Shown: piece by piece, positions 1 through 64,000 of the stretch
Numbering within the stretch: position 1 is the first letter of the stretch
How the letters are laid out: each line of letters begins with the position of its first letter
Assembly: GCF_039649665.1 (NCBI RefSeq)
Contig: NZ_JBDJAW010000031.1
Location: forward strand, 1 to 64,000
Direction: 5' to 3'
Source: Microbispora sp. ZYX-F-249
GTDB taxonomy: Bacteria; Actinomycetota; Actinomycetes; Streptosporangiales; Streptosporangiaceae
Length of the DNA stretch: 64,000 bases
Notes under the pieces: model-generated
What the model saw: the letters and a program-made list of their open reading frames with translations, nothing else
Database searches by the model: none
What the model was told of the DNA's origin: nothing
Position numbers and translations under genes: made by a program

Positions 1-135
1 ATGACGGGGTCATGCATGATTTCATGCACTGGCTTTTAGCACACTGTTGAGTTCTCAAGAAACGGACGCGACCACCATCACCCAGAACCCGTTTCACCAG
101 GCCCTACGCTCCGGAGCGTTTCGCTTCGTTGTGCT
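1..135 (-). promoter_or_regulatory. rRNA operon leader (antitermination/processing region); rRNA genes lie off the left edge
   Basis: Read on the minus strand, this stretch carries TTGAGAACTCAACAGTGTGC (about 38-57), very close to the boxA-containing leader that precedes 16S rRNA in mycobacteria and other actinobacteria (TTTGAGAACTCAATAGTGTG in M. tuberculosis, from memory). A small hairpin (acgctccggagcgt, about 110-123) lies before it. A 7-bp inverted repeat (TGCATGA/TCATGCA, 13-28) lies after it and could belong to a processing stem. The 16S gene should start just left of position 1. No rRNA sequence itself is visible, so this is an assignment by leader similarity only. Confidence 0.7.
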
Positions 136-138
136 TCT

Positions 139-167
139 ATTCTGGCGAGTCCGGTTATTCGTGTCAA
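139..167 (-). promoter_or_regulatory. Probable rRNA operon promoter, sigma-70 type
   Basis: On the minus strand there is a perfect -35 TTGACA (162-167), a 17-nt spacer and a -10 CAGAAT (139-144, 4 of 6 consensus bases). Transcription would start near 131 and run into the rRNA leader. A second -10-like TAGACT lies at 319-324 but has no matching -35. A GGGGTTGCCCCGGAAAC element near 222-238 resembles sequence seen around mycobacterial rrn promoters, so more than one promoter may feed the operon. Confidence 0.6.
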
Positions 168-390
168 ATCAACTCGATTTGCTTTGAATTCCGTTTTTCG
201 CCGAGAATTTCGGCCGCCCCGTTTCCGGGGCAACCCCTCGAACTTACCTGATCCCCGGCACCTCGTCGAATCGCGACGAGACATCCCGAGATCGGGTCAG
301 AGAGAGGGAGTAACCGAGAGTCTAACAACCGGAACCCCGTGGGGTGTTCCAACTCGCCGGACCCTCAGCGCGAGAGAAAGACTAGCACCG

Positions 391-456
391 GTTGGGAGGT
401 GCTGGAGACAACTTAGGCAACTTCATAGTCCTGCCCCGTCTCCAGCACTCCCAAAC
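391..456 (-). terminator. Long stem-loop between valS and the rRNA promoter region
   Basis: Arms at 391-409 and 438-456 (gttgggaggtgctggagac against gtctccagcactcccaaac) form a nearly perfect 18-19 bp stem with one bulged or mismatched base and a 28-nt loop. It begins 15 nt after the valS stop codon. There is no T-run. Termination of valS transcription before the rRNA promoter is the simplest role, but the loop is larger than usual for an intrinsic terminator. Confidence 0.55.
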
Positions 457-470
457 CTCATCTGCCACAC

Positions 471-3050
471 CTATGCCGGCAGGGCGGCGAGCTGGGCCTC
501 GAGGCGAGAGATGTCCTCGGCGGCCTGCTCGGCACGCCGGCGCACCTTCGCCACGACGTCCTCGGGGGCCTTGGCCATGAACTGCTCGTTGCCGAGCTTC
601 GCCGTGACCTGCGCCTGCTCCTTGCGCGCCGCGGCCAGATCCTTCTCCAGCCGCTTCCGCTCGGCGACGACGTCGATGGCACCGGCCGTGTCGATCTCCA
701 CGAGCACCGTGCCGACGGTGAGCCGGGCCGTCGGATTGAAGGTGTCCGCCGGCTCGTCCAGGCGCAGCAGGACCCGGATCGCGTCCTCATGGGCCGCGAG
801 AGCCGTACCGGACAGGGACAGTCGCGCGGCCACGCGCTGGCCGGGCTTCAGCCCCTGGTCGGATCGGAACCTGCGCACCTCCGTCACGAGGTTCTGCAGC
901 GCGGCGATCTCCTGCTCGGCCGCGGGGTCGAGCAGATCGGACGACACCGATGGCCAGGGAGCGACCACGATCGACTCCCCGCCGGTCAGGGCACGCCACA
1001 ACTCCTCGGTCACGAACGGCACGAGCGGGTGGAGCAGCCGCAGCAGCGCGTCGAGGACGTGCCCCAGAACGCGCTTGGTGTTCTCGGCCACCGCGCCGCC
1101 CTCGGCGAACTGCACCTTGGCCAATTCGACGTACCAGTCGAAGACCTCGTCCCAGGCGAAGTGGTAGAGGGCGTCGGAGGCCTTCGCGAACTCGAACTCC
1201 TCGAAGGCCGCGTCGACACTCGCGACGACCTCCTGCAGCCGGGACAGGATCCACCGGTCGGCCGCGGTGAGGTCGTCGGGCAGGCCGTCGGAGACGGCGC
1301 CGTTCATCAACGCGAACCGGGTGGCGTTCCAGATCTTGTTGCAGAAGTTGCGGGACCCGGCCGCCCAGTCCTCGCTGATCGCCACGTCGGAGCCGGGGTT
1401 GGCACCACGGAGGAGCGTGAAGCGTGTGGCGTCCGCGCCGTATCGCTCGATCCAATCGAGCGGGTCGACGACGTTGCCGAACGACTTCGACATCTTCTTG
1501 CCGAACTGGTCGCGGACCATGCCGTGCAACGCCACGGTGCGGAACGGCGGCTGGCCGTCCATCGCGTACAACCCGAACATCATCATCCGGGCCACCCAGA
1601 AGAACAGGATGTCGTAGCCGGTCACCAGGACGGTCGTCGGATAGAAGCGGGCCAGGTCGGGCGTGGCGTCGGGCCAGCCCAGCGTGGAGAACGGCCACAG
1701 TCCCGAGGAGAACCACGTGTCGAGGACGTCCTGGTCCTGTTCGTAACCGGCCGGCGGCTCCTCGTCGGGCCCCACACAGACCATGTCGCCGTCCGGGCCG
1801 TACCAGACGGGGATGCGGTGGCCCCACCACAGCTGACGGGAGATGCACCAGTCGTGCATGTCGTCGACCCAGTCGAAGTAGCGCTTGGCCAGCTCCGGCG
1901 GGTGAATGCGGGTGCGGCCGTCGCGCACCGCGTCGCCGGCGGCCTTGGCCAGCGGCGTGACGTTCACGAACCACTGCAGCGACAGCCGCGGCTCGACCAC
2001 GGTCTTGCATCGGGAGCAGTGGCCGACCGAGTGGACGTACGGGCGCTTCTCGGCGACGATGCGGCCCTGCTCGCGCAGCGCGGCGACGACGGCGGGCCGT
2101 GCCTCGAACCGGTCGAGGCCCTGGAAGGGCCCGTGGGCGGTGATGATGCCCCGCTCGTCCATGACGACGAGCGACTCCAGCGAGTGGCGCCGGCCGATCT
2201 CGAAGTCGTTCGGGTCGTGCGCGGGGGTGACCTTGACCGCGCCGGTGCCGAACGAGGGGTCCACGTGCTCGTCCGCGACGATCGGGATGCGCCGGCCGGT
2301 GAGCGGGACCTCGACATACTTGCCGACCAGGTGCGCGTAGCGCTCGTCGGCGGGGTGAACGGCGACCGCGGTGTCGCCCAGCATGGTCTCCGCGCGGGTC
2401 GTGGCGACGACGATCTCCTCGTCGCCCGAGCCGTATCGGATCGAGACGAGCTCGCCGTCGTCGTCGCTGTGCTCGACCTCGATGTCGGACAGGGCGGTCA
2501 GGCAGCGGGGGCACCAGTTGATGATCCGCTCGGCCCGGTAGATGAGCCCGTCGTCGAACAGCTTCTTGAAGATCGTCTGGACGGCCCGGGAGAGCCCCTC
2601 GTCCATCGTGAAGCGCTCGCGGGACCAGTCCACGCCGTCGCCGAGCTTCTTCATCTGGCCGAGAATCCGGCCGCCGGACTCCTCCTTCCACTGCCAGACG
2701 CGCTCGACGAACGCCTCACGGCCGAAGTCGTGGCGGGACAGGCCGTCCTTGGCGATCTCGCGCTCCACGACGTTCTGGGTGGCGATGCCGGCGTGGTCCA
2801 TGCCGGGCAGCCACAGCGTCTCCATCCCCCGCATCCGGGCCCGCCGGGTCAGCGCGTCCTGGATCGAGTGGTCGAGCGCGTGGCCCACGTGGAGCGACCC
2901 GGTCACGTTGGGCGGGGGAAGCACGATGCTGTACGGCTCTCGCCCGCTGCCCGGGTCCGCGGTGAAGTAGCCCGCCGATACCCAGCGCTCGTAGCTCCGG
3001 GTCTCGACATCGGCGGGGGCGTACTGGGTGGGCAGCTCAGACGTAGTCAC
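471..3050 (-). CDS. valS: Valyl-tRNA synthetase
   Basis: Charges tRNA-Val with valine in the cytoplasm; class Ia synthetase of 859 residues, the normal family length. Visible signatures are the HIGH-type motif ([17 protein letters not shown], near residue 50), the KMSKS loop ([10 protein letters not shown]), the CP1 editing domain between them, and a C-terminal coiled arm rich in Lys, Ala and Glu ([14 protein letters not shown]) typical of ValRS. I chose the GTG at 3050, starting [15 protein letters not shown], because the family begins there. An upstream ATG at 3101 would add 17 unconserved residues. The Shine-Dalgarno is weak. The gene follows clpX on the same strand, with 85 nt between the clpX stop and this start. 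Confidence 0.96.
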
Positions 3051-3135
3051 GCTGCCCAATTCTAGGGACGTCCGGACGCCACCCGAGCCGTCGCCGCACA
3101 CCCTGTGGACAACAACCTGTCCGGAGAGGGAGCCG

Positions 3136-4419
3136 TCAGGCCGACTTCTCCCTCGGAGTCCGCTGCTGCTTGGCCTGCAGCTGGTCGCGCGGCACGAGGG
3201 TCGGGTTCACGTGCTCCAGCACGGCCTCGCGGGTGATGACGACGCGGGCCACGTCCTGGCGGGAGGGCACCTCGTACATCACGGACTGGAGGACTTCCTC
3301 CATGATGGCGCGCAGGCCGCGGGCGCCGGTGCCGCGCAGGATGGCCTGGTCGGCGATGGCCTCCAGCGCGTCGTCGGTGAACTCCAGCTCGACGTTGTCC
3401 AGCTCGAGCAGGCGCCGGTACTGCTTGACGAGCGCGTTGCGCGGCTCGGTGAGGATCTGGATCAGTGCGCTCCTGTCGAGGTTGTGCACCGAAGTGATCA
3501 CCGGCAGCCGGCCGACGAACTCGGGGATCATGCCGAACTTCAGCAGGTCTTCCGGCATGACGTCCGAGAAGATGTCGGAGGAGTCCATCTCCTCCTTGGA
3601 GTGGATGATCGCGTTGAAGCCGATGCCCTTCCTGCCGACCCGGGATTCGATGATCTTCTCCAGGCCGGCGAAGGCGCCGCCGCAGATGAACAGCACGTTC
3701 GTGGTGTCGATCTGGATGAACTCCTGGTGGGGGTGCTTGCGCCCGCCCTGCGGCGGCACGCTCGCCGTGGTCCCTTCCAAGATCTTGAGCAGGGCCTGCT
3801 GCACGCCCTCGCCCGACACATCCCGCGTGATCGACGGGTTCTCGCTCTTGCGGGCGATCTTGTCGACCTCGTCGATGTAGATGATGCCGGTCTCGGCCTT
3901 CTTGACGTCGTAGTCGGCGGCCTGGATCAGCTTGAGGAGAATGTTCTCCACGTCCTCGCCGACGTATCCCGCCTCGGTCAGCGCGGTCGCGTCCGCGATG
4001 GCGAACGGCACGTTGAGCATCTTGGCGAGCGTCTGCGCGAGCAGGGTCTTGCCCGACCCGGTGGGGCCGAGCAGCAGAATGTTGGACTTGGCCAACTCCA
4101 GGCCGTCGTCGCGGCCCCGCTCCCCGGACTGGACGCGCTTGTAGTGGTTGTAGACCGCCACCGACAAGGCCTTCTTCGCCTTGTCCTGCCCGATGACGTA
4201 CGCGTCCAGGAACTCGTAGATCTCACGGGGCTTGGGAAGGTTGTCCCACTTGAGCTCGGAGGACTCGGAGAGCTCCTCCTCGATGATCTCGTTGCAGAGA
4301 TCGATGCACTCATCGCAGATGTAGACGCCTGGTCCGGCGATGAGCTTCTTGACCTGCTTCTGGCTCTTGCCGCAGAACGAGCACTTCAGCAGGTCTCCCC
4401 CGTCGCCGATGCGTGCCAC
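3136..4419 (-). CDS. clpX: ATP-dependent Clp protease ATP-binding subunit ClpX
   Basis: AAA+ unfoldase that feeds substrates to the ClpP1P2 protease. It is 427 residues with the start at GTG 4419, preceded by AAAGGAGT. The N-terminal zinc-binding domain shows CSFCG and CDECIDLC (two CxxC pairs). The AAA+ core shows Walker A GPTGSGKT, the GYVG pore loop, Walker [11 protein letters not shown] and the RKH loop (GGRKHPHQ). The longer frame to 4518 adds an Arg-rich stretch not found in ClpX. It lies downstream of clpP1-clpP2 on the same strand but behind a strong hairpin, so it probably has its own promoter in the 207-nt gap. Confidence 0.97.
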
Positions 4420-4578
4420 CCCAGATACTCCTTTGCGTGGGACCGCCTGCCGCCGCGGTCGCTTCCGTCCGCACCCTCTTCGCGATCGATTGATCGCGAT
4501 CCGGTGCGAAAACGTCATCCCGCTCAGGTTTCGACGTTACCGTCTCTCGGGCCCTCAGTGAGCCCCCTAGCGGTGAGT

Positions 4579-4617
4579 CGCACCGGAACGTGCCCAAATG
4601 GGCACCGTTCCGGTGCG
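4579..4617 (-). terminator. Hairpin after clpP2
   Basis: Stem of about 17 bp (cgcaccggaacgtgccc against gggcaccgttccggtgcg, with one bulged base) and a 4-nt AAAT loop, 10 nt past the clpP2 stop on the minus strand. GC-rich with no long T-run, as is common for actinobacterial terminators. It separates clpP1P2 from clpX. Confidence 0.6.
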
Positions 4618-4626
4618 GCAACCTCC

Positions 4627-5274
4627 TCAGGAAGCGGCGACCGCCGCCGCACGCTTCTTCCGCGACGGGATGATGTCGTCCACCAACCCGTACGCCTTCG
4701 CCTCCTCGGCGCTGAGGATCTTGTCGCGCTCGATGTCCTTGCGGACCTCCTCGGGCGACTTGCCCGAGTGCTTCGCCACGAGATCCTCGAGCAGTGACCT
4801 CATGCGCAGGATCTCACGAGCCTGGATCTCGATGTCGCTGCCCTGTCCGCCGCCCTCGGTGTAGGGCTGGTGGATCAGCACGCGGGCGTTCGGCAGCGCG
4901 AACCGCTTGCCCGGCGTGCCGCCGGCCAGCAGGATCGCGGCGGCCGAGGCCGCCTGCCCCAGGCAGACCGTCTGGATCTCGGGCCGGACGAACTGCATGG
5001 TGTCGTAGATCGCGGTCATCGCGGTGAACGAGCCGCCCGGCGAGTTGATGTACATGCTGATGTCGCGGTCCGGGTCGAGCGACTCCAGCGTGAGCAGCTG
5101 CGCCATCACGTCGTTCGCCGAAGCGTCGTCGATCTGGACGCCGAGGAAGATGATGCGGTCCTCGAACAGCTTGTTGTAGGGGTTCATCTCCTTGACGCCG
5201 TACGACGTGCGCTCGACGAAGGAGGGAAGGACGTAGCGGCCGTTGATGTCACCCGGCCGGATCAGCTCACTCAT
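4627..5274 (-). CDS. clpP2: ATP-dependent Clp protease proteolytic subunit ClpP2
   Basis: Serine peptidase subunit of the Clp protease, 215 residues from ATG 5274 ([16 protein letters not shown]). Catalytic Ser lies in [11 protein letters not shown] and His in [12 protein letters not shown]; the substrate-handle segment [10 protein letters not shown] is present. The ATG at 5274 has GGAG 8 nt upstream. A GTG at 5292 would overlap the clpP1 stop as GTGA and add 6 residues, so either start keeps tight coupling to clpP1. In actinobacteria ClpP1 and ClpP2 form a mixed two-ring particle; the pair here is adjacent and co-directional as expected. Confidence 0.96.
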
Positions 5275-5288
5275 CTGGGAAGCTCCAG

Positions 5289-5933
5289 TCACGAGACGGC
5301 GCCCTCGGAGGGCACCTGGCGGGCGCTGCGCACCACGTGGTCGATGAAGCCGTAGTCCTTGGCCTCCTCGGCCGTGAACCAGCGGTCCCGGTCGGAGTCG
5401 CGCTCGATCTGCTCGAGCGGCTGGCCGGTGTGGTAGGCGATCCGCTCCGCGAGCGTCTTCTTCACGTAGAGCATCTGCTCGGCCTGGATCGCGATGTCGG
5501 CCGCGGTGCCGCCGATGCCGCCGGACGGCTGGTGCATCATGATCCGGGCGTGCGGAAGCGCGTACCGCTTGCCGCGGGCGCCGGCGCAGAGCAGGAACTG
5601 CCCCATGGAGGCGGCCAGGCCCATGGCGACCGTGCAGACGTTGTTCGGCACGTACTCCATCATGTCGTAAATCGCCATACCGGCGGTTACGGAGCCACCA
5701 GGGGAGTTGATGTACATCCAGATGTCGCGATCGGGGTCATCGGCGGCGAGGAGCAGGAGCTCAGCGCACAGCCGGTTGGCCACCTCGTCGTTCACCTGGG
5801 TGCCGAGCACCACGATCCGCTCGCGCAGCAGGCGCTGGTAGAGCTGGTCCTCGAGGCGGGAGGGGCCACCCTCCGGGCTCCGGGCCTCGAAGCCGGAACC
5901 ACCGGTCGGGAAGAAGGTCGGCGGGCTGGTCAC
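5289..5933 (-). CDS. clpP1: ATP-dependent Clp protease proteolytic subunit ClpP1
   Basis: Partner of ClpP2 in the housekeeping Clp protease; 214 residues from GTG 5933, preceded by GGAAGG. Catalytic Ser in [11 protein letters not shown], His in MMHQPSGG, and the [10 protein letters not shown] motif near the N-terminal third. The frame stays open upstream to 6197, but that stretch is unlike ClpP and holds a regulatory box. First gene of the clpP1-clpP2 operon. A ClgR-type operator sits about 90 nt upstream, consistent with the known ClgR control of clpP1P2 in Streptomyces and Corynebacterium. Confidence 0.96.
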
Positions 5934-6020
5934 AGCGTCACCTTCCGATGCTCGTAATCGATTGGCTTTGCTTGTGACCTTAACGCGCGGCGCAGACAGG
6001 TCATGCCCGTGCGCCGTGCT

Positions 6021-6037
6021 GTTCGCTGTCGGCGCAT
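6021..6037 (-). promoter_or_regulatory. Putative ClgR operator upstream of clpP1
   Basis: The sequence GTTCGCTGTCGGCGCAT contains GTTCGC-N5-GCG, the form I recall for the ClgR box in Streptomyces. The reverse strand reads CGCCGACAGCG, which fits the corynebacterial core CGCYNANRGCG. It lies about 90 nt before the clpP1 start, where an activator site is expected. No clgR gene is in the window. Confidence 0.6.
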
Positions 6038-6183
6038 GCCCGGCCGCGACGGCGCGTCCGCGCCGCATCGCTCGTGTTTCCCGCCCATGGCCGGACAGCC
6101 GAGACACATGTGTCACGGCCGCCCGCGTGCTCCCTAGCCACGGTAATAAACAAATTCTCAGGGATTTGCCCCGATATAACCGA

Positions 6184-6261
6184 AACCCCCGGCGCACCCG
6201 AGTGCGACGGGGGTTCCATCGTGGCCTGCCGCACCGGCCCGCGCCGCGGCGGGCCGGCGGC
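6184..6261 (-). terminator. Two hairpins downstream of tig
   Basis: Reading away from tig on the minus strand, a GC-rich hairpin (6228-6261, ccggcccgc against gcgggccgg) starts 26 nt after the stop. It is followed by a second hairpin (6184-6215) with 7-bp arms AACCCCC/GGGGGTT. Together they fit a tandem terminator closing the tig transcript. The rest of the 353-nt clpP1-tig gap (5934-6286) holds the clpP1 promoter region and no gene that I can see. Confidence 0.5.
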
Positions 6262-6286
6262 AGATGTCAGGCGAGAGCCTCGGAGA

Positions 6287-7678
6287 TCAGCTTTCCTTGG
6301 TCTCGTCGGCGGGCTCCTCGCCCGCCTCGTCCACGCCCACGGCCTCCTGCTCGGGGTTGAGCTCGGCGTAGATGGCCTGGACGTCCACCTCGTTGCCCGC
6401 GGTGTCGGTGACCTTGGCCGCGTCCCCGATGACGGTCTTGGCCTTCTCGCGCACGATCTCCATCATCGCCAGCGGGAGCTGGTTGTTGTCGGCGAGGTGC
6501 TGGGCCAGCGTGTTCGGCGCGACGCCCATCTGCATGGCGCGGCGCACCACGAAGTCGGTGAGCTCCTGCTCGCTGACGCCGATCTCCTCCGCCTTGACGA
6601 TCTTGTCGAGCACGAAGCCCGACTTCAGCGCCTTGGCCGCGCTCGCCTCGTACTCGGCGAACAGCTCTTCCTCGGTCGTCTGCTGGAGGCGGAGGTACGC
6701 CTCACGGCTCAGGCCGCTCTCGGCGACCTGGTGCTCGAGGTTGTGCTTGCGCGCGTCGATCTCCGCCTGGAGCGCGCTCTCGGGCAGCGGGATGTCGATC
6801 TTCTCGAGCAGCGCGTCGAGCGCCTTCTCGCGGCTCTGCACGACCTGGTCCACCAGCTTGTTGCGGCGAACCTGCTCGCGGATGCTGTCCTTGAGCTCGT
6901 CGAGCGTGTCGAACTCGCTGGCGAGCTGCGCGAACTCGTCGTCCAGCTCGGGCAGCACCTTCTCCTTGACCGACTTGACGTTGATGATCACGTCGGCCTC
7001 CTCGCCGGCGTTCTCACCGCCGACGAGCGTGGTGCGGAAGGTCTTCTCGTCGCCCGCGGCCATGCCCTGCAGCGCGTCGTCCAGGCCCTGCAGGACCGAG
7101 CCCGCACCGACCTCGTAGGACACGTCGGCGGCCTGCTGCTCCTCGAGGTTGCGGCCGTCGATCTCGGCACGCAGGTCCATCACGACGTAGTCGCCGTTCT
7201 GGGCCGGCCGCTCGACGCCGGTCAGCGTCGCGAAGCGCTGGCGCAGGGCCTCGAGCTGGGCGGTGATGTCCTCGTCGGTCACCTCGGCGGGGTCCACCAC
7301 GATCTCGGCGCCCTGGTAGTCCGGGACGTCGAAGGCGGGGCGGATGTCCACCTCGGCGGTGAACTCGACCTGCTCACCGTCCTCGATCTTGGTGACCTCG
7401 ATCTCCGGCTGGCTGACCGGGAAGACCTCGGTCTCGTCAACGGCCTGGCCGTACAGCTTGGGCAGGGCGTCGTTCAGGGTCTCCTCGAGAACCACCGCGC
7501 GGCCGAAGCGCTGCTCGATGATCCGGGCCGGCACCTTGCCAGGACGGAAGCCGGGCACGCGCACCTGCTGCGCGACCTTCTTGTACGCGGCCTGCAGGCT
7601 CGGCTCGAGCTCCTTGAACGGCACCTCGACGGTGAGCTTGACCCGGGTAGGGCTGAGCTCCTCGACAGCGGTCTTCAC
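6287..7678 (-). CDS. tig: Trigger factor, ribosome-associated chaperone and peptidyl-prolyl isomerase
   Basis: Binds nascent chains at the ribosome exit and helps them fold. 463 residues from GTG 7678 with AAGGAG upstream. The order is N-terminal ribosome-binding domain (GFRPGKVPARIIEQRFG signature loop), FKBP-type PPIase domain (NGDYVVMDL, residues about 160-245), and a C-terminal helical chaperone domain with an acidic tail (EAVGVDEAGEEPADE). The upstream in-frame extension to 7813 is Arg/Cys rich and not part of the family. It precedes the clpP genes on the same strand, the usual bacterial tig-clp arrangement, but its own terminator separates them. Confidence 0.96.
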   Translation of the reverse strand: MKTAVEELSPTRVKLTVEVPFKELEPSLQAAYKKVAQQVRVPGFRPGKVPARIIEQRFGRAVVLEETLNDALPKLYGQAVDETEVFPVSQPEIEVTKIEDGEQVEFTAEVDIRPAFDVPDYQGAEIVVDPAEVTDEDITAQLEALRQRFATLTGVERPAQNGDYVVMDLRAEIDGRNLEEQQAADVSYEVGAGSVLQGLDDALQGMAAGDEKTFRTTLVGGENAGEEADVIINVKSVKEKVLPELDDEFAQLASEFDTLDELKDSIREQVRRNKLVDQVVQSREKALDALLEKIDIPLPESALQAEIDARKHNLEHQVAESGLSREAYLRLQQTTEEELFAEYEASAAKALKSGFVLDKIVKAEEIGVSEQELTDFVVRRAMQMGVAPNTLAQHLADNNQLPLAMMEIVREKAKTVIGDAAKVTDTAGNEVDVQAIYAELNPEQEAVGVDEAGEEPADETKES

Positions 7679-7879
7679 GGGGTGGTCTCCTTGATCCAGC
7701 ATCTGGTGATCGCGGGCACGTCGTGCACGGCAACCGCGGCACAGTAACGCGCGCCGCGCCCACGTGAAAGGCGCAGGATCACCGTCTCGCCTGCACGCGA
7801 CCTGTCCGGGCATGCTCGACTGTGGCGGGTGTCCAACGCCAAGGGCAGTCTAGAGCAGATGAGGCCCGGTAGCGACTGA

Positions 7880-8746
7880 TCAGAGGTCGGCCATGATCTG
7901 CCGCAGCAGGTCCACCGTCTCCGTGGGGGTGGTGCTGACCGCGCAGAGGCGTTCCATGACCTCGCTGTAGCGGTCGACCTCTTCCCGTTTGTCCAGGTAA
8001 AGCGCGCTGGCGAGCTGCTCGACGTACACGATGTCGGGCAGGTCGGGGTCGGCGAACCGCAGGATGCTGAAGGCGCCGCCCTCGGCGGCGTGTCCTCCAT
8101 AGCTGAACGGGATGACCTGAATCGTCACGTTGGGCTGGTTCATCAGGTCGATGAGGTGCTGAATCTGGCCCCGCATGACGTCGACACCGCCGATCGGGCG
8201 GCGCAGCGCGGCCTCGTCGATCACGGCCCAGAACTTGGGGCTGTTCCCGCCGTCGAGGATGCGCTGGCGTTCCAGCCGCAGGTCCACCCGTCTGGCGATC
8301 TCCTCCGGCGCCGCGCCGACCGCGCCGGCCATGATGACGGCGCGCGCGTACTCCTTGGTCTGCAGCAGGCCGGGAACGAACTGCACCTCGTAGGTGCGGA
8401 TGCGCTCGGCCGCCTCCTCCAGACCGACGTAGGCCTGGAACCACGAGGGCAGCAGATCGTTGAACCTGTGCCACCAGCCGGGCTCGTTGGCCCTTTCGAC
8501 CAGGTTCATCACGACATTGCGCGTCTCCTCGTCCTCCACTCCGTAGAGAACGAGAAGGTCGGCGACATCGCGCTCCTTGAACCCGACTCGGCCCAGCTCC
8601 ATCCGGCTGATCTTCGACTCGGACGCCCGGATGCACTGGCCGGCCTGGTCACGACTGATGCCCTTGCTCTCACGGAGCTTGCGGAGCTGGGAACCGAGAA
8701 GGATGCGCAGAGCCGTCGGACCCGATCCAGCCTGGATCTGTATCAC
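7880..8746 (-). CDS. XRE-family regulator with DUF5753 (WhiJ-like)
   Basis: 288-residue protein with an N-terminal helix-turn-helix (residues about 15-70, LRKLRESKGISRDQAGQCI followed by SESKISRMELG) and a C-terminal DUF5753 domain (from about residue 95, FVPGLLQTKEYARAVI, ending in ADPDLPDIVYVEQ). GTG start at 8746 with a clear GAGGGAGG. Actinomycetes carry many such regulators, often next to an RsbW-like ATPase and a DUF397 protein, as in the whiJ and abaA loci of Streptomyces. Here the ATPase is divergent and no DUF397 gene is present. The regulator probably acts on the shared intergenic region. Its ligand and targets are unknown. Confidence 0.88.
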   Translation of the reverse strand: MIQIQAGSGPTALRILLGSQLRKLRESKGISRDQAGQCIRASESKISRMELGRVGFKERDVADLLVLYGVEDEETRNVVMNLVERANEPGWWHRFNDLLPSWFQAYVGLEEAAERIRTYEVQFVPGLLQTKEYARAVIMAGAVGAAPEEIARRVDLRLERQRILDGGNSPKFWAVIDEAALRRPIGGVDVMRGQIQHLIDLMNQPNVTIQVIPFSYGGHAAEGGAFSILRFADPDLPDIVYVEQLASALYLDKREEVDRYSEVMERLCAVSTTPTETVDLLRQIMADL

Positions 8747-8905
8747 GGCGCCTCCCTCTCACCTCGGCCCTGTGTGCCGCCAAGGGACGACCCGTACGAC
8801 ACCCCCAGCCCACACAGTGTCACCACTTCGGGCTCCGATGACAAGGTCTGATCTACGTGTCCCTGACGGTCAGCACATTCGCCACGTGCGTCTGCACATG
8901 ACAGC

Positions 8906-8985
8906 TGCACGTGCATTTGGGTCTTGCAGCAGCAGGAGCCACTGATCCATCATGTCTTAGGTGCATATTGGGCTAAATGTGCACC
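8906..8985. promoter_or_regulatory. Cluster of GTGCA palindromes in the divergent promoter region
   Basis: The 276-nt gap between the XRE regulator and the ATPase holds a perfect palindrome TGCACGTGCA (8906-8915) and an inverted repeat GGTGCAT-N10-ATGTGCACC (8960-8985). Further GTGC/TGCAC half-sites lie near 8884-8900. This density suggests operators, probably for the adjacent XRE protein. The second site lies about 40 nt before the ATPase start. Confidence 0.45.
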
Positions 8986-9022
8986 AGTCATCGATTCAGG
9001 CCAGCGGGAGGTACGGGCAACC

Positions 9023-9502
9023 ATGTCGGACGAGCCCAAATCCGGCGGCCAGCTGACCCGCGATGTGGGATTCGGCTGGTTCCGGAGGGCGGCAGGTCCG
9101 TCCGATACGACGATGTGCCCCCTGGCCCCGCAGGCCGATTCGGTCAAGACCGCACGTGACGTCACCCGGACGACCCTGCGAGAGTGGGGCCTGTCGGAAC
9201 TGAGCGACGACGCGGCGCTCGTCGTGAGCGAATTGGTGACGAACGCTGTTCGTTACGCTCTGTGCCCGGCGGACCGCACCGGCGACCCGCCCATAACGCT
9301 GACGCTCCTGCGCATCGCGCCGCACGTGCTGCTCGCCGTCTCGGATCCGAGCGATCAGGCGCCGTCGCCCGCGCAGCCCGACTTCGTCTCCGAGCACGGG
9401 CGCGGCCTCTACATCGTCGAGACCTACAGCCAGGCCTGGGGCTGGGACGCGCTGGACGAGGGCGGCAAGGCCGTCTGGGCCCTCTTCCGCACCGGCGACT
9501 GA
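9023..9502 (+). CDS. RsbW-like ATP-binding protein (HATPase_c, anti-sigma factor type)
   Basis: 159 residues with the Bergerat ATP fold: N box VVSELVTNAVRYAL, G1-type segment LLAVSDPSDQAP, and G2-type segment HGRGLYIVETYSQAWGWD. This family includes anti-sigma kinases and the ATPases paired with WhiJ-type regulators. I chose ATG 9023 because GGGAGG precedes it and the in-frame upstream part (to 8924) lies in the operator region. Divergent from the XRE/DUF5753 gene, so the two likely form one regulatory unit. No cognate sigma factor or anti-anti-sigma gene is nearby. Confidence 0.88.
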   Translation: MSDEPKSGGQLTRDVGFGWFRRAAGPSDTTMCPLAPQADSVKTARDVTRTTLREWGLSELSDDAALVVSELVTNAVRYALCPADRTGDPPITLTLLRIAPHVLLAVSDPSDQAPSPAQPDFVSEHGRGLYIVETYSQAWGWDALDEGGKAVWALFRTGD

Positions 9503-9690
9503 CGTTCTCCGGCCTTCGGCCATACGCCGATCTTCTTTGCCCAACGCGGAACCAAGCCGGAGTGCTTGGGGAGGTTGAGCCCGCGCGCCGGCGGTATTCC
9601 CACCACGGGCCCTTCATTCCGTCCCGCTCCGGCGGCCGCACCCGGCGCACTGCGCGTACGGGCCGCCGGACACGCCCATCGGGGGGTCGT

Positions 9691-10671
9691 ATGGGAACCC
9701 GAGGTCTCGTCTGGTGGAAAGCCGGTCTCACCACGGCCGGCACGATAACCGTCCTCGCCGCAGGTGCCGGAAGTGCCATGGCGGCGTCCGCTCCCCGCTC
9801 GGACGACGTCGACCCGTCGACGCGTACGAACGTCACGAACGCGATGAAGGGCGAGGCGCTGGCGCACGTCACCTACCGGGAGTACGCGAAGCAGGCGGAC
9901 AGGGAGAACCTGCCCGAGGTGGCCGGGCTGTACCGGCGCACCGCGCACACCGAATTACGCGAACACCTCACCGAGCAGGCGAAACTCATCGGCCTGGTCG
10001 GGGACAACGCCGCGAACCTCCGCGACAGCACGAGCGGCGAGTCCTACGAGGCGACGACGATGTACAAGAACTTCGCCGAGCAGGCGAGGGCCGACGGAGA
10101 CCGGCAGGCGGCCCGGCTCTTCTCGGAGATAGCCAAGGACGAGGCCGCGCACCACGCGAAGTTCGTCGAGGCGGCGAAGGCCGTCACCGATCCGTCGTCC
10201 GGCACGGTCATCCCGACGGACGTGCAGGCAAAGCGTGTGGCCGTGCGCGCGGGAGAGCCGAAGGTCTCGTCGCCCCGGACGCTGGAGAACCTGCGTACGG
10301 CGATGAAGGGCGAAGCCTTCGCCTACGCGAAGTACACCCTCTATGGGGACAAGGCCCGCGAGACCGGTCAGCCGAGGCTCGCCAAACTCTTCCACCGCAC
10401 CGCCGCCGTCGAGCGCACCGAGCACTTCGCCGAGGAGGCGAATCTGGCCGGTGCGGTCCGGGACACCGCGGCCAATCTGTGCGCGACGATCAAGGGGGAG
10501 ACTCACGAGGGCACCCAGATGTACCCCGATTACGCGCGCCAGGCCTCGGCCGCCGGAGACACCGCGGTGGCCGACGTGCTCAACGACACGGCGAAGGACG
10601 AGCTGAAGCACGCCAAGGCCTTCTCCGGCGAACTGTCCAAGCTCGGCAGGCAGTGCTCCACGTCGAGCTGA
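9691..10671 (+). CDS. Exported protein with two tandem rubrerythrin/ferritin-like domains
   Basis: 326 residues. A signal peptide is visible (MGTRGLVWWKAG, a hydrophobic run, then AGSAMA before ASAP). Two homologous helical domains follow, at about residues 45-170 and 195-320. Each starts with MKGEA(L/F)A, and each has a Glu/His helix (TELREH or VERTEH), an E-rich helix (SGESYEATTMYKNFAEQA or KGETHEGTQMYPDYARQA) and a final AKDE helix with His (DEAAHHAKF or DELKHAKAF). These are the di-iron ligand helices of rubrerythrin, without the rubredoxin domain. A role in peroxide defence or iron handling outside the membrane is an inference. Start ATG with GGGGGG upstream; DoxX-like gene 48 nt downstream. 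Confidence 0.85.
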   Translation: MGTRGLVWWKAGLTTAGTITVLAAGAGSAMAASAPRSDDVDPSTRTNVTNAMKGEALAHVTYREYAKQADRENLPEVAGLYRRTAHTELREHLTEQAKLIGLVGDNAANLRDSTSGESYEATTMYKNFAEQARADGDRQAARLFSEIAKDEAAHHAKFVEAAKAVTDPSSGTVIPTDVQAKRVAVRAGEPKVSSPRTLENLRTAMKGEAFAYAKYTLYGDKARETGQPRLAKLFHRTAAVERTEHFAEEANLAGAVRDTAANLCATIKGETHEGTQMYPDYARQASAAGDTAVADVLNDTAKDELKHAKAFSGELSKLGRQCSTSS

Positions 10672-10719
10672 CCGCGCCCGCCGTCCCGTTGGGGCGGTCT
10701 CGCGCCCAGAGGAGTGGCG

Positions 10720-11277
10720 ATGACCGGTTCGGGAGACGGCCGCGGCGGTGCGACGACCCGCGCCACCGGGCACCCTGCGGCCGGTACGGCCACCCGTCCG
10801 GGCGACTACGTCTGGGGGCTCGTACGACTGTTGATCGGCTGGGTGTTCCTCTGGGCGTTCCTCGACAAGCTCTTCGGCTGGGGGTTCGGCACGCCCGCCG
10901 ACCGCGCTTGGATCAGGGGAGCGAGCCCGACGACCGGGTATCTCAAAGGCACCGCGAGGAAACCCCTCGGCGCGGTGTTCTCTCCCCTGGCCGGGCACGC
11001 GTGGGCCGACTGGCTTTTCATGATCGGTCTGCTGGGCGTCGGCCTGGCGCTCATGCTCGGCGTCGCGATGCGCCTGACGGCGGTCCTGGGCGGGTTGCTG
11101 CTGCTCCTCATGTGGGCGGCCGAACTGCCTCCCGAGCACAACCCGTTCGTGGACTACCGCCTCGTCTACCTGTTCGTCATCGCGGGGCTGGCTCTGACCG
11201 ACGCCGGAGACACGCTGGGAATCGGCCGATGGTGGGGAAACACGGCGCTGGTCCGGCACCATCCCTGGCTCAAGTAG
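10720..11277 (+). CDS. DoxX-like integral membrane protein
   Basis: 185 residues with four hydrophobic segments (LVRLLIGWVFLWAFLDKLFGW, WLFMIGLLGVGLALMLG, LTAVLGGLLLLLMWAAEL and LVYLFVIAGLALTDAG), the DoxX/DoxD topology. This family includes the membrane part of thiosulfate:quinone oxidoreductase and oxidoreductase partners of superoxide dismutase in mycobacteria. The ATG at 10720 has GAGGAG 5 nt before it; the GTG at 10714 is less likely. It follows the exported rubrerythrin gene closely, so the two may act together in redox defence at the membrane. Confidence 0.75.
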   Translation: MTGSGDGRGGATTRATGHPAAGTATRPGDYVWGLVRLLIGWVFLWAFLDKLFGWGFGTPADRAWIRGASPTTGYLKGTARKPLGAVFSPLAGHAWADWLFMIGLLGVGLALMLGVAMRLTAVLGGLLLLLMWAAELPPEHNPFVDYRLVYLFVIAGLALTDAGDTLGIGRWWGNTALVRHHPWLK

Positions 11278-11405
11278 ACGCGCACGGCGGGCCACGAGAG
11301 GCGGCAGGCCGCCGCGGCTGCGCGCCCCGAGCTCGTCGCTCAAGCTCTCGGACAGGCGTTCGCGACGGCGGCGTCCGGTCTCAGTGCTCGACTACGGTGT
11401 TGCGC

Positions 11406-11744
11406 ATGGACCTCAGCGCCTACCGCGGATACTTCCTGGACGCGGTTGTCGTCCAAGTCGACTCCGTCGCCAGCACTGCGAGGATCAGCCTTACGAGCGG
11501 AGACGATGACACTGCTGTAATCGAGCTGATGGGCGTCGTCCATGTGAGGATGGACAGCCCGGATGTCAAGGGCGACTTCATCGACGAGGCCGTTGTAAGC
11601 GATCTGCCGAGAACCGGAGCCTGGCCGGCTGACGCCCATCACCTTCTTCACCTTCACAACAACGACAGCGAGCTGGTTTGGCTCAAACTGACGGGTCCCC
11701 GGGAGATCGAGGTGGTGGCAGAAAGGATCACCACCGAACATTGA
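11406..11744 (+). CDS. Hypothetical protein
   Basis: 112 residues, starting MDLSAYRGYFLDAVVVQVDS and rich in Asp, Val and His; mostly beta-strand-like with no signal peptide or membrane segment. I do not recognise the family. Codon use is less GC-biased at third positions than the neighbours (GAT, GTT and ACT codons appear often), which together with the integrase remnant and tRNA genes just downstream suggests acquired DNA. Start ATG 11406 lacks a clear Shine-Dalgarno. A GTG nine bases upstream is an alternative. Confidence 0.55.
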   Translation: MDLSAYRGYFLDAVVVQVDSVASTARISLTSGDDDTAVIELMGVVHVRMDSPDVKGDFIDEAVVSDLPRTGAWPADAHHLLHLHNNDSELVWLKLTGPREIEVVAERITTEH

Positions 11745-11881
11745 AGTGGGCCAGACCTCTTACGTCCGCTCGGGCGACCCTGATCTACCTGCACGCCACG
11801 CAGGACCGTGATCGGGCGATCGCCAAAGCGCTCGGAGGCGTTCAGGACGGCGGCCGGAACGAGGATTGAACACTGAAGTGG
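11736..11881. repeat. Pair of short direct repeats flanking the integrase remnant
   Basis: GAACATTGAAGTGG (11736-11749) and GAACACTGAAGTGG (11868-11881) differ at one base and lie 132 nt apart. Each overlaps or follows the 3' end of a reading frame (the hypothetical gene and the integrase remnant). They may be remains of a recombination or duplication event. Confidence 0.5.
11762..11869 (+). pseudogene. C-terminal remnant of a tyrosine site-specific integrase
   Basis: The frame reads TSARATLIYLHATQDRDR, then AIAKALGG and a stop. This matches the end of actinobacterial phage/plasmid integrases (typically STRAALIYLHAT-RD-AIA-AL), including the catalytic Tyr in LIYLHAT. Only about 35 codons remain; the rest of the gene is missing, replaced upstream by the end of the hypothetical gene. 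It sits about 100 nt from tRNA-Gly, and tRNA genes are the usual integration targets of such elements. Confidence 0.7.
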
Positions 11882-11926
11882 CACGTGTGTGGCACGGCAG
11901 ATCGGAAACAGTGTCGCGAGATCACG

Positions 11927-11962
11927 AAGGCCAGGCTCCCCGTACGGGGTGACCTGGCCTTT
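11927..11962. terminator. Hairpin between integrase remnant and tRNA-Gly
   Basis: Arms AAGGCCAGG and CCTGGCCTT enclose an inner CCCCGTACGGGG palindrome, giving a long stem, followed on the plus strand by TT. It lies 9 nt beyond the 3' end of tRNA-Gly on the minus strand, so it can end that transcript and may work in both directions. Confidence 0.6.
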
Positions 11963-11971
11963 CGCGCTGAG

Positions 11972-12042
11972 AGCGGACGACGGGAATCGAACCCGCGTAG
12001 CCAGTTTGGAAGACTGGGGCTCTACCATTGAGCTACGTCCGC
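11972..12042 (-). tRNA. tRNA-Gly (UCC)
   Basis: On the minus strand the sequence starts GCGGACGTAGCTCAATGGTA. It has a D arm, an anticodon stem CCAGT/ACTGG with loop CTTCCAA (anticodon TCC), a T arm CGGGTTCGATTCCCG, and a closing acceptor strand CGTCCGC. The discriminator base is T and CCA is not encoded. All four stems pair. Confidence 0.95.
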
Positions 12043-12132
12043 GCGCGCCCGGTGTCCATCTGGTCTAGACTTCATCCGGTCGTCAGGGCGTAAGCGTACC
12101 GGAGTCTCGGAGCGCACGCGTACCCGACGAGA

Positions 12133-12209
12133 CGGGGCGTGGCGCAGCTTGGTAGCGCGCTTGCTTTGGGAGCAAGAAGTCGCAGGTTCAAATCCTGTCG
12201 CCCCGACCA
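12133..12209 (+). tRNA. tRNA-Pro (UGG)
   Basis: The plus strand begins CGGGGCGTGGCGCAGCTTGG. The anticodon arm is CTTGC/GCAAG with loop TTTGGGA (anticodon TGG) and the T arm is CAGGTTCAAATCCTG. The acceptor closes with CGCCCCG, followed by A and an encoded CCA. It is divergent from tRNA-Gly. Confidence 0.96.
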
Positions 12210-12382
12210 GCACTCTCGCATTTCCGCGCCGCTTCCGGCCGACGGCCGGCGCAGCGGCCTCGTCCGTTCCCTACGAGGCGACGGCGGCACTGCGGCCGGC
12301 CCGCCGCACCAGCCGGGCTCCGGGCCTCCGGCACGTTTCTATAACCTGTTCTCGTCGTACCCCCGGGACCCTGAGGAGCACC

Positions 12383-13144
12383 ATGGGCGACCTGGTCCTC
12401 GTCGACCGGCCCGCCGAGGCCGTCGCGATCGTGACGCTGAACCGTCCGCGCAAGTACAACGCGATCTCCAAGGCGCTGCTGGAGGAGTTCCGGGACACGC
12501 TGGAGCGGCTCGCGGCCGAGCCCGGCCTGCGCGCGATGGTCCTCACCGGGGCCGACCCCGCCTTCTGCGCGGGCCTGGACCTCGGTGAGCTGGAAGCGAA
12601 CGTGCGGATCGGCCATCCCGACTCGATCCTCCCGCTGCGGAACTTCCCCGTGCCCGTCATCGGTGCGGTCAACGGCGTGGCGGTGACCGGCGGCCTGGAG
12701 TTCGCGCTCGCGTGCGACTTCAGGATCGCCAGCGAACGGGCGCGGTTCGCCGACACCCACACCCGCGTCGGCATCGTGCCCTCCTGGGGCATGACCGCCC
12801 GGCTGAGCCAGGCGGTCGGGCAGGCGTGGGCCCGGCAGATGACGTTCACCGGGGACTTCGTCGACGCGCCCCTCGCGCTGCGCATCGGACTGGTGAACGA
12901 GGTCGTCGCGCACGACCGGCTGCTGCCCCGGGCCGTGGAGCTCGCGCGGAGCATCGCGACGACGACCCCGCAGACACTGGGCAGGATCCGGGAGATCTAC
13001 GACCTCCTGCGGGACGGCACCGGCGCCGACGGCCTCCGTGCCGAGCTGGAGACCGGCCGGGACGGGCTCGCCATCACCAGCCCCGAGGACTTCGCCGCCC
13101 GCAGGCGCGCGGTCTTCGACCGGGGCCGGAGCCAGAGCCGCTGA
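12383..13144 (+). CDS. Enoyl-CoA hydratase/isomerase (crotonase) family protein
   Basis: 253 residues from ATG 12383, with GAGGAG upstream. The crotonase fold shows NRPRKYNAISKALLEE near the N-terminus, the CoA/oxyanion loop FCAGLDLGEL (about residues 65-74), and GAVNGVAVTGGLEFALACD with the second oxyanion Gly pair (about 96-112). It probably hydrates or isomerises an acyl-CoA thioester; the exact substrate cannot be read. Likely single transcription unit between tRNA-Pro and a convergent VOC gene. Confidence 0.88.
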   Translation: MGDLVLVDRPAEAVAIVTLNRPRKYNAISKALLEEFRDTLERLAAEPGLRAMVLTGADPAFCAGLDLGELEANVRIGHPDSILPLRNFPVPVIGAVNGVAVTGGLEFALACDFRIASERARFADTHTRVGIVPSWGMTARLSQAVGQAWARQMTFTGDFVDAPLALRIGLVNEVVAHDRLLPRAVELARSIATTTPQTLGRIREIYDLLRDGTGADGLRAELETGRDGLAITSPEDFAARRRAVFDRGRSQSR

Positions 13145-13147
13145 AGG

Positions 13148-13540
13148 TCACTCCTCCTCCACGTACGGGTGCGTGAGGAACTCGATGGCGTGACCGTCGG
13201 GGTCGTCCACGTACACCCCGCGGCCGTGGTGGCGGTGGTTGACCTGCTGCGGCTCCTGGTGATGCGGCCCGCCCCAGTACGGCAGGCCCCGCTCGGCGAT
13301 GCGGGCGCAGATCTCGTCGAACTCGTCCTCGGAGACGAGGAACGCCAGGTGCTGCATGACGATCCGGTCCCGGTCGACGATCGAGTCGGCGTAGTCGATC
13401 GTCACGCCGTTGGCGACCCGGACCGTGGCGAACGGCCCGAACGCGCCGGGCTCCGGCTCGCCGAGCAAGCCGGTCAGGAAGCGGGCGGACTCGAAGCGGT
13501 CACTGCTGTGCACGATCGTGTGGTCCAGTCGAGCGGTCAC
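13148..13540 (-). CDS. VOC (glyoxalase/bleomycin resistance/dioxygenase) superfamily protein
   Basis: 130 residues from GTG 13540, chosen because CTGGAGGG lies 6 nt upstream; the ATG at 13570 has none. One beta-alpha-beta-beta-beta pair is visible: LDHTIVHSSDRFESARFLTGLLG at the start and VYVDDPDGHAIEFLTHPY at the end, with His and Glu as likely metal ligands. Substrate unknown; the family covers lyases, dioxygenases and drug-binding proteins. Divergent from the DUF2087 gene and convergent with the crotonase gene, only 3 nt apart. Confidence 0.85.
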   Translation of the reverse strand: MTARLDHTIVHSSDRFESARFLTGLLGEPEPGAFGPFATVRVANGVTIDYADSIVDRDRIVMQHLAFLVSEDEFDEICARIAERGLPYWGGPHHQEPQQVNHRHHGRGVYVDDPDGHAIEFLTHPYVEEE

Positions 13541-13590
13541 GGCGCCCTCCAGGTTTTCCGTGGTCCTCATCGAGCCAATACCGTGGACGG

Positions 13591-14088
13591 GTGATCGACA
13601 AGCACATCTCCCGCGTGCTCGGGCTGCTCGGGCAGGACGACACGCTTCGTGTCCTCGCCGGACTGGTCCTGCGTCCCGGTGAGCCGCTCGACAAGGTCAC
13701 CGGGCTGACCCCGGAGGCGGCGGCCAAGGCCCTGGACCGGCTGGCCAGGGGCGGCCTCGCGGTACGGGAGGAGGGCGGCTGGCGGGCGCGGCCCGAGACC
13801 TTCCGCGACCTGCTCCGCATGGTCCCCTCCACGCCGGCCGATCCGATGGACGCGTTCCTGGTCGACGGGCGGCTCGTCTCCATCCCGGTGAAGCGGGCCA
13901 AACGGCTGATGGTGCTCGACTACATCGCGCAGGTGTTCGAGGTGGGTGTGCGCTACCAGGAGAAGGAGGTCGACGTGGCGCTGCGGGCGTTCCACGACGA
14001 CCACGCCGCGCTGCGCCGCTATCTGGTGGACGAGGGGTTCCTCACCCGGGAGGCCAACGTCTACTGGCGTTCGGGAGGAAGCGTCTGA
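13591..14088 (+). CDS. DUF2087 domain protein
   Basis: 165 residues from GTG 13591. The N-terminal half looks like a winged helix ([35 protein letters not shown]). The C-terminal half is DUF2087 (about residues 85-160: [49 protein letters not shown]). The family is often called transcriptional regulators, but no target is known. No clear Shine-Dalgarno, so translation may be nearly leaderless. 64 nt ahead of the TrpB2 gene on the same strand. Confidence 0.82.
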
Positions 14089-14152
14089 CCGGGTCCGGCC
14101 ACATCGGCCGGCGCCCTTTCCCCACGGGCCCGCGGCGCGGACACTGGGAGAC

Positions 14153-15511
14153 ATGGGCGAGCCGACCAGGGTCCTTCTCGACGAGTCCCGGATCCCCCGG
14201 AACTGGTACAACGTCATCCCGGACCTGCCCACGCCACCCCCGCCGGTGCTCCATCCGGCGACGCTGCGGCCGGTCGGTCCCGACGACCTCGCCCCGCTCT
14301 TCCCGGATGCGCTTATCGGGCAGGAGGTGTCGGGCGAGCGGTTCGTCCCGATCCCCGAGGGCGTCCTCGACGTCTACCGCCTCTGGCGGCCGACACCGCT
14401 GATCCGCGCCCGCCGCCTGGAGCGCGCCCTCGGCACGCCCGCCCGCATCTACTACAAGTACGAGGGTGGCAGCCCGTCGGGCTCGCACAAGCCCAACACG
14501 GCGGTCCCGCAGGCGTACTACAACGCGCGGGAGGGCGTGCGCAGGCTGACCACCGAGACCGGCGCGGGCCAGTGGGGCTCCGCGCTGGCGTTCGCCTCCG
14601 CCCAGTACGGCCTGGCCTGCGAGATCTGGATGGTCCGGGCGTCGTACGACCAGAAGCCGTACCGGCGCACGCTGATGAAGGTCTACGGCGCCACCCTGCA
14701 CGCCAGCCCGTCGGCGGTGACCACGGCGGGCAGCAGGATCCTGGCGGAGGACCCGCACTGCACGGGGTCGCTGGGCATCGCGATCAGCGAGGCCGTCGAG
14801 GTGGCCGGGCAGCACGACGACACGCGGTACGCCCTGGGCTCGGTGCTCAACCACGTCCTGCTGCACCAGACCGTCATCGGCGAGGAGGCGCTGGAGCAAC
14901 TGGCCACCCTCGGCGAGACCCCCGACCTGGTGATCGGCTGCACCGGCGGCGGCTCCAACTTCGCCGGGCTGGCCTTCCCGTTCCTGCGCGAGAAGCTGGC
15001 GGGGCGGATGAACCCGGTGCTGCGCGGCGTGGAGCCGGCCGCCTGCCCGTCGCTGACCCGGGGCACGTACGCCTACGACTTCGGCGACGCCGCGGGGTTC
15101 ACGCCGCTGATGAAGATGCACACGCTGGGGCACACGTTCGTGCCCGACCCGATCCACGCCGGCGGGCTGCGCTACCACGGCATGTCTCCGCTGCTCTCGC
15201 ACGTGTACGAGCAGGGCCTGGTGGAGGCCGTGGCCGTCACGCAGACCGAGTGCTTCGACGCGGGGATCCGCTTCGCCAGGTCCGAGGGGATCGTGCCCGC
15301 CCCCGAACCCGCCCACGCCGTGGCCGCGACGATCGCGGAGGCGCTGCGGTGCGCGGAGTCGGGCGAGGAGAAGGTCATCGTGATGTCCCTGTGCGGGCAC
15401 GGCCATTTCGACCTGCCCGCCTACGAGAGCCGTCTCGCCGGTCGCCTGGAGGACTTCACGCTTCCGCAGGAGCGGATCGACGAGGCTCTCGCGCACCTGC
15501 CCGCCGTCTGA
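14153..15511 (+). CDS. TrpB2-type tryptophan synthase beta-like protein (PLP-dependent)
   Basis: 452 residues from ATG 14153. The TrpB2 subclass is clear: long N-terminal extension ([19 protein letters not shown]), PLP lysine in [22 protein letters not shown], glycine-rich phosphate loop [10 protein letters not shown], and a C-terminal LCGHGHFDL. TrpB2 can make tryptophan from indole and serine, and commonly lacks a TrpA partner; no trpA, trpC or trpB1 lies nearby. It may salvage indole or use another amino acid. A separate trp operon elsewhere is expected but not visible. Confidence 0.9.
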
Positions 15512-15673
15512 TGTGACGCATGCGCACCGGTATCCGTTTCGTCCCTTGAGCGGCGGGTACGGCTGCGCCATCGTGCCGTAATACCTGTCGGAGCACTCAT
15601 GTCAAACGGCTGAAATGCGCGGTATCAGCTCCATACGATTCTGGAACGCCATCCGCTCTCTCCGGAGAATTCG

Positions 15674-17407
15674 TTGAACCGGAACTGCGTTATCAAGGAC
15701 CCCGCCCCGGGGAACCGGGCGCAGTGGCGCCGCAGCAGCGCCGCGTCCGCAAACGAGCGGCTGGCTTTCCTGAACGAGGCGAGCCGGCGTATCGGCAGCA
15801 CGCTCGACCTGGCCGAGACGAGCCGGGAGCTCGTGGACGTGTCGGTCCCCCGCTTCGCCGACGCGGCGGCCGTGATGGTGCAGGACCGCCTCATGTCGGA
15901 AGGCGAGCTGTCGCCCCGGCCGGTGGACGGGACGACCCTCGTACGCCGGGTGGCCCTGGGGGTGGCCGGCGCCGACCCGGACGCCTGGATGAAGGCGTTC
16001 CCGGTCGACGAGGCGACGGTCTACCCGGCGATCCTCCCGCAGGCCCAGTGCATGGCGAGCGGGAAGCCGCTGATGTACCCGTCGCTGGACAAGGAGAGCG
16101 CCCGGCTGATCGGCGCCAGCCTGGACCGGGAGGAGGCGGTCGCCTCGCTCCTGACCGACTGCTCGTTCCTCGCGGTGCCCCTGCGTGCCCGGGGACGGGT
16201 CCTCGGCTGCGTGGTCTTCACCCGGCGCCCCGGCGGCCTGCCGTTCGAGGAGCAGGACGTGGTGGTGGCCGAGGACCTGGCCGCCCGCGCGGCGCTGTGC
16301 ATCGACAACGCGCGGCTGTACACCACGGAACGCAAAACCGCGCTGACCCTGCAGAGCAGCCTGCTGCCCGTCGAGCTTCCGCAGGCGCTCGGGATGGAGA
16401 TCGCCTCGCGGTATCTGCCGGCCAGCGACCTGATGGGCGTCGGCGGCGACTGGTACGACGTGATCGCCCTGCCCGGCTGCCGTACGGCCCTGGTGGTGGG
16501 CGACGTCATGGGGCACGGGACCAGGGCCGCGGCGACCATGGGCCAGCTGCGCACGGCCGCGCGTACGCTGGCGAGCCTTGACCTGCCGCCCGACGAGGTG
16601 CTGTTCCGGCTCAACCTCATGAGCCAGGACCTCGACCCGAGCCAGATCGCGACGTGCATCTACGCGGTCTACGACCCGGTGACGCGCAGTTGCGCGCTCG
16701 CCCGCGCCGGGCACGTGCCGCCCATCCTGCTGCACCCCGACCGCTCGACCGAGATCATCGAGCTGCCGTCGGGCCTGCCGCTGGGCATCGGCAGCGACCC
16801 GCTGGAGTCGCGCGAGCTGATCCTGCCGTCCGGGAGCGTGCTCGCCCTCTACACCGACGGCCTGGTGGAGAGCCGCGAGCGGGACCTGGACGCCGGCATC
16901 ATGGGGCTGCGGCGCCTGCTCGCCGGTCCGGTCGACGACCTGGAGGACATGTGCGACGTGATCATCAGCAGCCAGCGGTCGAGTCACGAGCGTGACGACA
17001 TCGCCCTGCTGGTGGCCGAGGTGCGCGATCTCGATCCGGACGAGATCGCGACCTGCCCGTTGCCGGCCGATCCGCGGTTCGTCTCGCACGCGCGCCGCTT
17101 CGTCCGCGGCACCCTGCAGCGGTGGGGCCTGGGCGGCCTGGTGGACGCCACCCAGCTCATCGTGAGCGAGCTGGTCACCAACGCGCTCAAGCACGGGTGG
17201 CCGCCGATAGAGCTGCGGCTGCTGCGCGGGCGGACGCTTGTGGTCGAGGTCGCCGACGGTTCGCCCGCCGCTCCCGCCCCGCGCACGGCCACCCCCGACG
17301 AGGACACCGGCCGCGGCCTCCAGCTGATCAAGCGGTTCGCCTACCGCTGGGGCACCCGTCCCACTCCGTACGGCAAGATCGTCTGGGTCGAGCAGCACCT
17401 CCCTTGA
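15674..17407 (+). CDS. GAF-PP2C (SpoIIE/RsbU-type) phosphatase fused to an RsbW-like ATPase domain
   Basis: 577 residues from TTG 15674, with CGGAGAA before it. Order: GAF domain (about 25-215), PP2C phosphatase of the RsbU/SpoIIE type (about 225-430: GVGGDWYDVIALPGCR, VVGDVMGHG, LALYTDGLVE, ERDDIALLV), then a HATPase_c domain (about 445-577: VSELVTNALKHGW, DTGRGLQLIKRFAYRWG). Such proteins reverse anti-anti-sigma phosphorylation and can also bind ATP in partner switching, tuning sigma factors in actinomycetes. The GAF ligand is unknown. No anti-anti-sigma gene is adjacent. Confidence 0.92.
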   Translation: MNRNCVIKDPAPGNRAQWRRSSAASANERLAFLNEASRRIGSTLDLAETSRELVDVSVPRFADAAAVMVQDRLMSEGELSPRPVDGTTLVRRVALGVAGADPDAWMKAFPVDEATVYPAILPQAQCMASGKPLMYPSLDKESARLIGASLDREEAVASLLTDCSFLAVPLRARGRVLGCVVFTRRPGGLPFEEQDVVVAEDLAARAALCIDNARLYTTERKTALTLQSSLLPVELPQALGMEIASRYLPASDLMGVGGDWYDVIALPGCRTALVVGDVMGHGTRAAATMGQLRTAARTLASLDLPPDEVLFRLNLMSQDLDPSQIATCIYAVYDPVTRSCALARAGHVPPILLHPDRSTEIIELPSGLPLGIGSDPLESRELILPSGSVLALYTDGLVESRERDLDAGIMGLRRLLAGPVDDLEDMCDVIISSQRSSHERDDIALLVAEVRDLDPDEIATCPLPADPRFVSHARRFVRGTLQRWGLGGLVDATQLIVSELVTNALKHGWPPIELRLLRGRTLVVEVADGSPAAPAPRTATPDEDTGRGLQLIKRFAYRWGTRPTPYGKIVWVEQHLP

Positions 17408-17493
17408 CCCGGCGTTCCTTCCCCGGCGAGCGTGTATTACCGATCGTTGAGAAGCGTTACGTTCGAACGGGGAGTTCGTGGCGAGGAGGGGAC

Positions 17494-18060
17494 ATGATCG
17501 ATATCCGTGACGCGTACCGCAGGGCGCTGGACGGTTTCGGGGACCGCCTCCATCTCGTCCGCCGCGGACAGTGGGAGTTGCCGACTCCCTGCGTGGACTG
17601 GGACGTCCGCGGGCTGGTGAACCACGTCGTGTCCGAGAACCTGTGGGCCCCCGAGCTGCTGTCCGGCCGCACGGTCGCGGAGGTGGGGGACGCCTTCGAG
17701 GGCGACGTGCTCGGCGACGACCCGCTCAAGGCGTTCGAGGCGTCCGCGCAGGGCGCCGTGCAGGCCGTGTACGCCGAGGGCGCCCTGACCTCCGTCACCC
17801 ACCTGTCCTTCGGCGACGTGCCGGGCGAGGAGTACATCACCGAGCTGTTCGCGGACGCGCTGATCCACACCTGGGACCTGGCACGTGCCATCGGCGGGCC
17901 GGAAAGGCTCGACCCCGACCTCGTCGCCTCCTGCTCGGATTGGTTCGAGAAGGCGCGGGAGGACTACCGCGAGGCGGGGGTGATCGGGGACGAGCGAGGC
18001 GTCCCGGCCGGCGCCGACCAGCAGACTCACCTGCTCGCCGCCTGGGGCAGGAACCCCTAG
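17494..18060 (+). CDS. TIGR03086 family (mycothiol-dependent maleylpyruvate isomerase-like, DinB fold) protein
   Basis: 188 residues from ATG 17494, with GGAGGGG upstream. N-terminal four-helix DinB-like domain with metal-ligand candidates: GLVNHVVSENLWAPELLSG (His) and ADALIHTWDLARAIG (His and Asp). Actinobacterial members use mycothiol or bind metal; the reaction here is unknown. C-terminal QTHLLAAWGRNP is the usual family end. It follows the phosphatase gene by 86 nt on the same strand. Confidence 0.85.
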   Translation: MIDIRDAYRRALDGFGDRLHLVRRGQWELPTPCVDWDVRGLVNHVVSENLWAPELLSGRTVAEVGDAFEGDVLGDDPLKAFEASAQGAVQAVYAEGALTSVTHLSFGDVPGEEYITELFADALIHTWDLARAIGGPERLDPDLVASCSDWFEKAREDYREAGVIGDERGVPAGADQQTHLLAAWGRNP

Positions 18061-18069
18061 GCCGGGCCT

Positions 18070-18147
18070 CTACCGGCCCGTGGGCCGCCTGCCGTGGTTG
18101 GCCTTCTTCTTCTTGCGTGCCTTCGACTTGCGCGCGCGTCTGCCCAT
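18070..18147 (-). CDS. 50S ribosomal protein bL37 (25 residues)
   Basis: Tiny minus-strand gene: MGRRARKSKARKKKK at the start and NHGRRPTGR at the end. The length, the dense Arg/Lys content and the KANHG(K/R)RP signature match bL37, the very small large-subunit protein first seen in mycobacterial ribosome structures. ATG at 18147 is preceded by GGAAGGCGG at correct spacing. It is convergent with the TIGR03086 gene (9 nt between stops) and divergent from the DeoR regulator. Because of its size it is easily left unannotated. Confidence 0.88.
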   Translation of the reverse strand: MGRRARKSKARKKKKANHGRRPTGR

Positions 18148-18252
18148 GAAGACCGCCTTCCGTCGAGTACGGCGTTTCGCTCACTGTCCCCCGCGGGACC
18201 GCGACCGGCAAGTACCCGGACCCCAACTCAACATGTCTCCACGTCCGTGGGG

Positions 18253-18258
18253 CATAAT
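18253..18258 (+). promoter_or_regulatory. Candidate -10 element of the deoR-galT transcript
   Basis: CATAAT (5 of 6 consensus) about 30 nt before the DeoR start, just after a perfect inverted repeat CCACG-TC-CGTGG (18239-18250) that could be an operator. No good -35 is seen. The AT-rich stretch here contrasts with the flanking GC-rich DNA. Confidence 0.35.
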
Positions 18259-18287
18259 TTGTTTGAATCTGTTGACAGGAGTGGTGG

Positions 18288-19091
18288 ATGCTGGCCCAGC
18301 AACGGCAGCAGGCGATCCTGGAGAGGGTGCGCAGAACCGGCGGGGTGCGCGTCGCGCAGCTCGTACGCGACCTCGGGGTCTCGGACATGACGATCCGCCG
18401 CGACCTGGAGGTCCTCGCGGAACGCGGCCTGATCGTCAAGGTGCACGGCGGGGCGACCGCCACCGGCACCGGCTCGACGGAGGAGCCGGGCTTCGCGGCC
18501 AAGTCGGTGCGGCAGCAGGCCGAGAAGGAGGCCATCGCCCGCAGGGCGGCCATGCTCGTACGGCCGGGCAGCTCCGTCGCCCTGTCGGCCGGGACCACGA
18601 CCTGGACCCTCGCCCACCACCTGGTGGACGTGCCCGAGCTGACGGTGATCACCAACTCCGTGCAGGTGGCCGACGTCTTCCACCGAGCGGGGCGGCCCGA
18701 CCAGACCGTGGTGCTGGTGGGAGGCGTGCGCACGCCCTCCGACGCCCTGGTCGGCCCGGTGGCCGTGGCGGCCGTCCGCTCCTTGAACGTCGACACGCTC
18801 ATGCTCGGCGTGCACGGCATGAGCGTCAGGGCGGGATACACCACGCCCAACCTGCTGGAGGCGGAGACCGACCGGGCCCTCATCACGGCCGCCCAGCAAC
18901 TCGTGGTCCTGGCCGACCACACCAAGTGGGGGACGATCGGCATCAGCACGATCGCCGCCCTCGGCGAGGCCGATGTGGTCGTGAGCGACGCCGGTCTGCC
19001 GGAGGAGGCGCGCGCCGCGCTGTCGGAACACGCCGGCGAAGTCCTCCTCGCCGATCCGTCCGGGGAATCCGCGCTGGAGACCGCACTGTGA
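18288..19091 (+). CDS. DeoR/GlpR-family transcriptional regulator
   Basis: 267 residues from ATG 18288, with CAGGAG upstream. N-terminal helix-turn-helix (residues 5-60: RQQAILERVRRTGGVRVAQLVRDLGVSDMTIRRDLEVLAERG) and C-terminal sugar-phosphate sensor domain (about 75-250: LSAGTTTWTLAHHL, ITNSVQVADV, DTLMLGVHGMS, LADHTKWG). The family represses sugar operons and is released by phosphorylated sugars. Being directly upstream of galT, it most likely controls galactose use, with a sugar phosphate as inducer. Confidence 0.9.
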   Translation: MLAQQRQQAILERVRRTGGVRVAQLVRDLGVSDMTIRRDLEVLAERGLIVKVHGGATATGTGSTEEPGFAAKSVRQQAEKEAIARRAAMLVRPGSSVALSAGTTTWTLAHHLVDVPELTVITNSVQVADVFHRAGRPDQTVVLVGGVRTPSDALVGPVAVAAVRSLNVDTLMLGVHGMSVRAGYTTPNLLEAETDRALITAAQQLVVLADHTKWGTIGISTIAALGEADVVVSDAGLPEEARAALSEHAGEVLLADPSGESALETAL

Positions 19092-19132
19092 CGCAGAACA
19101 CCGCACGCTGAAAGTTGGAGACCGCTCTGTGA
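19075..19132 (+). repeat. Duplicated ribosome-binding/start segment with a 7-codon mini-ORF between deoR and galT
   Basis: TGGAGACCGCACTGTGA (19075-19091) and TGGAGACCGCTCTGTGA (19116-19132) are 16 of 17 identical. Each holds GGAG followed 8 nt later by GTG. The first GTG (19088) overlaps the DeoR stop and opens a 7-codon frame (TQNTAR after the start) ending at 19111. The second is the galT start. The mini-ORF is probably a by-product of a tandem duplication but could couple galT translation to deoR. Confidence 0.6.
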
Positions 19133-20187
19133 AGCGCACCATCACCCATCTCGCCGACGGCCGCGAGCTCATCTACTTCGACCGGCGCGACGACGCCGAC
19201 CACAGCGCCACCGACCCCAGGGACCTGCCGCCGCGCCCCCTCGCCTCCGAGTTGCGCTACGACCCCCTGATGGACGAGTGGGTGGCCGTCGCCCGGCATC
19301 GTCAGACGCGCACCCACCTGCCGTCCGCCGAGGAGTGCCCGCTCTGCCCGGCCCATCCCGGCTCGGAGATCCCCTCGCCGTACGAGGTGGCGGTGTTCGA
19401 GAACCGGTTCCCGTCGTTCAGCTTCAACACCGGGACGTACGAGCAGGTGGGCGGCCTGAGCGAGGTGCGGCCGGGGATCGGGCGCTGCGAGGTGGTCTGC
19501 TTCACCTCCGACCACAACGCGTCGTTCAGCTCCCTGAGCGACGAGCAGGCCGAGCTCGTCGTCGAGGCGTGGGCCGACCGTACGGCCGAGCTGTCCTCGC
19601 TGCCCGGCGTGGAGCAGGTCTTCTGCTTCGAGAACCGCGGCGCCGAGATCGGCATCACGCTGCCGCACCCCCATGGGCAGATCTACGCCTATCCGTACGT
19701 CACGCCGCGTACGCGCCAGATGCTGGACGCCGCCGCCCGTCACCGGGGCGGCAACCTGTTCGCGGACGTCCTGGCCGCCGAGCGGAGGGGCCCCCGGGTG
19801 GTGGCCGCCAACGAGCACTGGACGGCCTTCGTCCCGGCCGCCGCGCGGTACCCGTTCGAGGTGCACGTCTACCCGCACCGCCGGGTGCCCGACATCCCCG
19901 CGCTGTCGCCGGAGGAACGGGCCGCCTTCGCGCCGCTCTACATCGACGTGCTGCGCCGCCTCGACGGGCTGTTCGGCGTCGTCATGCCGTACGTCGCCGC
20001 CTGGCACCAGGCCCCGGTCACCTACCGGCGCGACCTGGCCCATCTCCACCTTCAGCTCTTCACGATCCGGCGGGCGCCGAACAAGCTGAAGTACCTCGCC
20101 GGCTCGGAGTCGGCGATGGGCGCGTTCGTCAACGACGTGCTCCCGGAGGAGGCCGCCCGGCTGCTCCGGGAGGTGGTCACGGCTTGA
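19129..20187 (+). CDS. galT: Galactose-1-phosphate uridylyltransferase
   Basis: Leloir pathway enzyme exchanging UMP between UDP-glucose and galactose-1-phosphate. 352 residues, usual length, GTG start with GGAG. Visible: the N-terminal zinc-site Cys pair in EECPLCPAHPGSE, an FENRFPSF segment, and the active site HPHGQIYAYPYV (the HPH triad with the nucleophilic second His) followed by HVYPHRRVPD. Likely transcribed with the DeoR regulator. galE and galK, often neighbours, are absent here, so the rest of the pathway must lie elsewhere. Confidence 0.93.
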   Translation: MKRTITHLADGRELIYFDRRDDADHSATDPRDLPPRPLASELRYDPLMDEWVAVARHRQTRTHLPSAEECPLCPAHPGSEIPSPYEVAVFENRFPSFSFNTGTYEQVGGLSEVRPGIGRCEVVCFTSDHNASFSSLSDEQAELVVEAWADRTAELSSLPGVEQVFCFENRGAEIGITLPHPHGQIYAYPYVTPRTRQMLDAAARHRGGNLFADVLAAERRGPRVVAANEHWTAFVPAAARYPFEVHVYPHRRVPDIPALSPEERAAFAPLYIDVLRRLDGLFGVVMPYVAAWHQAPVTYRRDLAHLHLQLFTIRRAPNKLKYLAGSESAMGAFVNDVLPEEAARLLREVVTA

Positions 20188-20249
20188 TCACCGAACGGTT
20201 GCGACTTGGGTGGCACCTGTAGTTTCTTTACCAGTAGTATCCCTGGCAC

Positions 20250-20385
20250 CGGTTGTCACAACCGGTACGCCTAATCCCGGGCGCCTCGCCCGGGAGCCGG
20301 GGACCCAACCACGAACCTGGGGTCAAGGCAGCCGCCTGCCCGGGCTCCTCCAGCCCGCACCCGTCAGCTAACCCGGCCGGCACGT
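20250..20385 (+). promoter_or_regulatory. ydaO-type cyclic di-AMP riboswitch
   Basis: The leader of the next gene has the conserved ydaO/yuaA blocks in order: CGCCTAATCCCGGGCG (near 20269), GAGCCGGGGACCCAACC, a central TGGGGTCAAGG, then CTCCAGCCCGCACCCGTCAG and GCTAACCCGGCCGGCA before the ribosome-binding site. A perfect inverted repeat (ACCGGTT/AACCGGT, 20248-20266) lies at its 5' side. In actinobacteria this riboswitch class controls cell-wall remodelling genes and turns expression off when c-di-AMP is high. Its position just before a secreted hydrolase fits. Confidence 0.93.
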
Positions 20386-20400
20386 GGAGAGGAGTGGGCT

Positions 20401-21342
20401 CTGCCCCGCGCGTACCCCCTGGCTGTCGGTGTGCTCGCCTCCGCCGCCCTCGTGTTCGGCGTGGCCGCCCCGGGCGCCGCCGACCCCAAACCGACGGCGA
20501 AGCAGCTCAAGCAGGAGCTGTCGGACCTGCGGAAGAGGATCGACCGGCTGATCGCCGACTACAACGCCAAACGAGTCGCGCTCGCCGAGGCCCGCGTCGA
20601 GGAGAAGGCCGCGCGCGGGCGGCTGGCCAAGGCGGAGGCCGATTACGAGGCCGCCAGGGACGCCGTACGGCAGATGGCCGGGCTGCGCTACCAGACCGAC
20701 AGCTCGATGGCGCTGCCCGACATGAACACCGCCGCACTGAACTACCAGCTCAAAGAGGAGCAGGCCGCCAGGCTCGAGCACTTCGACCGGATCCGCGCCG
20801 AGCGGCAGCGGGCCGCGGACGCGGCCAAGACGCTCGCCGGACAGCTCAAGACGCAGGCCGCCGAGGTCGCCGCACAACGCGAGGACGCCGAGGACCTCAT
20901 CGAGGAGATCAAGGACAAGCTCGACGCCCTCATCCCGATCGCCCCGGGCAGACGGGCCGGCGGTTCCTGGGCGCCGGAGCTGCCCGCCGGCTCCGACAAC
21001 ATCACCCCCCGCATGCGACTCATGCGCACCGAGGTCGGCAAGGCCTTCAACCTGCGGTTTCCGGTCGGCTGCTACCGCGCGGAGAACAGCGGCGAGCACC
21101 CCCTCGGACGCGCCTGCGACTTCATGATGAGCTCGGGCGGCGCCATGCCCTCCCCGGAGATGAAGGCGCTCGGCGACAGCCTGGCCGCCTGGGCCATCAA
21201 GAACGGGCCGAAGCTGGGCGTGATGTACGTGATCTGGCAGCAGCGCATCTACAACCTCGGCCACCCCGGCTGGCGGACCATGTCCGACCGCGGCGGAGTC
21301 ACCGCCAACCACTACGACCACGTCCACATCTCGATGTACTAG
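20401..21342 (+). CDS. Secreted coiled-coil cell-wall hydrolase-like protein (M15-like C-terminal domain)
   Basis: Read from CTG 20401 it is 313 residues with a full signal peptide (PRAYPLAVGVLASAALVFG, then VAAPGAA before DPKP). A long coiled coil follows (about residues 35-190, LKQELSDLRKRIDRL and similar). The C-terminal domain (about 215-313) carries GEHPLGRACDF and YDHVHIS, an H-x6-D plus H-x-H pattern like M15-fold peptidoglycan peptidases and the ARB_07466 domain. The CTG has GGAGAGGAG 6 nt upstream; the first GTG (20431) has none and would cut the signal peptide. The c-di-AMP riboswitch upstream supports a role in cell-wall remodelling. Confidence 0.82.
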   Translation: MPRAYPLAVGVLASAALVFGVAAPGAADPKPTAKQLKQELSDLRKRIDRLIADYNAKRVALAEARVEEKAARGRLAKAEADYEAARDAVRQMAGLRYQTDSSMALPDMNTAALNYQLKEEQAARLEHFDRIRAERQRAADAAKTLAGQLKTQAAEVAAQREDAEDLIEEIKDKLDALIPIAPGRRAGGSWAPELPAGSDNITPRMRLMRTEVGKAFNLRFPVGCYRAENSGEHPLGRACDFMMSSGGAMPSPEMKALGDSLAAWAIKNGPKLGVMYVIWQQRIYNLGHPGWRTMSDRGGVTANHYDHVHISMY

Positions 21343-21421
21343 GCCCGCAAGCCATCCGCCGGCCCCTTGGCCCGGGCGCTCTCGATGGCCGCGCGCGGCA
21401 CGGTCGATAGCATCGACGGCC

Positions 21422-21883
21422 ATGGCACCCGACTTCCGGCTCCGTCCGGCCGAACCGGCCGACTACGACCGCGTGATCGCCGTCGTGGACGACTGGTGGG
21501 GCCGTTCGATCCACGGGTCCCTGCCCCGCCTGTTCCTCGATCACTTCCATCGGACGAGCATCATCGCCGAGCACGACGAGCGGCTCGGCGGATTCCTCGT
21601 CGGCTTCCTGTCCCCCTCGATGCCGGACGCCGCCTACATCCACTTCGTCGGCGTCGATCCCCGTTTCCGCGGCAATGGCCTGGCCCGCCGTCTCTACCGT
21701 GGCTTCTTCGACATCGCCCAGGCCGGCCACCGCTCCGTGGTCCGGGCCATCACCTCCCCGCAGAACGACGCCTCGATCGCCTTCCACACGAAGATGGGGT
21801 TCACGGTCACTGGTCCCCACCCTGACTACGACGGGCCCTCAACCGACCGGATCCTCTTCGAACGCCGGCTCCCGACCATGTGA
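21422..21883 (+). CDS. GNAT-family N-acetyltransferase
   Basis: 153 residues from ATG 21422. The acetyl-CoA site is VDPRFRGNGLARRLYRGFFDIA (motif A, R/Q-x-x-G-x-G/A); the last strands are QNDASIAFHTKMGFTVTG, the usual motif B. Substrate unknown. There is no Shine-Dalgarno in the 20 nt before the start, so the message is probably leaderless. Stands alone between the riboswitch-controlled gene and a divergent-end secreted protein. Confidence 0.87.
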   Translation: MAPDFRLRPAEPADYDRVIAVVDDWWGRSIHGSLPRLFLDHFHRTSIIAEHDERLGGFLVGFLSPSMPDAAYIHFVGVDPRFRGNGLARRLYRGFFDIAQAGHRSVVRAITSPQNDASIAFHTKMGFTVTGPHPDYDGPSTDRILFERRLPTM

Positions 21884-21962
21884 AGGGCTTGCTGAACGAC
21901 TTCTCGCGCTCGGGGGGTAGGGCCGGCCACCTCGGCGAGCGAGGCGGCCGGGCCGTTCCGGG

Positions 21963-22394
21963 TCAGGCCGGGATCTGCTTCTCGTGCCAGGTGTAGTAGA
22001 GGTAGGTGCTGCCGGGCCCGGTCAGCGTGCCGTAGACCTGCCAGAAGGTGTTGGTGCCGGGCGAGAAGCGGAAGATCTTGTCCCCGGGCCGGTCGTCCAC
22101 GATCACTCGCTGTGACCCGGTGGGCCCGATCCGGACCTCGATCGTGAACGTCTCGGTGTCGGGGATGTCGAGGCAGACCTCGTGCGTGTACGCCGTCGGA
22201 CCGACGATGTTGTAGAGGCGATTGTCCACCGCCGGCGCCTCGACGTTGGTGGGGACGTATTTGTTGACGACATAGGTGTACCCGCCCGTGGAGCAGTCCA
22301 CTGCGGATGTGTCCGCGGACGCGGCGCCGACGCCGGTGAGCGTGGCGCCGAGGACGCCGCTGGCGACGGCGAGAACGGAGATGGTGCGCTTCAT
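21963..22394 (-). CDS. Secreted protein of unknown function
   Basis: 143 residues from ATG 22394, which has GAGGAGAGG upstream. Signal peptide: MKRTISVLAVASGVLGATLT, then cleavage after GAASA before DTSAVDC. The mature part (about 115 residues) has two Cys (VDCSTGG and EVCLDIPD) likely to form a disulfide, and many Thr, Tyr and Val typical of a beta-sandwich. I do not recognise the family. Monocistronic. Confidence 0.75.
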   Translation of the reverse strand: MKRTISVLAVASGVLGATLTGVGAASADTSAVDCSTGGYTYVVNKYVPTNVEAPAVDNRLYNIVGPTAYTHEVCLDIPDTETFTIEVRIGPTGSQRVIVDDRPGDKIFRFSPGTNTFWQVYGTLTGPGSTYLYYTWHEKQIPA

Positions 22395-22715
22395 GCCTCT
22401 CCTCATCCGTGCGGTGGCCCTTCACCCAAGTAGTTGAAGGGTGAATTGATTTTGATCACATCTGCCCCATATGCACAAGCCTGAGCAATGAACCGTTCAT
22501 CTCTCAGTCAAGGCGGTCAGGTTCGGCCTCCACAGTCGATGAACGGCCTACTTGTCTCTGCGAGCGCCCGCGACCCGGAAGAGAACATCGTCTTCGCCGT
22601 TGACGATGTTTTATCAATGGACTAACTTCGTCTCTGCGAGAGACGGCACCGCAGCACCGCGCCCGCCTCGCCGGCTCCTGCCCACACATCCCGATCGTTC
22701 GGAAGGCGATGACGC

Positions 22716-23885
22716 ATGCCCGGAATCGGCGGCGAGACCGCACCTGGATTCGAAGCAGTACGTGAGGCGTTCGCGGCGAATCTGTCCGGCGGGCAGGAGG
22801 TGGGGGCCGCGGTCGCCGTATACCTGCACGGCCGGAAGGTCGTCGACCTGTGGGGCGGGATCGCCGACCCCGGGACGGGCCGCCCCTGGGACCGTGACAC
22901 CCTGGCGGTCGTGTTCTCCACCACCAAGGGGGTCACCGCCGCCTGCGCGCACCTGCTGGCCGAGCGGGGCGAACTGGACCTGGACGCACCCGTCGCCGGC
23001 TACTGGCCGGAGTTCGCGGCGAACGGCAAGGGCCGGATCCCGGTGCGCTGGCTGCTCACCCACCAGGCCGGGCTGCCCGCGATCGACAACCCGATCACCC
23101 CGGCCGAGGCGATCGCCTGGGACCCGATGGTGACCGCGCTGGCCGCCCAGCGGCCGTTCTGGGAGCCGGGCACCGAGCACGGCTACCACGCGCACACGTA
23201 CGGCTGGCTGGTCGGCGAGGTGGTCCGCCGGGTGACGGGCCGCAGCCTCGGTGCCTTCCTCGCCGAGGAGATCGCCGCACCGCTCGGCCTCGATCTTTGG
23301 ATCGGGCTGCCGGAATCCGAGCAGCACCGGGTCAGCCGGATCGTCACGACCCCGATCGACCTCGGCGCGCTGACGGGGATCGACCTGGACGCCCTTCCCG
23401 AGTCCGCGCGCGAGGTGATGCGCGCCTATGCCGATCCCACATCGCTGACCATGCGGGCGATGACCGTCGTCACCCCTCTGCTGAACCACGACGACCCCGC
23501 CGAGCAGCTCGCCGAGATGCCCGCGACCAACGGCATCTGCACCGCCCGCGCGCTGGCCCGCTTCTACGCGGCCCTGATCGGCGAGGTCGACGGGCATCGC
23601 ATCCTGTCCCCCGCCACTGTGGCGGCGGCGACCGCGGAACAGGCCGGCGGCGTGGACCGCGTCCTGCGCGTGCCCGTCCGGATCGCCACCGGTTTCGGCC
23701 TGCCCACCCCCGACGCCTTCTGGTACAGCCCGGCCGCCTTCGGGTTCCCCGGCTACGGCGGATCGCTCGGCTTCGCCGACCCGGCGTCCGGCCTCGCCTT
23801 CGGCTACGTCATGAACCGCGTTCGGGAGGGCGAGCCGGACAGCAGAGCCGCCACGCTCCTCGACGCGGTCCGCAGCGCGATCTGA
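22716..23885 (+). CDS. LipP/EstB-like serine hydrolase (beta-lactamase fold)
   Basis: 389 residues, start ATG 22716. Class C beta-lactamase/esterase VIII fold: nucleophile motif S-T-T-K in VFSTTKGVTAACA (about residue 70), catalytic Tyr candidate in GYHAHTYGWLVGEVVRRVTG, and a glycine-rich late motif FPGYGGSLGFADP. No signal peptide, so cytoplasmic. Members hydrolyse short acyl esters. In M. tuberculosis lipP (Rv2463) lies beside tig; here it falls in the same conserved stretch, about 15 kb from tig. Confidence 0.87.
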   Translation: MPGIGGETAPGFEAVREAFAANLSGGQEVGAAVAVYLHGRKVVDLWGGIADPGTGRPWDRDTLAVVFSTTKGVTAACAHLLAERGELDLDAPVAGYWPEFAANGKGRIPVRWLLTHQAGLPAIDNPITPAEAIAWDPMVTALAAQRPFWEPGTEHGYHAHTYGWLVGEVVRRVTGRSLGAFLAEEIAAPLGLDLWIGLPESEQHRVSRIVTTPIDLGALTGIDLDALPESAREVMRAYADPTSLTMRAMTVVTPLLNHDDPAEQLAEMPATNGICTARALARFYAALIGEVDGHRILSPATVAAATAEQAGGVDRVLRVPVRIATGFGLPTPDAFWYSPAAFGFPGYGGSLGFADPASGLAFGYVMNRVREGEPDSRAATLLDAVRSAI

Positions 23886-23929
23886 GGCGGCGTTGGCGCG
23901 ATACCGCGTGAGCCGGGCAGTATGCCGGG

Positions 23930-24439
23930 ATGACCGACACACGTATCGATCCCCCTGTCGCCGCGGACGAGCGCACGATGCTGCGCTCCTGGCTGGACTG
24001 GCACCGTGAGACCCTCGCCGTGAAGTGCGAGGGCCTGACGGAGGAGCAGCTGCGGCTGCGCTCGGTGCCGCCCTCCAGCATGTCGCTGCTCGGCCTCGTC
24101 CGGCACATGGCCGACGTCGAGCGATCCTGGTTCCGGCGGCGGCTCAACGGCGAGGACCTGGAGGGCATCTACTACAGCGCCGACGACCCGGACGGCGAGT
24201 TCGACAACGTGGACACCGCGTCCGCCGAGGAGGCCTTCGCGACCTGGCGCGCGGAGGTCGAGCACGCGCGGGCGGCCGAAGAGGCCTGCGCCGACCTGGA
24301 CGCCATGACGAAGACGGCCCGTGAGGGCGTCCACTACTCGCTGCGCTGGATCATGTGCCACATGATCGAGGAGTACGCCCGCCACAACGGCCACGCCGAT
24401 CTGCTGCGCGAGCGCGTCGACGGCGCGACAGGCGAGTAG
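23930..24439 (+). CDS. DinB-fold (DUF664) protein
   Basis: 169 residues from ATG 23930. Four-helix bundle with metal-site residues LGLVRHMADVERSWFRRRLNGE (His, about residue 63) and ICHMIEEYARHNGHADLLRE-like C-terminal helix with two His (about residue 155), the DUF664 signature. Likely a metal-dependent transferase using a low-molecular-weight thiol; substrate unknown. No clear Shine-Dalgarno. Convergent with the site-2 protease gene across a short hairpin. Confidence 0.86.
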   Translation: MTDTRIDPPVAADERTMLRSWLDWHRETLAVKCEGLTEEQLRLRSVPPSSMSLLGLVRHMADVERSWFRRRLNGEDLEGIYYSADDPDGEFDNVDTASAEEAFATWRAEVEHARAAEEACADLDAMTKTAREGVHYSLRWIMCHMIEEYARHNGHADLLRERVDGATGE

Positions 24440-24456
24440 CCCGCCGCCCGGCGGGC
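24439..24456. terminator. Short hairpin between convergent genes
   Basis: GCCCGCC-GCCC-GGCGGGC, a 7-bp perfect stem in the 17-nt gap between the DinB-fold gene and the site-2 protease gene. It could terminate both. Confidence 0.5.
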
Positions 24457-25761
24457 TCAGCCGGACAGGCGGACCGGGTTGACGAGGTCGGCGTAGATGA
24501 GAAGGCCGCCCATGACGACCAGCAGGGCCGCCATGACGTACGTCAGCGGGAGCGCCTTGGCCACGTCCACGTAACCGGGGGCGGGCCGGCGGCGCACCCG
24601 CGCGAAGGCCCGCTTGAGGCCCTCCCAGAGCCCGCCGGCGATGTGCCCGCCGTCCAGCGGCAGCAGCGGGATCAGGTTGAACATGCCCACCGCGAGGTTC
24701 AGCGCGGCCAGCAGGTTGATGAAGATTTCGATCTTGTTCTCGACCGGGAGGTCCGAGGCGGCGATCTCACCGCCGATCCGGCCCGCCCCCACGATGCCGA
24801 TCGGCCCGTTCGGGTCGCGCTTGTCTCCCGAGAACGCGGCGTTCCACACGCCGACCATCTTCTTGGGGATGTTGACCATCGCGACGGCGGTGCGCTCGGT
24901 CAGGTCCCACATCTGCCCGACGACGTAGCCGGGGCCCTTCTTCACCACGACGGTGGTCGGGCTCACGCCCAGGAAGCCGACGTTCTTGTCGATCTTGTCG
25001 GGGTCGGTCAGCGAGGGCATGTCCTGCGCGATCAGGTCGACCCGCACGTCGGTCCGCTGCCCGTTCCGTTCGATGCCGAGCGTCGTCGCCCCCGCGCCGT
25101 GCTCCCGGATCAGCCGCTGCGCCGCCTCCCAATCGGCGGCCGCAGTGCCGCCGACGGCGACGATGTGGTCGCCGGGCCGCAGACCGGCCTTGGCGGCGGG
25201 CGTCAGCGGGTCGCTGTCCCGGCAGTCGCGGTGCCCCGCCTCGGCGGCGGGGATGGCGCATTTGGACACCGAGGACACGACAGGCGTCAACTCGCGCACG
25301 CCGAACCCCATCATCACGACCGCGAACAGCACGAACGCCAGCACGAAGTTCATCGCCGGGCCGCCGGTCATGATGATGACCTTCTGCCACCAGGGCTTGC
25401 GGTAGAAGACCCGGTTCTCGTCGCCCGGCCGGATCTCCTCCGAGGCGACGGCCCGCGCGTTCTCGATGAGCCCCTGCCAGGGGCCCGTGGAGACGCTGCG
25501 CAGCTTGCCCGGCTCGTCGGAGGCACGCGGCGGGAGCATGCCGATCATGCGGATGTAGCCGCCGAGCGGGATCCACTTCACGCCGTACTCGGTCTCGCCC
25601 CGCCTGCGCGACCACATCGTGGGCCCGAAACCCACCATGTACTGGGTCACGCGGACGCCGAAGAGCTTGGCGGGCACGAGGTGCCCGATCTCGTGAAGCG
25701 CGATGGAGACCAGCAGACCGACGAAGAGGATCACGAACCCGGCCACGAAGAGCCAGCTCAT
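24457..25761 (-). CDS. rseP: RseP/Rip1-type site-2 intramembrane metalloprotease
   Basis: 434 residues from ATG 25761 (SWLFVAGFVILFVGLLVSIA). Zinc motif HEIGH in the first membrane helix (about residue 22), a second catalytic motif LIPLLPLDGGH with the Asp ligand near residue 375, and a PDZ domain in between (about 170-290: GDHIVAVGGTAAADWEAAQRLIREHG). It cleaves membrane anti-sigma factors or signal peptides within the bilayer. In most actinobacteria it sits between dxr and ispG; neither is here, so this copy has moved or is a paralogue. The in-frame extension to 26109 is rejected because it overlaps the divergent regulator. Confidence 0.92.
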   Translation of the reverse strand: MSWLFVAGFVILFVGLLVSIALHEIGHLVPAKLFGVRVTQYMVGFGPTMWSRRRGETEYGVKWIPLGGYIRMIGMLPPRASDEPGKLRSVSTGPWQGLIENARAVASEEIRPGDENRVFYRKPWWQKVIIMTGGPAMNFVLAFVLFAVVMMGFGVRELTPVVSSVSKCAIPAAEAGHRDCRDSDPLTPAAKAGLRPGDHIVAVGGTAAADWEAAQRLIREHGAGATTLGIERNGQRTDVRVDLIAQDMPSLTDPDKIDKNVGFLGVSPTTVVVKKGPGYVVGQMWDLTERTAVAMVNIPKKMVGVWNAAFSGDKRDPNGPIGIVGAGRIGGEIAASDLPVENKIEIFINLLAALNLAVGMFNLIPLLPLDGGHIAGGLWEGLKRAFARVRRRPAPGYVDVAKALPLTYVMAALLVVMGGLLIYADLVNPVRLSG

Positions 25762-25951
25762 CAGCGCGTACCCCCGAGGTGGAGAAGGTGCCCTGGCAGA
25801 CGAAGCACCTTTCGAGCGTAGCCCACCCGCGCAAAAGCGAAGACTTTTCCGACGCGGGTTCGGCTTGCCCGGCCATGACCGATTAGGGACACTTCGTTGA
25901 CAGTACGCAATTGGTCGATCACCCTTTGAGAGACGTCCAGAGGGGAGCATC

Positions 25952-26557
25952 TTGATCCGGATCCTGGTGGCCGAGCATCTTCCGTTGGTACGGCGTGGCC
26001 TGGTCGCGTCCCTCGACGGGGAGGACGACCTGCGGGTGGTCGCGGACGTCGGGTCGGGCGAGGACATCGTGCCCGCGGCCCTGGACGTGCGGCCGGACGC
26101 CGCCGTCATCGACGCGGACCTGCCCGGCGTGGACGGGCTCAGCGCGGCGGCACGGCTCGGTGAGAAGGTGCCGCGCTGCCGGGTGATGCTGCTGTCGGCG
26201 CAGCCGAGCCCGGGTCACGTGAAGCGGGCCTTCGCGGCGGGCGTCCTGGGCTACCTGAGCATCGAGGTGGGCCCCGAGCAGCTCGCCGACGGCATCCGCC
26301 GGATCACCGCCGGGCGCCGGGTCGTCGACTCCGAGCTGGCGGTCGCCGCGCTGGAGGCCGCCGACTGCCCGCTGACGCCGCGGGAGCACGACGTGCTGCG
26401 GCTCGCGGCGGGAGGCGCGCGCCCGAAGGAGATCGCCGCGGACCTGGGCCTGTCCGTCGGCACCGTGCGCAACCACCTGTCGCGCATCCTCGTCAAGACC
26501 GGGGCGCGCAGCCGTGTGGACGCCGTCCGCATCGCCACCGACTCCGGCTGGCTGTAG
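25952..26557 (+). CDS. Atypical LuxR/NarL-type response regulator
   Basis: 201 residues from TTG 25952, with AGGGGAG upstream. Receiver domain (1-120) with phosphoacceptor Asp54 (AAVIDADLPG) and Ser82, then a LuxR helix-turn-helix (about 135-195: LTPREHDVLRLAAGGARPKEIAADLGLSVGTVRNHLSRI). Two pocket residues differ from the norm: the N-terminal acidic pair is Glu8-His9 and the conserved Lys is Ile104 (GYLSIE). Phosphorylation may be weak or absent. No histidine kinase lies nearby; the convergent neighbour is a PP2C phosphatase. Confidence 0.87.
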   Translation: MIRILVAEHLPLVRRGLVASLDGEDDLRVVADVGSGEDIVPAALDVRPDAAVIDADLPGVDGLSAAARLGEKVPRCRVMLLSAQPSPGHVKRAFAAGVLGYLSIEVGPEQLADGIRRITAGRRVVDSELAVAALEAADCPLTPREHDVLRLAAGGARPKEIAADLGLSVGTVRNHLSRILVKTGARSRVDAVRIATDSGWL

Positions 26558-26561
26558 GAAC

Positions 26562-27674
26562 TCAGGGGCGCCAGATCAGGACGAGCGCGCAGTCGTCGTT
26601 GTGGCCGGAGGACATCGACTGGACGAGCTGCCGGGCCTTGTCCCGGAACCCCGACGGCAGCAGCCGCTCGGCCTCTCCCAGCAACCGGTCGAGCCCGGCG
26701 TCGATGTCCCGGCCGGGCTGTTCGATCAGCCCGTCGGTGAACAGCATGAGCGCGTCGCCCCTGCGCAGCACCCCGCTGTCGGTCTCGCAGGCCAGGTCCG
26801 GAACCACGCCGAGCACGACGCCCTTCGCCGTGGACACCCGCCACGTGCCCGACCCGGCGTCGAACCGGACCACCGGCGGGTGTCCGGCCGAGGTGATGGT
26901 GTAGGCGCCCGTGGACAGGTCGAGGTCGAGGTGGACGGCGGTGACGAACCCCTCGTCGCCGAGCTGGCGGTGCAGGTAGGAGTTGCACGCGACGAGGAAG
27001 TCGTCCACCGAGCCGAGCAGCCCGCCGAAGGTGCCCGACAGCATGAGCGCGCGGGTGCCCGCGTCCACGCCCTTGCCGGACACGTCGACGACCGCGACCT
27101 GGACCCGGTCGCCCTCCCGCATCGAGACGACGAAGTCGCCGCCGAACGAGGATCCCCCGGCCTGCTTGAGCACCACCTTGCCGCCCCAGTCCTTGGGCAG
27201 CGAGGGCAGCTCGCTCTGCCGCTTGAGCCGGTCGCGCAGCTCCAGCAGCATCGCGTCGCCGCGCAGGCCCTGGACGCCGAGCTTGCCCCGGGTCCGGGCC
27301 ATCGTCCACGCCAGCGCGGCGGTGAAGGCCATCGTGATCAGCAGGCCGGGCCCGACGCTGGGCACCCCCGTGATCGGTCCCATGTACGTCAGGGAGGCCA
27401 CGACCACGCACAGCAGGATCGCGAGGCTGCGCAGCCGGAGCTGGAGACCGCCGATCAGGGTGAAGAGGATCAGCAGCGAGGGCGAGAACCAGTACGCCGA
27501 CACCTCCGCGTCGAGCACGCCGACCACGATGGTGAGCACGGCGAGAGCGATGAGGAGGTACCGGTCCCTCGACCAGACTTTCCTGACGAAACGAACCAAC
27601 GGCACCAGGAGCGGTACGCGCGCCAGGAGCGCGCGCAGCCGAGGAGGGATCAGCGGCGCCGGTCGGGAAGTCAT
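26562..27674 (-). CDS. Membrane-anchored PP2C (SpoIIE/RsbU-type) serine phosphatase
   Basis: 370 residues. The N-terminal third has four hydrophobic segments (YLLIALAVLTIVVGVLD, FSPSLLILFTLIGGLQL, LAILLCVVVASLTYMG and GLLITMAFTAALAWTM). The C-terminal PP2C domain (about 150-370) shows SSFGGDFVVSMREGDRVQVAVVDVSGKGVDAG, ALMLFTDGLIEQPGRD and NDDCALVLIW, with the Asp residues that bind metal. It should dephosphorylate an anti-anti-sigma protein in response to a membrane signal. Convergent with the response regulator, 4 nt apart. Confidence 0.9.
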   Translation of the reverse strand: MTSRPAPLIPPRLRALLARVPLLVPLVRFVRKVWSRDRYLLIALAVLTIVVGVLDAEVSAYWFSPSLLILFTLIGGLQLRLRSLAILLCVVVASLTYMGPITGVPSVGPGLLITMAFTAALAWTMARTRGKLGVQGLRGDAMLLELRDRLKRQSELPSLPKDWGGKVVLKQAGGSSFGGDFVVSMREGDRVQVAVVDVSGKGVDAGTRALMLSGTFGGLLGSVDDFLVACNSYLHRQLGDEGFVTAVHLDLDLSTGAYTITSAGHPPVVRFDAGSGTWRVSTAKGVVLGVVPDLACETDSGVLRRGDALMLFTDGLIEQPGRDIDAGLDRLLGEAERLLPSGFRDKARQLVQSMSSGHNDDCALVLIWRP

Positions 27675-27791
27675 GATGGCCTCGACTGTATCCGGACAGC
27701 CCAGGTGGCGGCACCTGCTTGACCAAGGTCTAGATCACGCGGCACGGATATTGGGTCGCCCCGCGCGGCGGCCCGCTTCTACGGTGTTTCG

Positions 27792-29027
27792 ATGAGCATC
27801 GCCGTCCGCCCCATCAAGGAAGCCGAGTGGCCGGCTTTCGTGGCCGTCGCCTACGAGGCGTTCAGCTCCACCTATCCACTGGAGATCACCGACCGCTGGC
27901 GCGAGATCATGGAGATCGACCGCCTGGTGTCCGCCTTCGACGGCGACCTGGCGGCCGGCTGCGCCGGCGCGCTGTCCTTCCGGATGACGGTTCCCGGCGG
28001 CCCGATCCCCGTCGCCGGGGTCACGTCGGTGGGCGTGCTCCCCTCACACCGCCGGCAGGGCGTGCTGACCGCGCTGATGACCCACCAGCTGCACGACCTG
28101 CACGACAGCGGGCGCGAGGCCGTCGCCGCGCTCTACGCCAGCGAGGCCGGCATCTACGGCCGCTTCGGGTACGGCAGGGCCGCCGACGCCCTGTCCTTCC
28201 GCATCCCCACCCACGGCTCGGCCTTCACCCGCTCGGCCCCCGCCGATCCCGCGCTGCGTCTCCGGGTGGCCAGGCCCGCGGACGAGCTCGCCAGGCTCCG
28301 CCGGGTCTACGACGCCGTACAGCCCGGCCGTCCCGGCCTGTACGGGCGTTCGGAGGCGTACTGGCGGGCCGAGATCCTCCCGGACACCGACCACGACCGG
28401 GGCGGGATGGGCCCGCTGCGCTGCCTGATCGCGGAGGACGCGTCGGGGCCCCGCGGCTACGCGCTGTTCCGGGCGAGGTCCGGCTGGAACGAGCACAACG
28501 TGTCGGACGGGGAGGTCCGGCTCCTGGAGCTGCACGCCGTCGATCCCGCGGCGTACGCGCTGGCCTGGCGCGGCGTCCTCGACCGCGACCTGTGCGCGGT
28601 CGTCCACGCCGAGCGGCGCCCGCTGGACGACCCGATCATGCACCTGCTGGCCGAGCCCCGCCGGCTCAACGCGGTCTGGATCGACGATTTGTGGGTCCGT
28701 CTCGTGGATGTGGACCGGGCCCTGGCCGCCCGCGCCTACGCCGCCCCCGCCGACCTCGTCGTCGAGGTGGAGGACGAGGTCTGCCCGTGGAACGCCGGGC
28801 GCTGGCGGCTGAAGGTCGCCGGCGGGGAGGGGACGTGCGAGCGGAGCGAGGCGCCCGCGGACCTCACGCTGCCGGTCGGCGTGCTGGGCGCGGCGTACCT
28901 GGGCGGGCGGCCTCTCGGTGCGGCGGCGGACGCCGGGCTGGTGCGGGAGCACCGAGCGGGCGCCCTGCGCGAGCTGTCGGCCGCGATGGCATGGGACCCG
29001 GCGCCGTGGGGCTGCCGGGTGTTCTGA
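27792..29027 (+). CDS. Eis-like GNAT N-acetyltransferase
   Basis: 411 residues from ATG 27792. N-terminal GNAT domain with acetyl-CoA motif VLPSHRRQGVLTALMTHQL (about residues 80-98), a second degenerate GNAT region (about 160-290), and a C-terminal sterol-carrier-like domain (about 300-411). It ends in Phe, whose carboxylate is the catalytic base in Eis of M. tuberculosis. Eis enzymes acetylate aminoglycosides and lysines. Whether this one gives drug tolerance is not readable from sequence. Leaderless-looking start. Confidence 0.88.
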   Translation: MSIAVRPIKEAEWPAFVAVAYEAFSSTYPLEITDRWREIMEIDRLVSAFDGDLAAGCAGALSFRMTVPGGPIPVAGVTSVGVLPSHRRQGVLTALMTHQLHDLHDSGREAVAALYASEAGIYGRFGYGRAADALSFRIPTHGSAFTRSAPADPALRLRVARPADELARLRRVYDAVQPGRPGLYGRSEAYWRAEILPDTDHDRGGMGPLRCLIAEDASGPRGYALFRARSGWNEHNVSDGEVRLLELHAVDPAAYALAWRGVLDRDLCAVVHAERRPLDDPIMHLLAEPRRLNAVWIDDLWVRLVDVDRALAARAYAAPADLVVEVEDEVCPWNAGRWRLKVAGGEGTCERSEAPADLTLPVGVLGAAYLGGRPLGAAADAGLVREHRAGALRELSAAMAWDPAPWGCRVF

Positions 29028-29063
29028 AACGCGCCGCGGACAACCGGCGCGTAGGCTTCGGGC

Positions 29064-29261
29064 ATGGCGCTGCAGAGTTTGCAGATCACCGCGATCACGG
29101 CCATGCGGGCCCGGGACGTGTCCCGGCCGACGCCGGAGCAGCTGGAGGCCGCCGACCAGCGGCCGCTGCGGGACGAGACGCCCCGGCGGGAGCCCCGCCG
29201 GGGCCGGGACGGCAGAGGGACTCAGGCGGGCAGCGGCGGCAGTTCGCCGGTGGTCTCGTAG
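29064..29261 (+). CDS. Small hypothetical protein (65 residues)
   Basis: Frame beginning MALQSLQITAITAMRARDVSRP, with a strong G/C third-position bias throughout, which supports real coding. The C-terminal half is rich in Arg, Gly, Asp and Pro and probably disordered. It overlaps the 3' end of rpiB on the other strand by 40 nt. No Shine-Dalgarno. Family not recognised; a conserved start motif elsewhere would be needed to trust it. Confidence 0.45.
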   Translation: MALQSLQITAITAMRARDVSRPTPEQLEAADQRPLRDETPRREPRRGRDGRGTQAGSGGSSPVVS

Positions 29262-29692
29262 TCGGCGAGCTGGCGGATCCGCCGGGCGTGCCGCTCGGCC
29301 CCGGAGAACGGCGTGGCCAGGAAGAGCCCGACGAACCGGGCGGCCTCCTCCGGCGTGTGCTGCCGGGCGCCCAGGCTGATCACGTTGGCGTCGTTGTGCT
29401 CGCGGGCCAGCTTGGCCGTGTCCTCGTTCCAGGCGAGGGCCGCGCGCACCCCCCGCACCTTGTTGGCGGCGATCTGCTCGCCGTTCCCCGAGCCGCCGAT
29501 CACCACTCCGAGGCTGCCCGCGTCGCCTGCCACGCCCTGAGCGGCGCGCAGCACGAACGGCGGGTAGTCGTCCTCGGCGTCGTAGACGTGGGGCCCGCAG
29601 TCCTCCACCTCGTGGCCCTGCTCCTTCAGCCAGGAGACCAGGTGATTCTTCAGCTCGTAGCCGGCATGGTCGGCACCGATGTAGACACGCAC
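29222..29692 (-). CDS. rpiB: Ribose-5-phosphate isomerase B
   Basis: Interconverts ribose-5-phosphate and ribulose-5-phosphate in the pentose phosphate pathway. 156 residues, normal size. Signatures: MRVYIGADHAGYELK, CGPHVYDAEDDYPPF, GVVIGGSGNGEQIAANKVRGVRAAL and ISLGARQHTPEEA. The usual Cys of RpiB type 1 enzymes is Ser in GGSGNG, as in mycobacterial RpiB where Glu acts as base. Lies near the Rv2466c-like and pepN genes as in M. tuberculosis. Confidence 0.95.
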   Translation of the reverse strand: MRVYIGADHAGYELKNHLVSWLKEQGHEVEDCGPHVYDAEDDYPPFVLRAAQGVAGDAGSLGVVIGGSGNGEQIAANKVRGVRAALAWNEDTAKLAREHNDANVISLGARQHTPEEAARFVGLFLATPFSGAERHARRIRQLADYETTGELPPLPA

Positions 29693-29799
29693 GGCACAAG
29701 TTTCCCAGAAGGCCTCTGGCGGACACGACCCCGGGCTCCACTAAAGTAATAGCCAAGACGGGTATCCGTCCCTTACACCTCCGGCCTGACAGGAGTGTC

Positions 29800-30288
29800 A
29801 TGCGCGAGCTGCGTTACGTCGGCGACCCGGTCCTGCGCACCCCCGCGGAACCGGTGACGGACTTCGACCGCGAACTGCGCCGGCTGATCGACGAGATGTT
29901 CGCCGTCATGTACCAGGCCGACGGCGTGGGGCTGGCCGGGCCGCAGATCGGCGTGGGCCGCCGGCTGTTCGTCTACGACATCAGCAACCGCAAGGGCCAC
30001 GTGATCAACCCGGAGCTCACGATCGACGACGCCGAGCAGGTCGTCGAGGAGGAGGGCTGCCTGTCGGTGCCCGGCAAGGAGACCGGCAAGCCGTTGTACG
30101 CCCCGACCGCCCGCGCCGCCGGGGTCACCCTGCGCGGGGTCGACAAGCTCGGCAGGCCCGTCTCCGTCAAGGCCCGCGGCATGCTCGCCCGGTGCTTCCA
30201 GCACGAGTTCGACCACCTCGAAGGCACGCTGTACGTCGACCGGCTGGGCAAGGACGAGCGCCGCAAGATCCTCCTGCAGGCGCCCTGA
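29800..30288 (+). CDS. def: Peptide deformylase
   Basis: Removes the N-terminal formyl group from new proteins. 162 residues from ATG 29800, with CAGGAGTG upstream. Three signature motifs: GVGLAGPQIG (motif 1), EEGCLSVPG with the metal Cys (motif 2) and QHEFDHLEGTLYVD with the HExxH metal site (motif 3). Convergent with the aldehyde dehydrogenase gene, with one base between the stops. No fmt gene is adjacent. Confidence 0.96.
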   Translation: MRELRYVGDPVLRTPAEPVTDFDRELRRLIDEMFAVMYQADGVGLAGPQIGVGRRLFVYDISNRKGHVINPELTIDDAEQVVEEEGCLSVPGKETGKPLYAPTARAAGVTLRGVDKLGRPVSVKARGMLARCFQHEFDHLEGTLYVDRLGKDERRKILLQAP

Positions 30289-30289
30289 C

Positions 30290-31705
30290 TCAGAGCTGGA
30301 TGGCCTTGACCTCCAGGAACTCCTCCAGGCCGAACTCGCCGAGCTCGCGGCCGATCCCCGAGTGCTTGTAGCCGCCGAACGGCGCCATCGTGTTGAACCG
30401 GCCGCCGTTGACGGCCACCTGCCCGGTGCGCAGGCGGCGCGCGACCGCGAGCGCCCTGTCCTCGGTGCCCGCCCACACCGCTCCCGACAGCCCGTACGGC
30501 GTGCCGTTGGCGATCTCGACGGCCTCGTTCTCCGACGAGAACGGGACGATCGACAGCACCGGGCCGAAGATCTCCTCCTGCTCGACGGACATGCCGGGCG
30601 AGACGCCCGCGAAGATCGTGGGCTCGACGTAGTAGCCGCGTTCCATCGGGTTGTCGGGCCCGCCGAGCACGAGGCGGGCGCCCTCCTCCTGGCCGCGGTT
30701 GATGTACCTGACGACCCGGTCGCGCTGGGCGGCGGACACCAGCGGGCCCAGACGGGTGCCCTCGGCGAACGGATCGCCCGGGACGTAGGCGCCGGCCGCC
30801 TCGACAGCGAGCCGTACGGCGTCGTCGTACTGGTCCCAGTGGACCAGCATCCGGGTCAGCGCCGAGCAGGTCTGGCCCGAGTTGAGGTACGCCCCGGCGA
30901 CCCCGTTCCTCACCGCCTTCTCCAGGTCGGCGTCGGGCAGGATGATGTTCGCGGACTTGCCGCCGAGCTCCAGGGCCACCCGCTTGACCGTCTCGGCCGC
31001 GAGGGCCGCGACCCGGCGGCCGGCCCTCGTGGACCCAGTGAACGACACCATGTCGACGTCCGGATGGGCCGCGATGGCCTCGCCGACCACCGGCCCGTGG
31101 CCGCTGACCATGTTGAACACGCCGGGCGGCAGCCCTACCTCGTGGAGGATGTCGGCCAGCGCGTACGCCGCGAGCGGCGCGACCTCGCTCGGCTTGAGCA
31201 CCACCGTGCAGCCCGCGGCCAGCGCCGGGGCCACCTTGCACACGACCTGGTGGAGCGGGTAGTTCCACGGCGTGATCGCGCCCACCACGCCCACGGGCTC
31301 GCGCACGATCAGCGAGTTGCCCACACGGCCGGCGTCGAACTCGTACCTCTTGGCGAGGTCGGCGTAGAAGGCCAGCACCTCGGCGGGCATCAGCGTCTGC
31401 ACTTTCAGCGCGAGCGTGAGCGGCGCCCCCATGTCGGTGGCGATGGTCGCCGCGATCTCCTGGGCGCGTTCCTTGAGCAGCCCGGCCGCCGCCCCCAGGA
31501 ACGCGGCGCGTTCGGCCGGCTCCAGGGCCGACCAGGAGGGGAAGGCGGCACGGGCGGCGGCGACGGCGGACTCGACGTCGGCGGGCGACCCCGCGGGCAC
31601 CCGGTCCACGATCTCCTCGGTCGCGGGGTTGACGACGTCGACGGCCTCGCGCGAGGCGGACGGGACCCAGGCTCCGTTCACGTAGAGGTGACGCATGTCA
31701 CTCAT
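30290..31705 (-). CDS. NAD(P)-dependent aldehyde dehydrogenase
   Basis: 471 residues. ALDH signatures: [11 protein letters not shown] (cofactor loop, about residue 142), [11 protein letters not shown], general base Glu in [10 protein letters not shown] (about 245) and nucleophilic Cys in [13 protein letters not shown] (about 280), then [13 protein letters not shown]. It oxidises an aldehyde to the acid; substrate unknown. Sequence resembles the broad actinobacterial family that oxidises aliphatic or aromatic aldehydes. ATG at 31705. Confidence 0.9.
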
Positions 31706-31790
31706 CCTTGCGCCTCGGCTGTCAGATGGCGAGCCTTCCGGCCGAAACCTTTCCGATCGATTCGCGAGCCGGTGAAGGAGCCTGTCAGCG

Positions 31791-32399
31791 TCAGGTGAAG
31801 ATCGGGTCGCGGGTCCGGGACCGCTTCAGCTCGAAGAAGCCGTCGGTGCCGGCGACGAGCAGGACCCCGTCCCACAGCCGGGCGGCGGCCTCGCCCCTCG
31901 GGATCGGCGACACGACGGGACCGAAGAACGCCGTGCCCTCGACGGCGATGACCGGCGTGCCCACCTCCTGGCCGACCAGGTCGATGCCCTCGCCGTGCGA
32001 GCGCCGGATCGCCTCGTCGTACTCGTCCGAGTCGTGCGCGGCGACCAGTGCGGAGTCGAGCCCCGCGGCGGTGAGGGCCTCGGCGAGCGTGGCCCGGTCG
32101 CGCTCGCGCCCCTCGTCGTGGAAGCGCCGGCCGATCTCGGTGTAGAGGTCGCCGAGGACCTCCTCGCCGTACTTGTCCGCCGCGGCGGCGAGCACCCGTA
32201 CGGCGCCGAGCGTCTGCCCGACCCGCTCGCGGTAGTCGGCGGGGATGTCCTTGTCCTCGTTCAGCACCGCCAGGCTCATGATGTGCCAGCGCACGTCGAT
32301 GGGCCGGAGCGCGGCCACCTCGTGGATCCAGCGCGAGGTGATCCACGCCCAGGGGCAGGCGGGGTCGAACCAGAAATCGACAAGCTTTCGGTCGGACAC
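31791..32399 (-). CDS. DsbA-fold protein of the mycothiol-dependent nitroreductase (Rv2466c) family, monothiol variant
   Basis: 202 residues that follow Rv2466c closely along the whole length: [19 protein letters not shown] at the N-terminus, [36 protein letters not shown] and FFELKRSRT at the end. Rv2466c has a CPWC active site and passes electrons from mycothiol and mycoredoxin to substrates. Here the second Cys is Ala (Cys15-Pro-Trp-Ala18), so only the attacking thiol remains. It may act as a monothiol transferase or reductase that needs external mycothiol. Gene order rpiB, this gene, pepN is as in M. tuberculosis. Confidence 0.88.
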
Positions 32400-32581
32400 T
32401 GTGACACCCTCTCGAACGGACTATGGTTCCTGCGGTCGTCAACCCGGGCAGGAAATCTCCTATTCCAGGTAGGAGCGATCTCGAATCCGCGATGTCCCCG
32501 CGGCGTGGCAGGATTCATCCATTCCCTGACGCGACGGGGCGGCGGGGATCCGGGGGCTCGATCATGTGATGAGGAGCGGGT

Positions 32582-35146
32582 GTGGCAGGGAATCTGACAC
32601 GGGACGAGGCTCGGGAGCGCGCTCGGCTGCTCTCCGTCCAGTCCTACCAGGTCGAACTCGACCTGACGGAGGGCGAGGAGCGGTTCGAGAGCATCACGAC
32701 GGTCCACTTCACCTCGGACCGCGAGGGGGCGGACACCTTCATCGACCTGCACGGCGCGCACGTGCGGAAGGTCGTGCTCAACGGCAGGGAGCTGGACGTC
32801 AGCACCTACGACGCCGAGAAGGGGCGCATCCCGCTGCCGGGGCTGGCCGCGCACAACGAGCTGCGTGTGGACGCCGACTGCTCCTACATGCGCACCGGTG
32901 AGGGCCTGCACCGCTTCGTCGACCCCGTGGACCGGCAGGTCTACCTGCACAGCCAGTTCGAGACGGCCGACGCCCACCGGATGTACGCCTGCTTCGACCA
33001 GCCGGACCTCAAGGCGACCTTCGAGCTGACCGTCCTCGCCCCCGCCGACTGGGAGGTGGTGTCCAACGCCGCCCCCGACGCGGCCGAGGAGCTGGAGGAG
33101 CACCGCGGGCGGCACGGCACGCTGCAGGCCGCGAGGCGCTGGCACTTCCCGCCGACCCCCGTCATGTCGACGTACATCACGGCCCTCATCGCCGGGCCGT
33201 ACGCCGTCGTGCGGGACGAGCACGACGGCATCCCGCTCGGCGTCTACGTGCGGCGCTCGCTCGCGCAGTACCTCGACGCCGACAACATCTTCGAGGTCAC
33301 CAAGCAGGGCTTCGACTTCTTCCACCGCGTCTTCGGCCTGCGCTACCCCTTCGGCAAGTACGACCAGCTGTTCGTGCCCGAGTTCAACGCCGGCGCCATG
33401 GAGAACGCCGGGGCGGTGACGTTCCTGGAGGACTACGTCTTCCGCTCGCGCGTGACCGACGCGGTCATCGAGCGCCGCGCCGAGACGATCCTGCACGAGA
33501 TGGCGCACATGTGGTTCGGCGACCTCGTCACCATGCGCTGGTGGGACGACCTGTGGCTGAACGAGTCGTTCGCCACCTACATGTCCGTGCTGTGCCAGGC
33601 CGAGGCCACCCGGTGGGGCCAGGGCGCGTGGACGACGTTCGCCAACGTCGAGAAGGCCTGGGCCTACCGGCAGGACCAGCTGCCCTCCACCCACCCCATC
33701 GCCGCGGACATCCCGGACATGCAGGCCGTCGAGGTCAACTTCGACGGCATCACGTACGCCAAGGGCGCGTCGGTGCTCAAGCAGCTCGTCGCGTACGTGG
33801 GCCTCGACAACTTCCTCGCCGGGGTGCGCGACTACTTCAACGAGCACGCCTGGAAGAACACCACCCTGCAGGACCTGCTGTCGGCGCTGGAGCGCACCTC
33901 CGGGCGCGACCTGTCGTCCTGGTCGAAGGAGTGGCTGGAGACCTCGGGCGTCAACACGCTGCGGCCGTCGTTCACCACGGACGACGAGGGCCGGTTCCTG
34001 AGCTTCGACGTGCTGCAGGAGGCCACCCAGGAGCACCCGACGCTGCGCTCGCACCGGGTGGCCATCGGCCTGTACTCCCTGCGGGACGGCGTGCTGACCC
34101 GGACCAAGCGGGTCGAGCTCGACGTGGTCGGGGCGCGCACGGCCGTGCCCGAGCTGGTCGGCGAGGCCCGGCCCGACCTCGTGCTGGTGAACGACGACGA
34201 CCTCACCTACGCCAAGATCCGGCTCGACGAGCGGTCGCTGCAGACCCTCGTGAACGGCGGGATCAGCGCGTTCACCGAGTCGCTGCCCCGCGCGCTGTGC
34301 TGGTCGGCCGCCTGGGACATGACGCGGGACGCCGAGATGGCCACCCGCGACTACGTCAAGCTGGTCGTCTCCGGCATCGACTCGGTGCGCGACATGACCG
34401 TCCTGCAGACCGTGCTGCGCCAGGCCCGCCAGGCCGTGCAGCAGTACGCCGACCCGGCGTGGCGGGCCACCGGCCTCGCCGAGCTGGCCGGCGCGCTGCG
34501 CCGCCTGATCGCGGCGGCGGAGCCGGGCTCGGACCACCAGCTCGCCTACGTCAACGCCTTCGCCGCCACCGCCACCTCGCCCGACGACCTGGCGTTCCTC
34601 AAGGGCGTCCTCGACGGCGCCGAGGTGCCCGAGGGCCTGGCCGTCGACACCGACCTGCGCTGGACGCTCATCCACGCGCTCGTGTCCGGCGGTGTGCTCG
34701 GCGCCGGGGACATCGACGCGGAGCTGGCGCGGGACGCCACCGCGACCGGCGAGCGCTCGGCCGCCACCAGCCGGGCCGCGATCCCGACCCCGGAGGCCAA
34801 GGCCGAGACCTGGACGGCGATCGTGGCAGGCGAGCTCAGCGGGGCGCTGCTGCGCTCCACGATCCTCGGCTTCGTGGACCCGCACCACCCCGAGCTGCTG
34901 GAGCCGTACGGCGACCGGTACTTCGAGGAGATCGGGCGGATCTGGAGCGAGTGGACCTTCGACATGGCGCAGAACTTCGCCGTCGGCTGCTACCCCGCGC
35001 TGCTGATCCGTCCGGAGACCGTGGCCCGCACGCAGGACCACATCAGCGCGAACCAGCCGCCGCACGCGCTGCGGCGCCTGCTGCTCGAGGGCGCCGACGG
35101 CGTCAGCCGGGCGCTGCGCGCCCGCGCCCGCGACGCCTCCGCGTGA
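32582..35146 (+). CDS. pepN: Aminopeptidase N (M1 zinc metallopeptidase)
   Basis: 854 residues from GTG 32582, with GAGGAG upstream. Exopeptidase motif GAMENAGAV (about residue 273) and zinc motif HEMAHMWFGDLVT, with the third ligand Glu in LWLNESFA 18 residues on. The N-terminal beta domain begins RDEARERARLLSVQSYQVEL, and the long helical C-terminal (ERAP1_C-like) domain is complete. Cytoplasmic; frees N-terminal residues from peptides. The stop codon lies inside the first copy of an inverted repeat. Confidence 0.95.
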   Translation: MAGNLTRDEARERARLLSVQSYQVELDLTEGEERFESITTVHFTSDREGADTFIDLHGAHVRKVVLNGRELDVSTYDAEKGRIPLPGLAAHNELRVDADCSYMRTGEGLHRFVDPVDRQVYLHSQFETADAHRMYACFDQPDLKATFELTVLAPADWEVVSNAAPDAAEELEEHRGRHGTLQAARRWHFPPTPVMSTYITALIAGPYAVVRDEHDGIPLGVYVRRSLAQYLDADNIFEVTKQGFDFFHRVFGLRYPFGKYDQLFVPEFNAGAMENAGAVTFLEDYVFRSRVTDAVIERRAETILHEMAHMWFGDLVTMRWWDDLWLNESFATYMSVLCQAEATRWGQGAWTTFANVEKAWAYRQDQLPSTHPIAADIPDMQAVEVNFDGITYAKGASVLKQLVAYVGLDNFLAGVRDYFNEHAWKNTTLQDLLSALERTSGRDLSSWSKEWLETSGVNTLRPSFTTDDEGRFLSFDVLQEATQEHPTLRSHRVAIGLYSLRDGVLTRTKRVELDVVGARTAVPELVGEARPDLVLVNDDDLTYAKIRLDERSLQTLVNGGISAFTESLPRALCWSAAWDMTRDAEMATRDYVKLVVSGIDSVRDMTVLQTVLRQARQAVQQYADPAWRATGLAELAGALRRLIAAAEPGSDHQLAYVNAFAATATSPDDLAFLKGVLDGAEVPEGLAVDTDLRWTLIHALVSGGVLGAGDIDAELARDATATGERSAATSRAAIPTPEAKAETWTAIVAGELSGALLRSTILGFVDPHHPELLEPYGDRYFEEIGRIWSEWTFDMAQNFAVGCYPALLIRPETVARTQDHISANQPPHALRRLLLEGADGVSRALRARARDASA

Positions 35147-35402
35147 TCTTGCAGTTTGTCGCACAGGACCCCGCCGAGCTGCCCGGTCACCCTTGGTGAT
35201 CATGCAGAATTCGGCGGGCCCACCCTTCTGGCAGCGTGAATACAGTCCGTGATCTTGCAGTCGGGCAAACCGGGTGCAAGATCACGGACTTTTGTCGTAC
35301 GGCGTGAGCTGCGCGGATCGCTCCGCGGCGCCGATCACTGCAAGATCACGGAGGGTCGCCCTCCAGGTCATCGCGTACGCGTGCGACAAACTGCAAGATC
35401 AC
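35143..35402. repeat. Cluster of five copies of an inverted GTGATCTTGCA repeat, bounded by a 22-bp perfect inverted repeat
   Basis: The core GTGATCTTGCA occurs on the plus strand at 35143 and 35249 and on the minus strand at about 35275-35287, 35339-35350 and 35391-35402. The outermost copies extend to a perfect 22-nt inverted repeat (35143-35164 and 35381-35402, core plus GTTTGTCGCAC). The inner pair forms a 15-bp perfect stem (35245-35259/35275-35289) with a 15-nt loop. The block is about 260 bp, has no plausible gene, and starts exactly at the pepN stop. It looks like a small non-coding (MITE- or REP-like) element. Confidence 0.8.
35245..35293 (+). terminator. Hairpin with T-run inside the repeat block
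   Basis: Arms GTCCGTGATCTTGCA and TGCAAGATCACGGAC pair perfectly over 15 bp, followed by TTTT. This has the form of an intrinsic terminator about 100 nt after pepN, made from two copies of the repeat core. Confidence 0.6.
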
Positions 35403-35461
35403 GACGGAGAGGGCGTTTACAGGGGGGCGGCCCGGGACTACCGTCCGTGCAGGAGGCCTCC

Positions 35462-36013
35462 ATGATCCCCTTGATCGTCGTCCTCGCCGTCGTGGCCGTC
35501 CTCGTCGCGGCGTTCGTCTCCGTCTACAACCGTCTCGTCCGCGCCCGCAACAACGCCGACAACGCCTGGGCCCAGATCGACGTGCAGCTCAAGCGCCGCT
35601 ACGACCTGATCCCCAACCTCGTGGAGACCGTCAAGGGCTACGCCGCCCACGAACGGGCCACGCTGGAGGCCGTCGTCGCGGCGCGCTCCCGGGCGATCGG
35701 CGCCCGGGGCCCGGCCGAGCAGGCGGCCGCCGAGAACATGCTGTCGGACGCGCTGAAGAGCCTGCTCGCGGTGGCCGAGGCCCACCCCGATCTCAAGGCG
35801 AGCGCCAACTTCGCCGAGCTCCAGGAGGAGCTGGCCGCCACCGAGAACCGGATCGCCTACTCCCGGCAGTACTACAACGACGCCGTCCTGACCTACAACA
35901 ACGCCGTCCAGGCGGTCCCCGCGAACATCGTGGCCGGGATGACCGGCTTCGCGCCCCGCGAGTACTTCCAGGCGCCCGGCGAGGAGCGCGGCCCCGTGCG
36001 GGTCAGGTTCTGA
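35462..36013 (+). CDS. LemA family protein
   Basis: 183 residues from ATG 35462, with GGAGG upstream. An N-terminal membrane anchor (IPLIVVLAVVAVLVAAFVSVY) is followed by the LemA helical domain (YNRLVRARNNADNAWAQIDVQLKRRYDLIPNLVETVKGYA). It ends in NIVAGMTGFAPREYFQ, the usual LemA finish. Function is unknown in bacteria; LemA often pairs with DUF2207 membrane proteins, and the next gene here is such a protein, 2 nt downstream. Confidence 0.92.
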   Translation: MIPLIVVLAVVAVLVAAFVSVYNRLVRARNNADNAWAQIDVQLKRRYDLIPNLVETVKGYAAHERATLEAVVAARSRAIGARGPAEQAAAENMLSDALKSLLAVAEAHPDLKASANFAELQEELAATENRIAYSRQYYNDAVLTYNNAVQAVPANIVAGMTGFAPREYFQAPGEERGPVRVRF

Positions 36014-36015
36014 CG

Positions 36016-37878
36016 GTGTCCGCCTCGATGGCCGCCTGGGTGGCCGCCGCGGCGGCGACCGGCCTGTGGCTGCTGCTCCTGCTCGCGCTCGCCGTGGCGA
36101 CGAGGAACCCGGACGTCGAGCCGGGGCCGGCCACCGGGGAGCTCGCCGGGCACTCCCCCGCGGTGGTCGACCTGATCACCGGCAACTGGCGGCTGTGCGA
36201 CGAGGCGGCCTCGGCCACCCTGCTCGACCTGGCCGCCAGGGGAGTCGTGGCCGTCGAGGAGATCGGCCCCGAGCTGTCCCTCGTACGGCTGCGCAAGGAG
36301 CCGGGCGGCCTGCGGCCGTACGAGCGGCTCGTCTACGACCACGTCCGCTCGCTGGCGGTCGACGGCGTGGTCGCGACGGGAGCGCTGGCCGAGGGCTCGC
36401 GCGACCTCGGCCGGTGGTGGAAGAGCTTCCGCAGGAAGGTGATCGTCGAAGCGCGGGAGCAGGGCCTGTCCCGGCCGCGCTGGAGCCGGGCGCACGCGCT
36501 GCTCCTCGGCGTGGCCGCGAGCGTCCCCGCGGTGGCCATCGGCATCGCGGTCTCCGTCGACGACAGCCGCGCGAACCACGACGGCGGTCCCGGGGCGGCG
36601 ATCGTGTCCTTCGCGCTGCTCGTGGCGATGATGGGCCGGCTGAACGGGGAGCGCGGCACGGCCGAGGGTGCCCGGGCCGCCGCGCACTGGCTCGGCGTCC
36701 GCGAGCACCTGCGCGCGACCGGCCGGTTCGCCGAGCGGCCCGCGGCCTCGGTCACGATCTGGGGCCGCCACCTCGCGTACGCCGCCGCGCTCGGGCTCGC
36801 GCCGCGGGCCGTCGGGAGCCTTCCGGTCAGCACGCCGGCCGACGACAACCGGGCCTGGTCCGACTACGGCGGGATGTGGCACGTCGTCGACGTCCGCTAC
36901 CCCTCGCGGCTGCTGTGGGGCAGGCCGCCGGGGCCGACGATCCTGCGGGGCCTCGCGGCCGGCTGGTTCGCCGGGTTCTTCACCTGGATCCTCCTGGTGG
37001 TCGCCGCCGCCTTCGGCGTGTGGCCGGACGGGTTCGTCCTGCCCGCCGCCCTCGCCGCCGGCCTGGCGGTCGCCGGGCTACCGGTCGTGTACGCGATCAC
37101 CGATCTCGGTGGTGCGGCGACGGTCGAGGGCCAGATCGTCCGGCTGCGCCGCTTCTCCGACGGGAGCAAGGGGAACGACACCCCCAAGTGGACGTACTGG
37201 TGCGCGATCGACGAGGGGGGCTCCCGCGAGGTCAGGGCCATGTGCCTGAGCGAGGAGATGTGGCGCCCCCTGCGGGAGGGCGACAAGGTGCGGGCCGTGG
37301 CGGGCCGCAGGCTCGGCTGGATCAGGCGGATCGACGTGACGGAGGACTCGCGTATGCGGGACGCCCCCTCCTACGGCGACACCGGCGAGCACCTGGTGGA
37401 CGCGCCGGAGAACCTGGGCGAGGTCCGGATACTGCCCGATCCCCTGGCCCGCGCGACGACGGCGGACGGCGTACGCCCTGCCGACCTCACCCCTGCCGAC
37501 CTCGTCACTCCCGCCGATCTCAAGCGCGCTCTCGGGATCGACGTCGGGGCCCCCGTGGCGTGCGACGGCCCTCCCGCGCCGTCCTGGCTCCGCATCGACT
37601 CCTGCCGGTACGAGACCGGCACCGGCGTGACGGTGGACGTCCATGCCGCCACCGGCCTGCGCTCCCGCTACCTCATGGTGGTCGGGCACACGCTGACCCG
37701 GGTTCAGGGCCGGCCGGTCGAGGGGGTCGGCGACGGCGCCATGCTCTACCCGGGCCTGGTGTCGGCGGCCACCCGCCGGGGCACGTTCGCGATCACCGTG
37801 TCGTCCCCGCAGGGCCCGCCGCCGCCCGGCCCGCTGATCGACCTCGCCCGTACGGCCGCCGCCCGCCTGGGTCAGTAA
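36016..37878 (+). CDS. DUF2207-type integral membrane protein
   Basis: 620 residues from GTG 36016, starting 2 nt after lemA stops, so certainly co-transcribed. Membrane segments near residues 8-28, 160-200 and 312-365 (WFAGFFTWILLVVAAAFGV, LAAGLAVAGLPVVYAIT). Soluble region LLDLAARGVVAVEEIG is the DUF2207 C-terminal winged-helix-like part. It lacks the long N-terminal extracellular DUF2207 beta domain, so it is a shortened form. Residues around 490-505 hold a short PADL repeat (ADLTPADLVTPADL), and a separate extracytoplasmic-looking C-terminal domain follows. Confidence 0.8.
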   Translation: MSASMAAWVAAAAATGLWLLLLLALAVATRNPDVEPGPATGELAGHSPAVVDLITGNWRLCDEAASATLLDLAARGVVAVEEIGPELSLVRLRKEPGGLRPYERLVYDHVRSLAVDGVVATGALAEGSRDLGRWWKSFRRKVIVEAREQGLSRPRWSRAHALLLGVAASVPAVAIGIAVSVDDSRANHDGGPGAAIVSFALLVAMMGRLNGERGTAEGARAAAHWLGVREHLRATGRFAERPAASVTIWGRHLAYAAALGLAPRAVGSLPVSTPADDNRAWSDYGGMWHVVDVRYPSRLLWGRPPGPTILRGLAAGWFAGFFTWILLVVAAAFGVWPDGFVLPAALAAGLAVAGLPVVYAITDLGGAATVEGQIVRLRRFSDGSKGNDTPKWTYWCAIDEGGSREVRAMCLSEEMWRPLREGDKVRAVAGRRLGWIRRIDVTEDSRMRDAPSYGDTGEHLVDAPENLGEVRILPDPLARATTADGVRPADLTPADLVTPADLKRALGIDVGAPVACDGPPAPSWLRIDSCRYETGTGVTVDVHAATGLRSRYLMVVGHTLTRVQGRPVEGVGDGAMLYPGLVSAATRRGTFAITVSSPQGPPPPGPLIDLARTAAARLGQ

Positions 37879-37887
37879 GGTCGTCGG

Positions 37888-38856
37888 GTGCACTCAGCCC
37901 GAGACCTGTTGATCGCCCTGGCTCGCAGGCACTCGTTCGGCGACGTCGGCGCGCTGGCGCCCGACGTGCTCGGAGAGGGCGCGCGGGCGGCCCTGGTGAC
38001 GTCGGTCTGTGAGTTCGGCCAGCGGCTACTCACCCTCGACGCGGAGGACTTCGCCACCGAGATCGACGCCCAGACGGTGCCCGCCGGCCTGCGCAGGCGC
38101 GCCCGCGCGTGCCACATGCCGCAGACGCCGAGGGAGCAGCCGCGCGGCGCGCTCGACTCGCTGCGACCGGCCTACGCGCTGCTCCTGGAGGTGATCGAGT
38201 CCCGCTGGCGGCGGCGCGAGCTGAGCGCGATGATCGCGGCCGTCCACATCTGCAGCGAGTATCTGCCCCTGCTCGCCTTCGAGCCCGCGCTCGGCCACGC
38301 GGGCGACCCGGTCCGCTGGCCCGAGGGCCTGCGCGCCCCCGGCAGCCGGTTCGGCACCATGCCGGTCAGGGAGTGCGACCACACCAGGGCCGAGCGGTCG
38401 GCGGCCGAGCGGACGCTGCGCGTGGCCGTGGAGCCGCCGCCGGGCTGGCGGGCCTACTTCGACCGGCAGCACAGCCAGGTGGCGGGGGCCCTGGCCACCT
38501 GCGCCGGCCGGTGCCGCACCCCCTGCGAGGCACTCGCGTGGGTGCCGGACCTCGACGACCTGTCCGCCCGCTGCCGGATCGCGCTGGCGTTCGCCGAGAC
38601 CCCGCTCGTACGGCTGCGCCACGCGGCCCCGGTGGGCCACGGCTTCGGCGTGCCGTCGCCGGAGGAGGTGCTGGAGGCGTGGGAGCGCAGCCGCGCCGCG
38701 CTGGCCAAGCACGACGCGGCCCGCGAGGTCACCGAGGACGACGACTTCCCGCTGCCGGGCCTGCCCGCCCTGTTCTCCGCCGTGGCGGCGGCGCCGGTGC
38801 GGCCGGCCACGCTGCTCGCCGACGTCGCCGCCCACGTGGTGGAACTGCTCGGGTAG
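37888..38856 (+). CDS. Hypothetical protein (322 residues)
   Basis: GTG start at 37888, 9 nt after the DUF2207 gene, with AAGG upstream, so probably the third gene of the lemA operon. Mostly helical and cytoplasmic. It has a cluster of three Cys in TCAGRCRTPCEALAW (about residue 210) and a proline-rich start to its middle part. I do not recognise the family. Strong G/C third-position bias supports coding. Confidence 0.7.
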   Translation: MHSARDLLIALARRHSFGDVGALAPDVLGEGARAALVTSVCEFGQRLLTLDAEDFATEIDAQTVPAGLRRRARACHMPQTPREQPRGALDSLRPAYALLLEVIESRWRRRELSAMIAAVHICSEYLPLLAFEPALGHAGDPVRWPEGLRAPGSRFGTMPVRECDHTRAERSAAERTLRVAVEPPPGWRAYFDRQHSQVAGALATCAGRCRTPCEALAWVPDLDDLSARCRIALAFAETPLVRLRHAAPVGHGFGVPSPEEVLEAWERSRAALAKHDAAREVTEDDDFPLPGLPALFSAVAAAPVRPATLLADVAAHVVELLG

Positions 38857-38859
38857 CCG

Positions 38860-40287
38860 TTACCAGACCGGCGGCCTGCGGTCGCCCCAGAAGCCGCCGA
38901 CCGACGCCTCCACCTGGGACGACAGCGAGATGAGCGTCCCCTCGTCGCCGTACCTGCCCGCCAGCATGACGCCGATCGGCAGGCCCTCGGGCGTCCAGTG
39001 GAGCGGGAGGTTCACCGCGGGCTGCCCGCTCACGTTGTAGATGGCCGCGAAGGGCGCGAAGCGCATCATCCGCTCGAACGTCTCCTCGGGCGAGTCGACG
39101 TCCTCGAACCAGCCCACCGGCACGGGCGGCTGGGTGACGGTCGGCGAGAGCACCGCGTCGTAGGTGTCGGTCACCAGCAGCGCGAACCGCGTGGCGAGCT
39201 GGAGCGTCCCCTGGGCCTGGAGGAACTCGGGAGCCGAGACGGCGCGGCCGCGCTCGCGCAGCCACGCGGTGAGCGGGCGCAGCTTCGGCTCCAGTTCCTC
39301 GGCGACCGGGTGCATGCAGGAGAAGGCGAACCACATCTTGACGAACTCGGGCACCACGTCCGGCCCGAACGGCGGGGCGATCTCCTCCACCTCGTGGCCG
39401 AGCGACTCCAGCGTCGCCGAGGCGCTCTCGTACGCCGCGAGGACCTCGGGGTGGACCTCCGCGCCGGGCACGGCGGGCGTGGCGAACCGGGCGATCCGCA
39501 GCCGGCCCGGCTCGCGTCCCACGTACGCCGAGAACGACCCGAGCGCGGGCGGCGGGGCGTGGTAGAGGTCCCCGGGGTTGTTGTGCGCCATGACGTCCAG
39601 CAGCGCCGCGGCGTCGGCCACGTCGCGGGCCAGCGGCCCGTTGGTCGACAGCCCCGCGAGGTCGGGCACGATGGGCGCCGCGGAGATGCGGCCGCGGCTG
39701 GGCTTGATGCCGTACAGGCCGCAGACGGAGGAGGGGATGCGGATCGAGCCGGCGCCGTCGCTGCCCTGCGCCACGGGCGCGAGTCCGGCCGCGACCGCGG
39801 CTCCCGCTCCCCCGCTCGACCCTCCGGCCGACCGCGTGGTGTCCCACGGGGTGCGGGCCGGCTCGCCCAGGTAGGTCTCCGTGTAGCAGGGCATGCCGAA
39901 CTCGGGGGTGCTGGTCTTGCCCAGCATGATCGTGCCCGCGTCCCGCAGGCGCTCGACCACGCTGTCGTCCGCGGGCGCGACGAACCCCTCGTACGTGGCC
40001 GAGCCGAAGTAGACCGGGACATCCTTGACGAAGTTGAGGTCCTTGATCGGAACGGGTACGCCCAGCAGCGGGGGAAGGTCCTCGGCGCCGCCCGCGGCGA
40101 TCCGGGCCTCCTGCTCGCGCGCCTGGCCGAGGGCCCGCTCGGCGGTCACCGTGACGAACGCCCCCAGGCCGGGGTCGAGCCGCTCGATGCGCTCCAGGTA
40201 GTGCTCGGTGATTTCCACGGGGGAAAGTTCCCCCGTACGTACGGCTGCCGCCTGCTCGAGGGCGGTAAGATCGTGAATGTGCGCCAC
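38860..40287 (-). CDS. Amidase signature family protein
   Basis: 475 residues from GTG 40287 (AHIHDLTALEQAAAV), which suits the family start better than the frame opening at 40350. Amidase signature: catalytic Lys in GVPVPIKDL (about residue 80), then the Gly/Ser-rich AGGSSGGAGAAVAAG with the cis-Ser (about 155) and the nucleophile Ser in GSDGAGSIRIPSS (about 178). It hydrolyses an amide bond; substrate unknown. No gatB or gatC, so not a tRNA amidotransferase. Convergent with the preceding gene, 3 nt apart. Confidence 0.9.
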   Translation of the reverse strand: MAHIHDLTALEQAAAVRTGELSPVEITEHYLERIERLDPGLGAFVTVTAERALGQAREQEARIAAGGAEDLPPLLGVPVPIKDLNFVKDVPVYFGSATYEGFVAPADDSVVERLRDAGTIMLGKTSTPEFGMPCYTETYLGEPARTPWDTTRSAGGSSGGAGAAVAAGLAPVAQGSDGAGSIRIPSSVCGLYGIKPSRGRISAAPIVPDLAGLSTNGPLARDVADAAALLDVMAHNNPGDLYHAPPPALGSFSAYVGREPGRLRIARFATPAVPGAEVHPEVLAAYESASATLESLGHEVEEIAPPFGPDVVPEFVKMWFAFSCMHPVAEELEPKLRPLTAWLRERGRAVSAPEFLQAQGTLQLATRFALLVTDTYDAVLSPTVTQPPVPVGWFEDVDSPEETFERMMRFAPFAAIYNVSGQPAVNLPLHWTPEGLPIGVMLAGRYGDEGTLISLSSQVEASVGGFWGDRRPPVW

Positions 40288-40422
40288 GCTACCGAACGGT
40301 AGGCCTCCGGGCCGCGGATATCTAGAGAAGATACCCGCACTTCCGCGCAACGAATCGGCTCAAGCAGGCCACAAAAGTATGAACCATCCAACACTAGGCA
40401 AGCCGCTGACGGCTCAACTACC

Positions 40423-41262
40423 GTGAGTGATGTGGATACCGGTCTAGCGCCAGAAGACGGTCACGATACGTCACCCATCTGGGTCGGTGACCAAACGTCG
40501 GAGCAGGCGGAACGCCCTCCGGCGCCACCCGAGGCGCCGGCGTCCCCCACATACGCTCCGGTCCAGCGCACGTCGCTGAGCAGCCTGTGGCAGGACACGC
40601 GATACCGCCATCTGCGCCGCCGTGCCCTGATCGCGGTCGCGGCGGGCGTGGTGTTCGCCGTGCTGTTCGGCAGCTGGCGGCTCGGGCTCACCGCGGCCAT
40701 CCTCGCGTGTGTCGCCGACGCCGTCTACCGGGCGAGAACCGTCTCCACCATCCCCGCCTGGCGGCGCGCCTCAGCGGCCGAGCGCCAGACGGAGGCCCAG
40801 CTCAAGAAGCTGGAGCGGAACGGCTACAAGACGCTGCACGCCCGGGCCATCCCCGGCAGCGAGGCGCAGATCGACCACCTGGTGGTCGGGCCCACCGGCG
40901 TGTACGCGGTGGACTCGGAGAAGTGGGACAAACGCCTGCCCGTACGTGTCCAGTCGCACCGCAAGCTCTTCCACGGCCCGTTCAACCAGAAGCCGCGGCT
41001 CGACGAGGCCCGGTGGGAGGCCGCGCAGGCCAGCGACCTGATCAGCAAGGCGCTCGGCCGGGAGATCACCGTGGTGCCGTCCCTGGCCATCTACGGCCCG
41101 CCGATCCCCTGGCGCATCCTCAACATCCGCGAGGTCGACGTCTTCTCCGGCGGGCTCGTACGCAAGTGGATCACCAAGCGGGAGAGATCGCTCACCACGG
41201 CCGAGATCAAGGCGATCTACCTGGCCGCCGAGCGCGTGCTGCCCGCGCGGTATCCCGAGTAG
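40423..41262 (+). CDS. Membrane-associated NERD domain protein
   Basis: 279 residues from GTG 40423. A Pro/Ala-rich disordered N-terminus (about 1-50) leads to two hydrophobic segments (ALIAVAAGVVFAVLFGSW and GLTAAILACVADAVY). A nuclease-related NERD domain follows (about 120-220) with ARAIPGSEAQIDHLVVGPTGVYAVDSEKW, the conserved Asp and Glu/Lys of the restriction-like fold. Possibly a membrane-tied nuclease; no partner helicase is adjacent. Confidence 0.85.
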   Translation: MSDVDTGLAPEDGHDTSPIWVGDQTSEQAERPPAPPEAPASPTYAPVQRTSLSSLWQDTRYRHLRRRALIAVAAGVVFAVLFGSWRLGLTAAILACVADAVYRARTVSTIPAWRRASAAERQTEAQLKKLERNGYKTLHARAIPGSEAQIDHLVVGPTGVYAVDSEKWDKRLPVRVQSHRKLFHGPFNQKPRLDEARWEAAQASDLISKALGREITVVPSLAIYGPPIPWRILNIREVDVFSGGLVRKWITKRERSLTTAEIKAIYLAAERVLPARYPE

Positions 41263-41353
41263 ACACGTCCCGAGTCGTGGACAGCAGGTCTCGGCAGCCG
41301 GGCACTGGCCGTACCATTTGAAGACTCAGTAGTCTCCGGATGGGGGTCCCTCG

Positions 41354-43192
41354 ATGCCCGCTCTCAGGTCCCGCACTGTCACCCACGGCAGGAACATGGC
41401 CGGCGCACGTGCGCTGCTTCGGGCCACGGGCGTAGCGGGCAGCGACCTCGGCAAGCCGATCGTCGCGATCGCCAACAGCTTCACCCAGTTCGTGCCCGGC
41501 CACGTGCACCTGCGCGAGGTCGCCGAGGTGGTGGCCGGCGCGGTCAGCGAGGCGGGAGCCGTCCCGCGCGAGTTCAACACGATCGCCGTGGACGACGGCA
41601 TCGCGATGGGCCACGGCGGCATGCTCTACTCGCTGCCGTCCCGCGAGCTGATCGCCGACGCGGTCGAGTACATGGTCAACGCCCACTGCGCCGACGCGCT
41701 GGTCTGCGTGTCCAACTGCGACAAGATCACGCCGGGGATGCTGCTCGCCGCCTTCCGGCTCAACATCCCCACGATATTCGTGTCGGGCGGCCCGATGGAG
41801 GCCGGCAAGATCCCCGGCCGCAAGCTCGACCTGATCGACCCGATGATCGCCTCCGCCGACGCGAGCGTGTCGGACGCCGACCTCCTGGCGATGGAGGAGA
41901 ACGCCTGCCCGACCTGCGGGTCCTGCAGCGGCATGTTCACCGCCAACTCCATGAACTGCCTCGCCGAGGCGATCGGCCTGGCCCTGCCCGGCAACGGCAC
42001 CACGCTGGCGACCCACAAGGCCCGCAAGGCCCTGTTCGAGGACGCGGGACGGCAGATCGTCGGCCTCGCCCGGCGCTACTACGAGGAGGACGACGAGTCG
42101 GTCCTGCCGCGGAACATCGCCACCCGCGAGGCGTTCGAGAACGCGATGGCGCTCGACGTCGCCATGGGCGGTTCGACCAACACGATCCTCCACATCCTGG
42201 CCGCCGCGCGCGAGGCGGGCGTCGACTTCGGGCTCAAGGAGATCAACGAGATCTCGCTCCGAGTGCCGTGCCTGTGCAAGGTCGCCCCGGCGACCATGAA
42301 GTACCACGTCGAGGACGTGCACCGGGCGGGCGGCATCCCCGGCATCCTCGGCGAGCTGGACCGGGCCGGTCTGCTCCACCGCGACCTGCCGACCGTCCAC
42401 TCCGCGTCCATCGCCGAATACATCGCCAAGTGGGACCCCAAGTCGCCCGAGGTCACCGACGAGGCCGTGGAGCTGTGGCACGCGGCGCCCGGCAACGTGC
42501 GGACGGTCAAGGCCTACTCGCAGGACGCCCGCTGGGAGTCGCTCGACCTCGACCGCGCCGAGGGCTGCATCCGCGACCTCGACCACGCCTACACGAAGGA
42601 CGGCGGCCTCGCCGTGCTGTACGGGAACATCGCCCTGGACGGCTGCGTGGTCAAGACGGCCGGCGTGGACGAGTCGATCTGGCGGTTCTCCGGCCCGGCG
42701 GTCGTGTTCGAGTCGCAGGAGGAGGCCTCCGACGGCATCCTCGGCGGCAAGGTCAAGGCCGGTGACGTGGTCGTCATCCGCTACGAGGGCCCCAAGGGCG
42801 GCCCGGGCATGCAGGAGATGCTCTACCCGACGAGCTTCCTCAAGGGCAAGGGCCTGGGCAAGGCGTGCGCGCTCATCACCGACGGCCGCTTCTCCGGCGG
42901 CACGTCGGGCCTGTCCATCGGCCACGCCTCCCCCGAGGCCGCCGAGGGCGGCACGATGGCCCTGATCGAGGACGGCGACATCATCGAGATCGACATCCCG
43001 GGCCGCTCGATCGAGCTCAAGGTGGCCGAGGACGTGCTGGCCGCCCGCCGCGAACGGCTGCTGGCCGACCTCGGCGGCTACCGCCCGCGCGACCGGCACC
43101 GCCCGGTGTCGGCCGCCCTGCAGGCGTACGCCGCGCTGACCACCTCGGCCTCGACCGGCGCCTCGCGGGACCTGTCCCAGCTTTCGCGTTGA
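41354..43192 (+). CDS. ilvD: Dihydroxy-acid dehydratase
   Basis: Third common step of isoleucine, valine and pantothenate synthesis: dehydrates 2,3-dihydroxy acids to 2-keto acids with an iron-sulfur cluster. 612 residues, the longer E. coli-like size class. Cluster Cys in CVSNCDK and [11 protein letters not shown]. Further motifs: [15 protein letters not shown] near the C-terminus and [14 protein letters not shown] 41354. It stands alone; ilvB, ilvC and leu genes are not here. Confidence 0.96.
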
Positions 43193-43198
43193 CCGGAC

Positions 43199-43240
43199 CG
43201 TGACGGCTGCCGCCCCCATCCCGGGGCGGCAGCCGTCACG
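43199..43240. terminator. Strong bidirectional terminator between ilvD and the iminopeptidase gene
   Basis: An 18-bp perfect stem (CGTGACGGCTGCCGCCCC against its reverse complement) with a 6-nt loop, in the 77-nt gap between two convergent genes. Confidence 0.8.
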
Positions 43241-43269
43241 CGTTCGCCCTCGGGGATGCGCGGCGCGGG

Positions 43270-44232
43270 TCACCGTCCGTCCGCGACGCCGGCGAAGCCG
43301 TCCAGCGCCCCCCGGATCTCCCGGCTCATGGCGTCGCTGCCGGTGTGGCCCGCGTCGTCCACGACGACCAGGCGCGCGTCCGGCCACGCCCGGGCGAGCT
43401 GCCAGGCGGTCTCCAGCGGTGCGCCCAGGTCGAGGCGGCCGTGGACGAGCACTCCGGGGATCGCCGCCAGCCTGTACGCGTCGCGGAGCAGCACGCCCTC
43501 CTCCAGCCATGCGGCGTTCGAGAAGTAGTGCGTGCAGATGCGGACGAAGGCCTCCAGCGCCGGGGTAGGCCGGTCGCTGTAGGCGTCCGGCTTGCCGTTG
43601 ACCTCGTGCGAGATCACCGCGTCCTCCCACGCCGTCCAGTGCCGAACCGCCCTGGCCCGTACGCCGGGGTCGGGGTCGGACATCAGCCGCGCGTAGGCGG
43701 CGACCAGGTCGCCGTCGCGGCACTCCCCGGGGACTCCGGAGCGGAAGCGCTGCCACTGCTCCGGGAGGAACCGGCGGACTCCCCGGTAGAGCCAGTCGAT
43801 CTCGGAACGGCGAGTCATCGTGACGCCCGCGATGACGATTTCCGACACCCGCTCGGGGTGGGCTTCGGCGTAGGCGAGGATGAGCGTGGATCCCCAGGAC
43901 CCCCCGCGGAGCAGCCACCGCTCCACCCCGAGACGCTCACGCAGCCGTTCCATGTCCGCGACCAGGTGGTGGGTGGTGTTGGTCGTCAGGTCGGCCGCCG
44001 GGTCGCTCGCGTGGGGCAGGCTCCGGCCGCAGTTGCGCTGGTCGAAAAGGATGATGCGGTAGCGTGCGGGGTCGAAGGCCCGGCGCCGGCCCGGTGCGCA
44101 GCCCGAGCCGGGACCGCCGTGGACGACGAGCGCGGGCTTGCCCTCGGGGTTCCCGCAGACCTCCCAGTAGACGAGATGGCCGTCGCCGGTGTCCAGATAG
44201 CCGTGGTCGTACGGCTCGATGGGGGGATACAC
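43270..44232 (-). CDS. pip: Proline iminopeptidase (alpha/beta hydrolase)
   Basis: 320 residues from GTG 44232 (YPPIEPYDHGYLDTGDGHLVYWE). Removes N-terminal proline from peptides. Signatures: HGGPGSGCAPG oxyanion loop (about residue 38), FDQRNCGRS, nucleophile Ser in GGSWGSTLILAYAE (about 107), and late His in DDAGHTGSDAMS. The frame opens upstream to 44340 but the extension lacks family character. Shine-Dalgarno weak. Confidence 0.92.
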   Translation of the reverse strand: MYPPIEPYDHGYLDTGDGHLVYWEVCGNPEGKPALVVHGGPGSGCAPGRRRAFDPARYRIILFDQRNCGRSLPHASDPAADLTTNTTHHLVADMERLRERLGVERWLLRGGSWGSTLILAYAEAHPERVSEIVIAGVTMTRRSEIDWLYRGVRRFLPEQWQRFRSGVPGECRDGDLVAAYARLMSDPDPGVRARAVRHWTAWEDAVISHEVNGKPDAYSDRPTPALEAFVRICTHYFSNAAWLEEGVLLRDAYRLAAIPGVLVHGRLDLGAPLETAWQLARAWPDARLVVVDDAGHTGSDAMSREIRGALDGFAGVADGR

Positions 44233-44362
44233 GCCGGAGAAACTACAGCGACCGCCATGGGCGGGGAAGCGTTTTTCCCCGCCGGCGGACGGCTCACCAC
44301 GGCTCCGGCCGCGCGGCCCGCCGGAGCGGCCCGCGTTCACGCGCTCGGTGCCCCGGGAGCGA

Positions 44363-44836
44363 TCAGCTGTACGAGACCGACTGCACGCTGCAGTTGGTCA
44401 TCCACGGGCCGGGATAGACCGGAGCAGTGCTGCAGCTCCAGGTGGCCGTCACCGTGGTGACGCCCGCGGGGATGCTGATACTGGCGGTCGAGCCCAAGAA
44501 GTCGTACTGGTGGCCTTCGCTGCACATGCCGGAGGCGCCGACGGACGTCGTCCCACTGGGCAGTGTGTGCGTGATCTGCCACGCGTGCGTTGCCGGGACC
44601 GCGACCACAGTGCCGGCCCCTCCTGTCCCGTACGGCGAGGCGCTGACGCTGGGGCCGATGGGATACCAGTCCCTGGTGTCCCCGAAACTGTTGTAGTTGG
44701 AGCAGTCGATCGTCGCCTGTAGCGTGACGGTCGACGCCGTGGCGGGGGCGGGTGCGAGCGCCACGCTCAGCACGCCGGTCGTCACGAGCGCCGCACCGAG
44801 CGCGAGCACCCTCCTGGCCGAATTCACCGCGAACAT
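44363..44836 (-). CDS. Secreted protein of unknown function
   Basis: 157 residues from ATG 44836, with GAGAGGA upstream. The signal peptide includes ARRVLALGAALVTTGVLSVA and is cleaved near APATA before STVTL. Mature part is small-residue rich (Ser, Thr, Gly, Ala) with four Cys (IDCSNY, GMCSEG, WSCSTA and TNCSVQ), suggesting two disulfides in a beta-sandwich. Family not recognised. The 344-nt region upstream (44837-45180) holds no other gene. Confidence 0.75.
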   Translation of the reverse strand: MFAVNSARRVLALGAALVTTGVLSVALAPAPATASTVTLQATIDCSNYNSFGDTRDWYPIGPSVSASPYGTGGAGTVVAVPATHAWQITHTLPSGTTSVGASGMCSEGHQYDFLGSTASISIPAGVTTVTATWSCSTAPVYPGPWMTNCSVQSVSYS

Positions 44837-45048
44837 CGGATGTCCTCTCCCGTCTCCGACAACAGCCACAGCGAATGCACCACCTCCCCCGGGCGCCGTC
44901 AACGACCGGCGTTTTCGGCGGGGCCGGAAGGCGTGGTCACCCCGGATGCGAAAACCGCACGTCGCCGAAGACCAGAAAGGCGGTACCGGTCAGGCCCGGC
45001 CGCCATGACTCGATACGCAGCGGGGATCGGAGAATTCGTGCCGGTGGC

Positions 45049-45065
45049 TCGCCGAAATTCGGCGA
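45049..45065. promoter_or_regulatory. Perfect 17-bp palindrome in a gene-free gap
   Basis: TCGCCGAA-A-TTCGGCGA, an 8-bp perfect inverted repeat around one base, 213 nt before the secreted-protein gene start on the minus strand. It resembles an operator; no regulator can be assigned. Confidence 0.35.
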
Positions 45066-45131
45066 ATACGGGAATTGATGGGATTTCCGCACAGAGTCGG
45101 CTCGGTGAAAGATTCACCCCGCGCGGATGGC

Positions 45132-45158
45132 CCGCGGGCGTGAGTGGCACACCCGCGG
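45132..45158 (-). terminator. Terminator after the Abhydrolase_10 gene
   Basis: CCGCGGGCGTG and CACACCCGCGG form an 11-bp stem with one mismatch and a 5-nt loop, 23 nt after the stop of the secreted hydrolase gene on the minus strand. Confidence 0.55.
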
Positions 45159-45180
45159 ACCCGTCCACCGAGCGGCGTGT

Positions 45181-46920
45181 CTAGCGGCCCTTGTGCTCCG
45201 CCTTCCGCGCCTCGGCGAGGAGCGCGATGAGCGCCTCGGTCACCCGCAGCACTCCGGCCCTCGCCGCGTCGTCCTCGACACCCCTGTCCGCACGCTCGGC
45301 GAGTTGCCGCAGGTGGGCGATGGCGGGAGGCTCGTCACCGGCGAGGCCGGCCCGTTCGGCGTGCCGGAGACGGTCCTCCAGGGAGGACGCGACAGACCCG
45401 GCGATACGACCGGCGGCGGCGTACTCGCCGATCAGGTCCCGGAGGTCGGAGTACCAGGCGGGATCGCGGGTGAACGACCGGGGGATGTATCCGGCCTTGA
45501 CGTCGGCGAGCGTCGTCGCGACGACCTCGTCGGCGTACGACCGCGCGGTCGGGTAGAGCTCCGCGAGCCGCGCGTCGGTCAGCGGCACCGAGCTGCCGTC
45601 GAGGAAGCAGAAGCCCGGGCCGGTGTTGCTGCCGCTGTTGACGCGCAGCGGCGCCTCCTGCTGGGCGAGCCGGATGCCGCCGAGCGCGACACCGAGCTCG
45701 TCGCGCGCGACCGCTCGCGGAGTCGTGTCCGTCATCTTGATCTTCGGGGCCGCGGGGGGCCGCACACCCTGGGCGACCCAGGCGACGGTGTGGTCGTAGA
45801 CCGCGTTCTGCACCATGTGCTGCGGAATGCGGGACAACGAGGGCAGCGTGCACGTCTGCGGCTCGCCCGGGTAACCCCCCGGGTAGGTGCCGATGTCGCG
45901 CTTGCGCAGCGGTCCGTAGTCCCTGATGAGTTTCCAGTCGCCGTGCGACGCGCCGGCCACCTCCCAGCTGGTCAGGACCGCCGAGTCGGCCTGAGCGCGG
46001 GCCGCCTCCGGCAGGATGCCGCTGCTCACGTCGCCTTCGGAGTTGATCCGGAACACCGGCGTCGCCAGGTCGGTGCGCAGCGGGCCGCCGCCGCCGTGCA
46101 GGACGACCGCGTCGAGGACGTTCGCGAGCGGCTGGACGCCGTTGTAGTAGTTCGCGAGGCGACCGGCAGATTGCGAGTGGCCGGTCGCGATCACGTACCG
46201 GGGCGGGGGCAGCTCGCCGAGCGGGTCGGCGCCCGCCGGACTGCGGACGGCCTTCACCGCCTGGCTGAAGATGTCGTAGGACAGGCTGTCGTCGTTGATC
46301 GTCCCGCCCGCGGTCACGTCGAGGGTTCCGTAGCGGGCCGGGCTCCACGCCTTGAGCCCGGTCGCGGAGTGCACTCCGGCGCGCTGGGCGGAGACGCCGA
46401 CCCAGGCGTACCCCTCCCGGATCAGATGCTCGTGCGACTGGAACCAGTCGACCTCCTGGTCCCACTGGTTGCTGACGTTGTACCACTCGGCGATCACGAC
46501 CCCGTTGAACGTCCGGGCCGAGACCGGGCGGCGCACGACGATGCGCGTGGTGTACGGATTGCCCGTGCTGACGGCGGTCGCGGTGCCCGTGCCGGGGGTC
46601 GCGTAGCCCGTCGCCGTGCCGGAGACGAGGAACTCCTGCTCGACGTAGCCCGCCGCCTTCAGGTCGACGTCCGTGGCGAGGAACGGGTAGCCGTGGGCGG
46701 GATCCCCGACGGGGGTCGTGCGGGCGATCGGTCCCGTGAGCACGGGGTTCGCGACGTTGTCGCCGGTCGCGGTGGACGGACGGGGCGCGGCCTCGCCCCG
46801 GCCGGGCCCGGACGCGCTCGCGGGAGTGGCGAGCCCGAGGGGAACGGTCAGCGCGCCGGCCAGGCCGAGCGCGGCGAATCGTCGACGAAGGGTCCGGAGA
46901 GCGGGAAGAAGAGCAGGCAA
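45181..46920 (-). CDS. Secreted alpha/beta hydrolase domain-containing protein
   Basis: 579 residues. The signal peptide includes RFAALGLAGALTVPLGLATP and ends near ASASGPG. The body matches the large actinobacterial Abhydrolase_10-type family: NGVVIAEWYNVSNQWDQEVDWFQ, nucleophile motif GHSQSAGRLANYYNG (about residue 250) and late HGDWKLIRDYG. Probably an extracellular esterase or amidase of unknown substrate. The last 90 residues (ERLRHAERAGLAGDE onwards) look like an added helical tail. Confidence 0.8.
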   Translation of the reverse strand: MPALLPALRTLRRRFAALGLAGALTVPLGLATPASASGPGRGEAAPRPSTATGDNVANPVLTGPIARTTPVGDPAHGYPFLATDVDLKAAGYVEQEFLVSGTATGYATPGTGTATAVSTGNPYTTRIVVRRPVSARTFNGVVIAEWYNVSNQWDQEVDWFQSHEHLIREGYAWVGVSAQRAGVHSATGLKAWSPARYGTLDVTAGGTINDDSLSYDIFSQAVKAVRSPAGADPLGELPPPRYVIATGHSQSAGRLANYYNGVQPLANVLDAVVLHGGGGPLRTDLATPVFRINSEGDVSSGILPEAARAQADSAVLTSWEVAGASHGDWKLIRDYGPLRKRDIGTYPGGYPGEPQTCTLPSLSRIPQHMVQNAVYDHTVAWVAQGVRPPAAPKIKMTDTTPRAVARDELGVALGGIRLAQQEAPLRVNSGSNTGPGFCFLDGSSVPLTDARLAELYPTARSYADEVVATTLADVKAGYIPRSFTRDPAWYSDLRDLIGEYAAAGRIAGSVASSLEDRLRHAERAGLAGDEPPAIAHLRQLAERADRGVEDDAARAGVLRVTEALIALLAEARKAEHKGR

Positions 46921-47221
46921 AACTTCACCTCGCTGCGAGAGGCCGGGGGATGGGGGGATCGTCCGGATCAGCGCGCTGTCTCTGGCGCAGAGACTAACTG
47001 TCAGATCGAACGAAAGATAGTCTTGCGACTACCAAACTTTCGACGAGAACAACAAAAGGTCGTGGTGCCGCCCGCCTGACGCGCCGGACGCGTCGAACCG
47101 GCACGGGCGGCCGACCCCGGCCGCCGTACAGGGAAGTAATGGCTGGCACGGCGGCGACATGATGCTGACCATCCGATAAGACGTTCGGAAAAATGTCAGT
47201 CCTCGTCGTTATTGTCGAGAT
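46921..47221. promoter_or_regulatory. Divergent promoter region with nested inverted repeats
   Basis: 301-nt gap between the secreted hydrolase and the WYL gene. At 47011-47042 there is a nested palindrome: outer CGAAAG/CTTTCG around inner TAGTC-TTGC-GACTA (47018-47031), in locally AT-richer DNA. It has the size and symmetry of a TetR-type operator. I see no gene in the gap and no TetR gene nearby. Confidence 0.4.
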
Positions 47222-47716
47222 ATGGCCAACGTCATTCGGCACTCGCTGACCGCCGAGGAACTCGCCGCCCTCGCCCTGTCGCTCGCTCACCTCGGTGCCG
47301 GCCCCCAGTCGGTCACCGCCCGGCGCGGCCTGCGCCACGCTTTCGCGCACCTCGATCTGGACGACGACGTCATCGCCACGACCCTGACCACCCTGACCAC
47401 CCCGCTGCCCACCGACGTCGCCCGCCGCGCGCGGGCGGTGGCCAACGCGATCACCGCGCGCCTGGTGATCCGCATCCAGTATCACGACGCCGCCGGCCGG
47501 ATGACCGTCCGCGACGTCGAGCCGGTGACCTGCCTCGTCCACGGAGAGTTCTGGTATCTGGTCGGCTGGTGCCGCATGCGCCGCTCGATCAGGGCCTTCC
47601 GCTTCGACCGGATCCTGGCGGTCGAGCCGACCGACCTGCCGGCCCGTCCCCACCTGCCGCAGCGCTACCTGCCGTTCCAGCGACGCGCGCGGGTCAGGCG
47701 CCCGTCCGCGGCCTGA
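47222..47716 (+). CDS. WYL domain protein without a helix-turn-helix
   Basis: 164 residues from ATG 47222. The C-terminal half is a WYL domain (ITARLVIRIQYHDAAGRMTVRDVEPVTCLVHGEFWYLVGWCRMRRSIRAFRFDRI), including the WYLVGWC core that gives the family its name. The N-terminal part (about 75 residues) is helical but not a recognisable HTH. Full WYL regulators are about 320 residues with an HTH; this is half that size. It may bind a ligand or nucleic acid, or be a cut-down regulator. Confidence 0.82.
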   Translation: MANVIRHSLTAEELAALALSLAHLGAGPQSVTARRGLRHAFAHLDLDDDVIATTLTTLTTPLPTDVARRARAVANAITARLVIRIQYHDAAGRMTVRDVEPVTCLVHGEFWYLVGWCRMRRSIRAFRFDRILAVEPTDLPARPHLPQRYLPFQRRARVRRPSAA

Positions 47717-47753
47717 CCCGTGCCCTCACACGGCTAGCTCGGCCGTGACAGCC

Positions 47754-47786
47754 GTGCGGCCCGGGGCGTGACGCCCCGGGCCGCAC
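47754..47786. terminator. Terminator between WYL and FmdB genes
   Basis: GTGCGGCCCGGGGCG-TGA-CGCCCCGGGCCGCAC: a 15-bp perfect stem with a 3-nt loop between two convergent genes, about 20-40 nt from each stop. Confidence 0.8.
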
Positions 47787-47807
47787 GGTCACACGGCCGT
47801 ACGCGCG

Positions 47808-48032
47808 TCAGCCGCCGCAGCAGCCGCCACCGCAGCAGCCGCCACCTCCGCCTCCCGCCGGGCGGGCGGCGGAGGACCCGGACGCCCTGCCCGTGACGGC
47901 CACGGTGGACAGCAGCTTCACGGTGTCGTCGTGGCCGGCGGGGCACACCGCCCGGTCACCGGCCTCGGCCATGGGACGGTTGAGCTCGAACGTCGATCCA
48001 CACGCGCGGCAACGGTAGTCATAGCGAGGCAT
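47808..48032 (-). CDS. FmdB-family zinc ribbon protein with Gly/Cys tail
   Basis: 74 residues. N-terminal zinc ribbon (PRYDYRCRACGSTFEL, then VCPAGHDDT; here the second pair is Cys/His, not Cys/Cys). The C-terminus is a low-complexity tail ending GGGGGGCCGGGCCGG with four Cys. Family members are regulatory or of unknown role. The double CC pairs in the tail could bind metal. Minus strand; next gene downstream is the WYL gene, convergent. Confidence 0.88.
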   Translation of the reverse strand: MPRYDYRCRACGSTFELNRPMAEAGDRAVCPAGHDDTVKLLSTVAVTGRASGSSAARPAGGGGGGCCGGGCCGG

Positions 48033-48081
48033 GCGTCCAGATTACGACCCACCGCCGCGTACGGCATCGGGCGGCGGCCGA

Positions 48082-48906
48082 TCACCCGAACTGGATGCTC
48101 GCGAAGTCCGTGACGGGCCGGAAACCGAGCCGCTGGTAGATGGAGTTCGACGTCGGGTTGCTCAGATCGGTGAACAGCAGCACCTCGGTCGCGCCGTCGT
48201 CGAGCGCCTTCCTGCTGGCCGCGTGGGTGACGGCGCTGCCGTAGCCGCGCCCGCGCAGATCGGGCGGGGTGTAGACGGGCCCGATCCGGGACATCCCGGC
48301 GATCGGCGCGGAGGCCCCCGCGATGGACACCGGACGGTCGTCGTCCTCCCACCAGACCAGCTCCTCGCGGTTGAGACGGGCCGCGACGACCGGACTGGGA
48401 TCGGCCGTACGGTCGACGTGCGCCTCGTCCTGGAATTCCCGGAAGAAGCGCACGGCCATCGGCAGGTCGTCGGGGCCGGCGACGCGGGGTTTCCCCGATG
48501 CGGAGGGCGACCGCAGCGTGCCGAGGCGGTAGAGGCGCTCGGACCGCCGATGTGTCTCCGGCCGCCACCAGGCGTCCGCGAACGCCTCCGCGGCGGCCAG
48601 CGGACCGCCGACCTCGGACACGTCCCGGTCCATCTCGATCAGCTCGCGCACCAGCAGGGGAAGCGACGCGAGCGGGACGTCGCCGAGCGCGAGCGGATAC
48701 GGCGGCGTCCGGCAGGCCGCCCCCGCCACCGTCCCGTCGTCCTCCTCCAGCCAGGCCAGCAGGCAGTCGCCGGCGAACTGGCCGCTGCGGATTCCGCGCA
48801 ACGCGGTCAGCATGACCGTGTTGCGGACGGGATCGCGCAGCAGCCAGGGCTCGGCCGCCGCGGCGTACTCCTCAACCTCGTCGGTGATCGTCCACCGCAT
48901 GCCCAT
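48082..48906 (-). CDS. GNAT-family N-acetyltransferase
   Basis: 274 residues from ATG 48906, which overlaps the HNH gene stop (TGATG), so the two are translationally coupled. The C-terminal GNAT domain has acetyl-CoA motif VYTPPDLRGRGYGSAVTHAASRKA (about 205-228) and LFTDLSNPTSNSIYQRLGFRPV. The N-terminal half (about 1-125) is a degenerate second GNAT-like domain. Substrate unknown. Confidence 0.88.
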   Translation of the reverse strand: MGMRWTITDEVEEYAAAAEPWLLRDPVRNTVMLTALRGIRSGQFAGDCLLAWLEEDDGTVAGAACRTPPYPLALGDVPLASLPLLVRELIEMDRDVSEVGGPLAAAEAFADAWWRPETHRRSERLYRLGTLRSPSASGKPRVAGPDDLPMAVRFFREFQDEAHVDRTADPSPVVAARLNREELVWWEDDDRPVSIAGASAPIAGMSRIGPVYTPPDLRGRGYGSAVTHAASRKALDDGATEVLLFTDLSNPTSNSIYQRLGFRPVTDFASIQFG

Positions 48907-49415
48907 CAGGCCGCCGTCTGCGACAGGTAGGGCGCCCACTGCGGATCGCCGTCGAGTTGCGCGCCGATGAGCCGCCAGTGCGCGCCGTGCGGCACCGCGG
49001 GGGCGACGGGCAGCGCCCAGCCCAGCTCCTCCAGCAACCTGTCGGCCTTCCGGTGGTTGCACGGCGTGCACGAGGCGACGCAGTTCTCCCAGGTGTGGGG
49101 GCCTCCCCGGGAACGGGGGATGACATGGTCGATGGTCTCGGCCCGCTGGCCGCAGTAGGCGCAGCGGAAGTTGTCCCGGCGCATGAGCGCCGCGCGGGTG
49201 AGCGGGATCCGCGTCCGGTAGGGAATGCGGACATAGCGCCGGAGCCGGATCACCGACGGGACGTCGAGCGTGCGGGTGGCCGAGCGCAGAACCGCGCCCC
49301 GGCCGTCGCGGTGCACGACGTCCGCCTTCTCTCTGAGCACCAGGATGACGGCCCGGTGCAGGGAGAGTGTGGTCAGCGGCTCGTATGTGGCATTGAGGAG
49401 CAGGACTTGGCGCAT
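48906..49415 (-). CDS. HNH endonuclease family protein (Rv2469c-like)
   Basis: 169 residues from ATG 49415. HNH domain at about 84-133: FRCAYCGQRAETIDHVIPRSRGG, then WENCVASCTPCNHRKADR, with two CxxC zinc pairs and the DH/N/H catalytic residues. The N-terminus QVLLLNATYEPLTTLSLHRAV is the typical actinobacterial single-copy type found in nearly all genomes and probably not a defence nuclease. Overlaps the GNAT gene start. Confidence 0.92.
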   Translation of the reverse strand: MRQVLLLNATYEPLTTLSLHRAVILVLREKADVVHRDGRGAVLRSATRTLDVPSVIRLRRYVRIPYRTRIPLTRAALMRRDNFRCAYCGQRAETIDHVIPRSRGGPHTWENCVASCTPCNHRKADRLLEELGWALPVAPAVPHGAHWRLIGAQLDGDPQWAPYLSQTAA

Positions 49416-49714
49416 CAGCCGGCCTCCACAGCGATCTCGGCTGTGCGCCTGGGTTGTGGCCCCGCCTGTTGGGACCCGGGTGCTTCCGTCACAGGGACCT
49501 CCGCCGGACGGCCCAGCGGATCGTCACCACGGCACCGCCCTTCACCAAAGTGTGGCCTTTCCGGCGACCCCTTCGCCACCCATAAAAGGGTCTGCGAGGT
49601 GAACGACTGGGACGCCTGCTGCTTCTATGCCCAGCCGATCACCCCTTTATTCCCGTCTTGGCCGGGTACGGACGATGTACCGTCGCAGTCGTCCGGCTGA
49701 TTTAAAGTGCCAGC

Positions 49715-51778
49715 ATGAGCCGACCGCCGTACCCGCCAGCCCGCCGTGACGACATCGTCGACGATCTTCACGGAACGCCCGTCCCCGACCCGTACCGGTG
49801 GCTGGAGGATCCGGACGATCCGGCGACGAAGGAGTGGCTGGACGCGCAGGAGATCCTGTTCCGGTCCGCCGAGCTGGAGGGGCGCGACCACTTCCGCGAG
49901 CGCGTCGCCGAACTGCTGCGCTCAGGGTCGGTGGGAACGCCGTCCTGGCGCGGCGGGCGCCGCTTCTTCACCCGCCGCGCGCCCGACCAGGAGCACCCGG
50001 TCCTGTACGTCGGGGAGGGAGACGGCGAGCGCGTGCTGCTCGACCCCACCGCCCTCGATCCCTCGGGCCTGACCACGCTCGACTCCTACCAGCCGGACAA
50101 GGAGGGCAACCGGCTGGCGTACCAGATCTCCGTCGGCGGCGACGAGGAGTCGCGCCTGTACGTCGTCGACGTGGCGACGGGAGAGGTAGTCGAGGGGCCG
50201 ATCGACCGCTGCCGCTACTCCCCCGTGGCCTGGCTGCCCGGCGGCGAGGCGTTCTACTACGTGCGCAGGCTGGCGCCCGCACTGGTCCCGGCCGGCGAGG
50301 AGCAGTACCACCGCCGCGTCTACCTGCACCGCGTCGGCACCTCCCCCGACGACGACGTGCTGGTCTTCGGCGAGGGCCTGGAGAAGACCAACTACTACGG
50401 GGTGTCCGTCTCCCTCGACGGCAGATGGCTGTCGATCTCCGCCTCGCGGGGGACGGCCCCGCGCAACGACCTGTGGGTGGCCGACCTGGTCGCCTCGTCG
50501 CCCGAGGCGCCGGAACTGGTCACCGTGCAGCAGGACGTCGACGCCCAGACCGGGCTCCACTTCGGCCGCGACGGGCGGCTCTACGTCTTCACCGACCGGG
50601 ACGCCCCGCGCGGGCGCGTCTGCGTCACCTCGCCGCAGACCCCCGGTGCGGAGCACTGGCGCGACCTGGTCCCCGAGGACCCCGAGGCGGTGCTGTCCGA
50701 CTTCGCCATCCTCGACGGCATGGCCGAGCCGGTCCTGCTCGTCGGCTGGACCCGGCACGCGATCGGCGAGATCTCCGTGCACGCACTGGAGAGCGGCGAG
50801 CGGATCGGCGAGGTCCCGCTGCCGGGGCTCGGCTCGATCGGCGGGATCGTCGAGCGGCCGGAGGGCGGGCACGAGGCCTGGTTCAGCTACACCGACGAGA
50901 TCACCCCGACCGCGGTGTACCGCTACGACGCGCTGACGGGCGAGACCACGCTGTGGGAGGCGCCGCCCGGCGCGGTGGAGGTGCCCGAGGCGACCACCGA
51001 GCAGGTGGTCTACCGGTCGAAGGACGGCACCGAGGTGCACATGCTGGTCACCTCGCGCCCCGGCTCCGGGCCCCGCCCCACCATCCTGTACGGCTACGGC
51101 GGCTTCGGGATCTCGATGAACCCGGGCTTCTCCGCCACCACGCTGGCCTGGGTCGAGGCGGGCGGCGTCTACGCGGTCGCCCAGCTCCGCGGCGGCGGCG
51201 AGGAGGGCGAGCGGTGGCACCGGGCCGGCATGCTGGGCGACAAGCAGAACGTCTTCGACGACCTGCACGCCGCGGCCGAGCACCTCGTCGCCACCGGTGT
51301 CACCAGCCCCGACCGGCTGGCCATCTCCGGCGGCTCCAACGGCGGCCTGCTCGTCGGCGCGGCGCTCACGCAGCGCCCCGACCTGTACGCGGCCGTCGTC
51401 TGCTCGGCCCCGCTGCTCGACATGGTGCGCTACGAGAAGTTCGGTCTCGGGGCGACCTGGAACGTGGAGTACGGCTCCGCCGAGGTGCCGGAGGAGTTCG
51501 CCTGGCTGTGGGGCTACTCGCCGTACCACCACGTCCGCGAGGGGGTGTCCTACCCGGCCACGCTGTTCGCCGTGTTTGCCTCGGACACCCGCGTCCATCC
51601 CCTGCACGCGTGGAAGATGGCGGCGGCCCTCCAGCACGCGCAGGCGGGCGACCGGCCGATCCTGCTGCGCAACGAGACCGAGGTGGGTCACGGCGCCCGG
51701 GCCGTGAGCCGGTCGGTCGAGCTCTCGGCCGACCAGCTCGCCTTCCTGGCCCGGCACACCGGCCTGAAGGTGGGCTGA
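49715..51778 (+). CDS. Prolyl oligopeptidase (S9A serine peptidase)
   Basis: 687 residues from ATG 49715. N-terminal start [20 protein letters not shown] and YRWLEDPDD are typical; a seven-blade beta-propeller fills about residues 70-410; and the C-terminal alpha/beta hydrolase domain has nucleophile Ser in [13 protein letters not shown] (about residue 533), Asp in [14 protein letters not shown] and His in ETEVGHGA. Cleaves after proline in peptides; no signal peptide, so cytoplasmic. Start context has no Shine-Dalgarno. Confidence 0.94.
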
Positions 51779-52627
51779 TCAGCGCGGGAAGATGACGGTC
51801 TTGTGGCCGTCCAGCAGCACGCGGTGCTCGGCGTGCCAGCGGACGGCCCGGCCCAGCGCCTGGCATTCGAGGTCGCGGCCGATCGCGGCGAGGTCCTCGG
51901 GCGAGTGGGTGTGGTTCACCCGCGCGACCTCCTGCTCGATGATCGGCCCCTCGTCGAGGTCGGGCGTCACGTAGTGCGCCGTGGCGCCGATCAGCTTCAC
52001 GCCGCGGGAGTACGCCTGGTGGTACGGCTTGGCGCCCTTGAACGACGGCAGGAACGAGTGGTGGATGTTGATCATGCGCCCGGCGAGCTTGGCGCACATG
52101 TCCTCCGACAGCACCTGCATGTAGCGGGCCAGCACGACCAGGTCGGCCTGGTAGTGGTCCACCAGGGTGAGGATCTCCGCCTCCTGCCGCGGCTTCGTCT
52201 CCGGGGTGACCGGCAGGTGGTGGTAGTCCACGCCGTACGACTGGGTGAGCGGGCGCAGGTCGGGATGGTTGGACGCCACACCCACGATCTCGATCGGCAG
52301 CAGCCCCGAGCGCACGCGGTAGAGCAGGTCGTTGAGGCAGTGGTCGAACCGGCTCACGAGCACCAGCACCCGGGTCCGCACCGCGAGGTCGAAGAGCTGG
52401 AACTCCATGGCGAACTCCGGCGCGAGCGAGGCGAACTCGGCCCGCAGCTCGTCGACGGCGAACCCGCCGGAGAACTGCACTCGCATGAAGAACCGCTCCT
52501 CGACCGGGTCGCCGAACTGCTGGCTCTCGATGATGTTGCAGCCCTTCCGGGCCAGCAGCCCGGAGACGGCCGCGACCACACCGGGCCGGTCCGGGCAGGA
52601 CAGGGTCAGCACGTATTCAGCGCTCAT
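51779..52627 (-). CDS. purU: Formyltetrahydrofolate deformylase
   Basis: Hydrolyses 10-formyl-THF to THF and formate, balancing one-carbon pools. 282 residues. N-terminal ACT domain (about 1-80: YVLTLSCPDRPGVVAAVSGLLARKGCNI), then the formyl-hydrolase domain with NIHHSFLPSFKGAKPYHQAY (catalytic His) and the Asp in ATAHYVTPDLDEGPIIEQ. ATG 52627. Its stop directly abuts that of the prolyl oligopeptidase gene. Confidence 0.95.
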   Translation of the reverse strand: MSAEYVLTLSCPDRPGVVAAVSGLLARKGCNIIESQQFGDPVEERFFMRVQFSGGFAVDELRAEFASLAPEFAMEFQLFDLAVRTRVLVLVSRFDHCLNDLLYRVRSGLLPIEIVGVASNHPDLRPLTQSYGVDYHHLPVTPETKPRQEAEILTLVDHYQADLVVLARYMQVLSEDMCAKLAGRMINIHHSFLPSFKGAKPYHQAYSRGVKLIGATAHYVTPDLDEGPIIEQEVARVNHTHSPEDLAAIGRDLECQALGRAVRWHAEHRVLLDGHKTVIFPR

Positions 52628-52781
52628 GCTCAGATCCTCGACAGGGGCGACGTATCGGGTTCAAGGGTAGGGCCAGCGGCCCGTGAGGTGCGGTCGGGCG
52701 GCGGCGCGGACGACGGCCGGGCTCGCAGAGGTCGTCGCGCGGCTCCCCGGCGCCTCGGCGTGACCGTCGTCCCCCGCCCCG

Positions 52782-54803
52782 TCACCCCTCCTTCTCGTGC
52801 CGCTCCAGCGCCGCGCGTACGACGGGGTCGCCGGGGGCCAGGGTCAGCGCCCGGCGCAGGTCGGCCAGTGCCTCCCTGCCCCGGCCGAGCGCGTCGAGGG
52901 CGGTGGCCCGGTTGAAATACAGGGCCGCGTCCTCGCCCAGCTCGATCGCCCGGGTCAGGTCGTCGACCGCGCCCGCCGCGTCGCCGGTCTCGAACCGCAG
53001 GGTCGCGCGGTTCGCCCAGGCCGAGGCCAGGCGGGCGTCGGCGGCCAGCGCCGCGTCGAAGGCCAGGGCGGCCTCCGCGTAGCGACCCGCGTCGGTCTCC
53101 AGCTGCCCCAGCACACCGTGCAGGTGCGCGTTGCCGGGGTCGAGCGCGAGCCCCGCCTCGACGTCGCGCCTGGCGGCCTCGTGTTCGCCGAGCATCTCCA
53201 GCACGCCGGCCCGGTTGACGTAGGCGTCGAGGTAGCCCGGGTCGAGTTCGAGCACGTGGTCGAGGTCGGCCCGGGCGCCGTCCAGATCCCCGGCGGCCAG
53301 GCGCAGCTCGGCCCGGTTGTAGTACGCCTCGGGCAGCGGCGGGCTCACCCGGATCGCGGTCTCGTAGTCGGCCAGCGCCTCGCCGGTACGTCCCATCTCG
53401 AACAGCAGGTTGCCCCGGTCGAGATAGTGGTCGGGGAAGCCCGGATCGATCTCGACGGCCCGGTCGAAGTCGGCCAGCGCCTCCCGCGTGCGGCCCAGGC
53501 GGGCCAGAAGCTGCGCCCGGTTGGCGTACAGCACCATCCGGTGCACGGGGTGGGCGCCCGGCGGCAGGTCGCGCTCGGCCAGGTCGATGGCCGACTGCAC
53601 CAGGCCGAGCGCCTCGTCCGCCCGTCCCTCCCGCAGCTCGATCAGCGCGCGGGCGTTCTGGTCGAACCCGAGCTTGAAGGCCCGTGTCCGCCGGTCGGGC
53701 AGCAGCGTGGAGATCGCTATCGCCTCGTTGATCCAGGCTCTGGCCCTGGACAGGTCCCGCCGTGCCGGATCGCGGTCGCGCGCGTCGAGCATCGCCGTGC
53801 CGTACGCGGCGGCCGCGTGCACGGCGGGGTCGACGCTGACCCGCCGGGCCTGGTCGTACAGCTCCTGCGCGTGCGCCCGCCGGCCCAGCCCCGCCAGGGC
53901 GGTCGCGGTGCGCTGGGTGAATCGCCACCACAGGTCCGAACCCGGCTCCACCAGTCTCAGGCCACGGGAGCCCAGCTCCACGACCGCGTGCAGGAGCCCC
54001 TCGGTGACGCAGTGGTCCACCGCCGCCCACAGCGCCCGCGCCGCGGCGTCCGGGTCGCCGCCGTGCTCCAGGTGGTACGGCACCGCCCCCAGGGCGTGTT
54101 CCGCCGCAGCGGCACCGGCCCTCAGCTCGGCGGCGCGCCGGTCGTGCCGGCGCGCGCGTTCCTCCGGCGGCAGCGACAGGTACGCCCGGTAGGCCCGGGG
54201 GTCGTCGGAGGTGCCGTCCGAGGCGACGTAGTCGTCGGGTGGCCCGCCCTGGGCCCGCGCCTCCACCGGCCGCATGCCCTCCCATGGCGGCTCGACCGAG
54301 CCCACCGCCAGCGTCAGGCCCGGCACACGGCGCGCCAGGACGCGCAGCAGTTCGCGGTCGGCCGGATCCGCCTCGTGCAGGTTGTCCACCAGCAGCGTCC
54401 GCGGTCCCTCCAGGCAGCCGCGCACGAACTCGGCGACGCCGTTGGCGATCCGCAGCGTGCGGCGCGGCGCGGGCACGAGGATGCGCTCGTCCTCGGTCAG
54501 GCGGTCCTCGATGGGCTGCCGGCGCGCCGGCACCAGAGGGCGCAGGCCGGGTGCGACGGCGCGGATCTCGATGTCGTGTGCCGCCACCAGGCCCGGGGAA
54601 CGCTCCAAGGCGACCGGGACGAGGGCGCGCAGCAGCGCGCCGCCGATCGTGTACGGACCGCGTAGCCGGCGGTGCCCGTTGACGACGGGCGCCACTGGGG
54701 GCGGCACCTCCAGTGCGTGGTTCCCAACCAGCGATCGGAGGGCCGCTACGCGGTCGCGGGAGAGGTCTCCCCGGACCCAGATGTGGCTCGGGAGGTCCCT
54801 CAC
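52782..54803 (-). CDS. TPR protein with an AAA_16-like N-terminal domain lacking a P-loop
   Basis: 673 residues from GTG 54803, which overlaps the stop of the upstream micropeptide gene (GTGA). The N-terminal part (about 1-210) resembles AAA_16/LAL-type ATPase domains: TLLVDNLHEADPADRELLRVLAR matches the Walker B region (normally DDLHWADP). The Walker A position reads RGPYTIGGALLRALVP, without GKS/T, so ATP hydrolysis is doubtful. About residues 280-660 form a long tetratricopeptide array (LARLGRTREALADFDRAVEIDPG, GRTGEALADYETAI, GRGREALADLRRAL). It should bind a partner protein or peptide. Coupling to the micropeptide is the main clue to its role. Confidence 0.82.
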   Translation of the reverse strand: MRDLPSHIWVRGDLSRDRVAALRSLVGNHALEVPPPVAPVVNGHRRLRGPYTIGGALLRALVPVALERSPGLVAAHDIEIRAVAPGLRPLVPARRQPIEDRLTEDERILVPAPRRTLRIANGVAEFVRGCLEGPRTLLVDNLHEADPADRELLRVLARRVPGLTLAVGSVEPPWEGMRPVEARAQGGPPDDYVASDGTSDDPRAYRAYLSLPPEERARRHDRRAAELRAGAAAAEHALGAVPYHLEHGGDPDAAARALWAAVDHCVTEGLLHAVVELGSRGLRLVEPGSDLWWRFTQRTATALAGLGRRAHAQELYDQARRVSVDPAVHAAAAYGTAMLDARDRDPARRDLSRARAWINEAIAISTLLPDRRTRAFKLGFDQNARALIELREGRADEALGLVQSAIDLAERDLPPGAHPVHRMVLYANRAQLLARLGRTREALADFDRAVEIDPGFPDHYLDRGNLLFEMGRTGEALADYETAIRVSPPLPEAYYNRAELRLAAGDLDGARADLDHVLELDPGYLDAYVNRAGVLEMLGEHEAARRDVEAGLALDPGNAHLHGVLGQLETDAGRYAEAALAFDAALAADARLASAWANRATLRFETGDAAGAVDDLTRAIELGEDAALYFNRATALDALGRGREALADLRRALTLAPGDPVVRAALERHEKEG

Positions 54804-54877
54804 CCCTTGTGGATCACACTCGAGGTGCCGCTCAGCTTGGTCGTCCCCGGCTTACGGATAATGATCTTCTTCATCAT
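54800..54877 (-). CDS. 25-residue cationic micropeptide, translationally coupled to the TPR gene
   Basis: The frame starts MMKKIIIRKPGTTKLS and ends SSVIHKG, with seven Lys/Arg/His and no acidic residue or Cys. Its TGA stop overlaps the GTG of the TPR/AAA_16-like gene, a strong sign of real translation. GGGGAAAGAGG precedes the two ATG codons (54877 or 54874). It has no signal peptide and no recognised RiPP leader motif. It could be a bound regulator of the TPR protein, a signal, or a modified product. I recall similar short basic peptides before this TPR family in other actinomycetes, but cannot confirm that here. Confidence 0.65.
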   Translation of the reverse strand: MMKKIIIRKPGTTKLSGTSSVIHKG

Positions 54878-54909
54878 GCCTCTTTCCCCACTCTTGCGGA
54901 CAAGGCACA

Positions 54910-54938
54910 AGTATTCGCAGGGATCAGCTATCCGCCAA
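54910..54938 (-). promoter_or_regulatory. Possible promoter for the micropeptide-TPR pair
   Basis: On the minus strand, TTGGCG (54933-54938), a 17-nt spacer, and AATACT (54910-54915): four of six consensus bases in each box, about 33 nt before the micropeptide start and within the 77-nt gap after the GNAT gene. It would let the pair be expressed apart from the regulator and GNAT genes. Confidence 0.35.
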
Positions 54939-54954
54939 GGGATGGAAGCATTAT

Positions 54955-55521
54955 CTATCGGGAGAAAAGCGGGGAGACCACGCCATTTAGCTGCTTCTCG
55001 ATATAAATCACCACGTTGTCGCCGCATACCTCGCGCCGTAACTCCCGCCAGCCGGATTTGCGGTAGAGCTCCAGCGCGGCGACCTGGCGCAGAGTGGTGT
55101 CACCGCGCAACGTCGAGTATCCGAGCCGGCGCGCCCGCTCCTCGAGCTCCTGCGTGATCCGCGCGCCGTAACCGCGCCGCTGGTGATCGGGGTGGACGCG
55201 CAGCCGGCACATCTCGGCCGTGTCGGCGTCGATGCGCCGCAGGCCGCCCATCGCGACGAGCCCCGCCCCGGGCACCTCTCCGACGAGGAAGTCACCCCCG
55301 GCCGTCAGGTAGATCTCGGTGATCCGGGGGAAGTCGTCGTCATAGTAGACGCCGTCCCCCGGCACCACACCCACCTGTGCCAGGCCGATCTGATGGAGGG
55401 ACCACACCGCGTCGAGGTCCGACCAGCGGTACCGCCGGATCCTCAGCGGTGCGATCCCGCTCTCCTCGCCTCTCACGGGATCTCCCGGCTCGAAATCTCC
55501 CGCCAGCGCGTCTCCTGCCAC
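54955..55521 (-). CDS. GNAT-family N-acetyltransferase
   Basis: 188 residues from GTG 55521, with AAGGAGG 4 nt upstream. The acetyl-CoA motif is LRVHPDHQRRGYGARITQELEERARRLGY (about 115-143), followed by LRQVAALELYRKSGWRELRRE. The first 25 residues (acidic, Gly/Asp/Glu rich) are an extension. It starts 21 nt after the HTH/TPR regulator gene and ends 77 nt before the micropeptide, so it could acetylate a partner in this cluster, such as the Lys-rich peptide. That link is only positional. Confidence 0.85.
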   Translation of the reverse strand: MAGDALAGDFEPGDPVRGEESGIAPLRIRRYRWSDLDAVWSLHQIGLAQVGVVPGDGVYYDDDFPRITEIYLTAGGDFLVGEVPGAGLVAMGGLRRIDADTAEMCRLRVHPDHQRRGYGARITQELEERARRLGYSTLRGDTTLRQVAALELYRKSGWRELRREVCGDNVVIYIEKQLNGVVSPLFSR

Positions 55522-55542
55522 ACGTCCTCCTTGCTCCCCACG

Positions 55543-57132
55543 TCACCCGATGTCCCGGACCAGCTCCGGCGGGATCGTGACGCGGCTCTGCTTGATCACC
55601 TCGCAGAACTCCTGCAGCCGGGCGGAGTCGCCGTGCTTGGCCCTGATCGCCTTCACCAGGTCGTACGCCGGTTTGAGCAGCAGGTCGGTCCGGTAGTCCT
55701 TGTCGACCAGGTCGATGGCCTCCTGGCCCAGCTTGAGCGCTGCCTCGACGTCGCCGTCGATGAGCCGGCACATCGCCCGGTCGAACCGGATCAGGGTCTG
55801 GTCGAGCAGGTCCTCGTCCGTGTACTTGTCGAGCGCCTGCTGCAGGATCACGTCGGCCTCCACGGTCTGCCCCAGCTTCACCAGGACGTCGCCCTGGTAG
55901 AAGTAGAGCTGCCGCTCGGTGTAGCCGAAGGCCGGATCCTCCCGGTCGCTGTCGCTCATCTGCTGGAAGGCCGCCCGGGCGCGGTGCAGCGCCCGCTTGG
56001 CCTGTTCGACCACCTCGTGCCGCGAGCCGTTGACGCCGGCGATCTTCGCCAGCGCCCTCGCTTCGACGACCGGCGCCATGGTCCGGGCGGCGCACGGGGT
56101 GTGGCCGGCCAGGTCGCGGCTCTTCTTCGCCAGCGTGAGCGCCTCGCGCGGGTCGCCGTAGTAGAGCGGCACCAGCGCCTCGCGGGCGGTGACCCAGGCG
56201 CGCAGGGCACGGTCTCCGGTCTCGTCCGCCGCCATCCGGCCGGTGCGGAAGAACGAGCGGGCCAGCCGCTGGTCCCCCAGGTCGATCATGATCATCCCGG
56301 AGAGCCCGGCGAGCTGTGCGGCCATCCGGCACAGCCGCTCCTGCACGTCGATGGGCTGGCGGCGGTCCATGGCCTTGCGCACGGCGGTGAACTCGAGCAT
56401 CACGTCGCAGAGCAGACGTACGGGCGGGGTGTTCATGTACTGCCGCCCGAAGCCGGACGTGGCCTGCTCCCACTGGTCGAGCATCGCCGGCGAGACGGTG
56501 GCCGCGACCATGGTCTCGTCCATACGCCGACGGAGGTTCTCCACCGCGCCGAGCACCTGCTCGTCGAGCTCCTGGAGGCCGGCCGCCCCCACGGCGCCGC
56601 CGGCGAGGAGCCTCAATAGCGTCCTCCGTAGCACGTTCTCGTCCTCCTCGCCCCCGTTCACCGTGGGGGTTTCGCCGCCCGACGGGGCCGGCGCACCCCA
56701 CGGAGCGGGTGAAGTGTTAGGTCTGTCCTCTTCTGGGGCTCCACTACTCGATTCGGCGAGGTGTCCGTGGCCGCAGATGCACGGGCTCTCGAACCCGAGA
56801 GCCAGCGGTTCCACCCGATAGACCGAGCACAGGTAGTGGAGATACTCCGGGCCGGGCCGCTTCATCCCCGACTCGTACGCGGACAGTAGCGTCTCTCCGA
56901 TGCCGGGGACGGCTTTTCCGTCTCTCTCGAAGAGAGCGCGCACCTGCTCGATCACGTCGGCGAGCGCCACACCGTGCGAGAGGCGATGTGCCTTGATCCG
57001 GGTCGTGCCGAACTGTGGCCCGCAGTCGTTGTGGATCTCCTCGGCGATCTGGGCCAGGCTGCGCCCGGCGGCCAGGCCCCGCGCCCGGATCCGGCGCGCG
57101 ATCTCCGTCTCCCTGTGTTGCCTGCCGGACAT
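55543..57132 (-). CDS. NsdA-like HTH/TPR transcriptional regulator
   Basis: 529 residues from ATG 57132, with GAGAGGGG upstream. N-terminal DNA-binding region (about 1-110): SLAQIAEEIHNDCG, TTRIKAHRLSHGVALADVIEQVR and LLSAYESGMKRPGPEYLHYLCSVY, then a Cys/His pair ESPCICGHGH. A proline-rich linker (about 125-155) and a short hydrophobic stretch (LRLLAGGAVGAAGL) precede a helical TPR-type domain (about 200-529). This is the architecture of Streptomyces NsdA-type regulators of development and antibiotics. TPR regulators in other phyla (Rgg/PlcR class) sense small peptides. The frame to 57342 is open but unconserved. Confidence 0.85.
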   Translation of the reverse strand: MSGRQHRETEIARRIRARGLAAGRSLAQIAEEIHNDCGPQFGTTRIKAHRLSHGVALADVIEQVRALFERDGKAVPGIGETLLSAYESGMKRPGPEYLHYLCSVYRVEPLALGFESPCICGHGHLAESSSGAPEEDRPNTSPAPWGAPAPSGGETPTVNGGEEDENVLRRTLLRLLAGGAVGAAGLQELDEQVLGAVENLRRRMDETMVAATVSPAMLDQWEQATSGFGRQYMNTPPVRLLCDVMLEFTAVRKAMDRRQPIDVQERLCRMAAQLAGLSGMIMIDLGDQRLARSFFRTGRMAADETGDRALRAWVTAREALVPLYYGDPREALTLAKKSRDLAGHTPCAARTMAPVVEARALAKIAGVNGSRHEVVEQAKRALHRARAAFQQMSDSDREDPAFGYTERQLYFYQGDVLVKLGQTVEADVILQQALDKYTDEDLLDQTLIRFDRAMCRLIDGDVEAALKLGQEAIDLVDKDYRTDLLLKPAYDLVKAIRAKHGDSARLQEFCEVIKQSRVTIPPELVRDIG

Positions 57133-57467
57133 TCCGGCCCCTCTCTCGTGGCCGGCCGCGCTAGCAGCCCGTGGTCTCGAGCGGTCCTCACCTTGTGACG
57201 GAGAGTGACGCTGCCGTCGCGCTCCGCCCACAACATAATGATGGACCATAGTTGGCGCGGCCAAGCCCCCAACCTGAACGTGCCGACTAAGGATCGTCTC
57301 CCGATAGGGGTTTTCTTTCAACCAACATGGGTTTTCCTTCACCTCAGCCGCGTGCGGCCCTCGTTGACCCGAGCACTTCTGTGAGCCATCTTTGGCGCAC
57401 CAGAGTGAACAGACGGGAACGCAAAGTACACATTCCGCCCGCGAACGGAAATGAAGGAGGACCCACG
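57133..57467. promoter_or_regulatory. Divergent control region with two CCATNNTTGGCGC repeats
   Basis: 335-nt gap between the NsdA-like regulator and the small plus-strand gene. CCATAGTTGGCGC (57246-57258) and CCATCTTTGGCGC (57386-57398) are 11 of 13 identical direct repeats, 140 nt apart. A 9-bp palindrome ATGGACCAT (57241-57249) overlaps the first. The gap is AT-richer than its surroundings. These are likely operator sites, perhaps for the adjacent HTH/TPR protein. Confidence 0.45.
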
Positions 57468-57728
57468 GTGGGGGAGGACGATTTCCGGCGCCTGGAACAT
57501 CTGGTGGCCGAACTCGACGCCCGGGGCCTGCTCGCGCGAGTCGTGCGCACCCCGTCGGGCCGCGCCTACGTGCGCGTGATCAACCCCGACGCGACGAGCC
57601 TCACGGAGAACGTCGTCTGCCAGGCGGCCGACTACTGGTGGTCCTGGGGTGAGCGGATGCACCGGGCGGACGACCCCGCCGGAGCGGCCACGAAGGTGGC
57701 CCGTGTGCTCGCCGCGGTGAGCGAGTAG
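57468..57728 (+). CDS. Small hypothetical protein (86 residues) divergent from the NsdA-like regulator
   Basis: GTG start at 57468 with AAGGAGG 7 nt upstream; a longer frame from ATG 57327 would run through the control region and lacks coding bias. Sequence begins GEDDFRRLEHLVAELDARG and contains TPSGRAYVRVINPDA and VVCQAADYWWSWGERM. Small alpha/beta protein with no membrane segment. Family not recognised. Its divergent promoter suggests it may be a target of the regulator. Confidence 0.7.
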   Translation: MGEDDFRRLEHLVAELDARGLLARVVRTPSGRAYVRVINPDATSLTENVVCQAADYWWSWGERMHRADDPAGAATKVARVLAAVSE

Positions 57729-58204
57729 GGGAAGGCGGCGGCCCCAAGGTGGGAGCACGGTGAAAACGCAGTCGCCGTGGGCCGCCGCGATCACCGCGGC
57801 CACGGGGGCGGGCAGGACGCCCGGTGCGGAGCGTGGCCGTCGCGCCGCCCCGGCGCGACGGCGACGCTGCGGCGTCCCGCCCGCCCCGACCCGTCCGCAT
57901 TCCGGCACGACCGGCGGGCCGACCGGCCCGCCGGCACCATGGACCGCCGTCCGGCCCCGTCGAGCAGGTGGGGCCGGGCGGTGATCGGGGGGGATCCCCC
58001 ACTTGGAGAACGGCGACGGGCACGCTTCCGGGTGCGCGCCCGCGTCCTGCCACACCGTCACTGGAGCGTGTCCGGTCCGCCCTCCGCGGCCCCGGACGGG
58101 ACGCGCTTCCGTCTTCCCCGGCGATGTGACGGAGGCCGGATCAGTCGGCAGTATTGGCTACGTTCATGACCTGCCGTTGATCCGATCCAGGGGGGATCCA
58201 CCTC
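57729..58204. other. Gene-free GC-rich gap before mscS
   Basis: 476 nt. Several open frames exist (for example from GTG 57760) but they are Arg/Pro/Gly rich and typical of very high GC DNA, without consistent third-position bias or good ribosome sites. There is a G-run palindrome near 57984-57999. I see no RNA gene or repeat. Confidence 0.5.
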
Positions 58205-59215
58205 GTGTTGCCGCTGTCACCCGCGACGCCAGATCCTGAGCCGACCGTTCTGGACCCCACGGAGATGGGGCAGCAGGTGATGAAGGCGTGTGATAACAAC
58301 GACGGCATCTTCTGCACCGTCTTGAACAGCGCCTTTCCGAAGAAGGACTTCCCGGCCTGGATACAGCTCGTCGCGGGCATCGTGGACGTCCTGCTGCTGA
58401 TCGTCCTGATCCTGGCCGGAGCGATGATCATCCGGAAGGTCGTCCACCGGCTGATCACCCGGCTCACCGTGCGGGCCAGCGTCGGCGTGCTGCCGGAGCG
58501 GCTGCGCGGCAAGGCCGTGCTGACCAGCACGGAGGCCGCAGCGGCGATCATGACCGAGCGCCGCCGGGCACGCGCCGAGACGATGGGCTCGGTGCTGCGG
58601 AGTCTCGCGTCCGTCGTGATCCTGGGCACCGCGGCTCTGATGATCTTCGCGAAGCTCGGGGTCGAACTGGCGCCGCTGCTCACGAGTGTCGGAATCATCG
58701 GTGTGGCGGTCGGCTTCGGCGCCCAGGAGCTGGTCAAGGACTTCATCGCGGGCATGTTCATGCTGCTGGAGGACCAGTACGGCGTGGGCGACGTGATCGA
58801 CACCGGTGTGGCCGTCGGCACGGTGGAGGCCGTCACGCTCCGCATCACCCGCCTGCGCGACGCGGACGGCAAGGTCTGGTACGTGCGCAACGGCACGATC
58901 ACCCGCATCGGCAACGAGTCGCAGGGCTGGTCGAGGGCCCTGGTGGACGTCCCGGTCCCGTACGACAGCGACGTGGCGACGGTCCGCGACCTGCTCACGA
59001 ACATCGCCCACGACATGTGGGAGGACCCGGAGTACCGGGACACGGTCATCGTCGAGGAGCCGCAGGTCTTCGGCCTCGAGTCGGTGTCGGGCTCGTCCGT
59101 CATCTTCCGCGTCACCGCGAAGACCGTGCCCGCGCGGCACCTGGAGGTCGCCCGTGAGCTGCGCCTGCGGGTGAAGCGCGCCTTCGACGACAAGAGCCTC
59201 ACCTTCGCCGCCTGA
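58205..59215 (+). CDS. Small-conductance mechanosensitive channel (MscS family)
   Basis: 336 residues from GTG 58205. Three membrane helices: LVAGIVDVLLLIVLILAGAMII (about 52-75), SLASVVILGTAALMIFAKLG (about 137-158) and the pore helix VGIIGVAVGFGAQELVKDFIAGMFMLLEDQYGVGDVID with the Gly/Ala packing typical of MscS. The beta domain follows (VEAVTLRITRLRDADGKVWYVRNGTI), then a cytoplasmic alpha/beta domain to the end. Releases osmolytes on hypo-osmotic shock. Confidence 0.93.
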   Translation: MLPLSPATPDPEPTVLDPTEMGQQVMKACDNNDGIFCTVLNSAFPKKDFPAWIQLVAGIVDVLLLIVLILAGAMIIRKVVHRLITRLTVRASVGVLPERLRGKAVLTSTEAAAAIMTERRRARAETMGSVLRSLASVVILGTAALMIFAKLGVELAPLLTSVGIIGVAVGFGAQELVKDFIAGMFMLLEDQYGVGDVIDTGVAVGTVEAVTLRITRLRDADGKVWYVRNGTITRIGNESQGWSRALVDVPVPYDSDVATVRDLLTNIAHDMWEDPEYRDTVIVEEPQVFGLESVSGSSVIFRVTAKTVPARHLEVARELRLRVKRAFDDKSLTFAA

Positions 59216-59249
59216 CCTTACCGATCGGTAGCTGGCCTAGGCTGAAATC

Positions 59250-59633
59250 GTGACCAGCGAGCAGACCCTGTCCTTCTACGAGGCAGTCGGCGGCGAGGAG
59301 ACCTTTCAGCGGCTCGTCCACCGGTTCTACCAGGGCGTCGCGGACGACCCCCTGCTGCGCCCGATGTACCCCGAGGAGGACCTGACCGGCGCGGAGGAGC
59401 GGCTGCGCCTGTTCCTCATGCAGTACTGGGGCGGCCCGAGGACCTACAGCGAGCAGCGCGGCCACCCCCGGCTGCGGATGCGGCATGTGCCGTTCGTCGT
59501 CGACGACGCGGCACGCGACGCCTGGCTCAGGCACATGGGCGAGGCCGTACGCTCCCTCGAACTGCCGGCCGAGCTGGAGAAGCAGCTGTGGGACTACCTC
59601 GTCTACGCCGCCCACAGCATGGTCAACGCTTAA
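59250..59633 (+). CDS. glbO: Group II truncated haemoglobin
   Basis: 127 residues from GTG 59250, close to mycobacterial GlbO. Distal Tyr in [19 protein letters not shown] (B10 region), the [29 protein letters not shown] segment with the proximal His (F8), and Trp of G8 in [11 protein letters not shown]. Binds O2 or NO with high affinity and probably protects respiration. Start looks leaderless. In M. tuberculosis glbO is next to aglA, as here. Confidence 0.94.
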
Positions 59634-59663
59634 GCAACGGAAGCAGCGGGCAGCCAAGGACAC

Positions 59664-61214
59664 ATGGAAACAACCCCCTGGTGGCGTGATGCCGTTGTCT
59701 ATGAGATCTATGTCCGCAGCTTCGCCGACGCCTCGGGCGACGGTACGGGCGACCTGGCGGGAATCAGGGACCGCCTGCCGTACCTCGCCGAGCTCGGCGT
59801 CGACGCTGTCTGGCTGACCCCCTTCTACCCCTCCCCCATGGCCGACGGCGGCTACGACGTCGCCGACTACCGCGACGTGGACCCGTTGTTCGGATCGCTG
59901 GCCGACTTCGACGACCTGGTCGCCGACGCGCACGCGCACGGCCTGCGGCTGATGGTGGACATCGTGCCGAACCACAGCTCGTCGGCCCACCCCTGGTTCC
60001 AGAAGGCCCTGGCGTCCCCCAGGGGCTCGCAGGAGCGCGAGCGGTACATGTTCCGGGACGGCGGCCCCGAGCGCGGCGGAAGCGGCCACGGAGAGCCGAA
60101 CAACTGGCTGTCCACCTTCGGGGGCCCGGCGTGGACCCAGGTGCCCGACGGGCAGTGGTACCTCCACCTGTTCGCGCCCGAGCAGCCCGACTTCAACTGG
60201 CGCAATCCCGAGGTGCGGGAGGAGTTCCTCGACATCCTCCGGTTCTGGCTCGACCGGGGAGTGGACGGCTTCCGGATCGACGTCGCGATGGGCCTGATCA
60301 AGGAGGAGGGGCTGCCCGACACGGACCCGGGCTTCGGGGCGCGGTCGCCCATCTGGAGCCGGCCGGAGGTGCACGACATCTACCGCGAGTGGCGGCGGGT
60401 GCTCGACGCCTACCCGGGCACCCGCGTCGCCATCGGCGAGGTCTGGACCGACTCCGCCGAGGACCTGGCGTTGTACGTGCGGCCGGACGAGCTGCACCAG
60501 AGCTTCAACTTCGCCTGGCTGGAGGCCCCCTGGTCGGCCACGGCCTTCCGCAAGGTCATCGACGACACCCTCAAGGCCGTCACCTCGCCGACCTGGGTGC
60601 TGTCCAACCACGACGTCGTACGGCACGTGACCCGCTACGGCCAGGGGTCGCTCGACCCGGGGGCCGGCCTGGCACGGGCTCGCGCGGCGCTGCTCGCCAT
60701 GCTCGCCCTGCCGGGGTCGGCCTATCTGTACCAGGGTGAGGAACTCGGGCTGCCCGAGGTGACCGATCTCCCACCCGAGTCACGGCAGGACCCGATCTTC
60801 GCGCGGTCGAACGGCGAGGTGCCGGGCCGCGACGGCTGCCGGGTGCCGCTGCCCTGGTCGGGCACCGAGCCGCCGTACGGATTCGGGCCGGGCGGCTCGT
60901 GGCTGCCGCAGCCGGCGGACTGGGCCGACCTCACGGCCGAGCGGCAGGCGGCCGACCCGTCCTCGACGCTGTGGTTCTACCGCCGGGCGCTGCAGACGCG
61001 GCGGGAGCTGCGCGGCACCCTGCCCGACGCCATCACCTGGCTGGAGTCTCCGGAGGAGACGCTGTTGTTCCGGCGCGGCCGCCTGATCTGCGTGATCAAC
61101 TGTGGTGAGGGCGCGGTCACGCTGCCGCCTCACGACCAGGTGCTGATCACCAGCGGTCCGCTCGACGGCACCTCTCTGCCCGCCGACACCGCGGCCTGGC
61201 TGCTCGCGGACTGA
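59664..61214 (+). CDS. GH13 alpha-glucosidase (AglA-like)
   Basis: 516 residues from ATG 59664. GH13 regions in order: DAVWLTPFYPSPMADGGYDVADY, DIVPNHSS (region I), GFRIDVAMG with the nucleophile Asp (region II), AIGEVW with the acid Glu (region III) and LSNHDV with the third Asp (region IV). Subfamily context (isomaltase/alpha-glucosidase, also trehalose-linked) fits Rv2471 aglA. Hydrolyses alpha-glucosides; exact linkage not readable. 30 nt after glbO and probably co-transcribed. Confidence 0.92.
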   Translation: METTPWWRDAVVYEIYVRSFADASGDGTGDLAGIRDRLPYLAELGVDAVWLTPFYPSPMADGGYDVADYRDVDPLFGSLADFDDLVADAHAHGLRLMVDIVPNHSSSAHPWFQKALASPRGSQERERYMFRDGGPERGGSGHGEPNNWLSTFGGPAWTQVPDGQWYLHLFAPEQPDFNWRNPEVREEFLDILRFWLDRGVDGFRIDVAMGLIKEEGLPDTDPGFGARSPIWSRPEVHDIYREWRRVLDAYPGTRVAIGEVWTDSAEDLALYVRPDELHQSFNFAWLEAPWSATAFRKVIDDTLKAVTSPTWVLSNHDVVRHVTRYGQGSLDPGAGLARARAALLAMLALPGSAYLYQGEELGLPEVTDLPPESRQDPIFARSNGEVPGRDGCRVPLPWSGTEPPYGFGPGGSWLPQPADWADLTAERQAADPSSTLWFYRRALQTRRELRGTLPDAITWLESPEETLLFRRGRLICVINCGEGAVTLPPHDQVLITSGPLDGTSLPADTAAWLLAD

Positions 61215-61299
61215 CCTCGCCATGTCCCCGGGGCCGGCCGCGGGCCCTCGCCGTCGCGGCCGGTCGCCGGCCGTTCCGATGCCGGACGCCGTGCACGGG

Positions 61300-61331
61300 A
61301 CGCGCCGGTGCCCCGTCCCGTCCCGGCGCGT
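61300..61331. terminator. Hairpin between convergent glucosidase and thioesterase genes
   Basis: ACGCGCCGG and CCGGCGCGT form a 9-bp perfect stem with a 14-nt loop in the 140-nt gap between the two stops. Confidence 0.45.
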
Positions 61332-61354
61332 GACCGGCGATGGGGGCGCCGGCC

Positions 61355-61789
61355 TCAGGACGGGAAGGAGAACCGCTTGAGGTAGGCGAGTTCGTCCTCG
61401 TCGAGCCTGCGGGGACGGGCGGCCCCGGCGTCGTAGGCGACCATGATCGTGCGCGCCTCGACGTAGAGCGTCTCGTCGTCGCGGATCTCGTACGCAAGGG
61501 TGAAGCGGACCCTGGAGATCTCGGTCACCCACACCTCGACACGTACCGGGTCGGTGCGGAAGGTCAGGGGCCGACGGTAGTCGATCTCGTGCCGGGCCAC
61601 CACGAGGTCCTGACGGCGACCGGCGTCCTCGCGCGGCCGGTCCCACAGCATGGACACCCGCGCGTCCTCGAGGTAGTCGAAGAAGCGGACGTTGTTGACG
61701 TGTCCCAAGCTGTCGATGTCGGCGAAGCGCACCTTGCGCTCGAAAACGTAGCGGGTCATCTGATCCGGGAGGTCACGCAGCTCGGTCAC
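61355..61789 (-). CDS. Acyl-CoA thioesterase (4HBT hotdog fold)
   Basis: 144 residues from ATG 61789. Hotdog-fold signature VRFADIDSLGHVNNVRFFDYLEDAR with the catalytic Asp and the GHVNN loop (about residues 20-44). Hydrolyses acyl-CoA to free acid and CoA; chain length not readable. The homologue Rv2475c lies two genes from ettA in M. tuberculosis; here ettA is directly upstream on the same strand, 63 nt away. Confidence 0.92.
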   Translation of the reverse strand: MTELRDLPDQMTRYVFERKVRFADIDSLGHVNNVRFFDYLEDARVSMLWDRPREDAGRRQDLVVARHEIDYRRPLTFRTDPVRVEVWVTEISRVRFTLAYEIRDDETLYVEARTIMVAYDAGAARPRRLDEDELAYLKRFSFPS

Positions 61790-61852
61790 CGGTCAAACCT
61801 AACGGGCGCCCGTCCCCCGCCCGGTGGCGGGGGACGCGGGCCGTTGGTCCGA

Positions 61853-63517
<1,665 letters not shown>

Positions 63518-63527
63518 ACCGTCAAGC

Positions 63528-64000
63528 CTAGGGGATAGCACCGGCAGCGCCGTCCGCGCTGCGGGGAGGCGGGGCCACGGGGGCGGCGGGGAGGCAGACC
63601 CTGTCCCTGCCGAGCTCCTTGGCGCGGTAGAGGGCGAGGTCGGCGGCGGCCAGCAACTCGATGAGATCCTCACCGTGCACGTTCATGATGGCCACCCCGG
63701 CGGAGACCGTGACCGTGACCGTCGCCTGCTCGGCGGGGACCACCATCCGGCCCACCCGGGCGCGCAGCCGCTCGGCCACCCTCCGCGCCTCGTGCACGTC
63801 GGCGCCCGGCAGCAGCACGACGAACTCCTCGCCGCCGAACCGCCCGACCACGTCGTACTCGCGCAGCTGGGTGCGGAGGGTGGCCGCCACCTGGGCGAGG
63901 ACCTGGTCGCCGACCAGGTGGCCATAGGTGTCGTTGACCTTCTTGAAGTGGTCGATGTCCACCAGGACCAGCGCGAGGGTGTCCCCGGTCCGCTGGGCCC
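63528..64000 (-). CDS. Diguanylate cyclase (GGDEF domain), 3' part; continues beyond the right edge
   Basis: Partial gene: the C-terminal GGDEF domain is visible, and the frame stays open through position 64000. Motifs: LALVLVDIDHFKKVNDTYGH (metal and substrate site), VGRFGGEEFVVLLPG with the active GGEEF signature, and AADLALYRAKELGRDRV. The signature is intact, so c-di-GMP synthesis is likely. The C-terminus is Pro/Ala rich. The sensor and membrane parts lie off the window. Stops 10 nt before the ettA start, so the two may be co-transcribed. Confidence 0.9.
   Translation of the reverse strand, partial: AQRTGDTLALVLVDIDHFKKVNDTYGHLVGDQVLAQVAATLRTQLREYDVVGRFGGEEFVVLLPGADVHEARRVAERLRARVGRMVVPAEQATVTVTVSAGVAIMNVHGEDLIELLAAADLALYRAKELGRDRVCLPAAPVAPPPRSADGAAGAIP

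Follow-up and report, generated by a model that had tools for sequence, protein, structure and literature searches.

A micropeptide kept beside a P-loop-less STAND-like TPR protein in soil actinomycetes: a putative ligand of possible precursor descent

Introduction

The locus described here raises the question of what a 24-residue peptide does when its gene runs into the start codon of a 673-residue TPR protein, and of where such a pair could have come from. It lies in a 64,000-nucleotide stretch of DNA from Microbispora sp. ZYX-F-249 (contig NZ_JBDJAW010000031.1, positions 1 to 64,000), the whole of which we call the window, and the closest relatives are found in Microbispora species. A sequence-only reading had described four minus-strand genes running together, and all four are present as claimed in the open reading frames and translations of the window:

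55543..57132, minus strand: NsdA-family TPR-like regulator (NF053720, E 7.8e-44); syntenic neighbour, probably outside the module
54955..55521, minus strand: GNAT acetyltransferase (PF00583, E 1.9e-13); syntenic neighbour, probably outside the module
54910..54938, minus strand: promoter-like element TTGGCG-N17-AATACT, between the GNAT stop and the peptide gene
54800..54874, minus strand: 24-aa micropeptide gene, stop included (translation; 79 of 80 loci; pN/pS 0.26)
52782..54803, minus strand: 673-aa TPR partner with a GTG start (predicted P-loop-less AAA+/STAND-like domain plus TPR superhelix)

The first of these genes had been called an HTH/TPR regulator; its TPR-like character and NsdA-family membership stand, while none of the Pfam HTH models reached E 0.001 for 55543..57132.

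The peptide gene is conserved and constrained

The micropeptide, (M)MKKIIIRKPGTTKLSGTSSVIHKG, is real and basic, as had been proposed, though its length needs correction from 25 to 24 residues: conservation places the start at the second ATG (54874), and the in-frame ATG one codon 5' of it (54877) is not conserved, the codon at that place varying among relatives. In whole genomes, a peptide of the same family lies upstream of 25 of 30 TPR-homologue loci, the window's own included. Among 80 named loci, kept out of 187 confirmed loci, an open reading frame of 24 codons plus stop, constant in length, lies at most 293 nt upstream of the TPR match in 79, and the one TPR locus without the peptide is L104. 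A peptide profile scored these 79 peptides at 48.7-83.9, against at most 11.2 for the second-best open reading frame of any of the 80 loci; this test is only partly independent, because the 12 profile seeds came from the 30-locus set, whose genomes share species with the 80 test loci. Codon constraint, unlike the profile test, is independent of the seeds. Two types can be told apart: type I, to which the window peptide belongs (55 of the 79 loci), ends in IHKG in all 55, and type II (24 loci) ends in KHVG in 14. Purifying selection is indicated by pN/pS ratios of 0.26 for type I (47 distinct sequences) and 0.37 for type II (24 sequences), and the constraint extends to the N-terminus of the peptide. 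The gene is thus a real coding gene, and the conserved micropeptide expected upstream of homologous TPR genes and the coding constraint expected of it are both found; a spurious open reading frame is ruled out by the conserved loci together with the codon constraint. No Pfam or NCBIfam model matched the peptides. We likewise agree that the peptide lacks Cys and gives no sign of export: as read from its sequence, this basic 24-mer has neither an evident secretion signal nor a hydrophobic segment.

Coupling and co-occurrence of the peptide and TPR genes

The stop codon of the peptide gene (TGA, 54802-54800) overlaps the start codon of the TPR gene (GTG, 54803-54801) to give GTGA. This overlap, on which the earlier case for the gene had leaned, is conserved in 53 of the 55 type I loci, where the GTG opens an uninterrupted TPR frame. 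Such an arrangement, together with a length that never varies next to the TPR gene and the conserved type I C-terminus, is also what one might expect of a leader open reading frame that governs, by being translated and possibly by stalling the ribosome, how the TPR gene is translated, while the peptide itself has no further role. Type II argues against this: GTGA occurs there in one of 24 loci and TTGA in three, and in the other 20 the first TPR start follows 25-168 nt past the peptide stop, with the peptide still kept. The constrained N-terminus speaks against a leader as well, and Rfam returned no match at E<=0.1, so that an RNA element was dropped as a reading. A strict tie in cis is broken moreover by peptide genes that have no TPR gene behind them, and by two genomes (G030, G441) whose sole strong peptide match is on a different contig from the TPR gene. 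Taken together, these observations make a pure leader function improbable.

The tie between peptide and TPR gene extends beyond the 79 loci to 150 family genomes. The TPR gene is found in 76 of them, and all 72 genomes whose peptide match has an E value below 1e-6 are among these 76; the other four (G023, G459, G477, G485) have, directly before the TPR gene, a weaker peptide match (E 6.5e-4 to 0.018). The peptide search matched 104 genomes at E<=0.1, of which these 72 and the four weak adjacent matches were counted, and the weak matches in 28 genomes without the TPR gene (best 2.1e-4, in G470) are taken as chance. Both searches were run with the same settings, and the two listings were compared by eye. 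Because the genomes are related, this co-occurrence does not amount to a set of independent tests. A partnership of peptide and TPR protein is the best reading of these data, and the micropeptide has been kept almost unchanged together with the TPR protein in many soil actinomycetes.

Six loci carry the peptide gene alone (L231, L234, L239, L240, L241, L244). No trace of the TPR N-domain was found there within 13-14 kb, and a TPR gene lies elsewhere in each of these genomes. At three of the six the peptide has 25 or 27 residues, so the fixed length is valid only beside the TPR gene. The six loci also bear on the view that the pair serves some other purpose altogether, as a small structural subunit, a toxin/antitoxin-like pair or a chaperone with its client, for tight pairing alone is silent on purpose. 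Since peptide-only loci persist, a toxin is unlikely unless its antidote is encoded elsewhere, and the PADLOC models returned only a weak match in the TPR region; we give this group of explanations little credence. Antiphage defence was considered separately and rejected, the PADLOC match being to a PrimPol model and nothing more.

A promoter-like element and the neighbouring genes

The hexamer AATA[AC]T stands at -75..-25 before the peptide gene in 60 of the 79 loci, both types included, whereas 7 of 1580 control windows contain it, a ratio that flatters because the hexamer was defined on the loci in which it was counted and the controls were random stretches of the loci, mostly coding. A generic promoter scan did not list the site at 54910..54938. 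The element is retained at one peptide-only locus (L239) and was not found at the other five. We conclude that the peptide and TPR genes probably form a two-gene module with its own promoter.

This bears on the proposal that all four genes act as one unit, which is probably not the case given a conserved promoter-like element between the GNAT and peptide genes. Within 700 nt upstream of type I peptides, the end of the GNAT gene is found in 51 of 55 loci and the NsdA-type gene in 43; equally constant in the type I stretch are an MscS-like gene (52 of 55), a hypothetical gene (53 of 55) and purU (51 of 55). None of these five genes was seen at any of the 24 type II loci, where the upstream genes, identified by reading their sequences, include an agmatine-deiminase-like gene (10 of 24) and ftsY (6 of 24). 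Conversely, GNAT matches occur in four genomes in which a type I locus was not seen (G015, G018, G029, G030), those in G015 and G030 containing a stop. A four-gene operon of regulator, GNAT, peptide and TPR genes was therefore set aside, and the GNAT and the NsdA-type regulator, earlier taken for parts of the system, belong to a wider syntenic block and are probably mere neighbours. The idea that the GNAT modifies the peptide, for which adjacency is the sole support, was rejected too.

The TPR partner

The TPR protein is predicted to comprise an AAA+/STAND-like N-domain (about residues 1-200) without a P-loop and a TPR superhelix (about residues 250-673). The earlier label of AAA_16-like holds for the Walker-B half, where the second part of Pfam AAA_16 matches; this match stays below the Pfam cut-off (22.5 bits vs 32.6, E 1.7e-4), and the Walker A P-loop is missing, with G-P-Y-T at its place, invariant in 15 aligned proteins. 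Among NCBI relatives, some begin about 32 residues later (641 aa) and others are full length (667-671 aa). In a fold search, the model of the superhelix resembles peptide-binding TPR proteins, among others, and a search of PDB sequences with a TPR profile returned generic TPR proteins only. The N-domain was folded alone because superhelices filled the whole-protein fold search; Foldseek gave no match for this domain at E 0.001 or better. A relative is matched by PF17874 (TPR_MalT), and 8bob likewise points to STAND regulators whose sensor is TPR-like, MalT being an example. No DNA-binding domain was found in the TPR protein by Pfam-type domain search, and its AAA_16/STAND-like N-domain is of neither the HTH nor the phosphatase (Rap) type.

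Precursor-like relatives

Ahead of more distant TPR homologues lies a gene for a membrane protein, about 400 residues long and with an HExxH motif, and further upstream one for a peptide that begins MKKIxVRKxGxVRLT and continues into a variable tail. These type III peptides, precursor-like and found elsewhere in Actinomycetota, share the conserved segment with the window peptide. Of 40 M50 loci, seven of them already known from the earlier sets by another number, a TPR match was found in 25, in L250 confined to the repeat region, and all 25 have a type III peptide, which is weak in L250 and carries an N-terminal extension in L254 and L274. At the other 15, whose proteases are 26-33% identical, no TPR match was found in the stretch around the locus. 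Five clusters (L230, L259-L262) have two peptides each. In 33 distinct type III peptides, a set that excludes the 15 M50 loci without a TPR match, the weak L250 peptide and repeats of one locus, and for which the N-terminal extensions of the L254, L263 and L274 peptides were trimmed by hand for alignment, positions 2-4, 7, 8 and 12-15 are nearly fixed, Tyr22 is present in 26, and the conserved segment runs on into tails of 4-18 residues. Kinship with a precursor family that has an RRE-like/M50 protease had not been foreseen in the sequence-only reading.

We read the type III protease, from its sequence, as a putative RRE-like domain fused to a site-2 protease. One of four proteases gave a weak Pfam M50 match (E 0.066) and one of three N-domains a weak PqqD match (PF05402, E 0.098), and the RRE protein TfuB1 matched the N-domain at E 1, ranked behind unrelated designed and Mur ligase chains; in two distant homologues of the protease, PF05402 exceeds its cut-off at the corresponding position (E 8.3e-7 and 4.1e-5). 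No such protease lies beside the window module or beside types I and II. The window genome has no close copy of it; the one copy present is 30% identical and adjoins a gene read as ThiF-like.

The M50-type protease and variable tails of type III recall the parts list of Rgg/SHP/Eep signalling, and a small peptide gene adjoins the TPR gene, which together could point to a pheromone pair, in which the peptide would be exported, possibly trimmed, re-imported and sensed by the TPR protein. Against this, types I and II have no neighbouring protease, the type I peptide shows no evident secretion signal or hydrophobic segment and is too uniform for pherotypes, and the TPR protein has no DNA-binding domain that we found. 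We regard a pheromone pair as a slim prospect.

Descent of the peptide

A conserved leader followed by an excised core would describe type III, which has the segment plus its tail; types I and II do not share this layout. In all 79 of their peptides His22 is followed by two residues and then the stop. Because they end two residues past position 22, the window peptide corresponds to the conserved segment without a tail. Peptide identities were compared between pairs whose TPR N-domains are 50-70% identical, ungapped and with differences in length counted, type III contributing only 43 pairs. Over residues 2-16 they are 73-75% for type I, 70-71% for type II and 77-83% for type III; from residue 17 on they are 78-84%, 55-65% and 29-52%, so type I has the most firmly kept C-terminus, and type II stands between it and type III. 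Most type III pairs in that comparison are of unequal length, whereas no type I or II pair is.

A tree of the TPR N-domain, built from 79 of 103 rows after dropping those at least 88% alike to a kept row, separates each type from the rest by a single branch (100/99 or better) and makes types I and II sisters (100/100). Under a midpoint root, types I and II fall inside type III, adjoining a type III clade whose peptides mostly have AAACSIYK or AAACSQYK (grouping 89/84). The codon of Ser19 is AGC or AGT in all 79 genes, whereas TCN accounts for 49 of the 81 Ser codons elsewhere in these genes. A single step separates AGY from the Cys codons TGY, and His22 from Tyr. These codon relations fit descent of types I and II from a CxxY peptide, a hint and no more. 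Ala19 also occurs, in some type II relatives that are not among the 79 (L029).

We therefore propose, tentatively, that the module may descend from a precursor cassette found across Actinomycetota and made up of peptide, RRE-like/M50 membrane protease and TPR protein, and that the window lineage would have lost the adjacent protease gene and the variable tail, so that a recognition segment of some 22 residues remains, with two more behind it; the direction of loss is presumed.

A putative intracellular ligand

Our preferred reading, held with slightly less than even confidence, is that the peptide is the dedicated intracellular ligand of the TPR protein, the two forming a peptide-ligand/STAND-receptor pair. 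It draws on coding constraint, the fixed length beside the TPR gene, co-occurrence, the kinship of the peptides, the promoter-like element and the domain make-up. The peptide would be produced intracellularly and bound by the partner's TPR superhelix, and its occupancy would switch or stabilise the partner and so set the state of the P-loop-less STAND-like N-domain; binding, switching, a cellular output and a peptide that stays inside and unmodified are what we infer. A further idea is that a RiPP-like leader peptide outlived its core, gave up tail, protease gene and chemistry, and became a near-invariant intracellular ligand governing a P-loop-less STAND/TPR switch, with relatives at each stage still alive; this would be a hitherto undescribed sort of peptide-receptor pair, though on balance we doubt that the idea holds in full.

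The kinship of the peptides also bears on another reading. PQQ, mycofactocin and scaffold-type pearlins arise from precursors that give one conserved product, and the fixed end of the window peptide could likewise denote a single product, the peptide then being a RiPP-like substrate presented or modified by the TPR protein or by an enzyme encoded elsewhere. The segment that the window peptide shares with peptides accompanied by an RRE-like/M50 protease and the IHKG end fixed in 55 of 55 type I peptides are in keeping with this, as is the reported association of pearlin scaffold peptides with the M50 proteases TglG/TmoG (PMC10885120). On the other side, none of the nine neighbour proteins searched is a modifying enzyme or protease that constantly accompanies types I and II, the window genome lacks a close RRE/M50 copy, and type I and II peptides stop two residues past the conserved segment. 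We consider an invariant-product precursor unlikely, though not so unlikely as to be set aside.

Relation to known systems

The peptide-TPR pair has formal counterparts in the RRNPP pairs of Bacillota (Rgg/SHP, Rap/Phr), where a small peptide gene likewise adjoins the gene of a TPR protein. The present pair differs in having no evident export signal, no HTH or Rap-type N-domain, a near-invariant peptide, a STAND-like N-domain and a home in Actinomycetota. MalT is a STAND regulator with a TPR-like sensor and a LuxR-type DNA-binding domain; the partner protein resembles it in the order of a STAND/AAA+-like N-domain and a TPR superhelix, and departs from it in that RGPYT replaces the P-loop, no LuxR-type DNA-binding domain was found and a peptide gene stands in front.

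For the type III cassette, daptide clusters with MpaP, an RRE fused to a site-2 protease (PMC10036551), offer a parallel: type III likewise has short precursors, with several in a cluster being common, and a membrane protease whose N-domain is putatively RRE-like. Daptides have the leader motif ELExMEAP, an invariant C-terminal Thr and dehydrogenase, aminotransferase and methyltransferase genes (PMC10036551), whereas here the leader is MKKIxVRKxGxVRLT, a TPR/STAND protein is present and the window module has no neighbouring protease. Pearlins share with our case a ribosomal peptide whose conserved part is a scaffold rather than the product (PMC10885120); they differ in the amino-acid-adding ligase and the protease, neither of which was seen beside the window module.

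Within the open-access literature apart from preprints, no description of the peptide-TPR pair or of the precursor/RRE-like-M50/TPR cassette was found, and the literal leader motifs returned nothing. There is a real chance that a peptide and TPR/STAND partner of RiPP-like descent form a kind of their own. If true, this would show a precursor peptide turning into a regulatory ligand, with its stages still living: a precursor with protease and variable tail, a tail-less pair, and a pair split within the genome. The precursor/RRE-like-M50/TPR cassette is itself widespread in Actinomycetota.

Conservation around the type I locus

The type I locus, in which a 24-aa peptide lies directly upstream of a TPR gene, has two neighbouring genes whose position is conserved:

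57327-57728, + strand: hypothetical gene, 133 aa, place kept in 53 of 55 loci
58205-59215, + strand: MscS-like gene, place kept in 52 of 55 loci

A Pfam search with the 133-aa product returned no match. No peptide was detectable at L104, where the TPR homologue lies behind ftsY. In L239 and L234 the TPR gene is gone, purU comes next, and the NsdA-family regulator, the GNAT and the peptide are retained; the last Gly codon of the peptide gene is GGA in both, and because of this the GTG start is lost as well.

Type III cassettes and more distant proteases

The type III cassette, comprising a precursor-like peptide, an RRE-like/M50 membrane protease and a TPR protein, occurs in several actinobacterial families (L143, L144, L150, L151, L230, L249, L254-L263, L277-L283 and others), with variable precursor tails rich in Cys, Tyr, Gly and Trp and, in some clusters, two precursors. 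In the Streptosporangiaceae cassettes L143, L150 and L151 a divergent gene, which we read as a SARP/BTAD-type regulator, stands in front.

The window's own genome carries a distant RRE-like/M50 protease (G000:C4:201948-202961; loci L179 and L188), at 30% to the type III protease, and close to it lie a gene that reads as ThiF-like and a 41-aa ORF with KTKITIRLLDKIETTTSSNSVGN, which together look like a separate precursor cluster. More distant M50 proteases (26-33%), with no TPR match in the stretch around them, occur at L265-L276 and neighbours; the different short ORFs upstream of these, for example MKKLVVRKLEPVRTSSAAEPCEN or KxxVVRKLExLETT types, are perhaps further precursor families.
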